Shown piece after piece: positions 1-44,438 of a DNA stretch of 44,438 bases. Position 1 is the stretch's first letter. Each line of letters opens with the position of its first letter. Source of the DNA: Pseudomonas sp. Ga0074129 (GTDB lineage Bacteria; Pseudomonadota; Gammaproteobacteria; Pseudomonadales; Pseudomonadaceae); NCBI GenBank assembly GCA_001465025.1, contig LNDO01000082.1:1-44438 (forward strand). The letters run 5' to 3'. The position numbers and the translations under genes were made by a program. The notes beneath the pieces are model-generated. The model was not told the origin of the DNA, searched no databases, and saw nothing but the letters and a program-made list of their open reading frames with translations.

Positions 1-1
1 G

Positions 2-93
2 GTGTCCGGATGCTCGTGGAATGAGTGTCCGGATCAGCGTGGAATCACTGTCCGGATGTGCGTGGAATGGGTGTCCGAGTCAGCGTGGAATCC
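2..93 (+). repeat. Four tandem 23-bp units, probable end of an IS21-type element
   Basis: Four consecutive 23-base units start at 2, 25, 48 and 71. Each has the form (G/C)TGTCC followed by G(G/A)(A/G)T, three variable bases, CGTGGAAT and two variable bases. Multiple short terminal repeats beginning TGT are typical of IS21-family ends, and this motif resembles Pseudomonas IS ends I remember. No transposase is visible. The units point rightwards, toward ychF; if IS21 ends point inward, that would fit a left end whose element is missing rather than the right end of an element lying to the left. The open frame across the repeats (2-283) looks spurious. From 94 to 200 I see nothing recognisable. 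Confidence 0.55.
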
Positions 94-200
94 GCAGCTT
101 ACGCGCTGCGCCACTGTGGTGGGGAGTGTGGCGTCGCTAGCCTGTGCGCTGATTCTGATCCGTCGCAGCGTCATCGTGCGGTATGCAGGCATCGCCAATG

Positions 201-235
201 AAAAACCCCTTGGACTGGTAAAGTCCAAGGGGTTT
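201..235 (-). terminator. Rho-independent terminator downstream of ychF
   Basis: A perfect stem (ACCCCTTGGACT at 205-216 with AGTCCAAGGGGT at 222-233) has a five-base loop. On the minus strand it is followed by a run of T. It lies 38 bases beyond the ychF stop and should end the minus-strand transcript. Confidence 0.85.
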
Positions 236-272
236 GGCGTACAGCAAGATCCGCTAGGATCTGAATGTCTGT

Positions 273-1373
273 TTAGACGTTAAAGCGGAAATGCATCACG
301 TCGCCATCTTTTACGATGTATTCCTTGCCTTCCAAGCGCCATTTGCCAGCTTCCTTGGCACCGGCTTCGCCCTTGTATTGGATGAAGTCGTTGTAGGCGA
401 TGACTTCGGCGCGGATAAAGCCTTTTTCGAAGTCGGTGTGGATCACGCCAGCGGCCTGCGGGGCAGTAGCGCCGACTTTGACGGTCCAGGCGCGGACTTC
501 TTCGACGCCAGCGGTGAAGTAGGTTTGCAGGTGGAGCATTTCGTAGCCGGCGCGGATGACGCGGTTCAGGCCGGGTTCTTCGAGGCCGAGGGCTTCGAGG
601 AACATGTCTTTTTCTTCACCGTCGTCGAGTTCGGCGATTTCCGCTTCGATCTTGTTGCACACCGGCACCACAATCGCGCCTTCTTCATCGGCAATGGCGC
701 GCACAACGTCGAGCAGCGGGTTGTTCTCAAAGCCATCTTCGGCGACGTTGGCGATGTACATCACCGGCTTGGTGGTGAGCAGATGGAAGCCACGGATCAG
801 CGCTTTTTCGTCCGCACTCATGTTCTTCATCAGGCTGCGTGCAGGCTTGGCTTCGGTGAAGTGGTTGATCAGCTGTTCCAGCAGGCCTTTTTGCACAACG
901 GCGTCTTTATCGCCGCCTTTGGCGTTGCGGGTGACTTTCTGCAGTTGCTTCTCGCAGCTGTCGAGGTCGGCGAAGATCAGTTCCAAGTCGATGATTTCGA
1001 TATCGCGCTTGGGGTCGACGCTGTTGGCGACATGGATGACGTTTTCGTCTTCGAAGCAGCGCACTACGTGGGCAATGGCGTCTGTCTCGCGGATGTTGGC
1101 GAGGAACTTGTTGCCCAGGCCTTCACCTTTCGACGCGCCTGCTACCAGGCCGGCGATATCGACGAACTCCATAGTGGTGGGCAGGATGCGTTTGGGGTTG
1201 ACGATGGCCGCCAGCGCCGCCAGGCGTGGGTCGGGCATTGCAACGATGCCGCTGTTCGGTTCGATGGTGCAGAACGGAAAGTTTTCGGCCGCAATACCGG
1301 ATTTAGTGAGGGCGTTGAACAGGGTGGACTTGCCGACGTTGGGCAGGCCGACGATGCCGCAGTTGAATCCCAT
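273..1373 (-). CDS. ychF: Redox-regulated ATPase/GTPase YchF (OLA1 family)
   Basis: This is a 366-residue Obg-class P-loop nucleotidase, the usual family length. G1 (GLPNVGKS) is at residues 9-16, the G3 region ([10 protein letters not shown]) is near 72, and an NKIE element replaces canonical NKxD near 240. That replacement is the family feature linked to ATP rather than GTP preference. The last ~85 residues form the TGS domain. YchF binds ribosomes and is implicated in translation and oxidative-stress control. It sits 32 bases downstream of pth on the same strand, the conserved pth-ychF pair, and a strong terminator follows. The ATG at 1373 gives the standard N-terminus ([10 protein letters not shown]). 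Confidence 0.97.
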
Positions 1374-1405
1374 GGTGTGTCCCTCGCGCGAATGGCGGTA
1401 AAGAG

Positions 1406-1996
1406 TTAGGAGGTGGCTTTCTGGCTGTGCAGTTTGCGCATGGCGACGGTCCAGTCGCCGGCGAGTATTTCCGGCAGTACATCCAGGGCGAAGCCAATGC
1501 TGGTGTCTAGCAGCTCTTGTTCGCTGCGCGGGGCGCGACCAAGCACAAAGTTGGAAACCATACTGCTGTGCCCCGGATGGCCAATGCCAAGCCGTAGGCG
1601 GTGAAAGTTATTCTGATTGCCGAGCTGGGCGATGATATCTCGCAGCCCGTTATGTCCGCCGTGCCCGCCACCCTGTTTGAGTTTGGCGACGCCGGGGGGC
1701 ATATCGAGTTCGTCGTGAGCCACCAGAATGGCTTCCGGCGCGATGCGGAAGAAATTCGCTAACGCCGCTACGGCTTGGCCGCTGCGGTTCATAAAGGTGG
1801 TGGGGATCAGTAGACGAACATCCTGGCCTTGATGGCTAAATTTACCCACCAGACCGAAATATTTTTTGTCGAGGCTTAGGTTGATGCGTTGGCTATCGGC
1901 CAAGCGCTCAACAAAAAGGGCCCCTGCATTATGCCGGGTCTGGTCGTATTCAGGACCTGGGTTACCCAAGCCAACGATCAGTTGTACGGCAGTCAT
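1406..1996 (-). CDS. pth: Peptidyl-tRNA hydrolase
   Basis: This cytosolic enzyme cleaves the ester bond of peptidyl-tRNAs released from stalled ribosomes and recycles the tRNA. The protein is 196 residues. The expected catalytic and substrate-binding residues are all present: N12 (GLGNPG), H22 (RHNAG), N70 (TFMNRSG), D95 (HDELDMPPG) and N116 (GGHNGLRD). Each is offset by two from E. coli N10, H20, N68, D93 and N114. It lies between rplY and ychF in the conserved translation-linked cluster. The start is an ATG at 1996 giving [14 protein letters not shown]. Confidence 0.97.
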
Positions 1997-2065
1997 GTCA
2001 GGAACCCTTATGTGGAAATGGCTCGGTAGAATCGCATACCGAGCCGGTTTCCGATGCTGCGAGAT

Positions 2066-2671
2066 TTACTCGGCAGCGCCTTCTTCTTTGGCAACGCGGG
2101 AGGCGTGGATGTTAGCCACGGCCAGGTCGTTGCCGTGAGCCAGTGCAACCAGCTCAACGCCTTGCGGCAGTTTCAGGTCGGACAGGTGAACGATCTGGCC
2201 AACTTCAACGTTAGCCATGTCGACTTCGATGAACTCAGGCAGGTCTTTCGGCAGGCAAGCTACTTCAACTTCAACCAGTACGTGGGAAGCTTCGCCACCT
2301 TGCTGCTTCACGCCAACCGAAGTCTCTTGGTTGATGAAGTGCAGGGGTACGTGAGCGGTCAGTTTCTGGTCGGCCACTACGCGGATGAAGTCAGCATGCA
2401 GAACGAAGCCTTTAGCTGGGTGACGCTGCAGGGCTTTGATGATCACGCTTTCGTTGGTGCCGGCTACGTTCAGGTTCAGCACGTGGCTGTACGCTGCGTC
2501 GGTTTCCAGCAGTTTGGCCAGTTCTTTGGCCAGCAGGCTGATCGATTGTGGGGCTTTGTCGCCACCGTAAATTACGGCAGGAACCATGGCGACGTTACGA
2601 CGCAGGCGGCGGCTCGCACCTTTCCCCAGGTCGGAACGCACTTCAGCATTCAGGGCAAATTCAACAGTCAT
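2066..2671 (-). CDS. rplY: 50S ribosomal protein L25/general stress protein Ctc
   Basis: This is a 201-residue two-domain L25 of the long TL5/Ctc type. The N-terminal half is the 5S rRNA-binding L25 fold ([12 protein letters not shown]-like start, residues ~10-95). The C-terminal beta domain covers about residues 100-190 and ends in an acidic Ala/Glu tail. It binds 5S rRNA in the large-subunit central protuberance. The start at 2671 is preceded on the minus strand by a good ribosome-binding site (TGGAGAAG). The gene follows prs, and a strong hairpin lies just upstream (2688-2734), so its expression may be partly uncoupled from prs. Confidence 0.96.
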
Positions 2672-2687
2672 TTCACTTCTCCAAAAT

Positions 2688-2734
2688 AACCAAACCGTCC
2701 GTTACGCTTGCGACCAGCGACGGGACGGTTGGTT
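2688..2734 (-). promoter_or_regulatory. Stem-loop in the prs-rplY intergenic region (attenuator or terminator candidate)
   Basis: The arms at 2688-2701 and 2721-2734 are complementary around GGACGGTT/AACCGTCC, with about 19 bases of loop. On the minus strand the 3' arm is followed by ATTTTGG and then immediately by the rplY ribosome-binding site. It could terminate prs transcripts or act as an rplY leader structure. Only the structure is seen; function is inferred. Confidence 0.45.
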
Positions 2735-2784
2735 GTAAGGCCTTGCCATCAGGGCAGGGCGTTTGCGTTCAGGGTGTGTTCCGC

Positions 2785-3726
2785 TTAACGGAACATCGCG
2801 CTGATCGATTCTTCATTGCTGATGCGGCGAACCGCTTCAGCGACTACCGGGGCGATATCCAGTTGGCGGATGCGCGAGCAAGACTGCGCGGCGGCTGACA
2901 ATGGGATGGTGTTGGTCACCACCAGTTCGTCCAGTACGGATTTTTCAATGTTCTCGATTGCACGGCCGGATAGAACCGGGTGTGTGCAATAGGCGAATAC
3001 TTTCGATGCGCCATGTTCTTTCAGGGCTTTTGCCGCATGGCACAGGGTGCCGGCGGTATCCACCATGTCATCGACCAAAATGCAGGTGCGGCCTTCTACA
3101 TCACCGATGATATGCATCACTTCGGAGTGGTTGGCTTTTTCGCGGCGCTTGTCGATGATCGCCAGGTCAACACCCAGGGATTTGGCCACGGCGCGTGCAC
3201 GCACTACGCCGCCAATGTCTGGGGAGACAATCATCAGGTTTTCAAAGCGCTGATCTTCGATGTCGTCCACCAATACAGGTGAGCCGTAGATGTTATCTAC
3301 CGGGATATCGAAGAAACCTTGAATCTGGTCAGCGTGCAGGTCGACAGTTAAAACCCGGTCGATGCCTACAACGGTGAGCATGTCAGCCACAACTTTGGCG
3401 CTGATTGCCACGCGAGCGGAACGCGGACGGCGATCCTGGCGGGCATAGCCAAAGTAGGGGATAACAGCAGTAATTCGGGTGGCTGATGAGCGGCGGAAGG
3501 CGTCTGCCATCACGACCAGTTCCATCAGGTTGTCATTGGTTGGCGCGCACGTCGGTTGAATCAGGAAGACGTCTTTACCGCGGACGTTTTCGTTGATTTC
3601 AATCATGATCTCGCCGTCGGAAAACTTACCGACAGAAGCATCACCGAGGGGAATGTGCAGCTGACGTACGATACGTCGCGCCAGATCGGGGTTAGCGTTC
3701 CCCGTAAAGACCATCATCTTGGACAC
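2785..3726 (-). CDS. prs: Ribose-phosphate pyrophosphokinase
   Basis: This enzyme makes PRPP from ribose 5-phosphate and ATP for nucleotide, NAD, His and Trp synthesis. The GTG at 3726 gives [15 protein letters not shown], the family N-terminus, and 313 residues, the standard length. The longer open frame to 3930 reads through both tRNA genes and is not coding. A regulatory-flexible-loop region follows KRR near 190. The PRPP-binding loop [11 protein letters not shown] is near 215-225. The gene lies directly downstream of the two tRNA-Gln genes, and its product supplies PRPP to upp and hpt, also in this window. Confidence 0.96.
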
Positions 3727-3772
3727 GCGCAGTACCTGCCGGCTGAGGGTATACCTGGATGAGTACAGAAAA

Positions 3773-3847
3773 TGGCAGGGGCGGCTGGATTCGAACCAAC
3801 GCATGGCAGGATCAAAACCTGCTGCCTTACCGCTTGGCGACGCCCCT
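3773..3847 (-). tRNA. tRNA-Gln (anticodon TTG), copy 1
   Basis: This is a 75-nt cloverleaf with an encoded 3' CCA. The acceptor stem AGGGGCG/CGCCCCT has an A1-U72 first pair, the anticodon loop TTTTGAT contains TTG, and the T-arm contains GGTTCGAATCC. It is identical to the copy at 3899-3973 and lies 46 bases upstream of the prs start on the same strand. Confidence 0.97.
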
Positions 3848-3898
3848 GTATCCTGTGTAACCAAATGCTTTAAGTTGTGTATCCGCTCCAGGACGGAA

Positions 3899-3973
3899 TG
3901 GCAGGGGCGGCTGGATTCGAACCAACGCATGGCAGGATCAAAACCTGCTGCCTTACCGCTTGGCGACGCCCCT
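3899..3973 (-). tRNA. tRNA-Gln (anticodon TTG), copy 2
   Basis: This 75-nt tRNA is identical base for base to the copy at 3773-3847, including the encoded CCA. The two are separated by 51 bases. It lies 42 bases downstream of the ispE stop, so both tRNAs may be processed from an ispE-tRNA-prs transcript or have their own promoter; I could not identify one securely. Confidence 0.97.
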
Positions 3974-4015
3974 ACATGTACAACCCGTTGCTCTATTTAA
4001 CTGCAGAGCATGCAT

Positions 4016-4891
4016 TTACTTCCTGTCCAATATTTCCAGCTTGCGGTGCAACATCGAGATGTTACTGCCTTGGGCAATGAAACTTGGCAAAGTGGCTGGA
4101 AGTTGGCGGGCGACTTTATCAGCATCGTCCTCGTTTGGGAAGCTCCCAAACACACAAGCTCCAGTGCCGGTTAATCGAGTTGGAACAAATTTGTTCAACA
4201 AGATCAAAGCGTTACGTACTTCTGGGTAACGCTTCATGACCACCGGCTGGCAGTCATTACGACCACCCCCCTCAAGAAGGTTGCGAACTTTAATGGGCGG
4301 CGTATCGCGTGTCAACTCAGGGTCGGAGAAAATTTCCGCTGTGCTGACAAGCACTTGCGGAATGGCCACGAGAAACCAGGGTTCTGGCAGGGTCACCGGC
4401 TGCAACTTTTCGCCTACGCCTTCAGCAAAGGCTGCGCGGCCACGCACAAATACCGGCACATCTGCGCCTAGGCTCAGTCCTAGAGAGGCCAATAGATCTT
4501 CGCTGCAGTTGAGCTGCCACAGGCGGTTTAGGCCGAGCAGGGTGGTGGCGGCATCCGAGCTGCCCCCGCCGATGCCTCCGCCCATGGGTAGGCGTTTGTC
4601 TAGCCAGATATCTGCGCCTAATGGGCATTGGCTGTGTTGTTGCAGCAGGCGAGCGGCACGCACGATTAGGTTGCTGTCGTGGGGCACGCCCTCAATGGCG
4701 GTGTGCAAGTGGATCTCGCCATCACGGCGCAGCGCAAAACCCAATTCGTCACCAGCGTCGAGAAACTGAAACAGGGTTTGCAGTTCGTGGTAGCCATCGG
4801 CGCGGCGGCCCAGGATATGCAGCATCAAGTTGAGTTTGGCCGGTGCCGGCAGAATCAATTCGGCAGCGGCTGGGATTGCTGTGCTGCTCAT
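4016..4891 (-). CDS. ispE: 4-diphosphocytidyl-2-C-methyl-D-erythritol kinase
   Basis: This kinase phosphorylates CDP-methylerythritol in the MEP isoprenoid pathway. The 291-residue GHMP kinase has the substrate-side lysine in PAPAKLN (K19), the glycine-rich ATP loop [14 protein letters not shown] (residues 101-114) and the catalytic aspartate in LGADVPVF (D144). Its ATG overlaps the lolB stop as ATGA (4888-4891), so the two are translationally coupled, the usual lolB-ispE arrangement. The tRNA-Gln genes and prs follow. Confidence 0.96.
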
Positions 4892-5508
4892 TGGCCGAGC
4901 TGGCGGGGTTGCCAGTCCTTGATCACCAAGGTGACCTGCAGGTCGTAGCCGCTGACTTTGATCCGTTCAGGCAGCCAAAAGCCGTTCTGTTCGGCGTAAC
5001 TCAGGTATTCAACAAACCAACCATCTTGGCTCAGTTGCGCCAAATGGCTTTGGCTGTCGAGGTTCAGGCGGCTTTTGCTGTTAGGTGAGGGCAGCCCGCG
5101 AATCCACCAGAGCAAGTGAGAAACCGGCAGGTTGAGGCCAAGCTGATCCTGCAGTAGCTCCTCGGGGGAGGCGGCTTGGTAGCGGCCTTGATTGGCCACT
5201 TCCAGCAGAATGGCGCCAGGGCGGCCGGTCAGGCGTGCTGCGCCACGGCCCAATGGGCCAGACAGGCGAATGTCGTAATAGTCTTGGCGTTGCAGCCAGA
5301 ACAAGGTGCCGCTGCCGGAATCTTTCGGGGCGCGGATGCCAACCTTGCCATTGATTTGCCAGGCGTCGAGGCGGCTGATTTGCTCTTTGTGGGCCTGCCA
5401 GCGCTGTGCATCGCCCTTGCCTTCAAGGGCTTCTTTGGATGTCAGGCCCGCGCAGCCCGCGAGCAGGGTGATCAACCCAAGGGTGATCAGGTAACGAACA
5501 GCCTTCAA
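4888..5508 (-). CDS. lolB: Outer-membrane lipoprotein insertion protein LolB
   Basis: LolB is the outer-membrane lipoprotein that receives lipoproteins from periplasmic LolA and inserts them into the outer membrane. The 206-residue product has a lipoprotein signal peptide with lipobox LLAGC (lipidated C19), followed by the LolB beta-barrel fold with sequence such as [20 protein letters not shown]. The apparent start is TTG at 5508, overlapping the TGA of the upstream TPR gene (5505-5507). No ATG or GTG lies in frame before the signal peptide. The 3' end overlaps ispE by four bases. Confidence 0.94.
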
Positions 5509-7235
5509 GGTGTTTCTGCTCCGGTCAGGCGCTGCAGGGTGCTGCGCAGAATTTTACTGTCGGGTTGGGCTTTCAGTGCGTCTCGCCAGACTTGCCGCGC
5601 TTCTTTTTGCTTGCCCTGTGCCCACAGTACTTCGCCTAAATGAGCGGCGACTTCTTGGTCGGGAAACTGCTTTAACGCCTTGCGCAGTAAGCGCTCGGCC
5701 TCAGTGAGATTGCCTAGGCGATAATTGACCCAACCCAGGCTGTCGATGATGGCCGGGTCATTCGGGTCAAGCTGGTGGGCTTGCTCAATCAGTGCTTTGG
5801 CTTCGCTGAAGCGCGTGGTGCGGTCAGCCAGTGTATAGCCGAGGGCGTTGAGCGCCATGGCATTGTCTGGCTCACGCTCGAGGATAAAGCGCAGGTCACT
5901 TTCCAGCAGCGCCAGGTCGCCACGTTTTTCGGCCAGCATGGCGCGGGTGTAAAGCAGGTTGAGGTCTTCAGGGAACTGTTCCAGGCCCTGCTTGATCACT
6001 TGCCAGGCCCGCTCGTTGTTGTGAGCCTCAGACCACGCCTCGGCTTCGATCAAGAACAGCTGAATGGCGTAATCGGGCTGATTTTCGCGGTTCTTGCGCA
6101 GCTGTTCGGCGGCCTCTTCCCCCCGTTGCTGAGCAAACAGCAGCTCTGTTTGTCGTGCTTGGGCTGGCAGGAAGTCATTGCCGGGGCCCACGAGGCCGTA
6201 TTCGATCAGTGCGCTTTCGCCTTCGCCAAGTGCTTCATAGGCGCGCGCCATGTTGTAGTGCGCTGCATCAACATGACTGCCACGCTCAACCAGTTCTTCC
6301 AGATAAACGATGGCCTCTTTCCAGGCTTCAGCTTCCAGGCATACCAGTGCCAACGAGAAGCGCATGTCATCGTCTTCAGGATGCTGTTGCAGCAGTTCAA
6401 CAAACTCCCCTTTGGCGTCATCAAGGCGATTTTCGCTCACCAGCAGGCGCGCATAGGTGAGGCGCAGGCGCTTATCGCGAGGGTGCTTTTTGATGCCGGC
6501 TTCCAGCAGTGGCAATGCCTCTTTATTGCGCTGCAGGCTTTGCAGCAGGCGCGCATGCAGAAGAATGGAGGCGATTGGACGGTCTTTGCTGGGCTGTTGC
6601 TCCAGCAGGGCCAGGGCTTCTTCCGGGCGGTCGTCCTGTTGCAGTAACAAGGCTTTGCCAAACTGCAGTTGGCTGTTGTCTGGGTATTTGCTTTGCAGGC
6701 GATCAAAGCCTTGCAGCATGCCTGCACGGGTTTCACTGTCGGTTTCTGCCGCCGACAGGGCGAGGAAATCAAAGTGGGTGTTGCCCTGGCGTTGCAGCAC
6801 GGTCTCCATAAATTTCATGGATTCGTCGTATCGGCCGGCGCGCGCCAGTTGCACGGCGGCGGCGCGCAGTGCATCGATATTCTCGGGGGCGGTTTTGGCC
6901 CACAGCAGGCTGGTTTCTAGGGCGGCTTGTTCCGCGCCCAGGTACTCCGCGATGCGGAAACCGCGCTCGGCGACGCCAGCATCTTGGGTGGCATTGGCCT
7001 GCTGGAGGTAATTATCCAGGGCAATGTCAAACCGGTTGCGTTGTCCCGCCAGCTCAGCGGTCAGCAGTGCCAGCACGGTTTCCTGACTAAAGGCCCGGTA
7101 AACCTGAGGCTGCGCCGGTTGCTCGGTGATGGCGGGGTCTTCGACTGGCGCAACACCGTCAGGCGATGAAGGTGCAAACGTCTGGCAGCCGCTCAGTAGA
7201 GCAGCGGCAGTGAGCAAGGCTAAGGATCTGTTCAT
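5505..7235 (-). CDS. TPR-repeat lipoprotein (PA4667-like)
   Basis: The protein has 576 residues from the ATG at 7235 ([17 protein letters not shown]). It carries a lipoprotein signal peptide with C17 in the lipobox. The rest is largely tandem tetratricopeptide repeats, seen as recurrent A-L-G-Y and A-x-x-x-P patterns such as [12 protein letters not shown] and [15 protein letters not shown]. It is probably an outer-membrane or periplasmic scaffold. Its constant position upstream of lolB and stop/start overlap suggest a role in envelope biogenesis, but no specific function can be assigned. The longer frame to 7298 adds a region lacking signal character. No clear Shine-Dalgarno precedes the chosen ATG. 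Confidence 0.9.
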
Positions 7236-7495
7236 AGGGGAAATATGTGGCCAACCTGCGTTTTGGGCATCATGACACAAGCGCTGGGGCAAGCCCATGG
7301 GCCGTCATGATCCTGATTGAGAGCGGTGTCTGTGCCGTGTTTAGCAGCATGGCAGTGCGTTGAGCCAGCCTTTTTATGCATCTGCGGTTGCTCGGCATGT
7401 CGCGTGTGGCTATTGAGACAATAGGCAGCAGTGGTTGTTCTCGCTTTGCCGAAGTAGGACAATTGCCGGCTTCCACTCCCTGTCAGCGATCCTGC

Positions 7496-8791
7496 ATGGC
7501 CTTTATTGCCCTTGGTATCAACCACAAGACCGCCTCGGTGGATGTTCGCGAGCGTGTGGCATTTACGCCAGAGCAGTTGGTTGAAGCTTTGCAGCAACTT
7601 TGCCAGCGCACCAGCAGCCGCGAGGCGGCGATTCTTTCTACTTGCAACCGCAGCGAACTTTACCTTGAACAGGATGGGTTAGGCGTTGACGAGGTGCTCA
7701 ACTGGCTGGCCACTTATCATCGCCTGAGTCTGGATGAACTGCGTGCTTGCGCTTACATCCATACCGATGATGAAGCCGTGCGGCACATGATGCGCGTGGC
7801 TTCGGGGCTGGACTCCATGGTGCTCGGCGAGCCGCAGATTCTTGGTCAGATGAAGTCCGCGTTTGCCGTGGCCCGTGAGGCTGGCACCCTTGGACCGCTA
7901 CTCGGGCGGCTGTTTCAGGCCACCTTCAGTACGGCCAAAACCGTGCGCACCGACACGGCTATCGGCGAAAACCCGGTGTCGGTGGCCTTTGCTGCTGTCA
8001 GTCTGGCCAAGCAGATTTTCGCTGATCTGCACCGCAGTCAGGCCTTGCTGATTGGCGCCGGTGAGACTATCAGTCTGGTGGCTCGGCACCTGCATGATCA
8101 GGGCATCAAACGCATCGTGGTGGCCAACCGCACACTGGAGCGTGCCAGCAGCCTGGCGGAGCAGTTTGGTGCGCATGCGGTGCTGCTTTCTGAAATTCCG
8201 GATGAGCTGGTCAACAGCGACATCGTCATCAGCTCGACGGCCAGTCAACTGCCGATTTTGGGTAAGGGTGCGGTGGAACGGGCGCTCAAGCAGCGCAAAC
8301 ACAAGCCGATTTTTATGGTCGATATCGCCGTGCCGCGCGACATCGAGCCGGAAGTTGGCGAGTTGGACGACGTGTATCTGTATACCGTTGATGACCTGCA
8401 CGAGGTTATTGAGGAAAACCTCAAGAGCCGTCAGGGCGCAGCGCAGGCCGCTGAAGAGTTGGTCAGCGTCGGTGCCCGTGATTTTATGCAGCGTTTGCGC
8501 GAGCTTGCGGCCGTTGACGTGCTCAAGGCCTATCGCCAGCAGGCTGAGCGTTTGCGTGATGACGAGTTGAATAAGGCGCTGCGCTTACTGGCCAATGGCA
8601 GCAGCCCAGAAGAGGTGCTGGCGCAATTGGCGCGTGGCCTGACTAACAAGCTGCTGCATGCTCCCAGTGTGCAGCTGAAAAAATTCTCTGCTGACGGCCG
8701 CGTCGATGCGCTGGGCGTCGCTCAAGAACTGTTTGCCCTCGACGAGGGCGTGCCGTCCGCTTCGTCCCAAAGCGGTTCGGCCAATCAATAA
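7496..8791 (+). CDS. hemA: Glutamyl-tRNA reductase
   Basis: This enzyme reduces glutamyl-tRNA(Glu) to glutamate-1-semialdehyde, the first committed step of C5-pathway tetrapyrrole synthesis. The ATG at 7496 gives [20 protein letters not shown] and 431 residues; the open frame extends upstream to 7376 without family similarity. The catalytic cysteine is C50 in [17 protein letters not shown] follows near residue 108, then an NADPH-binding Rossmann domain ([14 protein letters not shown]) and a C-terminal dimerisation helix. It is divergent from the TPR-lolB operon across 260 bases and begins the hemA-prfA-prmC-moeB-murI run. hemH, the last haem step, is also in this window. Confidence 0.96.
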
Positions 8792-8800
8792 AGGTCTGCA

Positions 8801-9883
8801 ATGAAAGCGTCACTGATCAACAAACTCGACCTGTTGCAGGATCGTTTCGAAGAACTGACCGCACTGTTGGGTGATGCTGAAGTCATCAGCAATCAAACCC
8901 AGTTTCGCGCCTACTCCAAGGAGTACGCCGAACTTGAGCCTGTGTATCAAGCGTTCAGCGCCTTTCGTAAAGTGCAGGCCGATTTGGAAAGTGCCCAGGC
9001 GCTGCTCAAAGACAGCGACCCGGACATGCGTGAAATGGCCGAGGAAGAAGTCGCGCAGGCCAAGGAACAACTGGTCGAGTTGGAAGCCACCTTGCAGCGC
9101 ATGCTGCTGCCCAAAGACCCGAATGACGGGCGTAACGTCTTCCTTGAAGTGCGCGCCGGGACGGGCGGCGACGAGGCGGCGATTTTCTCCGGCGATCTGT
9201 TCCGCATGTACTCGCGCTATGCCGAAAAGCAGGGCTGGCGTGTTGAAGTATTGTCGGCCAGCGAAGGCGAGCATGGCGGTTTTAAGGAAGTGATTGCGCG
9301 GGTGGAGGGCGACAACGTCTACGGCAAACTCAAGTTCGAGTCGGGCGCACACCGTGTGCAGCGCGTGCCGGAGACCGAATCTCAGGGCCGTATCCACACC
9401 TCGGCCTGTACTGTTGCCGTGCTGCCTGAGCCGGATGAGCAAATGGCCATCGACATCAATCCGGCGGACCTGCGTGTGGACACTTACCGCAGCTCCGGTG
9501 CCGGTGGTCAGCACGTTAACACCACCGACTCAGCCATCCGCATCACCCACATCCCCACTGGCACCGTGGTGGAATGTCAGGAAGAGCGTTCGCAGCACAA
9601 GAACCGCGCCAAGGCCATGGCCTGGCTGGCGGCGAAGCTCAAAGACCAGCAGGAAGCCGCCGCGCACAAGGAAATTTCCGACTCGCGTAAATTGCTGGTG
9701 GGTTCCGGCGACCGCTCCGAGCGCATTCGCACCTACAACTTCCCGCAGGGGCGGGTGACCGATCACCGCATCAACCTGACCTTGTATTCGCTCAATGAAG
9801 TGATCGCCGGCGGCGTTGAGGCGATCATCGAGCCGCTGTTGGTCGAATACCAAGCCGATCAGTTGGCTGCGTTGGGCGATTGA
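8801..9883 (+). CDS. prfA: Peptide chain release factor 1
   Basis: RF1 recognises UAA and UAG stop codons and triggers peptide release. The protein has 360 residues, the family standard. The GGQ motif that enters the peptidyl-transferase centre is at 235-237, within [15 protein letters not shown]. The stop-codon tripeptide PxT is P190-E191-T192 in RVPETESQ. The gene starts nine bases after hemA. Its methyltransferase partner PrmC, which modifies the GGQ glutamine, is encoded next, separated only by a REP element. Confidence 0.97.
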
Positions 9884-9897
9884 TGCGGCTGTTCGCG

Positions 9898-9956
9898 TAG
9901 CCCGGATGCAATCCGGGAGTGACCGCTGAAGCATGTCCCGGATGCATCCGGGCTAC
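9898..9956. repeat. REP-type inverted repeat pair between prfA and prmC
   Basis: GTAGCCCGGATGCA at 9898-9911 is repeated in inverse as TGCATCCGGGCTAC at 9943-9956, forming a REPIN-like hairpin. The same family recurs at 29879-29945. It occupies nearly all the prfA-prmC gap and may affect stability or termination of the transcript. Confidence 0.85.
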
Positions 9957-9968
9957 GGAATAAATGCC

Positions 9969-10802
9969 ATGGCCACCATTGAATCCCTGCTCAACCACGC
10001 CGCCTTACCTCATTCGCCGACCCCACGGTTGGACGCTGAGCTGTTGCTTGCGGACGTTTTGGGTAAACCGCGCAGCTACCTGCACACCTGGCCGGAGCGC
10101 GAGCTGGAGGCTGAGCAGCTTGAGCGCTATCAGGCGATGTTGGCGCGGCGACAGGCCGGTGAGCCGGTGGCTTATATCCTTGGCCAGCAGGGCTTTTGGA
10201 GCCTGGAGCTGGAAGTGGCGCCGCATACGCTGATTCCTCGCCCCGACACTGAGCTGCTGGTGGAAACAGCTCTGGCGCTGCTGCCGGGCACACCGTCGAC
10301 CCTTCTGGATCTGGGCACTGGCACCGGGGCGATTGCCTTGGCCTTGGCCTGCGAACGCCCTGCGTGGCGTTTGACCGGGGTGGATCGTGTTCCTGAAGCG
10401 GTGGCCCTGGCAGAGCGCAATCGAGCGCGGCTTAAACTGAGCAATGTGCGGTTTATCGAGAGCCAGTGGTTCAGTGCGCTGGCGGGCGAGCGCTATCAGC
10501 TGATCGTCAGCAACCCCCCCTATATTGCAGCCGATGATCACCATCTGGCCGAAGGCGATGTGCGTTTCGAGCCGAGCAGCGCTTTGGTGGCGGGCGCAGA
10601 TGGGCTCGACGATATTCGCCTGATCATTGCGCAGGCTCCGGAACATCTGGAAGCCGGTGGCTGGCTGCTGCTGGAGCATGGCTTTGATCAGGCTGTAGCG
10701 GTGCGTGAGCTGCTGAGTGCGCGTGGCTTTAGCGCGGTGGAAAGTCGGCGTGACCTCGGCGGCCATGAGCGCATCAGTTTGGGACGCTTTTTCCATGAGT
10801 GA
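9969..10802 (+). CDS. prmC: Release factor glutamine N5-methyltransferase
   Basis: PrmC methylates the GGQ glutamine of RF1 and RF2 using SAM. The ATG at 9969 gives MATIESLLNH and 277 residues, the usual length. An upstream in-frame start at 9933 lies in the REP element and was rejected. The N-terminal helical domain covers ~1-85, the SAM loop DLGTGTG is at 114-120, and the glutamine-binding NPPY is at 182-185. It follows its substrate gene prfA, and its stop lies 4 bases before the chosen moeB start. Confidence 0.96.
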   Translation: MATIESLLNHAALPHSPTPRLDAELLLADVLGKPRSYLHTWPERELEAEQLERYQAMLARRQAGEPVAYILGQQGFWSLELEVAPHTLIPRPDTELLVETALALLPGTPSTLLDLGTGTGAIALALACERPAWRLTGVDRVPEAVALAERNRARLKLSNVRFIESQWFSALAGERYQLIVSNPPYIAADDHHLAEGDVRFEPSSALVAGADGLDDIRLIIAQAPEHLEAGGWLLLEHGFDQAVAVRELLSARGFSAVESRRDLGGHERISLGRFFHE

Positions 10803-10806
10803 AGCC

Positions 10807-11577
10807 ATGGACACAGAGAACATGCTGAGCGACGAAGAACTGCTGCGCTATAGCCGGCAGATCCTGCTGCAACAGATCGATATCGCCGGGCAGCTGCGCC
10901 TGAAAAACAGCCGTGCGCTGATCATCGGCCTTGGCGGCTTGGGTTCGCCAGTGGCACTGTATCTGGCGGCTGCAGGTGTCGGAGAGTTGCATCTGGCGGA
11001 TTTTGATACGGTCGACCTGACCAACCTGCAACGGCAGATCGCCCACGACACTGCCAGCATCGGTCAGAGCAAAGTCGACTCGGCCAGCAAACGCTTGTTG
11101 GCGATCAATACGCAGTTGCGCTTGCACGCGCATCGCGAGGGCCTGGACAGCGACTCTCTGGCGGCAGCCGTGGCGGCTGTCGATGTGGTGCTGGATTGCT
11201 CGGACAACTTCACCACCCGCGAAGCGGTCAATGCCGCGTGCGTGGCGGCCAAGGTGCCACTGGTCAGCGGCGCGGCGATCCGCCTAGAAGGTCAACTCTC
11301 GGTATTCGACCCGCGTCGTGACGACAGCCCCTGCTACCACTGCCTCTATGGTCATGGCAGTGAAGCCGAGCTGACCTGCAGCGAAGCCGGTGTGGTTGGC
11401 CCGCTGGTCGGTCTGGTCGGCAGCTTGCAGGCACTGGAGGCCTTGAAGCTGCTGGCGCAGTTCGGTGAGCCGCTGGTGGGGCGTTTGCTGCTGATTGATG
11501 CCTTGAACAGCCGTTTCCGTGAACTGCGGGTCAAGCGTGATCCGGGCTGCGCCGTGTGTGGTGTGCATGCCCAGTAA
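10807..11577 (+). CDS. moeB: Molybdopterin-synthase adenylyltransferase (MoeB/ThiF/HesA family)
   Basis: This is an E1-like enzyme that adenylates the C-terminal glycine of the MPT-synthase small subunit; ThiS-type partners are also possible. The nucleotide-binding [19 protein letters not shown] comes early, followed by CSDNFTTR. Two CxxC pairs (CYHC and CAVC near the C-terminus) should bind structural zinc. Start choice is uncertain between ATG at 10795, 10807 and 10822. I chose 10807 (256 residues) because GAGTGA precedes it, whereas 10822 gives the shortest family-like start (MLSDEELL). The 3' end overlaps murI by 11 bases. Confidence 0.9.
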
Positions 11578-12358
11578 CGCGCCGATTGGCGTATTCGACT
11601 CCGGCGTCGGCGGGCTGTCGGTGCTGCGTGAGATGCGCGCGCTGCTGCCCAATGAGTCGCTGCTGTATATCGCCGACAGCGGCCATGTGCCCTACGGCGA
11701 GAAAAGCCCGGAATTTATCCGTGAGCGCTGCCGGGTATTGGCTGAGTTTCTGCTCGCCCAGGGAGCTAAGGCGTTGGTGTTGGCCTGCAATACCGCCACA
11801 GTGGCTGGTGTGGCCGAGTTGCGAGAGTTATATCCGCAGCTGCCCTTAGTGGGCATGGAACCGGCGGTTAAGCCAGCGGCTGCCGCCACCCAGAGCGGCG
11901 TGGTGGGTGTGCTGGCCACCACCGGCACGCTGAAAAGCGCCAAGTTCGCCGCCTTGCTCGACCGCTTTGCCAGTGATGTGCGGGTGATCACCCAGCCGTG
12001 TCCGGGCTTGGTCGAATGTATCGAGGCGGGTGAGTTGGATAGCCTCACCACCCGGCAGTTGCTGCAGGGTTTTGTCACGCCGCTGCTGGATCAGGGCTGC
12101 GACACGCTGATTCTCGGTTGCACCCATTACCCCTTTATCAAACCGTTGCTGCGCACTCTGGTGCCGGATTCGATCAGCTTGATCGACACCGGTGCAGCGG
12201 TGGCGCGGCAGGTGCAACGGTTGTTGGCCCAGGCCGATCTGCTCGCCAGCGGCCCGGCGCAGCCCGCGCAGTTTTGGTCGAGTGGTGATCCGGCCGCCAT
12301 GCAGCGCATCTTGCCTCTGCTGTGGGGCGAGCCAGGCGCTGTGCGAGCATTGCCTTAG
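11567..12358 (+). CDS. murI: Glutamate racemase
   Basis: This enzyme makes D-glutamate for peptidoglycan. The protein has 263 residues from the ATG at 11567 ([20 protein letters not shown]). The two catalytic cysteines are C74 (LACNTAT) and C185 (GCTHYPF), and D11-S12 is in the DSGVGG loop. It overlaps the end of moeB by 11 bases, so coupling is likely. pagL follows after 127 bases. Confidence 0.96.
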
Positions 12359-12485
12359 GCCTGGGCGGCCTCGTTTTGCTTGCCCACTATGAAACGCCAA
12401 CAGCCCATCAGCTCACTTCGCGCTAAAGCTACCTATACTCGTGCTGTTACAAATGGTTTCTAACTTGGCCTGAAAGGAAATTGGC

Positions 12486-13001
12486 ATGAGAAAAGTACTG
12501 ACCTTGGCCGCTGCGGCGGCGTTGGCATGGGGGCAGTTGGGTGCTGCGCAGGCGATGGACCTGAGTGTGGCCATTGGGCAAACCGGTGACTCGATCATGA
12601 CCTACCGGCTGGGGGCGCAGTTCGATTTCAAGCGCAGTTGGTTTGCCAGTGATGTGGGTCGCCTGACCGGTTATTGGGATGCCGGCTACACCTACTGGGA
12701 AGGCGATCTAACTGCTAGTAACCACAGCGTCTCGTTCAGCCCGGTGTTCGTTTATGAGTTTGCCGGCGAGCGTTTCAAACCCTATATCGAGGCTGGGATC
12801 GGTGTGGCGGCGTTTAGCAGCACTGAATTGGAAGATAACGACCTGGCCACTTCATTCCAGTTTGAAGACCGTCTCGGCGTGGGCGTGCGCTTCGCCGGCC
12901 AGGAAATCGGTATTCGTGCGCTGCACTACTCCAATGCGGGCATCAAACAGCCGAACCAAGGTGTCGAAAATTACACCCTGCATTACCGCATGAGCTTCTG
13001 A
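12486..13001 (+). CDS. pagL: Lipid A 3-O-deacylase PagL
   Basis: PagL is an outer-membrane beta-barrel esterase that removes the 3-O-acyl chain of lipid A. The 171-residue precursor has a signal peptide ending at AQA (cleavage after residue 23). The catalytic residues are visible as H147 and S149 in RALHYSNAGIKQPN and E161. After signal removal they match the P. aeruginosa H126/S128/E140 spacing. The chain ends in an aromatic residue (RMSF), as usual for barrel assembly. A good ribosome-binding site (AAAGGAAA) precedes the ATG. A possible -10 TATACT lies at 12434-12439 without a convincing -35. The location beside murI is as in P. aeruginosa. Confidence 0.92.
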   Translation: MRKVLTLAAAAALAWGQLGAAQAMDLSVAIGQTGDSIMTYRLGAQFDFKRSWFASDVGRLTGYWDAGYTYWEGDLTASNHSVSFSPVFVYEFAGERFKPYIEAGIGVAAFSSTELEDNDLATSFQFEDRLGVGVRFAGQEIGIRALHYSNAGIKQPNQGVENYTLHYRMSF

Positions 13002-13010
13002 CGCCTGCAG

Positions 13011-13048
13011 TCATTAAAAAACCGGATCACAGTCCGGTTTTTTAATGA
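13011..13048 (+). terminator. Rho-independent terminator after pagL
   Basis: A long perfect stem (13011-13026 with 13032-13047, core ACCGGA/TCCGGT) is flanked by A and T runs. It starts 10 bases after the pagL stop. Its symmetry would also let it act on the minus strand, for transcripts from 13112. Confidence 0.9.
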
Positions 13049-13111
13049 CCTTTTCCCGTCTCAGCGTTCCACTGTCTCCTGGCTGGCGCAATGCTAGGTA
13101 GCCCAGCAGCT

Positions 13112-13423
13112 TTAGCGGTAGATGCTGCCCATGCCTTTGCGCTCGTCGAGGCATTCCGGCGAGGCGGTTTCAAATTCGCGGCAGATCAGTGGGCGAACTT
13201 CGTAGATGGTGCAGCGCATGCTGTTACGGTCCAGCGCAGCGCACCAGCCATCGTCCAAGCGCAGCATCACTTCGCCACCCCAGTCATCCGTGTCGATATA
13301 GCGGGGCGGTACGCCGGTGTCGGTGATCAGCATGACTTCCAGCTGGCAGCAGCAAGCGGCGCAGTTGGAGCAACTGACGGCTTCTTCGTTAGGCAACTGG
13401 GTATGGGGGATGTTCTCGCTCAT
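13112..13423 (-). CDS. YkgJ-family cysteine cluster protein
   Basis: This 103-residue protein starts at the ATG at 13423 (MSENIPHTQLPNEEAVSC). Cysteines at 18, 21, 24, 25 and 26, plus later C in GWCAAL, MRCTIY, PLICREF and SPECLDE, match the YkgJ/UPF0153 pattern, thought to bind zinc or an Fe-S cluster. The cellular function is unknown. The upstream in-frame extension to 13498 lies in a hairpin repeat and was not included. The gene ends 64 bases beyond the pagL terminator and faces pagL. Confidence 0.88.
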   Translation of the reverse strand: MSENIPHTQLPNEEAVSCSNCAACCCQLEVMLITDTGVPPRYIDTDDWGGEVMLRLDDGWCAALDRNSMRCTIYEVRPLICREFETASPECLDERKGMGSIYR

Positions 13424-13469
13424 GCCGCGCAGTTTACGCCAATGGTGTGAGTGCGGCGTAGCGGTCGAT

Positions 13470-13503
13470 GTTGGGTGGATGGGTGAAGCCTCATCCACCC
13501 AAC
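13470..13503. repeat. Short palindromic repeat
   Basis: GTTGGGTGGATG at 13470-13481 pairs with CATCCACCCAAC at 13492-13503. It is a compact hairpin of the dispersed Pseudomonas intergenic type, in the gap between the YkgJ-like gene and the DUF2878 gene. Confidence 0.7.
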
Positions 13504-13598
13504 CAAGTCACGGGATTTGCGCAGAAGCATAGGACTCAATAGGGAATGCCTGTTTATTGCGCCTTCGTTGCGCTCAACCAATGCGGCCCCAGCTTAGC

Positions 13599-14126
13599 CT
13601 AGGCCGATTGACGGGTTCTCAGCGTCTGCTCGTATTGCGCTCGATAGAGTTTGGCAAAGCCATGCAGCACGGGCATCACCAGCGCCCAAATTACGGCGAG
13701 CAGCAGCAGGGTCTGCCAGGTGCCATAGGGCAGGCCGACGCCAGCAATCTGTGCACCCGCGTAATAGGAGAGCGGGGCTACAATCGCGCCAAGCAGGCTG
13801 CCACGCCACCAGGGTTGGGCTGTCCAGGCCATGCAGTGGTTTAGAGTGGTGGCCAGCAGCAGCCACAGGCTGGCCAGCCAGAGTGGGACCAGCACGCGTG
13901 GTTCACCGAAATCAAACACCCCCATGTTCAGTAAAAAACTGTCCAGGGCGCTGCCAACAATAAACACGCTGACCAGCAGTTTGCCTTCGGCCGCCCAACT
14001 GCTGGTCCACAGCAGGTGCACCAGTACGACGGCCAAGGCCACCAACAGCCACAGGCTGTCGCCACCAAACACGCTGGCGAACCAGCCAAGCTGAAACAGC
14101 AGGGTGTTGACGATCAACTTAGCCAT
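13599..14126 (-). CDS. DUF2878 integral membrane protein
   Basis: This 175-residue, strongly hydrophobic protein has about five membrane segments, with characteristic FQLGWFASVFGG near the start and GLPYGTWQTLLLL. It matches DUF2878, a family of unknown function often found beside Cfa-like methyltransferase, DUF1365 and flavin amine-oxidase genes. The start is the ATG at 14126, which overlaps the end of the Cfa-like gene by eight bases. It is the last gene of the nine-gene operon, so it probably acts in the same membrane-lipid process. No enzymatic motif is recognisable. Confidence 0.85.
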   Translation of the reverse strand: MAKLIVNTLLFQLGWFASVFGGDSLWLLVALAVVLVHLLWTSSWAAEGKLLVSVFIVGSALDSFLLNMGVFDFGEPRVLVPLWLASLWLLLATTLNHCMAWTAQPWWRGSLLGAIVAPLSYYAGAQIAGVGLPYGTWQTLLLLAVIWALVMPVLHGFAKLYRAQYEQTLRTRQSA

Positions 14127-15393
14127 CAAAGTTTCCTAGCAGAGGGGCAGGGCGCGCGGCGGGTTTGGCCAGCAGCAATTGCGCGGTGCCGATGGTGCGC
14201 TCGATAAAGCCGCCCTCGCAATAGCACAGGTAGAACTCCCACAGGCGGAAGAAGTAATCGTCGTAGCCCTGTTGCTCCAGCTTGTGCCGGGCATGGCGCA
14301 GGTTGTCGTGCCAGATGCGCAGCGTGCGCGCGTAGTGCAGGCCGAAGTCTTCCATGTGGTGCAGGTTCATGTCGGTCTTGGCAGTGATGATTTCCAGCAT
14401 TTTGTTTACCGACGGCAATGCGCCACCGGGGAAAATGTAGCGCTGGATAAAATCGACGGCGTTCTTCGCCTGCTCATAGCGCTGGTCACGAATGGTGATG
14501 GCCTGCAGCAACATCAGCCCGTCGGGCTTGAGCAGGTTGGCGCATTGCTGGAAGTAGGTGGGCAGGAAGCGATGGCCCACGGCTTCGATCATCTCGATGG
14601 ACACCAGCTTGTCGTACTGGCCGCGCAGGTCGCGGTAATCCTCCAGCAGCAGGGTGATTTGCCCTTCCAGCCCTTGCTGTTTGATGCGTCGTTCGGTGTA
14701 GGCGAACTGCTCGCGTGACAGCGTGGTGGTGGTGACTTTGCAGCCGTAGTGGGTGGCCGCGTAGATGGCCATGCTGCCCCAGCCGGTGCCGATTTCCAGC
14801 AGGTGATCACTGGGCTTGAGCGCGAGCTTCTGGCAGATGCGCTCAAGTTTATTCAACTGCGCCTGCTCAAGGCTGTCGTCAGCGCTTTTAAACATGGCCG
14901 CCGAGTACATCATGGTTGGGTCGAGGAACTGTTCAAACAGGTCATTGCCCAGGTCGTAGTGCGCCGAGATGTTCTTGCGCGAACCTTTGCGCGTGTTGCG
15001 ATTGAGCCAGTGCAGCCCTTGGACAAGCGGGCGACCGAGCTGCGCCAGGCCGCTTTCCATGGCGTCGAGTACATCCAGGTTGCTGACAAATACGCGAACC
15101 ACCGCCGTCAGGTCTGGCGATGTCCAGTAACCGTGGATATAGGCTTCACCCGAGCCAATCGAGCCATTACCCGCGACCAGGCCCCACACTGCACCATCCT
15201 GCACGTGGATTTCTGCGCACAGGTTGGAGTGAGGGTCGCCGAACTCCATGCGCTCGTCGCCTTCCACAATCACCAACTGGCCATGACGCAGCTGCTTGAG
15301 TTGGCGCATCACGGCGCGGCGCAACAGGCTGGCACCGATACCGCTGCCGGCACGCACAACATGTTTGGCGGAGGTCAGGCTAGAGCTTTTCAT
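14119..15393 (-). CDS. Cyclopropane-fatty-acid synthase-like SAM methyltransferase
   Basis: This 424-residue protein of the Cfa/MmaA type adds a methyl or methylene group from SAM to the double bond of a phospholipid-bound unsaturated acyl chain. The SAM loop LEIGTGWGSMAIYAA is near residues 200-215, with the family motifs SAHYDLGNDLFEQFLD and YIFPGGALPS. The start ATG at 15393 (MKSSSLTSAKHVV) was preferred; the frame runs to 15435. It overlaps DUF1365 upstream by 14 bases. With the DUF1365, amine-oxidase-like, SDR and DUF2878 neighbours it resembles clusters linked to singlet-oxygen response and unusual (for example furan) fatty acids. The exact product cannot be told from sequence. Confidence 0.88.
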   Translation of the reverse strand: MKSSSLTSAKHVVRAGSGIGASLLRRAVMRQLKQLRHGQLVIVEGDERMEFGDPHSNLCAEIHVQDGAVWGLVAGNGSIGSGEAYIHGYWTSPDLTAVVRVFVSNLDVLDAMESGLAQLGRPLVQGLHWLNRNTRKGSRKNISAHYDLGNDLFEQFLDPTMMYSAAMFKSADDSLEQAQLNKLERICQKLALKPSDHLLEIGTGWGSMAIYAATHYGCKVTTTTLSREQFAYTERRIKQQGLEGQITLLLEDYRDLRGQYDKLVSIEMIEAVGHRFLPTYFQQCANLLKPDGLMLLQAITIRDQRYEQAKNAVDFIQRYIFPGGALPSVNKMLEIITAKTDMNLHHMEDFGLHYARTLRIWHDNLRHARHKLEQQGYDDYFFRLWEFYLCYCEGGFIERTIGTAQLLLAKPAARPAPLLGNFDG

Positions 15394-16192
15394 GGGATAC
15401 ATCCTTTGATGCGGTGCGGGCAACGCGGAAATCACCTTCTGCGGCCCGATGAGTGAAAAGGGGAATGCGTTTGAGCAGCAGGCGCAGCGCTTGCCAGTAA
15501 ATGGCGGCGACGGTCTTGCCGGTCATCCAGGGGAACTGCAGCAGGTAGTGATGCAGGCTGCTGCGGTTGAGCGGTGTACGGTGCAGACTGAGGCTGGCAT
15601 CGAAGAGTTTTTCATCGGCTTGCCAGTCGGCCATGTGAATACCTAAGCGCTCGCCGGCTGGGCTGAAACTCATGCGGTATTCCAGCTCGCGCGGTAAAAA
15701 CGGCGAAACATGAAACGCCTTGGCCACGGCCACGTGCAGATGGCCATCGCCCTCGGCGGGCAGCACATAGTGGTAGCGCTCACGGAACGGCGTGTTGCTG
15801 ACTTCGCAAAGAATCGCCGCCAACCGCCCGTCCGCCTCGTGGCAGTAGAAGAAGCTGGCCGGATTAAAACTCAAGCCCCAGCTACGCGGTTGGGTCAGCA
15901 GGCAAATCGCGCCCAAAGGCGTGCGGCCAAGCGCTTGAGTCACGCGCTGCCGAACGGCATCGATCAGTGACATGCCAACCGTGGTGAACTGCGGCAGGTA
16001 GTCGGTTTCACGAAAGGCAAACGGCGCAAAGCGTCCACGGCCGGCCAGCGGCGACAGGGCCAGCACCGCGTCTTGCTCGCTCAGGTCGAGGTACAGCAAG
16101 CCCATGCGATAGCGGAAGTTGTGCTGGCGCGGCGCAAATCGCCGGTGCTGCACCCAGCCGCTGTACAAGGCGCTGTTGACGATCGTGCTCAT
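15380..16192 (-). CDS. DUF1365 family protein
   Basis: The protein has 270 residues and begins MSTIVNSALYSGWVQHRRF. It contains the family blocks HNFRYRMGLLYLDL, FNPASFFYCHEADGRL and EVSNTPFRERYHYVLP. The biochemical function is not established. The family nearly always sits between a flavin amine-oxidase-like gene and a Cfa-like methyltransferase, exactly as here, so a part in the same lipid modification is inferred. Its ATG shares one base with the upstream stop, and its 3' end overlaps the Cfa-like gene. Confidence 0.88.
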   Translation of the reverse strand: MSTIVNSALYSGWVQHRRFAPRQHNFRYRMGLLYLDLSEQDAVLALSPLAGRGRFAPFAFRETDYLPQFTTVGMSLIDAVRQRVTQALGRTPLGAICLLTQPRSWGLSFNPASFFYCHEADGRLAAILCEVSNTPFRERYHYVLPAEGDGHLHVAVAKAFHVSPFLPRELEYRMSFSPAGERLGIHMADWQADEKLFDASLSLHRTPLNRSSLHHYLLQFPWMTGKTVAAIYWQALRLLLKRIPLFTHRAAEGDFRVARTASKDVSHEKL

Positions 16193-17439
16193 TACAACGA
16201 CTCACCAAATTCACGGGCCACGCGCAATGCGCTGACCACGCCGTCTTCATGGAAGCCGCTGGCCCAGTAAGCACCGCAGAAGTAACTGTGGTTGGCGCCG
16301 AGCAGTTCTTGCCAGCGCGCTTGCGCCGCCATGCCGTCCAGGCTGTATTGCGGGTGAGCGTAGGTAAAGCGCGCGAGAATTTTGTTTGGGTCGATGGCGG
16401 CTGTCTGGTTCAGGCTGACGCAGAAGGTGCTGTCACTCTGGATGCCTTGCAGGATGTTCATGTCATAGGTGACGGCGGCGGGCTGATCCACAGGCCCGCC
16501 CAATCGGTAGTTCCAACTGGCCCAAGCCATCGGCCGTTTGGGCAGCAGGCGGGTATCGGTGTGCAGCACCACGTCGTTATCGGCATACGGCAGCGCGCCG
16601 AGGATGGATTGCTCGGTGTCGCTCGGCTGCGCCAGCAAGCCAAGTGCTTGATCGCTGTGGCAGGCAAACACCACCTTGTCGAAGCGCTCAATGCCAGCAT
16701 TGCTGTGCACGATCACGCCATCGGCGTCGCGCTCTACGCGTGTGACTGGGCAGTTGAGGCGGATCTTCTCGCGAAATGACTCGGTCAGGGGCGCGATGTA
16801 GCTGCTGGAGCCGCCTTCAATCACACACCACTGCGGCCGGTCGCTGACCGAGAGCAGGCCGTGATTCTTGAAAAAGCGCACGAAGAATTGCAGCGGAAAA
16901 CCAAGCATGTCCGCCAGTGACATCGACCAGATCGCCGCGCCCATAGGCACGATGTAATGCTGGATAAAACGCTCGCTGTACGCATTGGCCTTCAGGTAGT
17001 CACCGAGGGTCATGTCGGCGGCGATGCGCTGGTTGTTGAGGTCCAGCAGGGCTTCGCGGTTAAAGCGCAGGATGTCGCGCACCATGCCAATAAACTTGGG
17101 TGAAAACAGGTTGCGGCGCTGGGCAAACAAGGTGTTGAGGCTATGCCCGTTGTACTCCACGCCAGTCAGCGGATCGCTGACCGAAAAGCTCATTTCGGTG
17201 TCCTTGAACCCTACGCCCAACTGGCTAAGCAGGCGGATAAAGTTCGGGTAGGTCCAGTCGTTGAACACAATAAAGCCGGTGTCCACGGCGTACCGCTGCC
17301 CGTTCACCTCAACATCAACGGTGTGGGTATGACCGCCAATCCAGTCGCTGGCTTCAAACACCGTGATCTCGTGGCGGCGGTTGAGCAGGTAGGCGCTGGT
17401 GAGGCCGGCAATGCCGCTGCCGATAATGGCAATTTTCAT
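16192..17439 (-). CDS. FAD-dependent amine-oxidase-like oxidoreductase
   Basis: This 415-residue flavoprotein has an N-terminal FAD-binding Rossmann motif (IIGSGIAGLTSAYLL), then the GG-doublet segment IGGHTHTVDVEVNG and a DTGFIVFN block characteristic of the subgroup found beside DUF1365 and Cfa. It probably oxidises or desaturates a lipid substrate; it resembles the flavin desaturase role proposed for bacterial furan-fatty-acid synthesis, but this is inference. No signal peptide is seen. It ends at 16192, overlapping DUF1365 by one base, and follows the SDR gene after nine bases. A second, shorter flavoprotein of the same fold lies at 22355-23347. Confidence 0.87.
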   Translation of the reverse strand: MKIAIIGSGIAGLTSAYLLNRRHEITVFEASDWIGGHTHTVDVEVNGQRYAVDTGFIVFNDWTYPNFIRLLSQLGVGFKDTEMSFSVSDPLTGVEYNGHSLNTLFAQRRNLFSPKFIGMVRDILRFNREALLDLNNQRIAADMTLGDYLKANAYSERFIQHYIVPMGAAIWSMSLADMLGFPLQFFVRFFKNHGLLSVSDRPQWCVIEGGSSSYIAPLTESFREKIRLNCPVTRVERDADGVIVHSNAGIERFDKVVFACHSDQALGLLAQPSDTEQSILGALPYADNDVVLHTDTRLLPKRPMAWASWNYRLGGPVDQPAAVTYDMNILQGIQSDSTFCVSLNQTAAIDPNKILARFTYAHPQYSLDGMAAQARWQELLGANHSYFCGAYWASGFHEDGVVSALRVAREFGESL

Positions 17440-17448
17440 GGGCTGTCC

Positions 17449-18216
17449 TTAGGTCTTGGCTTCTGCGCGGGCCATGCGGGCGCCGATGGCCACCTGCATA
17501 CGCTTGGGAAGATGGCCGAGCAGTTTGAGAATGACAATAAATGGGCCAGGGAAGGCGATTTCAAAAGGTTGCTGATCCAGGCGCTGGGCTATGTAGCCAG
17601 CGGCCTTGTCCACCGGCCAGCGCATGGGCATGGGGAAATCATTTTTCTGCGTCAGCGGGGTGTCGACGAAACCAGGGCTGACCAAGGTGACGGCGATTTT
17701 TTCTGCCTTCAGATCGATGCGCAGTGCTTCAAACAGGTAACGCATGGCCGCCTTGGATGCGCCATAGGCTTCGGCGCGTGGCAGCGGCATAAAGGTTACT
17801 GAGCTGCTAACACCGACCAAGTGCGGACTGTTACCCAAACGCAGCAAGGGCAGGGCGGCCTCGATGCAGTAACTGGCAGAAAACAGATTGGCGCGCATTA
17901 CACGCTCGACCATGGCTGCTTCAAATGCGCTGACCTCAACATATTCACAAGTGCCTGCATTGAGAATGGCGCAGTCCAGCGCACCCCAGACTTGGGCAAT
18001 GTGCTCGCCAATAGCGCGGACTTGAGTGGCGTCACTGAGGTCGCCAGCGACTACCAGCACCTGCTGCGGATAGCGCTTGGCAAGCGCTTGCAGCGGTTCG
18101 ACGCTGCGTGCGCTGAGTGCCAGTCGATGACCTTGGGCGAGCAGTTGTTCGGCCAGTGCCGCGCCAATGCCGCTGCTGGCCCCTGTTAACCAAATACGCC
18201 GTGCGTTTGCGTTCAT
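17449..18216 (-). CDS. SDR family NAD(P)-dependent oxidoreductase
   Basis: This classical short-chain dehydrogenase has 255 residues. The cofactor motif TGASSGIG is at 15-22, NAG is near 91, a Ser lies in VSSSVTF, and the active-site YxxxK is in AYGASKAAM. A hydrophobic, basic C-terminus (FIVILKLLGHLPKRMQVAIGARM) suggests membrane association, fitting a lipid substrate. It overlaps the upstream NTF2-like gene as ATGA at 18213-18216. The substrate is unknown; a redox step in modifying the operon's lipid product is plausible. Confidence 0.88.
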   Translation of the reverse strand: MNANARRIWLTGASSGIGAALAEQLLAQGHRLALSARSVEPLQALAKRYPQQVLVVAGDLSDATQVRAIGEHIAQVWGALDCAILNAGTCEYVEVSAFEAAMVERVMRANLFSASYCIEAALPLLRLGNSPHLVGVSSSVTFMPLPRAEAYGASKAAMRYLFEALRIDLKAEKIAVTLVSPGFVDTPLTQKNDFPMPMRWPVDKAAGYIAQRLDQQPFEIAFPGPFIVILKLLGHLPKRMQVAIGARMARAEAKT

Positions 18217-18635
18217 GCCAACCTCCGTTTCAGCCAGCGTATTGCCGAGCCGAGTAAGGGCAGGTGCTCATAGAGCAGGCTGCCGGCGTCGAAATAGTCT
18301 CGGTGACGATAGACCTTATCCTGCCACAAGAGGTGCGAGCAGCCTTCAACCCGGATCAGTTGGCCGCCAGCCAAACGCGGATGGCGGTAACTCATGGTCC
18401 AGCGCAGGTAGCCTTCACCGTCGCGCACCTGATCAAAGCCATAGAAGTCGAAGCGCAGTTCGCTGACATTGGCGTACATCTCGCCGAAGTAACGCTGCAT
18501 ATTGCTTAGGCCACGCACCTCATGCAGCGGGTCGCAGAACAGGGCGTCGTCGCTGTAGAGCTTGCCGAGTAAATGCAGGTTGTCTTTGTTCAGCGCGGCA
18601 AAGTCGTGGGCGAACTGGCGCAGGTAATCGCTCAT
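18213..18635 (-). CDS. NTF2/SnoaL-like protein
   Basis: This 140-residue protein matches the cone-shaped NTF2-like fold: LRQFAHDFAALNKDNLHLLGKLYSDDALFCDPLHEVRG at the start, then strands such as YLRWTMSYRHPRLAGG and a G-C-S-H-L segment. Such proteins bind or isomerise small hydrophobic molecules, but many have no known substrate. It overlaps phr upstream (ATGA, 18632-18635) and the SDR downstream (ATGA), giving tight translational coupling. A specific role cannot be assigned. Confidence 0.85.
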   Translation of the reverse strand: MSDYLRQFAHDFAALNKDNLHLLGKLYSDDALFCDPLHEVRGLSNMQRYFGEMYANVSELRFDFYGFDQVRDGEGYLRWTMSYRHPRLAGGQLIRVEGCSHLLWQDKVYRHRDYFDAGSLLYEHLPLLGSAIRWLKRRLA

Positions 18636-20074
18636 AACACCTCCTCGCCGGCAAAGTGCGGCAGGTTTTTGAATGCGGCCAGGGCGCGCGCGCGGCTTTT
18701 GCTCAGGTCGACAATCGGCGCTGGGTAATCAGCAATGCCAAACAAACCGCCCATGGCCGCAGGATTGTGGATATTGCTTTTGTTCAGGCCAACCAATTCG
18801 GGTATCCAGTGGCGGATAAAGCGGCCATCCGGGTCGAATTTCTGCGACTGGCTGAGCGGGTTGAAAATGCGGAAATAGGGCGCTGAATCGGTGCCGGTGG
18901 ACGAACTCCACTGCCAGCCACCGTTGTTCGCCGCCAGATCGCCATCGATCAGATGACGCATAAAAAAGCGCTCGCCTTCGCGCCAATCGATCAGCAGATT
19001 CTTGGTCAAGAACATGGCCACAATCATGCGCAGGCGGTTGTGCATCCAGCCGGTTTCCAGCAACTGGCGCATGGCGGCATCGATGATGGGGAAGCCGGTG
19101 CGGCCTTCCTGCCAGGCTTTCAGTTCGCGCGGGGCGTCACGCCAAGCCACGGCTTCGGTTTCCGGGCGAAAGGCGCGGTGCATGGAAACGCGCGGGTAAC
19201 CCACCAGAATGTGTTTGTAGAACTCGCGCCAGAGCAGCTCGTTAATCCAAGTCACCACGCCACTGCTGCCGGTGTCGAACTCGCCCTGATTCACCTCCAG
19301 AGCAGCATGTAGGCACTGGCGCGGTGAGATCACGCCCGCTGCCAGGTAGGCCGAGAGCTGGCTGGTGCCGGGCTGTGCGGGGAAGTCTCGGGCGGTTTGG
19401 TAGAAATCAATTTGCTCATCGGCAAACGCAGTCAGGCGGCGCTGCGCCTCAAACTCACCCGCTGGCCAGAGGTCGCGCAGTGCTTGCGAGGGCGTGGCAA
19501 AACCGGCGATCTGGCTGGGGATGGCATCGCTGGTCACCTGCAGGGCCGCTTGAGGGTGGGGCGTGGCCACGCGCGCGGGCAGCTGAGTGTGCAGGCGCTG
19601 ATAGCAGACCTTGCGGAACTGGCTGTACACCTGAAAGTAGCTGCCAGATTTGGTCAGGACGCTGCCAGGGGTGAAGAACAGCTGATCCAAGTGGCTGCTA
19701 AAGCCAACATCCTGCGCTGCCAATGCTGCCGCCACCGCCTGATCACGACGGGTTTCGTGTACACCGTATTCCTGATTAACGTGTACCTGCGTGACGCGCA
19801 GGGTTTGGCACAGCTCGCCAATTACCGACGCGGCTTCGTGCCAATGATCGGCTTGGCGAACCAGCAGGGGGACATTGAGTTTGCCCAGTTCGACTGACAA
19901 CTCTTTAAGGTTGCGCAGCCAGAAATCAACTTTGCTGGGCGCGTCGTCGTGAATCATCCACTGCGCCGGGCTGAGCAGGTAGACCGCCACCGTAGGGCCG
20001 TTGGCCATGGCCGCCGCCAGTGCGGTGTTGTCTTGCACGCGCAGGTCGGTGCGCAACCACATTAATTGCAGCAT
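18632..20074 (-). CDS. phr: Deoxyribodipyrimidine photolyase
   Basis: This class I CPD photolyase has 480 residues and uses blue light and reduced FAD to split UV-induced pyrimidine dimers. The N-terminal antenna-binding domain begins LMWLRTDLRVQDNTAL. The C-terminal FAD domain has WINELLWREFYKHIL, TGWMHNRLRMIVAMFLTKNL and LIDGDLAANNGGWQW with the expected tryptophans. The start is an ATG at 20074, 11 bases after the MerR-type regulator. The 3' end overlaps the NTF2-like gene by four bases. Position third in an operon with a LitR-like regulator agrees with light-controlled phr genes in other pseudomonads. Confidence 0.96.
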   Translation of the reverse strand: MLQLMWLRTDLRVQDNTALAAAMANGPTVAVYLLSPAQWMIHDDAPSKVDFWLRNLKELSVELGKLNVPLLVRQADHWHEAASVIGELCQTLRVTQVHVNQEYGVHETRRDQAVAAALAAQDVGFSSHLDQLFFTPGSVLTKSGSYFQVYSQFRKVCYQRLHTQLPARVATPHPQAALQVTSDAIPSQIAGFATPSQALRDLWPAGEFEAQRRLTAFADEQIDFYQTARDFPAQPGTSQLSAYLAAGVISPRQCLHAALEVNQGEFDTGSSGVVTWINELLWREFYKHILVGYPRVSMHRAFRPETEAVAWRDAPRELKAWQEGRTGFPIIDAAMRQLLETGWMHNRLRMIVAMFLTKNLLIDWREGERFFMRHLIDGDLAANNGGWQWSSSTGTDSAPYFRIFNPLSQSQKFDPDGRFIRHWIPELVGLNKSNIHNPAAMGGLFGIADYPAPIVDLSKSRARALAAFKNLPHFAGEEVL

Positions 20075-20085
20075 GGGGAATCCTG

Positions 20086-21027
20086 TCAGCTGTGCAGCAA
20101 ATTAAGGTCGGTAAGGCTGTGCAGCGCGGCCAGCGGGTCGGCGGCCAGGCTTAGCTCGGCATTCTGCTGAGTGATGCCCTGCAGTTCATCCGCGTGGATT
20201 TGCACCACCTGGCCGACCAGCAGACATGGGCAGTCGTAACCGCCCAGCAGGCGTTGCAGGTGAGTGCCATTGAGCGCCTGGCTTGAATACAACAGCACTG
20301 CACGCGGCTGGATATGCTCAACCGCCAGAGCCAGTTCGGTGGGCGGTAGTGGCCAGTCAAACACATCAACGGCGCAGCCGGCGCTACTGGCCAACCAGGC
20401 GGTCAACCACAAGCCGGGGGCCATGGGCAGGTCGGAGACGTTGATCAACAGCAGCGGTGCGCCGTTGTACTGGCGGTTGTTGTGGTACAGGCGTGCGCCG
20501 AGTTTGCTGCGCAGCCAGGAGTAAAAAAACACCCGCTCGGCTTGTGCGCCGAACTGGTTTCGCCAGCGCAGTTCAAGGTCTTCGAGCAAGGGCATAAGCA
20601 ATTGCTGGCAGAGGGTATGCGGCGGGTAGAGTGCCAGCTCGCTGTTAAAGCAGTCGTCGAGGCGGCGCTCATTCAGGTTGCAGATAGCCTGTTGCAACAG
20701 CTGGCGCTTGCTTTCCCATTGCGAGCTGGCCTCAGCGGGTGCGGCTTGATTAGAACGCAATAAGCCTTTGACCTGGCTGACGGAAACACCACGGTTAAGC
20801 CAGGTGAGGATCGCCTGGATACGCGCTACGTGTTCATCCGAATACAGCCGATGCCCTTTGGGCGTGCGGTGCGGCACGATCAGCCCGTAACGGCGCTCCC
20901 ACGCACGCAGGGTAACGGCGTTGACGCCGGTAATACGCGCCACATCACGGATCGGCATAAAGCCTTGGGCAATGGCCGCTTGATAGTCATCGGCAGCTGC
21001 GCCGTCGATCATTGGTTCAAGACTCAT
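20086..21027 (-). CDS. MerR-type regulator with degenerate cobalamin-binding domain (class II LitR/PplR-like)
   Basis: The protein has 313 residues. The N-terminal MerR winged helix (residues ~24-92) reads PIRDVARITGVNAVTLRAWERRYGL. The C-terminal half has the CarH/LitR helical-bundle-plus-Rossmann layout, but the cobalamin motif DxHxxG is degenerate: D199-L-P201 replaces D-x-H. The Trp-x9-Glu-His bundle motif is also altered (W155, E164, R165). This fits the B12-independent LitR class described in P. putida, which controls light-induced genes with a separate LOV photoreceptor; no such sensor is in this window. It overlaps the upstream gene as ATGA and precedes phr. The TRTACA-N12-TGTAYA boxes at 22010, 22060 and 23395 are its likely sites. 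Confidence 0.85.
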   Translation of the reverse strand: MSLEPMIDGAAADDYQAAIAQGFMPIRDVARITGVNAVTLRAWERRYGLIVPHRTPKGHRLYSDEHVARIQAILTWLNRGVSVSQVKGLLRSNQAAPAEASSQWESKRQLLQQAICNLNERRLDDCFNSELALYPPHTLCQQLLMPLLEDLELRWRNQFGAQAERVFFYSWLRSKLGARLYHNNRQYNGAPLLLINVSDLPMAPGLWLTAWLASSAGCAVDVFDWPLPPTELALAVEHIQPRAVLLYSSQALNGTHLQRLLGGYDCPCLLVGQVVQIHADELQGITQQNAELSLAADPLAALHSLTDLNLLHS

Positions 21028-21989
21028 AGGGCATTACGCAGACTGAGGTTTTCCGGGTGCGGTTGCAGATAAACCTGCTGCGCAATGTACGTATCGGGGT
21101 GGCGGCGGAAGTGGTGCTTGAGCAGCGTCATGGGCACCACCAGTGGCACCACACCATGGCGGTACTGGCCGATCAGTTGCTGCATTTCCTGCTTCTCTTC
21201 GCTGCTCAGCGCTTGTTTAAGGTAGCCGCTGAGGTGTTGCAGCACATTGCTGTGGGTGCGGCGGGTAGCGCAGCTTTTCAGGGCGCTCATCAGTTCGCTG
21301 AAGTACCGCGTGGCTATTTCACCGAGGTCTTGCTGGCCGATGTTGCCGAGCATGCGCCCCAGTTGTTTGTACTGCACTGGGTTGGTGGCCATGAGCAGGT
21401 ATTTGTAGCGCGAGTGGAACTCAATCAAGCCTTTACGGCTGATGCCGTCACGCAGCAATTGTTGCCATTCGGAGTAGGCGAACACGCGGGTGATGAAGTT
21501 TTCACGCAGGATTGGGTCGTTCAGGCGGCCGTCTTCTTCCACCGGCAGGTTAGGGTGGCGCGCGCAGAATGCTTGGGCGAACAAACCGCGACCAGGCTCG
21601 CTGGGACGACCATTGTCCTGATAAACCTTGACCCGGTGCAGGCCGCAGGAGGGCGACTGCTGCATAAAGATGTAGCCACAAATGTCGGTGAGTTCGCCGG
21701 CCATTTGCTCGCCATAAGCCGTGAGCGGGGCGGTAACATCCATCTCACGGTTGACGGTGCCTACAGCGCGCGGAGCGTTCGGGTCGCCGACCAGGCGGAT
21801 GGGCTCACGCGGCACGCTCATGCCGATGCCGACTTCCGGGCAAACCGGTACGAAGTCAAAGTGCTCTGTCAGGGTGCGGCTGCACAGTCGCGACTCCTTA
21901 TGACCGCCGTTGTAGCGAACTTCGTTGCCCAGCAGGCAGGCACTGATGCCCAGTTTGGGTTTGGCGGTGGCAGGTAGGGATTGACTCAT
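21024..21989 (-). CDS. DUF523 plus DUF1722 protein (YbgA-like fusion)
   Basis: The protein has 321 residues from the ATG at 21989. Residues ~10-150 are DUF523 (KLGISACLLGNEVRYNGGHK, a VCPEVGIGMSVPREPIRLV block and SPSCG with conserved cysteines). Residues ~190-310 are DUF1722/YbgA (SRYKYLLMATNPVQYKQLG, RRTHSNVLQHLSGYLK). The function is unknown, but the family often neighbours photolyase and MerR/LitR genes. It is the first gene of the nine-gene run and is preceded by the clearest promoter in the region with two flanking boxes. The open frame to 22034 runs into the promoter and a box and was rejected. Confidence 0.9.
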   Translation of the reverse strand: MSQSLPATAKPKLGISACLLGNEVRYNGGHKESRLCSRTLTEHFDFVPVCPEVGIGMSVPREPIRLVGDPNAPRAVGTVNREMDVTAPLTAYGEQMAGELTDICGYIFMQQSPSCGLHRVKVYQDNGRPSEPGRGLFAQAFCARHPNLPVEEDGRLNDPILRENFITRVFAYSEWQQLLRDGISRKGLIEFHSRYKYLLMATNPVQYKQLGRMLGNIGQQDLGEIATRYFSELMSALKSCATRRTHSNVLQHLSGYLKQALSSEEKQEMQQLIGQYRHGVVPLVVPMTLLKHHFRRHPDTYIAQQVYLQPHPENLSLRNAL

Positions 21990-22009
21990 GGCGACCTCTG
22001 ATCTCGACT

Positions 22010-22033
22010 TGTACAGATTCAGATAAATGTACA
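22010..22033. promoter_or_regulatory. Regulator box A: TGTACA-N12-TGTACA, downstream of the -10
   Basis: Two perfect TGTACA half-sites at 22010-22015 and 22028-22033 are separated by 12 bases. The box lies between the predicted transcription start (~22037) and the ATG at 21989, where bound protein could repress. Its form equals the consensus I recall for class II LitR in P. putida. Confidence 0.72.
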
Positions 22034-22043
22034 ACTTGAGTTC

Positions 22044-22071
22044 ATAATAGGTCTGTAATTGTACAAGTCAA
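22044..22071 (-). promoter_or_regulatory. Sigma70-type promoter of the nine-gene operon
   Basis: On the minus strand, TTGACT (22071-22066) and TATTAT (22049-22044) are separated by 16 bases. The -35 lies inside the central 12 bases of box B. Transcription would run toward 21989. Confidence 0.65.
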
Positions 22072-22083
22072 TATATTTGTACA
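22060..22083. promoter_or_regulatory. Regulator box B: TGTACA-N12-TGTACA, over the -35
   Basis: Half-sites TGTACA lie at 22060-22065 and 22078-22083 with a 12-base gap, exactly 50 bases from box A. The box overlaps the -35 element, so occupancy should directly affect RNA polymerase binding. Confidence 0.72.
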
Positions 22084-22112
22084 ACTACTGTATGGCTTTG
22101 TGTGTGGTCGTG

Positions 22113-23443
<1,331 letters not shown>

Positions 23444-23536
23444 CTACAGTTAAGACAATCTGCCGCTGGCTGAAGCCACAAAGGCGCAAACAACGGTGTC
23501 GGGCGACGTATGTCGCGGTCTCATGAGGGCATTGTC

Positions 23537-24442
23537 ATGCACATTCTTATCACGGGCGGTACGGGTCTTATTGGTCGCGCGCTGTGTCAGCACTGGTTGC
23601 AGCAAGGCCATCAATTAACCGTTTGGAGCCGTCGCCCGCAGCAGGTGTCCAGCCTATGCGGGGCTGCAGTGCGTGGCATTGCACAGCTCGATGAATTGGC
23701 CGATGAGCCGCTCGATGCGGTTGTGAACCTGGCGGGTGCGCCGATTGCCGACCGCCCCTGGACGCGCAAACGCAAAGCCATGTTGTGGGCCAGCCGTATC
23801 GGCCTGACTGAGCAATTGTTGGCCTGGCTTGAAACCCGTGCACACAAACCCAGCGTGCTGCTCTCGGGTTCGGCGGTGGGCTGGTATGGCGATGCTGGCG
23901 AGCGTGAAATGAGTGAAGACTGCCCCCCGGTTAGCGAAGATTTTGCAGCGCAACTGTGCAGCGCCTGGGAAGAAACGGCCCAGCGGGCTGAATCATTTGG
24001 TGTGCGCGTAGTGTTGCTGCGTACGGGGCTGGTGCTGGCGCGCGAGGGCGGTTTTCTCAAGCGCCTGTTGTTGCCGTTCAAGCTGGGCTTGGGTGGCCCG
24101 CTGGGTAATGGCCGGCAGTGGATGCCTTGGATTCACCTGGCCGATCAAATAGCCCTGATTGATTTTCTCCTCACCCATGAGGCCGCCAGCGGCCCTTATA
24201 ATGCCAGCGCGCCCAACCCGGTGCGCAACCGCGAATTTGCCCAAAGCCTGGGCCGCGCGTTGCACCGCCCCGCGTTTATGCCAGCACCGGCGTTTGCTTT
24301 GCGCCTGGGCTTAGGCGAGCTTTCCGTGCTGTTGCTGGGTGGCCAGCGCGCTCTGCCCAAGCGCTTGCAGGCGCAAGGTTTCACATTTCGTTTCACTCAC
24401 TTGGATGCGGCCCTGGCAGACCTGCTAGGCCAACCGGATTAG
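23537..24442 (+). CDS. TIGR01777 family SDR/epimerase-like protein (YfcH-like)
   Basis: This atypical extended SDR has 301 residues from the ATG at 23537 ([20 protein letters not shown]). The NADP-binding GGTGLIG is at 6-12, [11 protein letters not shown] follows, then a YGD-containing active-site region ([15 protein letters not shown]). The C-terminal DUF1731 domain reads [24 protein letters not shown]. No substrate is known. It is eight bases upstream of hemH, so the two are probably cotranscribed. The divergent gap contains box C. Confidence 0.9.
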
Positions 24443-24450
24443 GATTGCGC

Positions 24451-25473
24451 ATGACCGATCACGCCTTGTTACTGGTAAACCTGGGTTCGCCGGCCTCGAC
24501 CAAAGTGGCTGATGTTCGCAGCTACCTCAATCAGTTCCTGATGGACCCTTACGTCATTGATGTGCCCTGGCCGCTGCGCCGGTTGATCGTGTCGTTGATT
24601 TTGATCCGTCGCCCGGCGGCCTCGGCGCACGCCTATGCCTCGATCTGGTGGGAGGACGGCTCGCCGCTGGTGGTCATCAGCAAGCGTCTGCAAGAGGCGA
24701 TGAAAAGCAGTTGGAAACAGGGCCCGGTAGAATTGGCCATGCGCTATGGCGAGCCATCATTGACTACCGTGCTCAATCGATTGGCGTCGCAGGGCATCAC
24801 CCAAGTGACCCTCGCGCCGCTTTATCCGCAGTTTGCCGACAGCACCACCACCACGGTGATTGAAGAAGCGCGCCGCGTGGTGAGTGAGCACAAGTTGCCG
24901 ATCCGCTTCTCGCTGTTGCAGCCGTTTTATGATCAGCCGGAATACCTCGACGCCTTGGTCGACAGCGCCAAGCCTCACCTCGAACAGGGCTTTGATCACT
25001 TGCTGCTGAGCTTTCATGGCTTGCCCGAGCGTCATCTGCACAAACTCGACCCAAGCGGTCACTGCCTCAAGGGTGATGACTGCTGCCGCATGGCTTCGCC
25101 TGAAGTGCTCGCCAAATGCTACCGCGCGCAATGCCTGCGCAGTGCTGAGCTGTTTGCCCAGCGCATGGGCCTTAAGCCTGAGCAGTGGTCGGTGTCGTTC
25201 CAGTCACGTCTGGGCCGCGCCAAGTGGATCGAGCCCTACACCGAAGCGCGCCTGGATGAGCTGGCTGCGCAAGGCGTGAAGAAGTTGCTGGTGATGTGCC
25301 CCGCGTTTGTCGCTGACTGCATCGAAACCCTGGAAGAAATCGGCGACCGTGGCCGCGAGCAGTTTGTCGAGGCCGGTGGTGAAAGCTTGCAGTTGGTGCC
25401 GTGCCTGAATGACCACCCCAGCTGGGTGGCGGCACTGAAAACCCTCAGCGAGCGGGCGCCGTTGATGCTGTAA
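24451..25473 (+). CDS. hemH: Ferrochelatase
   Basis: Ferrochelatase inserts Fe2+ into protoporphyrin IX, the last step of haem b synthesis. The 340-residue protein begins [16 protein letters not shown] at the ATG at 24451, preceded by AGGA. The catalytic histidine is in [11 protein letters not shown], and the conserved glutamate is in [15 protein letters not shown]. Cysteines in [13 protein letters not shown] resemble segments found in [2Fe-2S]-type members, but cluster binding is not proven. It is cotranscribed with the TIGR01777 gene. The regulatory box in the upstream divergent region raises the possibility of light-linked haem supply. Confidence 0.96.
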
Positions 25474-25537
25474 ACGCAGGCCTTGTTACAGTCATTCGTG
25501 CGGCGCGACAGTGCGCATTCGGCTGACTGATAACAGC

Positions 25538-25561
25538 GCTGGGCAATATTCTTTGCCCAGC
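25538..25561. other. Short hairpin between hemH and the MFS gene
   Basis: GCTGGGCAA (25538-25546) pairs with TTGCCCAGC (25553-25561). There is no T run on either strand, so it may be a structural transcript end or an operator rather than a standard terminator. Confidence 0.35.
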
Positions 25562-25629
25562 ATGTCGGCCTAAGCTGGTAGTTCTTTCAACCGTCGTGCA
25601 CCGCACCAGCGGTGCCGAGGAGACTGCCA

Positions 25630-26961
25630 GTGAACAACAATAATAACGGCTACCCCTCACCCACCCGCGCCTGGGTGACTGTCGCCATTTTGATGGTGGC
25701 GTATGTGCTGTCGTTTATCGACCGGCAGATTCTCAACCTGCTGGTGGGGCCGATCCGCCGTGATCTGATGATCAGCGACACGCAGATGAGTCTGCTGATG
25801 GGGCTGTCCTTTGCCCTGTTCTATACCGTGTGCGGTATTCCTCTTGGGCGTTTGGCGGATACCAAAAGCCGTCGCGGCTTGATCGCCATCGGCATCATCT
25901 TCTGGAGTGCGGCCACCGCCGCGTGTGGCATGGCCAAGCTGTACTGGCAATTTTTGCTATGCCGCATTGGCGTCGGCGTGGGCGAGGCGGCGTTATCGCC
26001 TGCAGCCTATTCGCTGATTGCCGACAGCTTTCCAGCGGAGCGTCGCGCCACGGCCATTAGTGTGTATTCCATGGGGGTTTACCTGGGCTCGGGCTTGGCG
26101 TTTTTGCTCGGTGGCCTGGTGATCCAGTTCGCTTCGGCGCAAGGCGACGTGACGCTGCCGGTGCTCGGCGAAGTGCGTCCGTGGCAACTGATCTTCCTGA
26201 TTCTGGGCGCGGCCGGGATCGTCTTCACCCTGCTGATGCTGGCCGTCACTGAACCCACACGGCGTGGCGCTGGTGCTGGTGTGGCGGTGCCGCTGGCTGA
26301 TGTGGGGCGCTATATTCGCGCCAACCGCCGTACCGTGCTGTGCCATAACTTCGGCTTTGCCGGTCTGGCGTTTGCGGGCTATGGCAGTGCAGCCTGGATT
26401 CCAACCTTCTTTATCCGCACCTATGGTTGGGATGCCGGCCAGGTGGGGATTATTTACGGCAGCATTGTTGCCGTGTTTGGTTGCCTGGGCATCGTGTTTG
26501 GTGGCCGCTTGGCGGACTGGATGGCCAAGCGCGGCAGCACCGATGCCAACATGCGCGTCGGCTTGTATGCGGCCATTGGCGCGGTGCCTTGTGTGCTGGC
26601 CTTCCCGTTGATGGAAACTGCGCTGTGGGCGGCGATTCTCACCGCGCCGGCGGTGTTTTTCCTGAGCATGCCGTTTGGCGTGGCTCCGGCGGCGATTCAG
26701 GAGATCATGCCCAACTCGATGCGCGGCCAGGCCTCGGCGATCTACCTGTTTGTCATCACGCTGATCGGTCTGGGCATCGGCCCGACGGCGGTGGCCTTGG
26801 TGACCGACTATGTATTCGCCGATGACATGGCGCTGCGCTACTCGCTGCTGATCGTCACCAGCATCGCCGTGTTCAGTTCAATCGTGCTGCTGAGCATGAG
26901 TCTCAAGCCCTATCGTGAGAGCGTTGTGCGGTTGCAACAATGGTCGGCTAACCCGGTGTAG
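25630..26961 (+). CDS. MFS transporter (Spinster-like)
   Basis: This major-facilitator permease has 443 residues and twelve predicted membrane segments. TM1 carries the FIDRQILNLLVGPIRRDL signature of the Spinster-like group, the loop 2-3 motif is GRLADTKSRRG, and a second GGRLADWMAKRG follows TM8. GTG at 25630 was chosen as start because GAGGAGA ends six bases upstream; the frame opens at 25612. The substrate is unknown. The gene has its own upstream gap after hemH and is followed by a bidirectional terminator. Loss of TM content or frameshift is not seen. Confidence 0.88.
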   Translation: MNNNNNGYPSPTRAWVTVAILMVAYVLSFIDRQILNLLVGPIRRDLMISDTQMSLLMGLSFALFYTVCGIPLGRLADTKSRRGLIAIGIIFWSAATAACGMAKLYWQFLLCRIGVGVGEAALSPAAYSLIADSFPAERRATAISVYSMGVYLGSGLAFLLGGLVIQFASAQGDVTLPVLGEVRPWQLIFLILGAAGIVFTLLMLAVTEPTRRGAGAGVAVPLADVGRYIRANRRTVLCHNFGFAGLAFAGYGSAAWIPTFFIRTYGWDAGQVGIIYGSIVAVFGCLGIVFGGRLADWMAKRGSTDANMRVGLYAAIGAVPCVLAFPLMETALWAAILTAPAVFFLSMPFGVAPAAIQEIMPNSMRGQASAIYLFVITLIGLGIGPTAVALVTDYVFADDMALRYSLLIVTSIAVFSSIVLLSMSLKPYRESVVRLQQWSANPV

Positions 26962-27032
26962 GGGCTTGTCTAGGGTCTGTTGCGCGTAGGCCCTGCTGCG
27001 TTAAAAGCCGGCTTTAGAGAGTTAGCGGCAAT

Positions 27033-27061
27033 AAAAAGCCCCGCATCTGCGGGGCTTTTTT
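27033..27061. terminator. Bidirectional rho-independent terminator between the MFS gene and uraA
   Basis: The perfect stem GCCCCGC/GCGGGGC (27038-27044 and 27049-27055) has a four-base loop, five A on the left and six T on the right. It can serve both converging genes. Confidence 0.9.
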
Positions 27062-27072
27062 GTGGGCGCGAT

Positions 27073-28341
27073 TTACAGGTCTGGATCTTCCAAAACGGTT
27101 TTCTTGTTCCAGCCTTGCCCGCCTGGCAGAACCAGGTTGAGCACTAAGGCGCAAATGGCGCACAGGGAAATGCCGGACAGGGCGAAATCGCCATTGCCGA
27201 TGACCATGCCGCCGATGCCGAACACCAGCGTAACCGAGACAATAATCAGGTTGCGCGCCTCGGACAGATCGACCTGATGGCGGATCAGGGTGTTCAGACC
27301 GACCACCGCAATAGAGCCAAACAGCAGGCACAAAATGCCACCCATTACCGGCACTGGAATGCTTTGCAGGGCCACGCCGAACTTGCCGATAAAGGCCAGG
27401 GCGATGGCAAAGCACGCGGCCCAGGTCATGATTTTCGGATTGTAGTTTTTGGTCAGCATCACCGCGCCGGTCACTTCCGCGTACGTAGTGTTGGGCGGGC
27501 CGCCAAACAGGCCAGCGGCCGAGGTGGCCAAGCCATCGCCGAGCAGGGTGCGGTGCAGGCCGGGTTTTTTCACGAAGTCTTTCCCGGTCACGCTGCCGAT
27601 GGCGACAACCCCGCCGATGTGTTCGATGGCCGGTGCTAGGGCGACCGGTACGATGTACAGAATCGCGCCCCAGTGCAGTTCAGGGGCAACAAAAGCAGGG
27701 ATGGCCAGCCAGGGTGCGGCGGCGATATTGCTGGTGTCGATCACGCCGCAGAACGCCGCTACAACGCAACCGACGGTGATGCCCGCAAGAATCGGCAGCA
27801 GGCGCAGCAGGCCACGGCCCATGGCTGCGACCAGCACAGTGGTGATCAGCGCCGACATGGAAATCAGCAGGGCAATTTCATACGGCACCAGTTGCGCGCT
27901 GCCGTCACCGGCCTTGCCCATGGCCATGTTGACGGCAACGGGCGACAGGGCCAGGCCGATGGAAATAATTACCGGGGCAATCACCACGGGCGGCAATAGA
28001 CGGTCGATAAAACCTGCGCCCTTAACCTTCACCACGGCGCTGAGCAGGATATACACCAAGCCCGAAGCGACGATGCCGCCCAGTACCGCTGGCAAACCAA
28101 ACTCACCTTTGGCGGCCAGAATCGGCGCAATAAAGGCAAAGCTGGAGGCCAGGAAAACCGGCACCTGACGGCCAGTGACCAGTTGGAACAACAGCGTGCC
28201 GATACCGGCGGTAAACAGCGCTACGTTAGGGTCCATGCCGGTGATCAGCGGCATCAGCACCAGTGCGCCAAAGGCCACAAACAGCATTTGCGCGCCGGAA
28301 ATGCCCTGGCGCCATAGGGGGTCGTTGTATTCAGGTTGCAT
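27073..28341 (-). CDS. uraA: Uracil permease
   Basis: This nucleobase:cation symporter-2 (NAT) family permease has 422 residues. About fourteen membrane segments are expected. Diagnostic parts are VFLASSFAFIAPI, ALAPAIEHIGGVVAIGSVTG with the substrate-binding glutamate, and GPPNTTYAEVTGAVMLTKNY. It imports uracil with H+. The ATG at 28341 starts MQPEYNDPLWRQGISG; the longer frame runs upstream into upp. It lies five bases after upp, so they form a upp-uraA salvage operon. Confidence 0.94.
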   Translation of the reverse strand: MQPEYNDPLWRQGISGAQMLFVAFGALVLMPLITGMDPNVALFTAGIGTLLFQLVTGRQVPVFLASSFAFIAPILAAKGEFGLPAVLGGIVASGLVYILLSAVVKVKGAGFIDRLLPPVVIAPVIISIGLALSPVAVNMAMGKAGDGSAQLVPYEIALLISMSALITTVLVAAMGRGLLRLLPILAGITVGCVVAAFCGVIDTSNIAAAPWLAIPAFVAPELHWGAILYIVPVALAPAIEHIGGVVAIGSVTGKDFVKKPGLHRTLLGDGLATSAAGLFGGPPNTTYAEVTGAVMLTKNYNPKIMTWAACFAIALAFIGKFGVALQSIPVPVMGGILCLLFGSIAVVGLNTLIRHQVDLSEARNLIIVSVTLVFGIGGMVIGNGDFALSGISLCAICALVLNLVLPGGQGWNKKTVLEDPDL

Positions 28342-28346
28342 GGGGC

Positions 28347-28985
28347 TCAGGCCTCTTTTTGTTTGGTGCCAAAGATTTTGTCGCCGGCATCGCCGAGGCC
28401 GGGAATGATGTAGCCGTGTTCGTTCAGGCACTGATCGATGGAAGCGGTGTAGATGATCACGTCAGGATGGGCGTCGTTGACCACCTTGATACCCTCAGGC
28501 GCCGCGACCAGCACCATGGCGCGGATCTCTTTGCAGCCGGCTTTTTTCAGCAGGTCGATGGTGGCGACCATCGAGCCGCCGGTGGCGAGCATCGGGTCGA
28601 TGATCATGGCCAGGCGCTCGTCAATTTCCGAGGCGAGCTTTTCCAGGTAGGTGTGCGCTTGCAATGTTTCTTCGTTGCGTGCCACGCCCACGGCGCTGAC
28701 CTTGGCACCGGGAATCAAGCTGAGAACGCCTTCGAGCATGCCAATGCCAGCACGTAGGATCGGCACCACGGTGATTTTTTTGCCGGAGATTTTTTCCACC
28801 TGCACGGTGCCGCACCAGCCTTCGATCTCGCAGTTTTCCAAGGGCAGATCCTTGGTCGCCTCATAGGTCAGCAGCGCACCCACTTCCTGGGCCAGCTCAC
28901 GGAAGTTTTTCGTGCTGATGTCGGCGCGGCGCATCAGGCCGAGTTTGTGGCGGATCAGCGGGTGGCGGATCTCGTGGATGGGCAT
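28347..28985 (-). CDS. upp: Uracil phosphoribosyltransferase
   Basis: This enzyme converts uracil and PRPP to UMP. The protein is 212 residues, the family standard, from the ATG at 28985 ([19 protein letters not shown]). The PRPP-binding loop reads [20 protein letters not shown], and the uracil-binding C-terminus [16 protein letters not shown]. The frame extends to 29198, but that part has no family similarity. It is coupled with uraA and divergent from hpt, making a compact base-salvage locus that uses PRPP from prs. Confidence 0.96.
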
Positions 28986-29243
28986 GGGCAAGAGTCTCCA
29001 GCAGGACAGGCGAAAAAAGTGCGTTAGATTAAAGCATTGGCCATAGCAAATGCTGGGCAAAAATGGCCTAAAGTCGGCAAAAAGCAGGCAAAGTGCCGGG
29101 TATAAACCGGGCTTCAAGGCATTTTTTGCAATTGGTCTGGCGGGGCTTGCTCTGCTGCATGCAGATGCGTACCTTTGCCGGCTTTTATTTTGACGCATTG
29201 ATCAGCTTTTGGCTGCAGCGTCCCGCTCTCAAGAGGAAACAGC

Positions 29244-29801
29244 ATGTCCGTCGATCTCGCGCATATCCGCCAAGTAATGGCCGAAGCCGATTGTCTGCAC
29301 AGCAATGCCGAGGTCGAGATGGCTATCGATACCATGGCGGCTGCCATTAACAATGAGATGGCCGAGAGCAACCCCGTGGTGTTCTGCGTAATGAACGGCG
29401 GGCTGATCTTCTCCGGCAAACTGCTGCCCAAGCTCAACTTCCCGTTGGAACTGTCCTACCTGCACGCCACGCGCTACCGCAATGAAACCAGCGGCGGCGA
29501 GCTGTTCTGGAAGGCCAAGCCGGAAATCTCCTTTATCGACCGCGACGTGCTGATCATCGACGACATTCTCGACGAAGGTCACACCCTGGGCGCGATCATC
29601 GATTTTTGCCGTCACGCCGGTGCCAAGAACGTGCGCATTGCCGTGCTGGTAGACAAGACCCACGACCGCAAGGCGCGACCTGACCTCAAGGCGGATTACG
29701 TCGGCATGCCCTGCGTTGATCGCTACGTGTTTGGCTACGGCATGGATTACAAGGGCTACTGGCGCAATGCGCCGGGCATCTACGCGGTCAAAGGGATGTA
29801 A
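29244..29801 (+). CDS. hpt: Hypoxanthine-guanine phosphoribosyltransferase
   Basis: This 185-residue PRTase makes IMP or GMP from purine bases and PRPP. The PRPP motif is VLIIDDILDEGHTLGAII (residues ~100-117), and VLVDKTHDRKA precedes the base-binding region near VDRYVFGYGMDYKGYWRN. The ATG at 29244 is preceded by AAGAGGAAAC. It is divergent from upp-uraA across 258 bases in which I could not place promoters confidently. REP-type repeats follow. Confidence 0.93.
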   Translation: MSVDLAHIRQVMAEADCLHSNAEVEMAIDTMAAAINNEMAESNPVVFCVMNGGLIFSGKLLPKLNFPLELSYLHATRYRNETSGGELFWKAKPEISFIDRDVLIIDDILDEGHTLGAIIDFCRHAGAKNVRIAVLVDKTHDRKARPDLKADYVGMPCVDRYVFGYGMDYKGYWRNAPGIYAVKGM

Positions 29802-29812
29802 GTAGCGCCTCT

Positions 29813-29844
29813 GTAGGGTGGAAAGCCGCGCAGCGTTTTCCACC
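29813..29844. repeat. Dispersed palindromic repeat after hpt
   Basis: GTAGGGTGGAAAGCCGC begins a hairpin whose other arm is GCGTTTTCCACC. It resembles a widely scattered Pseudomonas intergenic element and lies 11 bases after the hpt stop. Confidence 0.65.
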
Positions 29845-29878
29845 GTCAAAGGCCATGGAGCATGCGCGCGTAATCTAT

Positions 29879-29945
29879 GTAGCCCGGATGCAATCCGGGA
29901 GCGGCTTGTACGGCGCTAAATTGCCCCGGATTGCATCCAGGTTAC
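29879..29945. repeat. REP-type inverted repeat pair overlapping the SulP stop codon
   Basis: GTAGCCCGGATGCAATCCGG at 29879-29898 is inverted near 29924-29945. It is the same family as at 9898-9956. The right arm contains the TAA stop (29942-29944, minus strand) of the SulP gene. One arm has diverged (CCAGG for CCGGG). Confidence 0.85.
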
Positions 29946-31684
29946 ACGACCTCTAATGCCGCATCGGTCTTGGGCGTCAGCCAGCGCAGCGCCTTGGCTT
30001 TGGCGTGGGGCAGGTCGCGGACATAGGCCAGTTGGCCGTCCACCTGCTCCATCCCCGCGCGGCGCAGTTGCAGGCGCACCCTTGGCGTCGGCCCGCTCAG
30101 CACCAAACCCACCTGTTGTGCGCGGTAATCACGCAGCACGTTGTCCAGCGCGGCAATCGCGGTCATGTCCAGCAGCGGCACTGCGCTGATATCGACAATC
30201 ACCACCTTCACCCCAGGCGTAAAGCGGCGCAGCACGCTCAGGGCTTTTTCCGCAGCACCAAAGAACAGCGGGCCGCGAATTGCATAGGCCAACACATGCT
30301 CGGGCAAGTCATTAAGGGCCTGATGAAAGTCTTTCGGCAGCGCGGCGGTGTCGGTCAGGTCGCTCATGCGTTTGATAAACACCCCAGCCGCCAGCAGCAG
30401 GCCGACGCCCACAGCCAGCACCATGTCGAACAGTACCGTGAGGATCAGGCAGGTCAGCAGCACCATCACGTCGCTGCGCGGGGCGATGCGCAAGGTGTGC
30501 TGTACGTGGCGCGGCTCACTCATGTTCCACGCCACCACCAACAGCAGGGCGGCCAGTGCGGCCATGGGCAGGTAGCTGAACAACGGCGCAAGAAACACGA
30601 TGGCGATCAGCACCACGCCCGCATGCACGATTGCCGCAACGGGGGAATAGGCGCCGGCGCGCACATTGGCGGCGCTGCGGGCAATCGCTGCGGTGGCGGT
30701 AATGCCGCCGAACAGTGGCGCGATCATGTTGCCGATACCCTGGCCGATCAGTTCGCCGTTGGGGTCGTGCTTGCTGCCGGTCATGCCATCGGCGACCACC
30801 GCGCACAGCAGCGACTCAATTGCACCGAGCATGGCGATGGCAAACGCCGGGGCGAGCAATTGGCGGAATAACTCAAAGCTCACTGCCAGCGGTTGGCCAT
30901 CGGCACCGGGTAATTGCCACGGCCAGACGAAGGCCGGCAGAAACGGCGGTATGCCGGGGTGCTCAACGCCGTTGAGGCTGTAGCTGAAGCGCTCACCCAA
31001 GGTGGCCAGCGGAATGTGCAGGTTTTCCAGCAGCAGGCCCAACAGCGCGCCAACCGCCAGCGCGACCAAGTGCCCCGGTATTTTTGGCACCCAGCGCGGC
31101 CAGATCAGCAGCACTGCAAGGCATACCACGGCGACCAGGCTATCGCCCAGTTGCAGGCTGGGCAGGGCGTGCCACAAACCGCTGAGTTGTTCGAGGTAGT
31201 TGTTGGCCGGGCCGGCCAGTTGCAAGCCGAGCAGGTCCTTGATCTGCAAGGTGGCGATCACAATGCCGATGCCAGCGGTAAAGCCAAGGGTCACCGGGTA
31301 GGGGATGAACTCGATCAGCCGTCCGGCGCGCATCAGGCCCAGAACGATCAGAATCCCCCCCGCCATCAGCGTGCAGAGCAACAAGCCACCTAGGCCGAAT
31401 TGCTGGGTAACGGGCAGTAAAATCACCACAAATGCTGCAGTTGGCCCGGTGACGTTAAACCGCGAGCCGCCAAACAGGGCTGTCAGGCTGCCGGCCACAA
31501 GGACGGTGTAGAGGCCATGCTGCGGCGCAACGCCCACAGCAATCGCCAGGGCCATGGCCAGCGGAATAGCAATAATGCCCACTGTCAGGCCAGCGCTGAG
31601 GTCGCCGCGCAACTGCCCCCAGCCGTACCCCGCGCGCAGTGTTTGCCGCAGGGCGCTAAACAAGGGCGGTAGTGACACCGACAT
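29942..31684 (-). CDS. dauA: SulP/SLC26-family transporter, DauA-like
   Basis: The protein has 580 residues: a UraA-type membrane domain of about fourteen helices, then a cytoplasmic STAS domain (~residues 440-565, with VVIVDISAVPLLDMTAIAALD). It is close to E. coli DauA, a C4-dicarboxylate and anion carrier: LSAGLTVGIIAIPLAMALAI, RFNVTGPTAAFVVILLPV and AMLGAIESLLCAVVADGMTG are near-matches. Substrate remains inferred; sulfate or bicarbonate are alternatives. The stop codon lies inside a REP element. It is a single gene divergent from the PA4642-type gene. Confidence 0.88.
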   Translation of the reverse strand: MSVSLPPLFSALRQTLRAGYGWGQLRGDLSAGLTVGIIAIPLAMALAIAVGVAPQHGLYTVLVAGSLTALFGGSRFNVTGPTAAFVVILLPVTQQFGLGGLLLCTLMAGGILIVLGLMRAGRLIEFIPYPVTLGFTAGIGIVIATLQIKDLLGLQLAGPANNYLEQLSGLWHALPSLQLGDSLVAVVCLAVLLIWPRWVPKIPGHLVALAVGALLGLLLENLHIPLATLGERFSYSLNGVEHPGIPPFLPAFVWPWQLPGADGQPLAVSFELFRQLLAPAFAIAMLGAIESLLCAVVADGMTGSKHDPNGELIGQGIGNMIAPLFGGITATAAIARSAANVRAGAYSPVAAIVHAGVVLIAIVFLAPLFSYLPMAALAALLLVVAWNMSEPRHVQHTLRIAPRSDVMVLLTCLILTVLFDMVLAVGVGLLLAAGVFIKRMSDLTDTAALPKDFHQALNDLPEHVLAYAIRGPLFFGAAEKALSVLRRFTPGVKVVIVDISAVPLLDMTAIAALDNVLRDYRAQQVGLVLSGPTPRVRLQLRRAGMEQVDGQLAYVRDLPHAKAKALRWLTPKTDAALEVV

Positions 31685-31858
31685 AAAAACTCCTGTGAGT
31701 TGGCGCGCAGTATAGGCTTCGTGCAGCGTCGGCTGGTTTGACCTAAGTCGGCTGGGCAGAGTTCGGTGAGCATGTTAGCGACGTGGCATGCGTTGAGCCG
31801 CTGCCCGCCGCAGAGGTACACTGCCGGCCCCGTGTGGCCTGGTTAGCTGGAGTGAGTG

Positions 31859-32146
31859 ATGCGTAAAGACAAGAAACAGGTGATTGGCGATGAGATTGGT
31901 GACGAGCCGATCAAGCTGTTCCTCAGTGTTGAGCCGGCCGATGCCACGCCGCCGTCGCTGCACAAGCTGGTTAAGGCCTACCGTGGCCTGCGCATTGATG
32001 ACTTCGAGCGCTTTGTCGGCTTCTTTGTCGAAGCCGGGTACGACCTGAATGCCAAAGACGCCCAAGGCAATGATTTTGTCGCACTGATTCAGGACCAACG
32101 TTTTGCCGAGCCCTACATTGACGTGATCAAAGCCGCTCGCGGTTAA
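31859..32146 (+). CDS. PA4642-family conserved protein
   Basis: This 95-residue soluble, acidic protein of unknown function is conserved in pseudomonads at this position. The start is the ATG at 31859 (MRKDKKQVIGDEIGDEPIKL), with GGAGTGAG just before it; in-frame GTG at 31856 was not preferred. The body contains HKLVKAYRGLRIDDFERFVGFF and DLNAKDAQGNDF, the latter recalling an ankyrin-like turn, too short to assign. It is followed by a good terminator and is probably monocistronic. Confidence 0.85.
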   Translation: MRKDKKQVIGDEIGDEPIKLFLSVEPADATPPSLHKLVKAYRGLRIDDFERFVGFFVEAGYDLNAKDAQGNDFVALIQDQRFAEPYIDVIKAARG

Positions 32147-32183
32147 CCGTTCAGTCAGCGCGCGCAGCGCTGATTAAGCCCCA

Positions 32184-32215
32184 AAGGCCGCGACCCGTTC
32201 GCGGCTTTGTTGTTT
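32184..32215 (+). terminator. Rho-independent terminator after the PA4642-type gene
   Basis: The stem GCCGCGA/TCGCGGC (32187-32193 and 32199-32205) is followed by TTTGTTGTTT. It begins 37 bases after the stop. Confidence 0.8.
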
Positions 32216-32300
32216 CTGAAACTCGCTCTACTTTTTGCCGATAATCACGCAAATCAATAGTGGTGGATGAGGCGAGACGACCGGTCATATTCTTGTCGGC

Positions 32301-32894
32301 ATGAACTCAAGCATTCGACTCGACAAGCGTGACCTGATCCTCGCCAAAGGCGCTGAGGTGATGACCCGTCGCGGTTATCACGGTGCCGGCGTGCAGGAAA
32401 TCGTGCAGGCGGCGGGGGTGCCGAAAGGCTCCTTCTACCACTACTTTGCTAGCAAAGAAGACTTCGCCCTGCAGGCCTTGCAGCATGTCTACCAGCCGCG
32501 TCTGGCGCGTTATGCCGAAGCCCTGAGCAACCCGGCACTCAGCCCACGCGAGCGCATCCTTGGTTACTACGCCGAACTGGTGGAGCACTTCGCCCGCCAA
32601 GAGCGTCTGGAATACCACTGCTTTATTGGCAGCTTGAGTTTTGAGATGGCCGAACTGTCGCCAACCTTGGGCGCACAGGTGGATGTGATTTTGCAAACCT
32701 CGGCGGACATCCTCCAGCGCTGTCTGGAGCAGGCGCAGGCCGCCGGTGAACTCGCGGCCGATGAAGACTGCCGCAACCTGGCGAGCTTTATCGCCAACGC
32801 CTGGCAGGGCGCACTGACCCGGCTCAAGGTGGCCAATAACACCCGCGTCCTGAGCGACTTTATCCACCGCCTGCAGCGGTTGCTGCAGGCCTGA
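32301..32894 (+). CDS. nemR: TetR-family repressor, NemR-like
   Basis: The regulator has 197 residues with an N-terminal TetR helix-turn-helix (IVQAAGVPKGSFYHYFASKEDF, residues ~34-55). C107 (EYHCFIGS) and K176 (TRLKVANN) fall at the positions of E. coli NemR C106 and K175, the pair that senses reactive electrophiles and hypochlorous acid. It directly precedes an Old Yellow Enzyme gene, the nemR-nemA arrangement. An eight-base palindrome GACCGGTC (32279-32286), 14 bases before the ATG, is a candidate operator. The symbol rests on these alignments made by eye. Confidence 0.78.
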   Translation: MNSSIRLDKRDLILAKGAEVMTRRGYHGAGVQEIVQAAGVPKGSFYHYFASKEDFALQALQHVYQPRLARYAEALSNPALSPRERILGYYAELVEHFARQERLEYHCFIGSLSFEMAELSPTLGAQVDVILQTSADILQRCLEQAQAAGELAADEDCRNLASFIANAWQGALTRLKVANNTRVLSDFIHRLQRLLQA

Positions 32895-32945
32895 TTCCCC
32901 TGTTCTTAACCCATTGCGGTGCTCCGCGCACCCCGAGGAATGATG

Positions 32946-34055
32946 ATGACCGATCCCGTTAAAGCGCTGTTCCAACCCTTTACCCTGGGCAACCTGGAGC
33001 TGCCGACCCGTGTGGTCATGGCGCCGATGACCCGTTCCTTCTCTCCGGGCGGCGTGCCGAACAGCAAGGTCATTGAGTACTACCGTCGCCGCGCCGCTGC
33101 CGGTGTTGGCCTGATCGTCACCGAAGGCACTACCGTCGGCCACAAAGCCGCCAATGGCTACCCGAACGTGCCACGTTTCTATGGCGAAGACGCCCTGGCT
33201 GGCTGGAAGAAAGTCGTAGACGCCGTACACGCTGAAGGCGGCAAGATCGTTCCGCAACTCTGGCACGTGGGTAACGTACGCAAGCTCGGCACCGAGCCGG
33301 ACGCCAGCGTCCCAGGCTACGGCCCAAGCGAAAAAATCAAAGAAGGCACCGTGGTTGTTCACGGCATGACCCAAGACGACATCAACGAAGTGATCGCCGC
33401 CTTCGCCCAAGCGGCCAAAGATGCCCAGTCCATTGGCATGGACGGCGTGGAGATCCACGGCGCTCACGGTTATCTGGTTGATCAGTTCTTCTGGGAAGGC
33501 AGCAACCAGCGCACGGATGAGTACGGCGGTGATCTGGCCCAGCGCTCGCGCTTTGCCATCGAGCTGATCCAGGCTGTGCGCGCTGCCGTGGGCCCGGACT
33601 TCCCGATCATCTTCCGCTTCTCGCAGTGGAAGCAGCAGGATTACACCGCGCGTCTGGTGCAAACCCCGGAAGCGCTGGGTGCCTTCCTCAAGCCGCTGTC
33701 GGATGCTGGCGTGGATATCTTCCACTGCTCGACACGCCGCTTCTGGGAGCCGGAGTTCGAAGGCTCGGACCTCAACCTGGCCGGTTGGACGCGCAAACTC
33801 ACCGGCAAGCCAACCATCACTGTCGGCAGCGTCGGCCTGGATGGCGAATTCCTCCAGTTCATGGTCAACACCGACAAAGTGGCGCAGCCCGCCAGCCTGG
33901 AAAACCTGCTGGAGCGTCTGAACAAGCAGGAGTTTGACCTGGTGGCCGTCGGCCGTGCGCTGCTGGTGGACCCGGACTGGGCCGTGAAAGTGCGTGATGG
34001 CCGCGAGCAGGACATCCTGCCGTTTAGCCGTGAGGCGCTGATGAGCCTGGTTTGA
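32946..34055 (+). CDS. Old Yellow Enzyme family NADH:flavin oxidoreductase
   Basis: This 369-residue FMN-dependent TIM-barrel reductase acts on alpha,beta-unsaturated carbonyls, quinones or nitro-esters. The start MTDPVKALFQPFTLGNL uses the third of three consecutive ATGs (32940, 32943, 32946), because GAGGA then has proper spacing. FMN and active-site features are VVMAPMTRSFS, the H171-x2-H174 pair with Y176 in HGAHGYLVDQFF, and QLWHVGN. It is probably repressed by the upstream NemR-like protein. Sequence around 110-140 differs from E. coli NemA, so I give no gene symbol. Confidence 0.9.
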   Translation: MTDPVKALFQPFTLGNLELPTRVVMAPMTRSFSPGGVPNSKVIEYYRRRAAAGVGLIVTEGTTVGHKAANGYPNVPRFYGEDALAGWKKVVDAVHAEGGKIVPQLWHVGNVRKLGTEPDASVPGYGPSEKIKEGTVVVHGMTQDDINEVIAAFAQAAKDAQSIGMDGVEIHGAHGYLVDQFFWEGSNQRTDEYGGDLAQRSRFAIELIQAVRAAVGPDFPIIFRFSQWKQQDYTARLVQTPEALGAFLKPLSDAGVDIFHCSTRRFWEPEFEGSDLNLAGWTRKLTGKPTITVGSVGLDGEFLQFMVNTDKVAQPASLENLLERLNKQEFDLVAVGRALLVDPDWAVKVRDGREQDILPFSREALMSLV

Positions 34056-34072
34056 TTGATCGCTTTACCCGT

Positions 34073-34128
34073 GTTGCGCCGCACAACGGCGCAACACGTC
34101 TCAAGCCCCGGCACATCGGGGCTTTTTT
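34073..34128 (+). terminator. Double hairpin with terminator after the OYE gene
   Basis: A first hairpin, GTTGCGCCG/CGGCGCAAC (34073-34081 and 34087-34095), has no T run. A second, AAGCCCCG/CGGGGCTT at 34103-34124, is followed by TTTT and is the likely terminator. Confidence 0.85.
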
Positions 34129-34226
34129 ATATCCGCAGGTTGGCGCGTAAAACCAGCGCTTGGTCTGGTCTGCGTGCGCAGGCAGCTTGGCTAGTATGAG
34201 CAAGGCTTCGTTAAAAGGAATCGAGC

Positions 34227-35183
34227 ATGAACCGTCTTGCGCAGATCGCAGTATCTCTGGTGTTGCTGGTGCTGGTCAGTGGGGTGGGCGCGGTGGCCTG
34301 GAATTGGGCACCGGATCGCCCGGTGGCTGAACTCAAGCCGCGCTGGGCGTTGCCGCCTTCGCAGTTTGTCGCCCTCGACGGCATGCTGGTGCACCTGCGC
34401 GACCAAGGTCTGCGCGATGATCCCGCGCCAATCGTGCTGCTGCACGGCACCTCGGCCAGTCTGCACACCTGGGAAGGTTGGGTGGCGGCGTTGCAGACTA
34501 AACGCCGGGTGATCAGCCTCGACTTGCCGGGTTTCGGCCTCACCGGGCCATTCCCCGATGGCGATTACCGCATGGCGCACTACAGCGCGTTTCTGGCGAA
34601 GGTGCTCGATCATCTGCAGGTTGAGCGCGCCGTGCTGGCCGGCAACAGCTTTGGTGGGCAACTGGCCTGGCACTTTGCGCTGGATCACCCGCAGCGCGTT
34701 ACCCAGTTGGTGCTGGTGGACGCCGCCGGATACCCGCGCAATGCCACCTCGGTGCCCATCGGCTTTCGGTTGGCGCAAATTCCTGCACTGGCGCCGTTGA
34801 TGGATAACCTGCTGCCGCGCGCCATGATCAGCTCAAGTATTCGCAACGTCTACGGCGACCCAAGCCAGGTCAGCGACGCGCTGATTGATCGTTACTACGA
34901 GCTAACCCTGCGTGCAGGTAATCGTGAGGCGTTGCGCCAGCGGTTTATCCAGGCCGACGATGGACAGGCTTACACGCGCATGGCCGAGATCAAGGTGCCG
35001 ACCCTGATTCTGTGGGGCATGCGTGACCAGCTGATTCCCCCGGACAACGCCGAGCGCTTCAAACGTGACATCACGGGCAGCCAACTGATGACATTCGACT
35101 CGCTGGGCCATGTGCCGCAGGAAGAAGACCCGGCGTCAACCGTCGCGGCGCTGCTGGCTTTTCTTGACGCGACTGAACGCTAA
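34227..35183 (+). CDS. Alpha/beta hydrolase with N-terminal membrane anchor
   Basis: The protein has 318 residues. Residues ~4-26 are a hydrophobic signal-anchor (LAQIAVSLVLLVLVSGVGAVA), then an alpha/beta hydrolase fold. The oxyanion region is LLHGTSAS, the nucleophile Ser is in GNSFGG, the acid is D in WGMRDQLIPP, and the His is in LGHVPQEEDP. It is therefore probably a periplasm-facing or membrane-bound esterase; no substrate can be inferred. The gene has an AAAAGGAA ribosome-binding site and stands between the OYE terminator and the cytochrome b561 gene. Confidence 0.87.
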   Translation: MNRLAQIAVSLVLLVLVSGVGAVAWNWAPDRPVAELKPRWALPPSQFVALDGMLVHLRDQGLRDDPAPIVLLHGTSASLHTWEGWVAALQTKRRVISLDLPGFGLTGPFPDGDYRMAHYSAFLAKVLDHLQVERAVLAGNSFGGQLAWHFALDHPQRVTQLVLVDAAGYPRNATSVPIGFRLAQIPALAPLMDNLLPRAMISSSIRNVYGDPSQVSDALIDRYYELTLRAGNREALRQRFIQADDGQAYTRMAEIKVPTLILWGMRDQLIPPDNAERFKRDITGSQLMTFDSLGHVPQEEDPASTVAALLAFLDATER

Positions 35184-35271
35184 TTTAAAAAGATGCTCAG
35201 AGAGCTTGGATGCCAATAACATCCGCCTCTTGAACCTGACCCTTTCACATAACTTATAAGAGATGCTCAGC

Positions 35272-35805
35272 ATGACCACGCAATACTTGGATAACCCTAA
35301 ACGCTACGGCCTGATCACCCGAGCTTTGCATTGGTCGATGGCGCTCGTGCTGGGCTGGCAGTTCCTCACCACCGTGGTGCGCGTGCTGATGGAAGAATCC
35401 GCCCTGGATGAATTTATGTGGGGCACCCACCGCGCTGCTGGCGTGCTGCTGATGTTGATGGTTGTGCTGCGCCTGCTGTGGGCGTTATTCAACCTCAAAC
35501 AGCGCCCCGCCTCGCTGGGGATGGCGGCCAAACTTGGGCATTTGGCGCTGTACGGGCTGATGCTCGGTGTGCCGTTCTTTGCCTTGCTGCGCCAATACGG
35601 CTCAGGCCGTGAGCTCACGGTGTTCGGCCTGCAACTGATGCCGGGTTTTAGCGGCGAGAAAATCGAATGGCTGATGCTGCCCGCTAACCTGTTCCATGGC
35701 TGGGCTGGCTGGTTGATGCTGGTGCTGATCGTCGGCCATGCGCTGATGGTGATGGTCCACCGCCGCCAAGGCCAGGACATTCTGCCGCGCATGCTGGGCA
35801 AATAA
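35272..35805 (+). CDS. Cytochrome b561 family protein
   Basis: This 177-residue inner-membrane protein has four helices and likely haem-ligating histidines in ALHWSMAL, TKHRAAG-like GTHRAAG, LFHGWAG and VGHALMVMVH. It is typical of bacterial b561 proteins that move electrons from quinol to periplasmic acceptors or superoxide. Start choice is ATG 35272 (MTTQYLDNPKRYGLITR) over the ATG at 35263, since AAGAGA lies about eight bases upstream. The ten bases AGATGCTCAG occur both at 35191 and at 35261, just before the start. Confidence 0.86.
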   Translation: MTTQYLDNPKRYGLITRALHWSMALVLGWQFLTTVVRVLMEESALDEFMWGTHRAAGVLLMLMVVLRLLWALFNLKQRPASLGMAAKLGHLALYGLMLGVPFFALLRQYGSGRELTVFGLQLMPGFSGEKIEWLMLPANLFHGWAGWLMLVLIVGHALMVMVHRRQGQDILPRMLGK

Positions 35806-35910
35806 GCTCGATACAGGCCTGCAGGCTCGGTTCATAGCCGCTGTATCTCCCGGATTTCAGGCGTTTTTCTACCTTGTAGTGAACGGATACATGACTTCCC
35901 GGTTCTTGGC

Positions 35911-35939
35911 TTGCGCTGGCTGCGCGTGACTCCTTATAG
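35911..35939 (+). promoter_or_regulatory. Candidate promoter of the Gld-type ABC operon
   Basis: TTGCGC at 35911-35916 and TTATAG at 35934-35939 are 17 bases apart, about 75 bases before the ATPase start. Both elements are imperfect. Confidence 0.4.
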
Positions 35940-36015
35940 TCCGCCGGCACTTAAGCGCCCGGCTTGCGTCTGCAGCGGCTGCAAGCAGGGCCTGTTACCG
36001 CAATGGTGAGAGGCC

Positions 36016-36939
36016 ATGATCGAAATAAAAAATCTAAGCAAACGTTTTGCGCAGCACACCGCCGTGGACAATTTGTCTTTCAGCGTCCGTCCCGGCGAAG
36101 TGCTGGGTTTTCTCGGCCCCAACGGTGCCGGTAAATCCACCACCATGAAAATGCTCACCGGCTTTCTGGCTCCCAGCGCCGGCACGGCCAGCATCCTGGG
36201 TTTTGACATTCAGAAAGACACCCTCAAGGCCCAGCGCGAGATTGGTTATCTGCCCGAAGGTGCGCCGTGCTACGGCGACATGACCGTGCGCGGTTTCCTC
36301 GGATTTATTGCCGAGATCAGAGGCTTCAAAGGCGCGCAGAAGCACGAACGTGTAGCCAAGGCTGTGGCGCAGGTTGAGCTTGAAGCCGTGCTTGATCAGT
36401 CGATTGAGACGCTGTCCAAGGGCTTTAAGCGCCGCGTTGGCCTGGCTCAGGCGATTCTGCACGACCCTAAAGTGCTGATCCTCGACGAGCCCACCGACGG
36501 CCTCGATCCGAACCAGAAGCACCAAGTGCGCAAGCTGATCCAAAGCCTGGCGCACGACAAGATCGTCATCATCTCCACCCACATCCTCGAAGAAGTCTCG
36601 GCCGTGTGCACCCGTGCGGTGGTCATCGCCCACGGCAAGCTGCTGGCCGATGGCACGCCGCTGGAGCTGGAAAGCCGTTCGCGCTATCACCAAGCGGTGA
36701 CCCTGGTGGCCGATGAGGCGCTGGATCAAGCCGCGCTGGCGGCATTGCCGGGCGTGGCCGGGGTGGAAGAAAACGCTCTGGAACATAGCTTGAGCATTTT
36801 GGCTAAGCCGGGCGAGGTGATCTTCCCGCAGGTTAATGCGCTGATCGCCGAACGCGGTTGGAAGGTGCGTGAATTGAATGTTGAGCGCGGGCGGCTGGAT
36901 GAAGTGTTCCGCAGTCTGACCCGTGGGGAGGTGGTATGA
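36016..36939 (+). CDS. ABC transporter ATP-binding protein, GldA-type
   Basis: This ABC ATPase has 307 residues. Walker A GPNGAGKS is at 34-41, the signature is the degenerate LSKGFKRR (not LSGGQ), Walker B is VLILDEPTDGLDP, and the H-loop is IISTHILEE. The C-terminal ~80 residues are an accessory domain as in GldA/NatA-like exporters. It overlaps the permease gene as ATGA (36936-36939). With the permease and the 611-residue auxiliary protein it makes the three-part Gld-type system. Pseudomonads do not glide in this way, so the cargo is unknown. Confidence 0.9.
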   Translation: MIEIKNLSKRFAQHTAVDNLSFSVRPGEVLGFLGPNGAGKSTTMKMLTGFLAPSAGTASILGFDIQKDTLKAQREIGYLPEGAPCYGDMTVRGFLGFIAEIRGFKGAQKHERVAKAVAQVELEAVLDQSIETLSKGFKRRVGLAQAILHDPKVLILDEPTDGLDPNQKHQVRKLIQSLAHDKIVIISTHILEEVSAVCTRAVVIAHGKLLADGTPLELESRSRYHQAVTLVADEALDQAALAALPGVAGVEENALEHSLSILAKPGEVIFPQVNALIAERGWKVRELNVERGRLDEVFRSLTRGEVV

Positions 36940-37670
36940 GTCAGTTGTCGGTGGTCTTCAAGCGCGAGTTGGCGAGCTACTTCGCCACGCCGTTGGCCTA
37001 CGTGTTTATCCTGATCTTCCTGGTGCTGTCCGGGGTGTTCACTTTCTACCTCGGTGGCTTCTTCGAGAGCGGCCAGGCCAACCTGTCGCCGTTTTTCAAC
37101 TTCCATCCTTGGCTCTATCTGTTCCTGGTGCCGGCAATTGCCATGCGCCTGTGGGCCGAAGAGCGCAAGAGCGGCACCATTGAATTGCTGATGACCCTGC
37201 CCATCACCCGCTTTGACGCGGTAACCGGCAAGTTCCTCGCCGCTTGGGTGTTTGCCGGCTTGGCGCTGCTGCTGACCTTCCCGATGATCATCACCGTCAA
37301 CTACCTCGGTGAGCCGGACAACGGCGCGATCATCACCGGCTACATCGGCAGTTGGCTGCTGGCCGGGGCATATCTGGCCATTGGCTCGTGCATGTCGGCA
37401 TTGGCCAAGAATCAGGTGATCGCCTTTATCCTGGCCGTCAGCGTGTGCTTCCTTTTTATCGTCAGCGGCTTCCCCATGGTGCTCGACGGTTTCAGTGGCT
37501 GGGCACCGCAATGGCTGGTGGACGCTGTGGCCTCGCTGAGCTTCCTGACCCGTTTCGATGCGATCAGCAAGGGCGTGATCGACCTGCGCGACCTGCTGTA
37601 TTTCCTCACCCTGATTGCCGCCTGGTTGGCTGCAACGGCGGTGGTTATCGACCTGAAGAAAGCTGACTGA
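36936..37670 (+). CDS. ABC transporter permease, GldF-type
   Basis: The protein has 244 residues and six membrane segments of the ABC-2 class, starting VVFKRELASYFATPLAYVFILIFL, the family opening. The cytoplasmic loop EERKSGTIELLMTLPITRFD is the usual coupling segment. It is translated in overlap with the ATPase gene and is followed after eight bases by the auxiliary gene. The transported substrate is not evident. Confidence 0.9.
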   Translation: MSQLSVVFKRELASYFATPLAYVFILIFLVLSGVFTFYLGGFFESGQANLSPFFNFHPWLYLFLVPAIAMRLWAEERKSGTIELLMTLPITRFDAVTGKFLAAWVFAGLALLLTFPMIITVNYLGEPDNGAIITGYIGSWLLAGAYLAIGSCMSALAKNQVIAFILAVSVCFLFIVSGFPMVLDGFSGWAPQWLVDAVASLSFLTRFDAISKGVIDLRDLLYFLTLIAAWLAATAVVIDLKKAD

Positions 37671-37678
37671 GGACGCCC

Positions 37679-39514
37679 ATGAAAAAGCTGATGGTTTCCA
37701 GCGCCGGGCTTGTGCTCATCGCCCTGGCGTTTCTCGCCTTCAACCTGTTTTCCAGCCTGAGCCTCAGTGGCCTGCGTCTGGATTTGACCGAGCAGAAGCT
37801 CTACACCCTCTCAAGCGGCACCAAGCAGATTCTGGCTGAGCTGGATGAGCCGGTGGAGCTGAACTTCTTCTACTCCGACACGGCCACCCAAGAGCTGCCA
37901 GCCCTGCGCACCTACGCCAAGCGCGTGGAAGAAATGCTCAAGGCCTACCAGCGCGAAGCGGGCAGTAAGCTCAAGCTGAACATCATTGATCCCGCGCCGT
38001 TCTCCGAGGATGAAGACAAAGCCGCCGAGTTTGGCCTGCAAGGCATTCCGCTGCAGCAGGGTGGCGACTCGATCTACTTCGGCCTGGCCGGCAAAAATGC
38101 CGAAGGTCAGACCCAGGTGATCCCGTTCTTCGCCCTCGATCAGGAAGAGTTCCTTGAGTACGAACTCAGCCGTCTGGTGCAAAGCCTGGCCAAACCTGAG
38201 CGCCCGGTGGTGGGCGTGCTGTCTGGCCTGCAGGTCAATGGCGGCTTTGACATGGCCGCACGCCAGCCGACACCGGCCTGGATGCTGATCGAAGAGATTC
38301 GTCAGCTGTTCCAGATCGAAAGCCTCAAGCGCGATGTCGATTTGATCCCCGAGAATGTCTCGGTGCTGCTGCTGATTCACCCCAAGCATTTGCCTGAGCA
38401 GACGCTGTACGCGATTGACCAGTTCGTCCTACGCGGCGGCAAGTTGTTGGCCTTTGTCGACCCGTTCAGCGAGGCCGATACCCAGGCCGAAATGCCCGGC
38501 GAGATGGTCATCGACAAAGCCTCCGACCTGCCGGAACTGTTCAAAGCCTGGGGCCTGCGCATGGTGCCGGATCAGGTGTTGGGCGACGGCGCATACGCCA
38601 TGTCGGTCAGCATGGGTGAGGGGCAGCGTCCGGTGCGGCATGCCGCGTGGTTAACCCTGCCGAAAAACGCCTTGGATGCCGACGATGTCAGCACCGCCTC
38701 CCTGGAAACCCTGACGGTGGCCACCGCCGGTATTCTGGAGCCGCTGGAAGGAGCAAAAACGCAGTTCATCCCGTTGATCAGCAGTTCGCCGTACGCCATG
38801 CCGTTTGATGTGAAGCGTTTCGGCATGCTCGCCAACCCGGAAGAGCTGATCCGCGACCTGGAACCGACCGGCGAGCGCTACACCTTGGCCGCCCGTATCA
38901 GTGGTCCGGCGCAAACGGCCTTCCCGGACGGCATCGAAGGGCAGAAAGACGGCCTCAAGCAAGCGGACAACATCAACGTGATTGTCGTGTCCGACACCGA
39001 CATGCTCACCGACCGCATGTGGGTGCAGGTGCAGGAGTTCTTCGGCCAGCGCATCCCGCAGCCGTGGGCGGACAACGCCGGGTTTGCGATCAACGCCCTG
39101 GACAACCTGGCCGGTTCCGAAGCGCTGATCAGCGTGCGTTCGCGCGGTCGCTTTACCCGTCCGTTCGACGTGGTGGATGACATCCAGCGTGAAGCCGAAG
39201 TGCGTTTCCGTGAGAAAGAGGAAACCCTGCAAGCGCAACTGGCCGAAACCGAGCAAAAACTCGCGGCCCTGCAGCAGAGCGACGAGCCCGGCAAAGAACT
39301 GGAAATGACCCCCGAGCAGGAAGCCGCCGTGCAGCAGTTCGTGCAGCAAAAGCTGGCTATCCGCAAGGAACTGCGCGACGTGCGCTACCAGCTCAATGCC
39401 GACATCGAAGCGCTGGGCGGCACGCTCAAGTTCCTCAACATTGCCCTGGTGCCGTTAGTGCTCACCCTCGGTGTGCTGGCGCTGTGGCTGTGGCGTCGGC
39501 GCAAACACGGCTGA
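37679..39514 (+). CDS. Gld-type ABC auxiliary protein, GldG-like
   Basis: This 611-residue protein has an N-terminal membrane helix (LVLIALAFLAFNLFSSLSL), then the GldG/ABC-auxiliary block LDLTEQKLYTLSSGTKQIL and a large periplasmic region. Near residues 500-575 is a strong coiled coil rich in E, Q, K and L (FREKEETLQAQLAETEQKLA). A C-terminal helix (IALVPLVLTLGVLALWLW) ends in RRRKHG. The topology resembles two membrane anchors around a periplasmic domain that may guide or pull on cargo. No DUF4340 partner gene follows, though one is often present in such operons. Confidence 0.88.
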   Translation: MKKLMVSSAGLVLIALAFLAFNLFSSLSLSGLRLDLTEQKLYTLSSGTKQILAELDEPVELNFFYSDTATQELPALRTYAKRVEEMLKAYQREAGSKLKLNIIDPAPFSEDEDKAAEFGLQGIPLQQGGDSIYFGLAGKNAEGQTQVIPFFALDQEEFLEYELSRLVQSLAKPERPVVGVLSGLQVNGGFDMAARQPTPAWMLIEEIRQLFQIESLKRDVDLIPENVSVLLLIHPKHLPEQTLYAIDQFVLRGGKLLAFVDPFSEADTQAEMPGEMVIDKASDLPELFKAWGLRMVPDQVLGDGAYAMSVSMGEGQRPVRHAAWLTLPKNALDADDVSTASLETLTVATAGILEPLEGAKTQFIPLISSSPYAMPFDVKRFGMLANPEELIRDLEPTGERYTLAARISGPAQTAFPDGIEGQKDGLKQADNINVIVVSDTDMLTDRMWVQVQEFFGQRIPQPWADNAGFAINALDNLAGSEALISVRSRGRFTRPFDVVDDIQREAEVRFREKEETLQAQLAETEQKLAALQQSDEPGKELEMTPEQEAAVQQFVQQKLAIRKELRDVRYQLNADIEALGGTLKFLNIALVPLVLTLGVLALWLWRRRKHG

Positions 39515-39531
39515 TCCCATTAGTACCTGCA

Positions 39532-39562
39532 AAGGGCCGCTCTAAGCGGCCCTTTGTTTTGG
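39532..39562 (+). terminator. Rho-independent terminator after the Gld-type operon
   Basis: The perfect 12-base stem CAAAGGGCCGCT/AGCGGCCCTTTG (39532-39543 and 39547-39558) has a three-base loop and is followed by TTTT. Confidence 0.9.
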
Positions 39563-39609
39563 TGCTGACGTTTTGCCCGTGTGAGAGGGGCTTTCGGCTC
39601 TGGCGGAGT

Positions 39610-39674
39610 CCGTGGGAGGGGCTTTAGCCGCGACAAAAGACCTAAAAAGCTCGCCGCTAAAGCGCCTCCCACGG
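39610..39674. repeat. REP-like inverted repeat upstream of hrpA
   Basis: CCGTGGGAGGGGCTTTAGCC starts at 39610, and the reverse form, CTAAAGCGCCTCCCACGG, ends at 39674. It is a Pseudomonas REP of the GGGAGGGGCTTTAGC type. A partial third copy (GAGAGGGGCTTTCGG) lies just before it, near 39581. Confidence 0.75.
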
Positions 39675-39765
39675 TGTGTCGCGGCCATCGGCTTGATGGG
39701 GTTCTGACCTCACCCGGCAAATCTGCGACAATCACCGGCTTTGAAATTCCCCTCGCGATTGCCCG

Positions 39766-42700
39766 ATGACCGACGCCACGCCTGCTTTTGATCAACTGTT
39801 GAAAAACCTCGACCAGACCCTGCTGGGCGACCGTCATCGCCTGCGCCGCCAGTTGCAGGAACTGCGCAAGCAAACGCCGGTTGATCAAGCCAAGCTGGCG
39901 CAATGGCTGCAGCGCTTTGAGGCCTCCAAGGCCAAAGTCGAGGCGCGACGTTTGAGCGTGCCGACCATGCGCTACGACGACGCGCTGCCAATTGCCGCCA
40001 AGCGCGACGAGATCAAAGCCGCCATCGCCGCGCATCAGGTGGTGGTCATCGCCGGCGAAACCGGTTCGGGCAAAACCACCCAGTTGCCGAAAATCTGCCT
40101 GGAGCTGGGCCGCGGTGTGCACGGGCTGATCGGCCACACCCAGCCGCGCCGCCTGGCTGCGCGCAGTGTGGCCACAAGGGTTGCCGAGGAGATTGGCACG
40201 CCGCTGGGCGAACTGGTCGGCTATCAAGTGCGCTTCGAAGACCAGAGCAACGAACGCAGCCTGATCAAACTGATGACCGACGGTATCCTGCTGGCGGAAA
40301 CCCAGCACGACCGTTATCTGGAAAAGTACGACACGATCATCGTCGACGAAGCCCACGAACGCAGCCTGAACATCGACTTCCTGCTGGGCTTTCTGAAAAC
40401 CCTGTTGGTGCGCCGCCCTGACCTCAAGCTGATCATCACCTCGGCAACCATAGATTTGCAGCGCTTCTCCGAGCACTTTGACGGCGCGCCGATTGTTGAA
40501 GTGTCCGGCCGTACCTTCCCGGTGGACACCTGGTACCGGCCGCTGGCCGCCGAGCAGGATGAAGACGGCAACCGCGTTGAGGAAGACCTCTCGGTCGATC
40601 AGGCGATCCTCGCCACGCTGGATGAAATCAGCGCCTTTGAAAAGGCCGAAGGCAAGCGCCCCGGCGATGTGCTGGTGTTCCTGCCCGGCGAGCGCGAAAT
40701 TCGCGACGCCGCCGAAGTGCTGCGTAAAGCCAACCTGCGCCTGACCGAAGTGCTGCCGCTGTATGCGCGGCTGACCCCGGCCGAGCAGCAGAAGATTTTT
40801 GCACCCATGGGCGCGCGCAAAATAGTGCTCGCCACCAACGTCGCGGAAACCTCGCTCACCGTGCCGGGCATCCGCTATGTGATCGACAGCGGTACGGCAC
40901 GGATCAGCCGCTACAGCTACCGCGCCAAAGTGCAGCGTTTGCCGATTGAGGCCATCAGCCAGGCCAGCGCCAACCAGCGTAAAGGCCGTTGTGGGCGGGT
41001 CGAGCCGGGCATCTGTATTCGCTTGTTCAGCGAGGAAGATTTCAACGGCCGCCCAGCCTTTACCGACCCGGAAATCCTACGTACCAACCTCGCGGCGGTG
41101 ATTTTGCAGATGCTCCATCTGCGCCTCGGTGAGATCGACGCCTTCCCGTTTATTGAGCCGCCGGATGGCAAGGCCATCAGCGACGGCTTCAACCTATTGC
41201 AGGAACTCTCGGCGGTTAACCGCGAAGGTCAGCTCACGCCGCTGGGTCGCCAGTTGGCGCGCCTGCCGGTGGACCCGCGCCTGGGTCGCATGGTGCTGGA
41301 AGGTGCCAAGCAGGGCAGCCTGGAAGAAATCCTGATCATCGCCAGCGCGCTCTCGGTACAGGATGTGCGCGAGCGCCCGTCCGACCGCCAGCAAGCCGCC
41401 GACCAGGCCCACGCGCAGTGGAAGGATGTCGATTCCGACTTCGCTGCGTTGATCAACCTGTGGCGCGGCTTCGAAGAACAACGTCAGGCCCTCGGCTCCA
41501 GCGCACTGCGCAGTTGGTGCCGGAAGAACTTCCTGAATTATTTGCGCCTGCGCGAATGGCGCGACGCGCACCGTCAGCTGGTGCTGATTAGCCGTGATTT
41601 ACAGCTGTCTGCAGGCGACAGCGCGAAGGGTAGGAGCCAGCTTGCTGGCGATCCGGGCGCTCAGGCAACTAAGCCTGCGAGCCCAGAAAATGATCGCCGG
41701 ACTGCCACACCCCAGCTCTCCGCTGTGCAGAAAGAAAAAGAGCTGGCCGAAAAAGATCAGGCCGCCCAACAGGCCAAAGGCTACGCCGCCGTGCACAAGG
41801 CGATTCTCGCTGGCCTGCTCAGCCAGATCGGCCAAAAGACCGAAGACGGCGACTACCTTGGCGCACGCCAGCGGCGCTTCTGGGTGCATCCGTCCTCGGT
41901 GATCGGCCGCAAGAAACCCAGCTGGCTGATGGCCGCTGAATTGGTGGAAACCACCAAGCTGTTTGCGCGCATGGTTGCCAAAATTGAACCGGACTGGATC
42001 GAGCCGCTGGCCAGCCACCTGATCAAGAAAAACCACCTCGAACCGCACTGGGAGAAGAAGCGCGGCCAGGTGGTGGCCTACGAGCAAATCAGCCTCTATG
42101 GCCTGATCGTGGTCGGTCGCCGCGCCGTGCATTTTGGCCCGGTTGACCCGGTGGCCTCGCGTGAGCTGTTTATCCGCGAAGGGCTGGTGGCGGGGGAAAT
42201 CAACTCCCGCGCCAAATGCCTGACGGCCAACCGCGAACTGCTGGAGAAACTCGACGAGCTGGAAGCCAAGGCGCGCCGCCGCGACATCCTCGCCGATGAA
42301 GAAACCCTGTTTGCCTATTACGCCGCGCGTCTGCCAGCCGACATCTACCAGAGCGCCAGTTTCGACAGTTGGTACAAGCGCGAGAGCGCAAAAGATCCGC
42401 ACCTGCTGATCATGCGCGAAGAAGACGTGCTGGCCCGCGACGCCAAGGAAATCACCGCCGCGCAGTACCCCGACACCCTGCGCCTGGGCGAATTGAGCCT
42501 GCCGCTCACTTATCACTTCGAGCCCAATCACCCGCGTGACGGCGTGACCCTGCGCGTGCCTGCGCCGCTATTGCCGCAACTGCCGCCCGAGCGTCTGGAA
42601 TGGCTGGTGCCGGGGCTGCTGGAAGCCAAATGCATGGCCCTGGTGCGCGGCCTGCCCAAGGCCCTGCGCAAAAACTTTGTGCCGGTGCCAGATTTTGTCG

Positions 42701-43833
42701 GCGCGGCGCTGAGCAAACTGACCTTTGCCGAAGGAAGCCTGCCCGAAGCTCTGGGCCGCGAGTTGACGCGCATGACTGGCGCGCGCGTCAGCGGCGAAGC
42801 CTGGGCGGAGTCTGCGGCGCAGCTTGAAGGCCATTTGCGCATGAACATCGAAGTGGTCGACAACCAGGGCAAGCCCTTGGGTGAAGGCCGCGACCTGGCT
42901 GAGCTGACCGCACGCTTTAGCGAAGCCACCCAAGCCGGGTTGGCCTTGCCGAAAACTGCCAAGAGCCAGCAGCCGGTGGAGGCCAAGGCGTTTAGCGAAG
43001 TAGCGGCCAAAACCCAGCAGCAGGTCGCCGGCCTGTCCATGACTGTCTACCCGGCGCTGGTGGAAGAGGGCGGCGTGGTCAAGGAAGGGCGCTTCCCAAC
43101 CTTGGCCGAAGCCGAGTTTCAGCATCGTCGTGCCCTGCAACGCTTGCTCTTGCAGCAACTGGCTGAACAAGCCAAGTTCCTGCGCGGCAAACTGCCGGGG
43201 CTGACCGAACTGGCGCTGCTCTATCGCGACATGGGCCGCGTTGACGCGCTGGTTGAAGACATCCTGCTGGCCAGTCTCGACAGCTGCATCCTCGAAGGCG
43301 CTGAGCCGCTGCCGCGCGACGGCGCAGGTTTAGCCGCGCTGGCCGAACGCAAGCGCAGCGACTGGACAGCGGAGGCCGAACGCCTGGCCAAGCTGACGCT
43401 GGAGATTCTCAAGCTCTGGCACGGCCTGCAAAAGCGCTTCAAAGGCAAAATCGACCTGGCCCAGGCCATGGCGTTGAACGACATCAAGTTGCAGCTGAGC
43501 AATCTGGTGTATCCCGGTTTCGTCCGCGAAACCCCGGCGCAATGGCTTAAAGAAGTGCCGCGCTACCTCAAAGCCATCGAACAACGTCTGGACAAAATCG
43601 CCGCGCAGGTGCAGCGCGACCGCGTCTGGAGCGGTGAGCTGGCAGGCTATTGGGAGCAGTACCAAGCGCGCCTGGCCAAACACAACCAGGAAGGCAAACG
43701 CGACCCACAACTGACGCTCTACCGCTGGCTGCTGGAGGAATACCGCGTGTCACTCTTCGCCCAGCAACTGGGCACTAAACTGCCGGTCTCCGACAAACGC
43801 CTGAGCAAGCAGTGGAACAGCGTTGAGGCATAG
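39766..43833 (+). CDS. hrpA: ATP-dependent RNA helicase HrpA
   Basis: This DEAH-box helicase has 1355 residues, roughly 50 longer than typical family members by my recollection. Walker A GETGSGKT is at 97-104, DEAH at 194-197, SATID follows, and motif VI QRKGRCGRV is near 404-412. HA2 and OB-like regions follow, and the long C-terminal HrpA domain fills the last ~500 residues. The family is implicated in mRNA processing and rescue of stalled ribosomes. Residues ~614-665 form a low-complexity linker absent from E. coli HrpA, encoded by a REP-like sequence at 41630-41700. Frame is intact across it. The start ATG at 39766 lies near the REP and has no strong ribosome-binding site. Confidence 0.95.
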   Translation: MTDATPAFDQLLKNLDQTLLGDRHRLRRQLQELRKQTPVDQAKLAQWLQRFEASKAKVEARRLSVPTMRYDDALPIAAKRDEIKAAIAAHQVVVIAGETGSGKTTQLPKICLELGRGVHGLIGHTQPRRLAARSVATRVAEEIGTPLGELVGYQVRFEDQSNERSLIKLMTDGILLAETQHDRYLEKYDTIIVDEAHERSLNIDFLLGFLKTLLVRRPDLKLIITSATIDLQRFSEHFDGAPIVEVSGRTFPVDTWYRPLAAEQDEDGNRVEEDLSVDQAILATLDEISAFEKAEGKRPGDVLVFLPGEREIRDAAEVLRKANLRLTEVLPLYARLTPAEQQKIFAPMGARKIVLATNVAETSLTVPGIRYVIDSGTARISRYSYRAKVQRLPIEAISQASANQRKGRCGRVEPGICIRLFSEEDFNGRPAFTDPEILRTNLAAVILQMLHLRLGEIDAFPFIEPPDGKAISDGFNLLQELSAVNREGQLTPLGRQLARLPVDPRLGRMVLEGAKQGSLEEILIIASALSVQDVRERPSDRQQAADQAHAQWKDVDSDFAALINLWRGFEEQRQALGSSALRSWCRKNFLNYLRLREWRDAHRQLVLISRDLQLSAGDSAKGRSQLAGDPGAQATKPASPENDRRTATPQLSAVQKEKELAEKDQAAQQAKGYAAVHKAILAGLLSQIGQKTEDGDYLGARQRRFWVHPSSVIGRKKPSWLMAAELVETTKLFARMVAKIEPDWIEPLASHLIKKNHLEPHWEKKRGQVVAYEQISLYGLIVVGRRAVHFGPVDPVASRELFIREGLVAGEINSRAKCLTANRELLEKLDELEAKARRRDILADEETLFAYYAARLPADIYQSASFDSWYKRESAKDPHLLIMREEDVLARDAKEITAAQYPDTLRLGELSLPLTYHFEPNHPRDGVTLRVPAPLLPQLPPERLEWLVPGLLEAKCMALVRGLPKALRKNFVPVPDFVGAALSKLTFAEGSLPEALGRELTRMTGARVSGEAWAESAAQLEGHLRMNIEVVDNQGKPLGEGRDLAELTARFSEATQAGLALPKTAKSQQPVEAKAFSEVAAKTQQQVAGLSMTVYPALVEEGGVVKEGRFPTLAEAEFQHRRALQRLLLQQLAEQAKFLRGKLPGLTELALLYRDMGRVDALVEDILLASLDSCILEGAEPLPRDGAGLAALAERKRSDWTAEAERLAKLTLEILKLWHGLQKRFKGKIDLAQAMALNDIKLQLSNLVYPGFVRETPAQWLKEVPRYLKAIEQRLDKIAAQVQRDRVWSGELAGYWEQYQARLAKHNQEGKRDPQLTLYRWLLEEYRVSLFAQQLGTKLPVSDKRLSKQWNSVEA
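41630..41700. repeat. REP-like palindrome inside the hrpA coding sequence
   Basis: GTAGGAGCCAGCTTGCTGGC at 41630-41649, followed by GAT, is a close match to the common Pseudomonas REP. A second imperfect stem (GGGCGCTCAGGC with GCCTGCGAGCCC) follows, and the segment ends GATCGCCGG. It is translated in frame as a Gly/Ala/Pro/Ser-rich linker. Confidence 0.75.
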
Positions 43834-44246
43834 CGGTTGAGCGGGTCGTGCTGTCGGCGCTTAGCGCCGATAGCAGCTTCGTTCCAGCGTGGCAGCAAGT
43901 CTCTGACGCTCCGCGTTACGGCGTTCTAGGAGCACTCAGGTGGACGCCGGAGCGTCGAGGGCTGCATTCCCAAGCAGACGGTTCGACGCCTCGACGTGGG
44001 AACGACCTGAAAAGTAGCCAATTAGCCTTAACCCCGTAATCGGGTTTGTGCACCGACGTAGGATGGGTGGAGTGAAGCGATACCCATCAGGCAAACAAGC
44101 GGGCCAAGGTGTTTGGCCGATAGCAGCATGGGTATCGCGATGCTCAACCCATCCTACGAGCTGTTGGTATCGATAGGCAGTTAACGGCCAGAAGCGGACA
44201 TTCACAGTGACTGAGGAATGAGGGGCGGGTCACTTTTGCTCGGATA
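43834..44246. other. Repeat-rich intergenic region after hrpA
   Basis: There is no convincing gene in these 413 bases. A hairpin GGCGCTTAGCGCC lies at 43856-43868. Between 43930 and 44010 are short inverted pieces (GGAGCGTCGAGG near 43951, CGACGCCTCGACG near 43984). At 44057-44158 is an inverted repeat whose outer arms are CGTAGGATGGGT and ACCCATCCTACG, a dispersed Pseudomonas element. The small open frames here (43848-44039, 43936-44205) translate repeat DNA and I do not accept them. Confidence 0.7.
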
Positions 44247-44304
44247 ACCTAACGTTGGAATTCAGCGGCTGCCGTAGGCAGTCCGCTGGAATGACTTGTT
44301 AGGC
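44247..44304 (-). other. Integron attC recombination site
   Basis: The minus strand reads GCCTAAC (R'', RYYYAAC form) at 44304-44298 and GTTAGGT (R', GTTRRRY form) at 44253-44247. Between them are arms ATTCCAGCGG and CCGCTGAAT, complementary except for one extra base, as attC sites have. A terminal stem CTGCC/GGCAG lies in the centre. The layout (AAC-A-A-G-T-C..., ending ...CCAAC-GTTAGG) follows classical 59-base elements. Orientation suggests its cassette lies to the right (44305 onward). No integrase is in the window. Confidence 0.75.
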
Positions 44305-44344
44305 AACAACTCCACTGCCTATGGGTTTATAGCGGATTTACTTA

Positions 44345-44438
44345 GGGAAACTCTGAAAAAGACTTCCTGATTTTGGCAAAATACCCGGATTCCACCCGCT
44401 GAGTTTTCCGATGAAGCAGATGACCTTCGCCGACGCCG
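44345..44438 (+). mobile_element. Left end of an IS5-family insertion sequence (cut by window)
   Basis: The terminal sequence GGGAAACTCTGAAAAAG begins about 44345 and resembles IS5-group inverted repeats. It is preceded by CTTA, a possible YTAR-type target site. A transposase start follows at 44411. The element sits 40 bases beyond the attC site. Confidence 0.65.
44411..44438 (+). CDS. IS5-family transposase, N-terminal fragment (partial, runs off the window)
   Basis: Nine codons are visible, translating MKQMTFADA, which is the start of many Pseudomonas IS5-group DDE transposases I recognise. The rest lies outside the window, so integrity cannot be judged. The upstream 66 bases contain the probable inverted repeat. 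Confidence 0.7.

Follow-up and report, generated by a model that had tools for sequence, protein, structure and literature searches.

Two LitR-type boxes at a putative light-inducible rudS-litR-phrB promoter of Pseudomonas sp. Ga0074129, and paired variable bases within the downstream box

Genes and promoter elements at the locus

The window, meaning the whole stretch of DNA that was analysed (44,438 nt; contig LNDO01000082.1 of assembly GCA_001465025.1, Pseudomonas sp. Ga0074129), carries a series of genes that runs from rudS to a DUF2878 gene, the last operon gene examined. All of them lie on the minus strand, and their ends overlap or nearly touch. The genes and the elements found in front of them are as follows.

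23395..23418, no strand assigned: third, relaxed box TATACA-N12-TGTATA
22060..22083, minus strand: Site 1, TGTACA-N12-TGTACA, overlapping the -35 hexamer; about -46 to -23 if transcription starts at 22037
22066..22071, minus strand: -35 hexamer TTGACT, from a search for sigma-70-like promoters
22044..22049, minus strand: -10 hexamer TATTAT, separated from the -35 by a 16-base spacer
22037, minus strand: putative transcription start, placed by analogy with P. mendocina at 48 bases upstream of the ATG
22010..22033, minus strand: Site 2, TGTACA-N12-TGTACA, in the rudS leader and 3' of the putative start
21024..21989, minus strand: rudS, TudS desulfidase fused to DUF1722 (PF04463 + PF08349; family search)
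20086..21027, minus strand: class II LitR, MerR HTH + B12-binding_2 (family search)
18632..20074, minus strand: DNA photolyase, in the place of phrB (family search)
18213..18635, minus strand: SnoaL-like protein
17449..18216, minus strand: short-chain dehydrogenase (family search)
16192..17439, minus strand: FAD-dependent amine oxidoreductase (family search)
15380..16192, minus strand: DUF1365 protein (family search)
14119..15399, minus strand: cyclopropane-synthase-like methyltransferase, in the place of ufaM and named by position; start codon uncertain
13599..14129, minus strand: DUF2878 protein; start codon uncertain

A preliminary description, made from the sequence alone, had spoken of a photolyase operon. 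The photolyase gene is indeed part of it, but the first gene has to be corrected to rudS, a tRNA 4-thiouridine desulfidase gene with the fusion of TudS (2-thiouracil desulfurase) to DUF1722 that marks RudS. The second gene had been called MerR/LitR-like, and its product can now be assigned to class II LitR, since it combines a MerR HTH with B12-binding_2 and gave no match to a B12-binding Rossmann family at E 0.001. Its near LitR relatives belong to Pseudomonas species that include P. peli, P. anguilliseptica and P. guineae, with 92-98% identity at seven of the nine loci.

The sole sigma-70-like promoter found in 21900-23600 was TTGACT-N16-TATTAT on the minus strand, with 0.4 expected in shuffles. 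The two boxes are spaced 50 bases apart and both hexamer pairs are exact, just as the preliminary description had it. Both fit the class II LitR consensus T(G/A)TACA-N12-TGTA(C/T)A, which the preliminary description had named for P. putida and which PMC9758184 gives in the same form. Site 1 overlies the -35, as expected of a class II LitR promoter, because TTGACT sits at 22071-22066. Site 2 sits between the -10 and the ATG. Its place relative to the start depends on the inferred start, and with a start near 22037 it would span about +5 to +28, which would agree with the earlier statement that this box lies just after the predicted start.

Related sites and genes elsewhere in the genome

The relaxed pattern TRTACA-N12-TGTAYA matched three times in the window and never in 100 dinucleotide shuffles. 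The genome scan for this pattern that the preliminary description had proposed was run on the whole assembly (4,017,355 bases, 4.02 Mb, in 124 contigs) and gave four sites, against one for the reversed control. Perfect TGTACA-N12-TGTACA occurs three times in the assembly, namely as Sites 1 and 2 and as a box at C110:36273-36296, which the likely ATG of a cryB-like photolyase gene follows after 29 bases. When one mismatch to the perfect pattern was allowed, there were 11 sites, against 5 for the control. Across 11 cryB-type loci (source genome included), such a box was present only in the source genome (L207) and in L208. The relaxed box at 23395 lies upstream of an FAD oxidoreductase gene (22355-23347, minus strand) with a DUF2389 gene behind it. 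In 8 of 64 loci tested, all from near relatives (L019-L025, L046), a like box stands upstream of Site 1 at a distance of 1332-1352 bases; most of the other loci were covered to about 1500 bases.

The genome gave two matches to LitR with E below 1e-40. Of its two LOV-type matches with E below 1e-15, one reaches 7.9e-99. The second LitR (locus L009, contig 64) is 36% identical to the operon LitR, with 30 of 38 HTH residues identical from I26 to S63, and matched MerR families alone at E 0.001. It is flanked on one side by folM, folE and a FolB-family gene in the place of folX, and on the other side by a short LOV gene about 2.7 kb beyond its end. The predicted LOV protein (153 aa) has PAS-type Pfam matches only and the DCRFLQ motif, so that by sequence it has the makeup of a short LOV photoreceptor, i.e. 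a single LOV/PAS domain with the adduct cysteine motif and no effector domain; its best PDB sequence match is 7r5n, 'Sensory box protein'. A degenerate site, TGTACA-N12-GGTATA, lies 95 bases before folM. At least one such two-mismatch match arose at the locus in 44 of 200 shuffles, which is not unusual by chance. The site carries weight because its form and distance equal those of the folM site described for P. mendocina (PMC9758184), and not because it is rare.

Comparison with published systems and proposed regulation

Promoter P6650 of P. mendocina, as described in PMC9758184, has the same layout. Its Sites 1 and 2 are both TGTACA-N12-TGTACA, Site 1 lies over the -35 TTGACT, the spacer is 16 bases, Site 2 falls between the start and the ATG, and the start was measured 48 bases before the ATG. 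The class II LitR PmlR2, a paralogue encoded beside the LOV gene, was the regulator assayed on this promoter; it represses P6650 in the dark, and PmSB-LOV, when lit by blue light, binds PmlR2 and removes it from the DNA. The evidence comes from DNase I footprinting, SPR, gel filtration and run-off transcription, with repression and light release seen in vitro. One broad DNase I footprint was reported on the sense strand from +32 to -45, SPR binding to Site 2 was abolished when both TGTACA were replaced, and PmlR2 is hexamer-sized (all PMC9758184). The locus studied here shares with P6650 both site sequences, the -35, the spacer, the kinds of genes behind the promoter, the form of the folM site and the presence of a LitR paralogue close to a short LOV gene. 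It differs in its -10 (TATTAT as against TATGAT) and in the presence of the third box at 23395. Two longer reading frames separate the second litR from the LOV gene in the source genome, whereas one gene (PME15565) is named between them in P. mendocina.

In P. putida KT2440 the genes for PplR1, PhrB, UfaM, FolE and CryB are light-inducible, and the consensus, which the PplR1-3 regulon has in common with our locus, was defined for PplR1 (Sumi 2020, cited in PMC9758184). KT2440 encodes three paralogues of LitR along with two short LOV proteins, as compared to the two LitR and two LOV-type matches in the source genome. The RudS paper (PMC11417400) places PhrB, LitR and RudS in one light-controlled operon, and rudS, litR and phrB are likewise joined here.

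It is very probable that the locus is a light-inducible rudS-litR-phrB promoter under the control of class II LitR repressors. LitR bound in the dark to Site 1, over the -35, and to Site 2, just 3' of the start, would exclude RNA polymerase. Blue light would bring the short LOV, encoded elsewhere, into its adduct state, in which it would bind LitR and cause it to leave the DNA. The operon would then be expressed, providing tRNA s4U removal, LitR, DNA photolyase and the products of the lipid-modifying genes. With litR in second place, the amount of repressor should increase along with operon expression, which would help the switch reset in the dark. Since the source genome has a class II LitR in the operon, another LitR close to both a short LOV gene and fol genes, and the degenerate folM site, we regard the locus as a new member of the known system. 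We infer that the same switching takes place in the source organism, with the operon LitR taking part. Autoregulation by the operon LitR is plausible, since PplR1 is the protein for which the P. putida consensus was defined. The system itself is published, and the new detail is the paired variable bases inside the rudS-type Site 2 that are treated below.

The idea of a light switch run by the LitR-like product thus survives in part. Repression via both boxes and release by blue light are what was found for PmlR2 of P. mendocina, but the published sensor is a short LOV (PMC9758184), and the likely light sensor is accordingly a LOV protein rather than LitR. That the operon LitR might itself sense light through B12, in the manner of class I LitR/CarH (PDB 5c8d, 3whp), is suggested by its MerR HTH and by the B12-binding_2 four-helix bundle, both of which match CarH. 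However, the match to CarH extends only as far as residue 180 of 313, no B12-binding Rossmann domain was detected at E 0.001, and PMC9758184 states that B12 is dispensable in P. putida. We rejected B12 sensing by the operon LitR on domain content and consider it most improbable. Class II LitR is called B12-dependent in PMC11417400, a statement which the predicted domain content and PMC9758184 do not support.

The preliminary description had also read the two-box geometry as a sign of cooperative binding or looping. Helical phase does not support looping, as the argument is weakened by a spacing of 50 bases (about 4.8 turns) and by the 25-28 bases found between the boxes in other promoters. The broad P6650 footprint and the hexamer-sized PmlR2 reported in PMC9758184 would be compatible with looping or cooperativity.

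Conservation across the genus

Of 199 genomes searched within the genus, 66 carry two perfect boxes 10-40 bases apart, as against none for the reversed control; the pair measures 73-75 bases end to end in 65 of them and 70 in one. A half-box with the -35 and then an ATG, a pattern blind to Site 2, was found in 259 of 398 genomes, a few of the listed rows being clearly other sequence. RudS is encoded downstream in 167 of the 188 promoter rows fetched. Among 154 distinct rudS-type promoters the distance from box to box is 26 bases in 116, 25 in 24, 27 in 13 and 28 in one, and both boxes are perfect in 90. Sampling was not uniform: 30 loci came from the two-perfect-box search, 30 from the half-box search (among the matches listed) and nine from LitR relatives, a further 120 regions were taken from the listed matches of the two-box and half-box searches, and some of the genomes are duplicate records. 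The locus adds one more Pseudomonas lineage to those in which this blue-light response has been described, and the survey shows that the operator pair is closely kept in the genus.

Individual loci deviate from this arrangement. In L018, which is a MAG labelled P. synxantha and the closest named relative by LitR (98%), the promoter region at about 2945-3018 reads TTTACT instead of TTGACT and carries one mismatch in Site 2, while its Site 2 N12 is identical to that of the window. L018 gave no promoter row because of the changed -35, and the changes may be error or decay. In L163 the hexamers of the rudS-type Site 2 are separated by 13 bases, one more than usual. In L196 (G014) rudS has shrunk to a short remnant, with the two-box promoter kept in front of litR.

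A second type of two-box promoter occurs in some genomes (L037, L038, L044, L050 and L270-L288 except L273). Where checked, it precedes and drives the SnoaL gene, so that the operon is split there. In at least nine genomes (G025, G072, G102, G124, G131, G173, G174, G178, G193) the SnoaL-type promoter lies beside a LOV match by coordinates. In G025, where the two-box promoter drives SnoaL, a single perfect box was noted by eye close before a rudS-like gene (L252, about 1500-1550). Also by eye, perfect boxes in L239, L246 and L260 (about 1500) adjoin a membrane sensor-like gene, with a receiver-like gene opposite in L246 and L260; the sensor-like gene is possibly a further regulon member.

With up to 19 candidates scored per genome, a short-LOV match at E <= 1e-50 was counted by hand in 58 of 65 two-box genomes. 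Under the same scoring none was found in G018, G028, G127, G149, G181, G190 and G195, two of which, G190 and G127, were fetched as the SnoaL-type promoters L037 and L038. Because of these 7 of 65 genomes LOV input may not hold for every two-box promoter.

Covarying bases within Site 2

Among 146 distinct rudS-type Site 2 sequences, the N12 has complementary bases at pair 1/12 in 67% and at pair 2/11 in 64%, as compared to 40% when shuffled (z 7.8 and 6.9), and at pair 3/10 in 40% against 25% (z 4.4). The paired letters differ by species, for example GA..TC, AG..CT and TC..GA. The inner pairs 4/9, 5/8 and 6/7 of the same 146 sites gave no clear excess (z 1.8, 1.5 and -2.1). Identical promoters were merged for these statistics, L163 was omitted because of its 13-base gap and L196, without a RudS match, entered the complementarity count only, so that the sets comprise 155 rows or 146 distinct sites for complementarity, 154 tips for the tree tests and 145 distinct sites for the folding and strand tests. 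Head-to-tail half-sites were considered as well, and four identity tests for a direct repeat gave no clear signal (z 2.7, 0.2, 2.2 and -2.0).

Relatedness between the promoters bears on how these figures are read. A tree simulation with random root letters reached the observed value in 192, 226 and 61 of 1000 runs for pairs 1-3 and did not reject chance. This null was judged too wide, and thinning and event counts were used instead, both chosen after the outcome of the simulation had been seen. When the RudS tree was thinned to 65 clusters, pairs 1 and 2 remained (mean z 5.4 and 4.6) and the third fell to 1.4; at 25 clusters only pair 1 was clear (z 3.2), pair 2 being at 1.4. Event counts gave 7.6 co-changes against 3.8 expected for pair 1 and 7.0 against 3.4 for pair 2. 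Changes from one complementary state to another amounted to 1.4 and 6.0, and losses and gains of pairing to 17.0/18.8 for pair 1 and 22.0/12.0 for pair 2, leaving a mixed picture for pair 1. In these event counts the unrelated pair (7,9) reached 4.0.

The covarying bases may well, though short of probably, belong to a longer dyad operator that is touched as DNA, directly or via DNA shape, by an inverted LitR dimer. The covariation is inverted, strand-neutral and strongest beside TGTACA, as such a dyad would have it. Of 74 distinct rudS-type Site 1 sequences, 81% have complementary bases at pair 1/12 but just 19% at pair 2/11, even though position 2 is free to vary; this site is weak as a test because its 3' half is fixed by the search pattern and the -35. 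SnoaL-type Site 1 has AG..CT in 8 of the 12 found, six of the eight being one identical sequence. The SnoaL-type Site 2 (24 distinct) speaks against the dyad reading, with an excess at pair 3 only (62% against 31%) and none at pair 1 (46% against 53%) or pair 2 (33% against 25%). In this set 18 rows came from the promoter pattern with the gene behind assumed, and G070, one of its 19 matches, was removed because it proved to be a rudS Site 1 in reverse orientation. The same lack of excess at pairs 1 and 2 counts against a purely mutational origin without function, in which template switching between the arms would have made them match. An inverted repeat could seed such switching, no positive evidence for it was obtained, and we place this origin on the unlikely side.

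Site 2 could also act as RNA, as a hairpin at the 5' end of the rudS mRNA in which the covarying bases extend the stem and which could protect the light-induced message from 5'-end decay or tune translation. This is compatible with the repressor model and would add to it. It would account for the complementary excess at all three pairs, of which the first two survive tree thinning, and Site 2 would begin near +5, in the leader. Single changes in the box arms were compared in the same 334 genomes by two patterns, which gave 194 and 186 matches, respectively; the arm affected was tallied by hand, and G022 and G097 were left untyped. Among the matches listed, the 3' change C5T, which leaves a G-U pair in the mRNA, occurs in at least eight genomes and its dyad equivalent, 5' G2A, in none. 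Against this, 5' A6G and 3' T1C are even at four and five genomes among the matches listed, and the RNA-compatible pattern alone was found in just 14 genomes as opposed to 6 with the incompatible pattern alone (sign test 0.12, relatedness ignored). The tree simulation described above tells against the hairpin too, and neither folding nor wobble pairs show a strand bias: compared with chimeras, the gain in folding is similar for sense (-9.62 vs -7.74) and antisense (-9.33 vs -7.42), and G-U and A-C cells are depleted about equally (0.73 and 0.79). The window's own Site 2 forms a 7-pair TTGTACA/TGTACAA stem to which its N12 adds nothing at the covarying pairs. On this evidence we consider the hairpin reading unlikely.

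The combined proposal, that Site 2 serves as a LitR operator in DNA and, once transcribed, as a covarying 5' hairpin that sets the stability of the light-induced mRNA, is quite unlikely and is put forward as speculation. If true, repression and message lifetime would be tied to the same 24 bases. Whichever reading applies, the paired variable bases are a testable lead that falls outside what the two-hexamer consensus describes. A hairpin or covariation at the rudS-type promoter goes unmentioned in the titles and abstract openings of the papers listed in literature searches, which does not establish its absence from print, and a word search of PMC9758184 returned none of palindrom, hairpin, stem-loop or inverted.

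The outer flanks of Site 2 gave mixed values, with z 4.6 at -4/+4, -2.0 at -1/+1 and -3.4 at -3/+3. In L139 (G042) a double change in the arms, TGTACG..CGTACA, keeps the pairing and was missed by both arm-change patterns.
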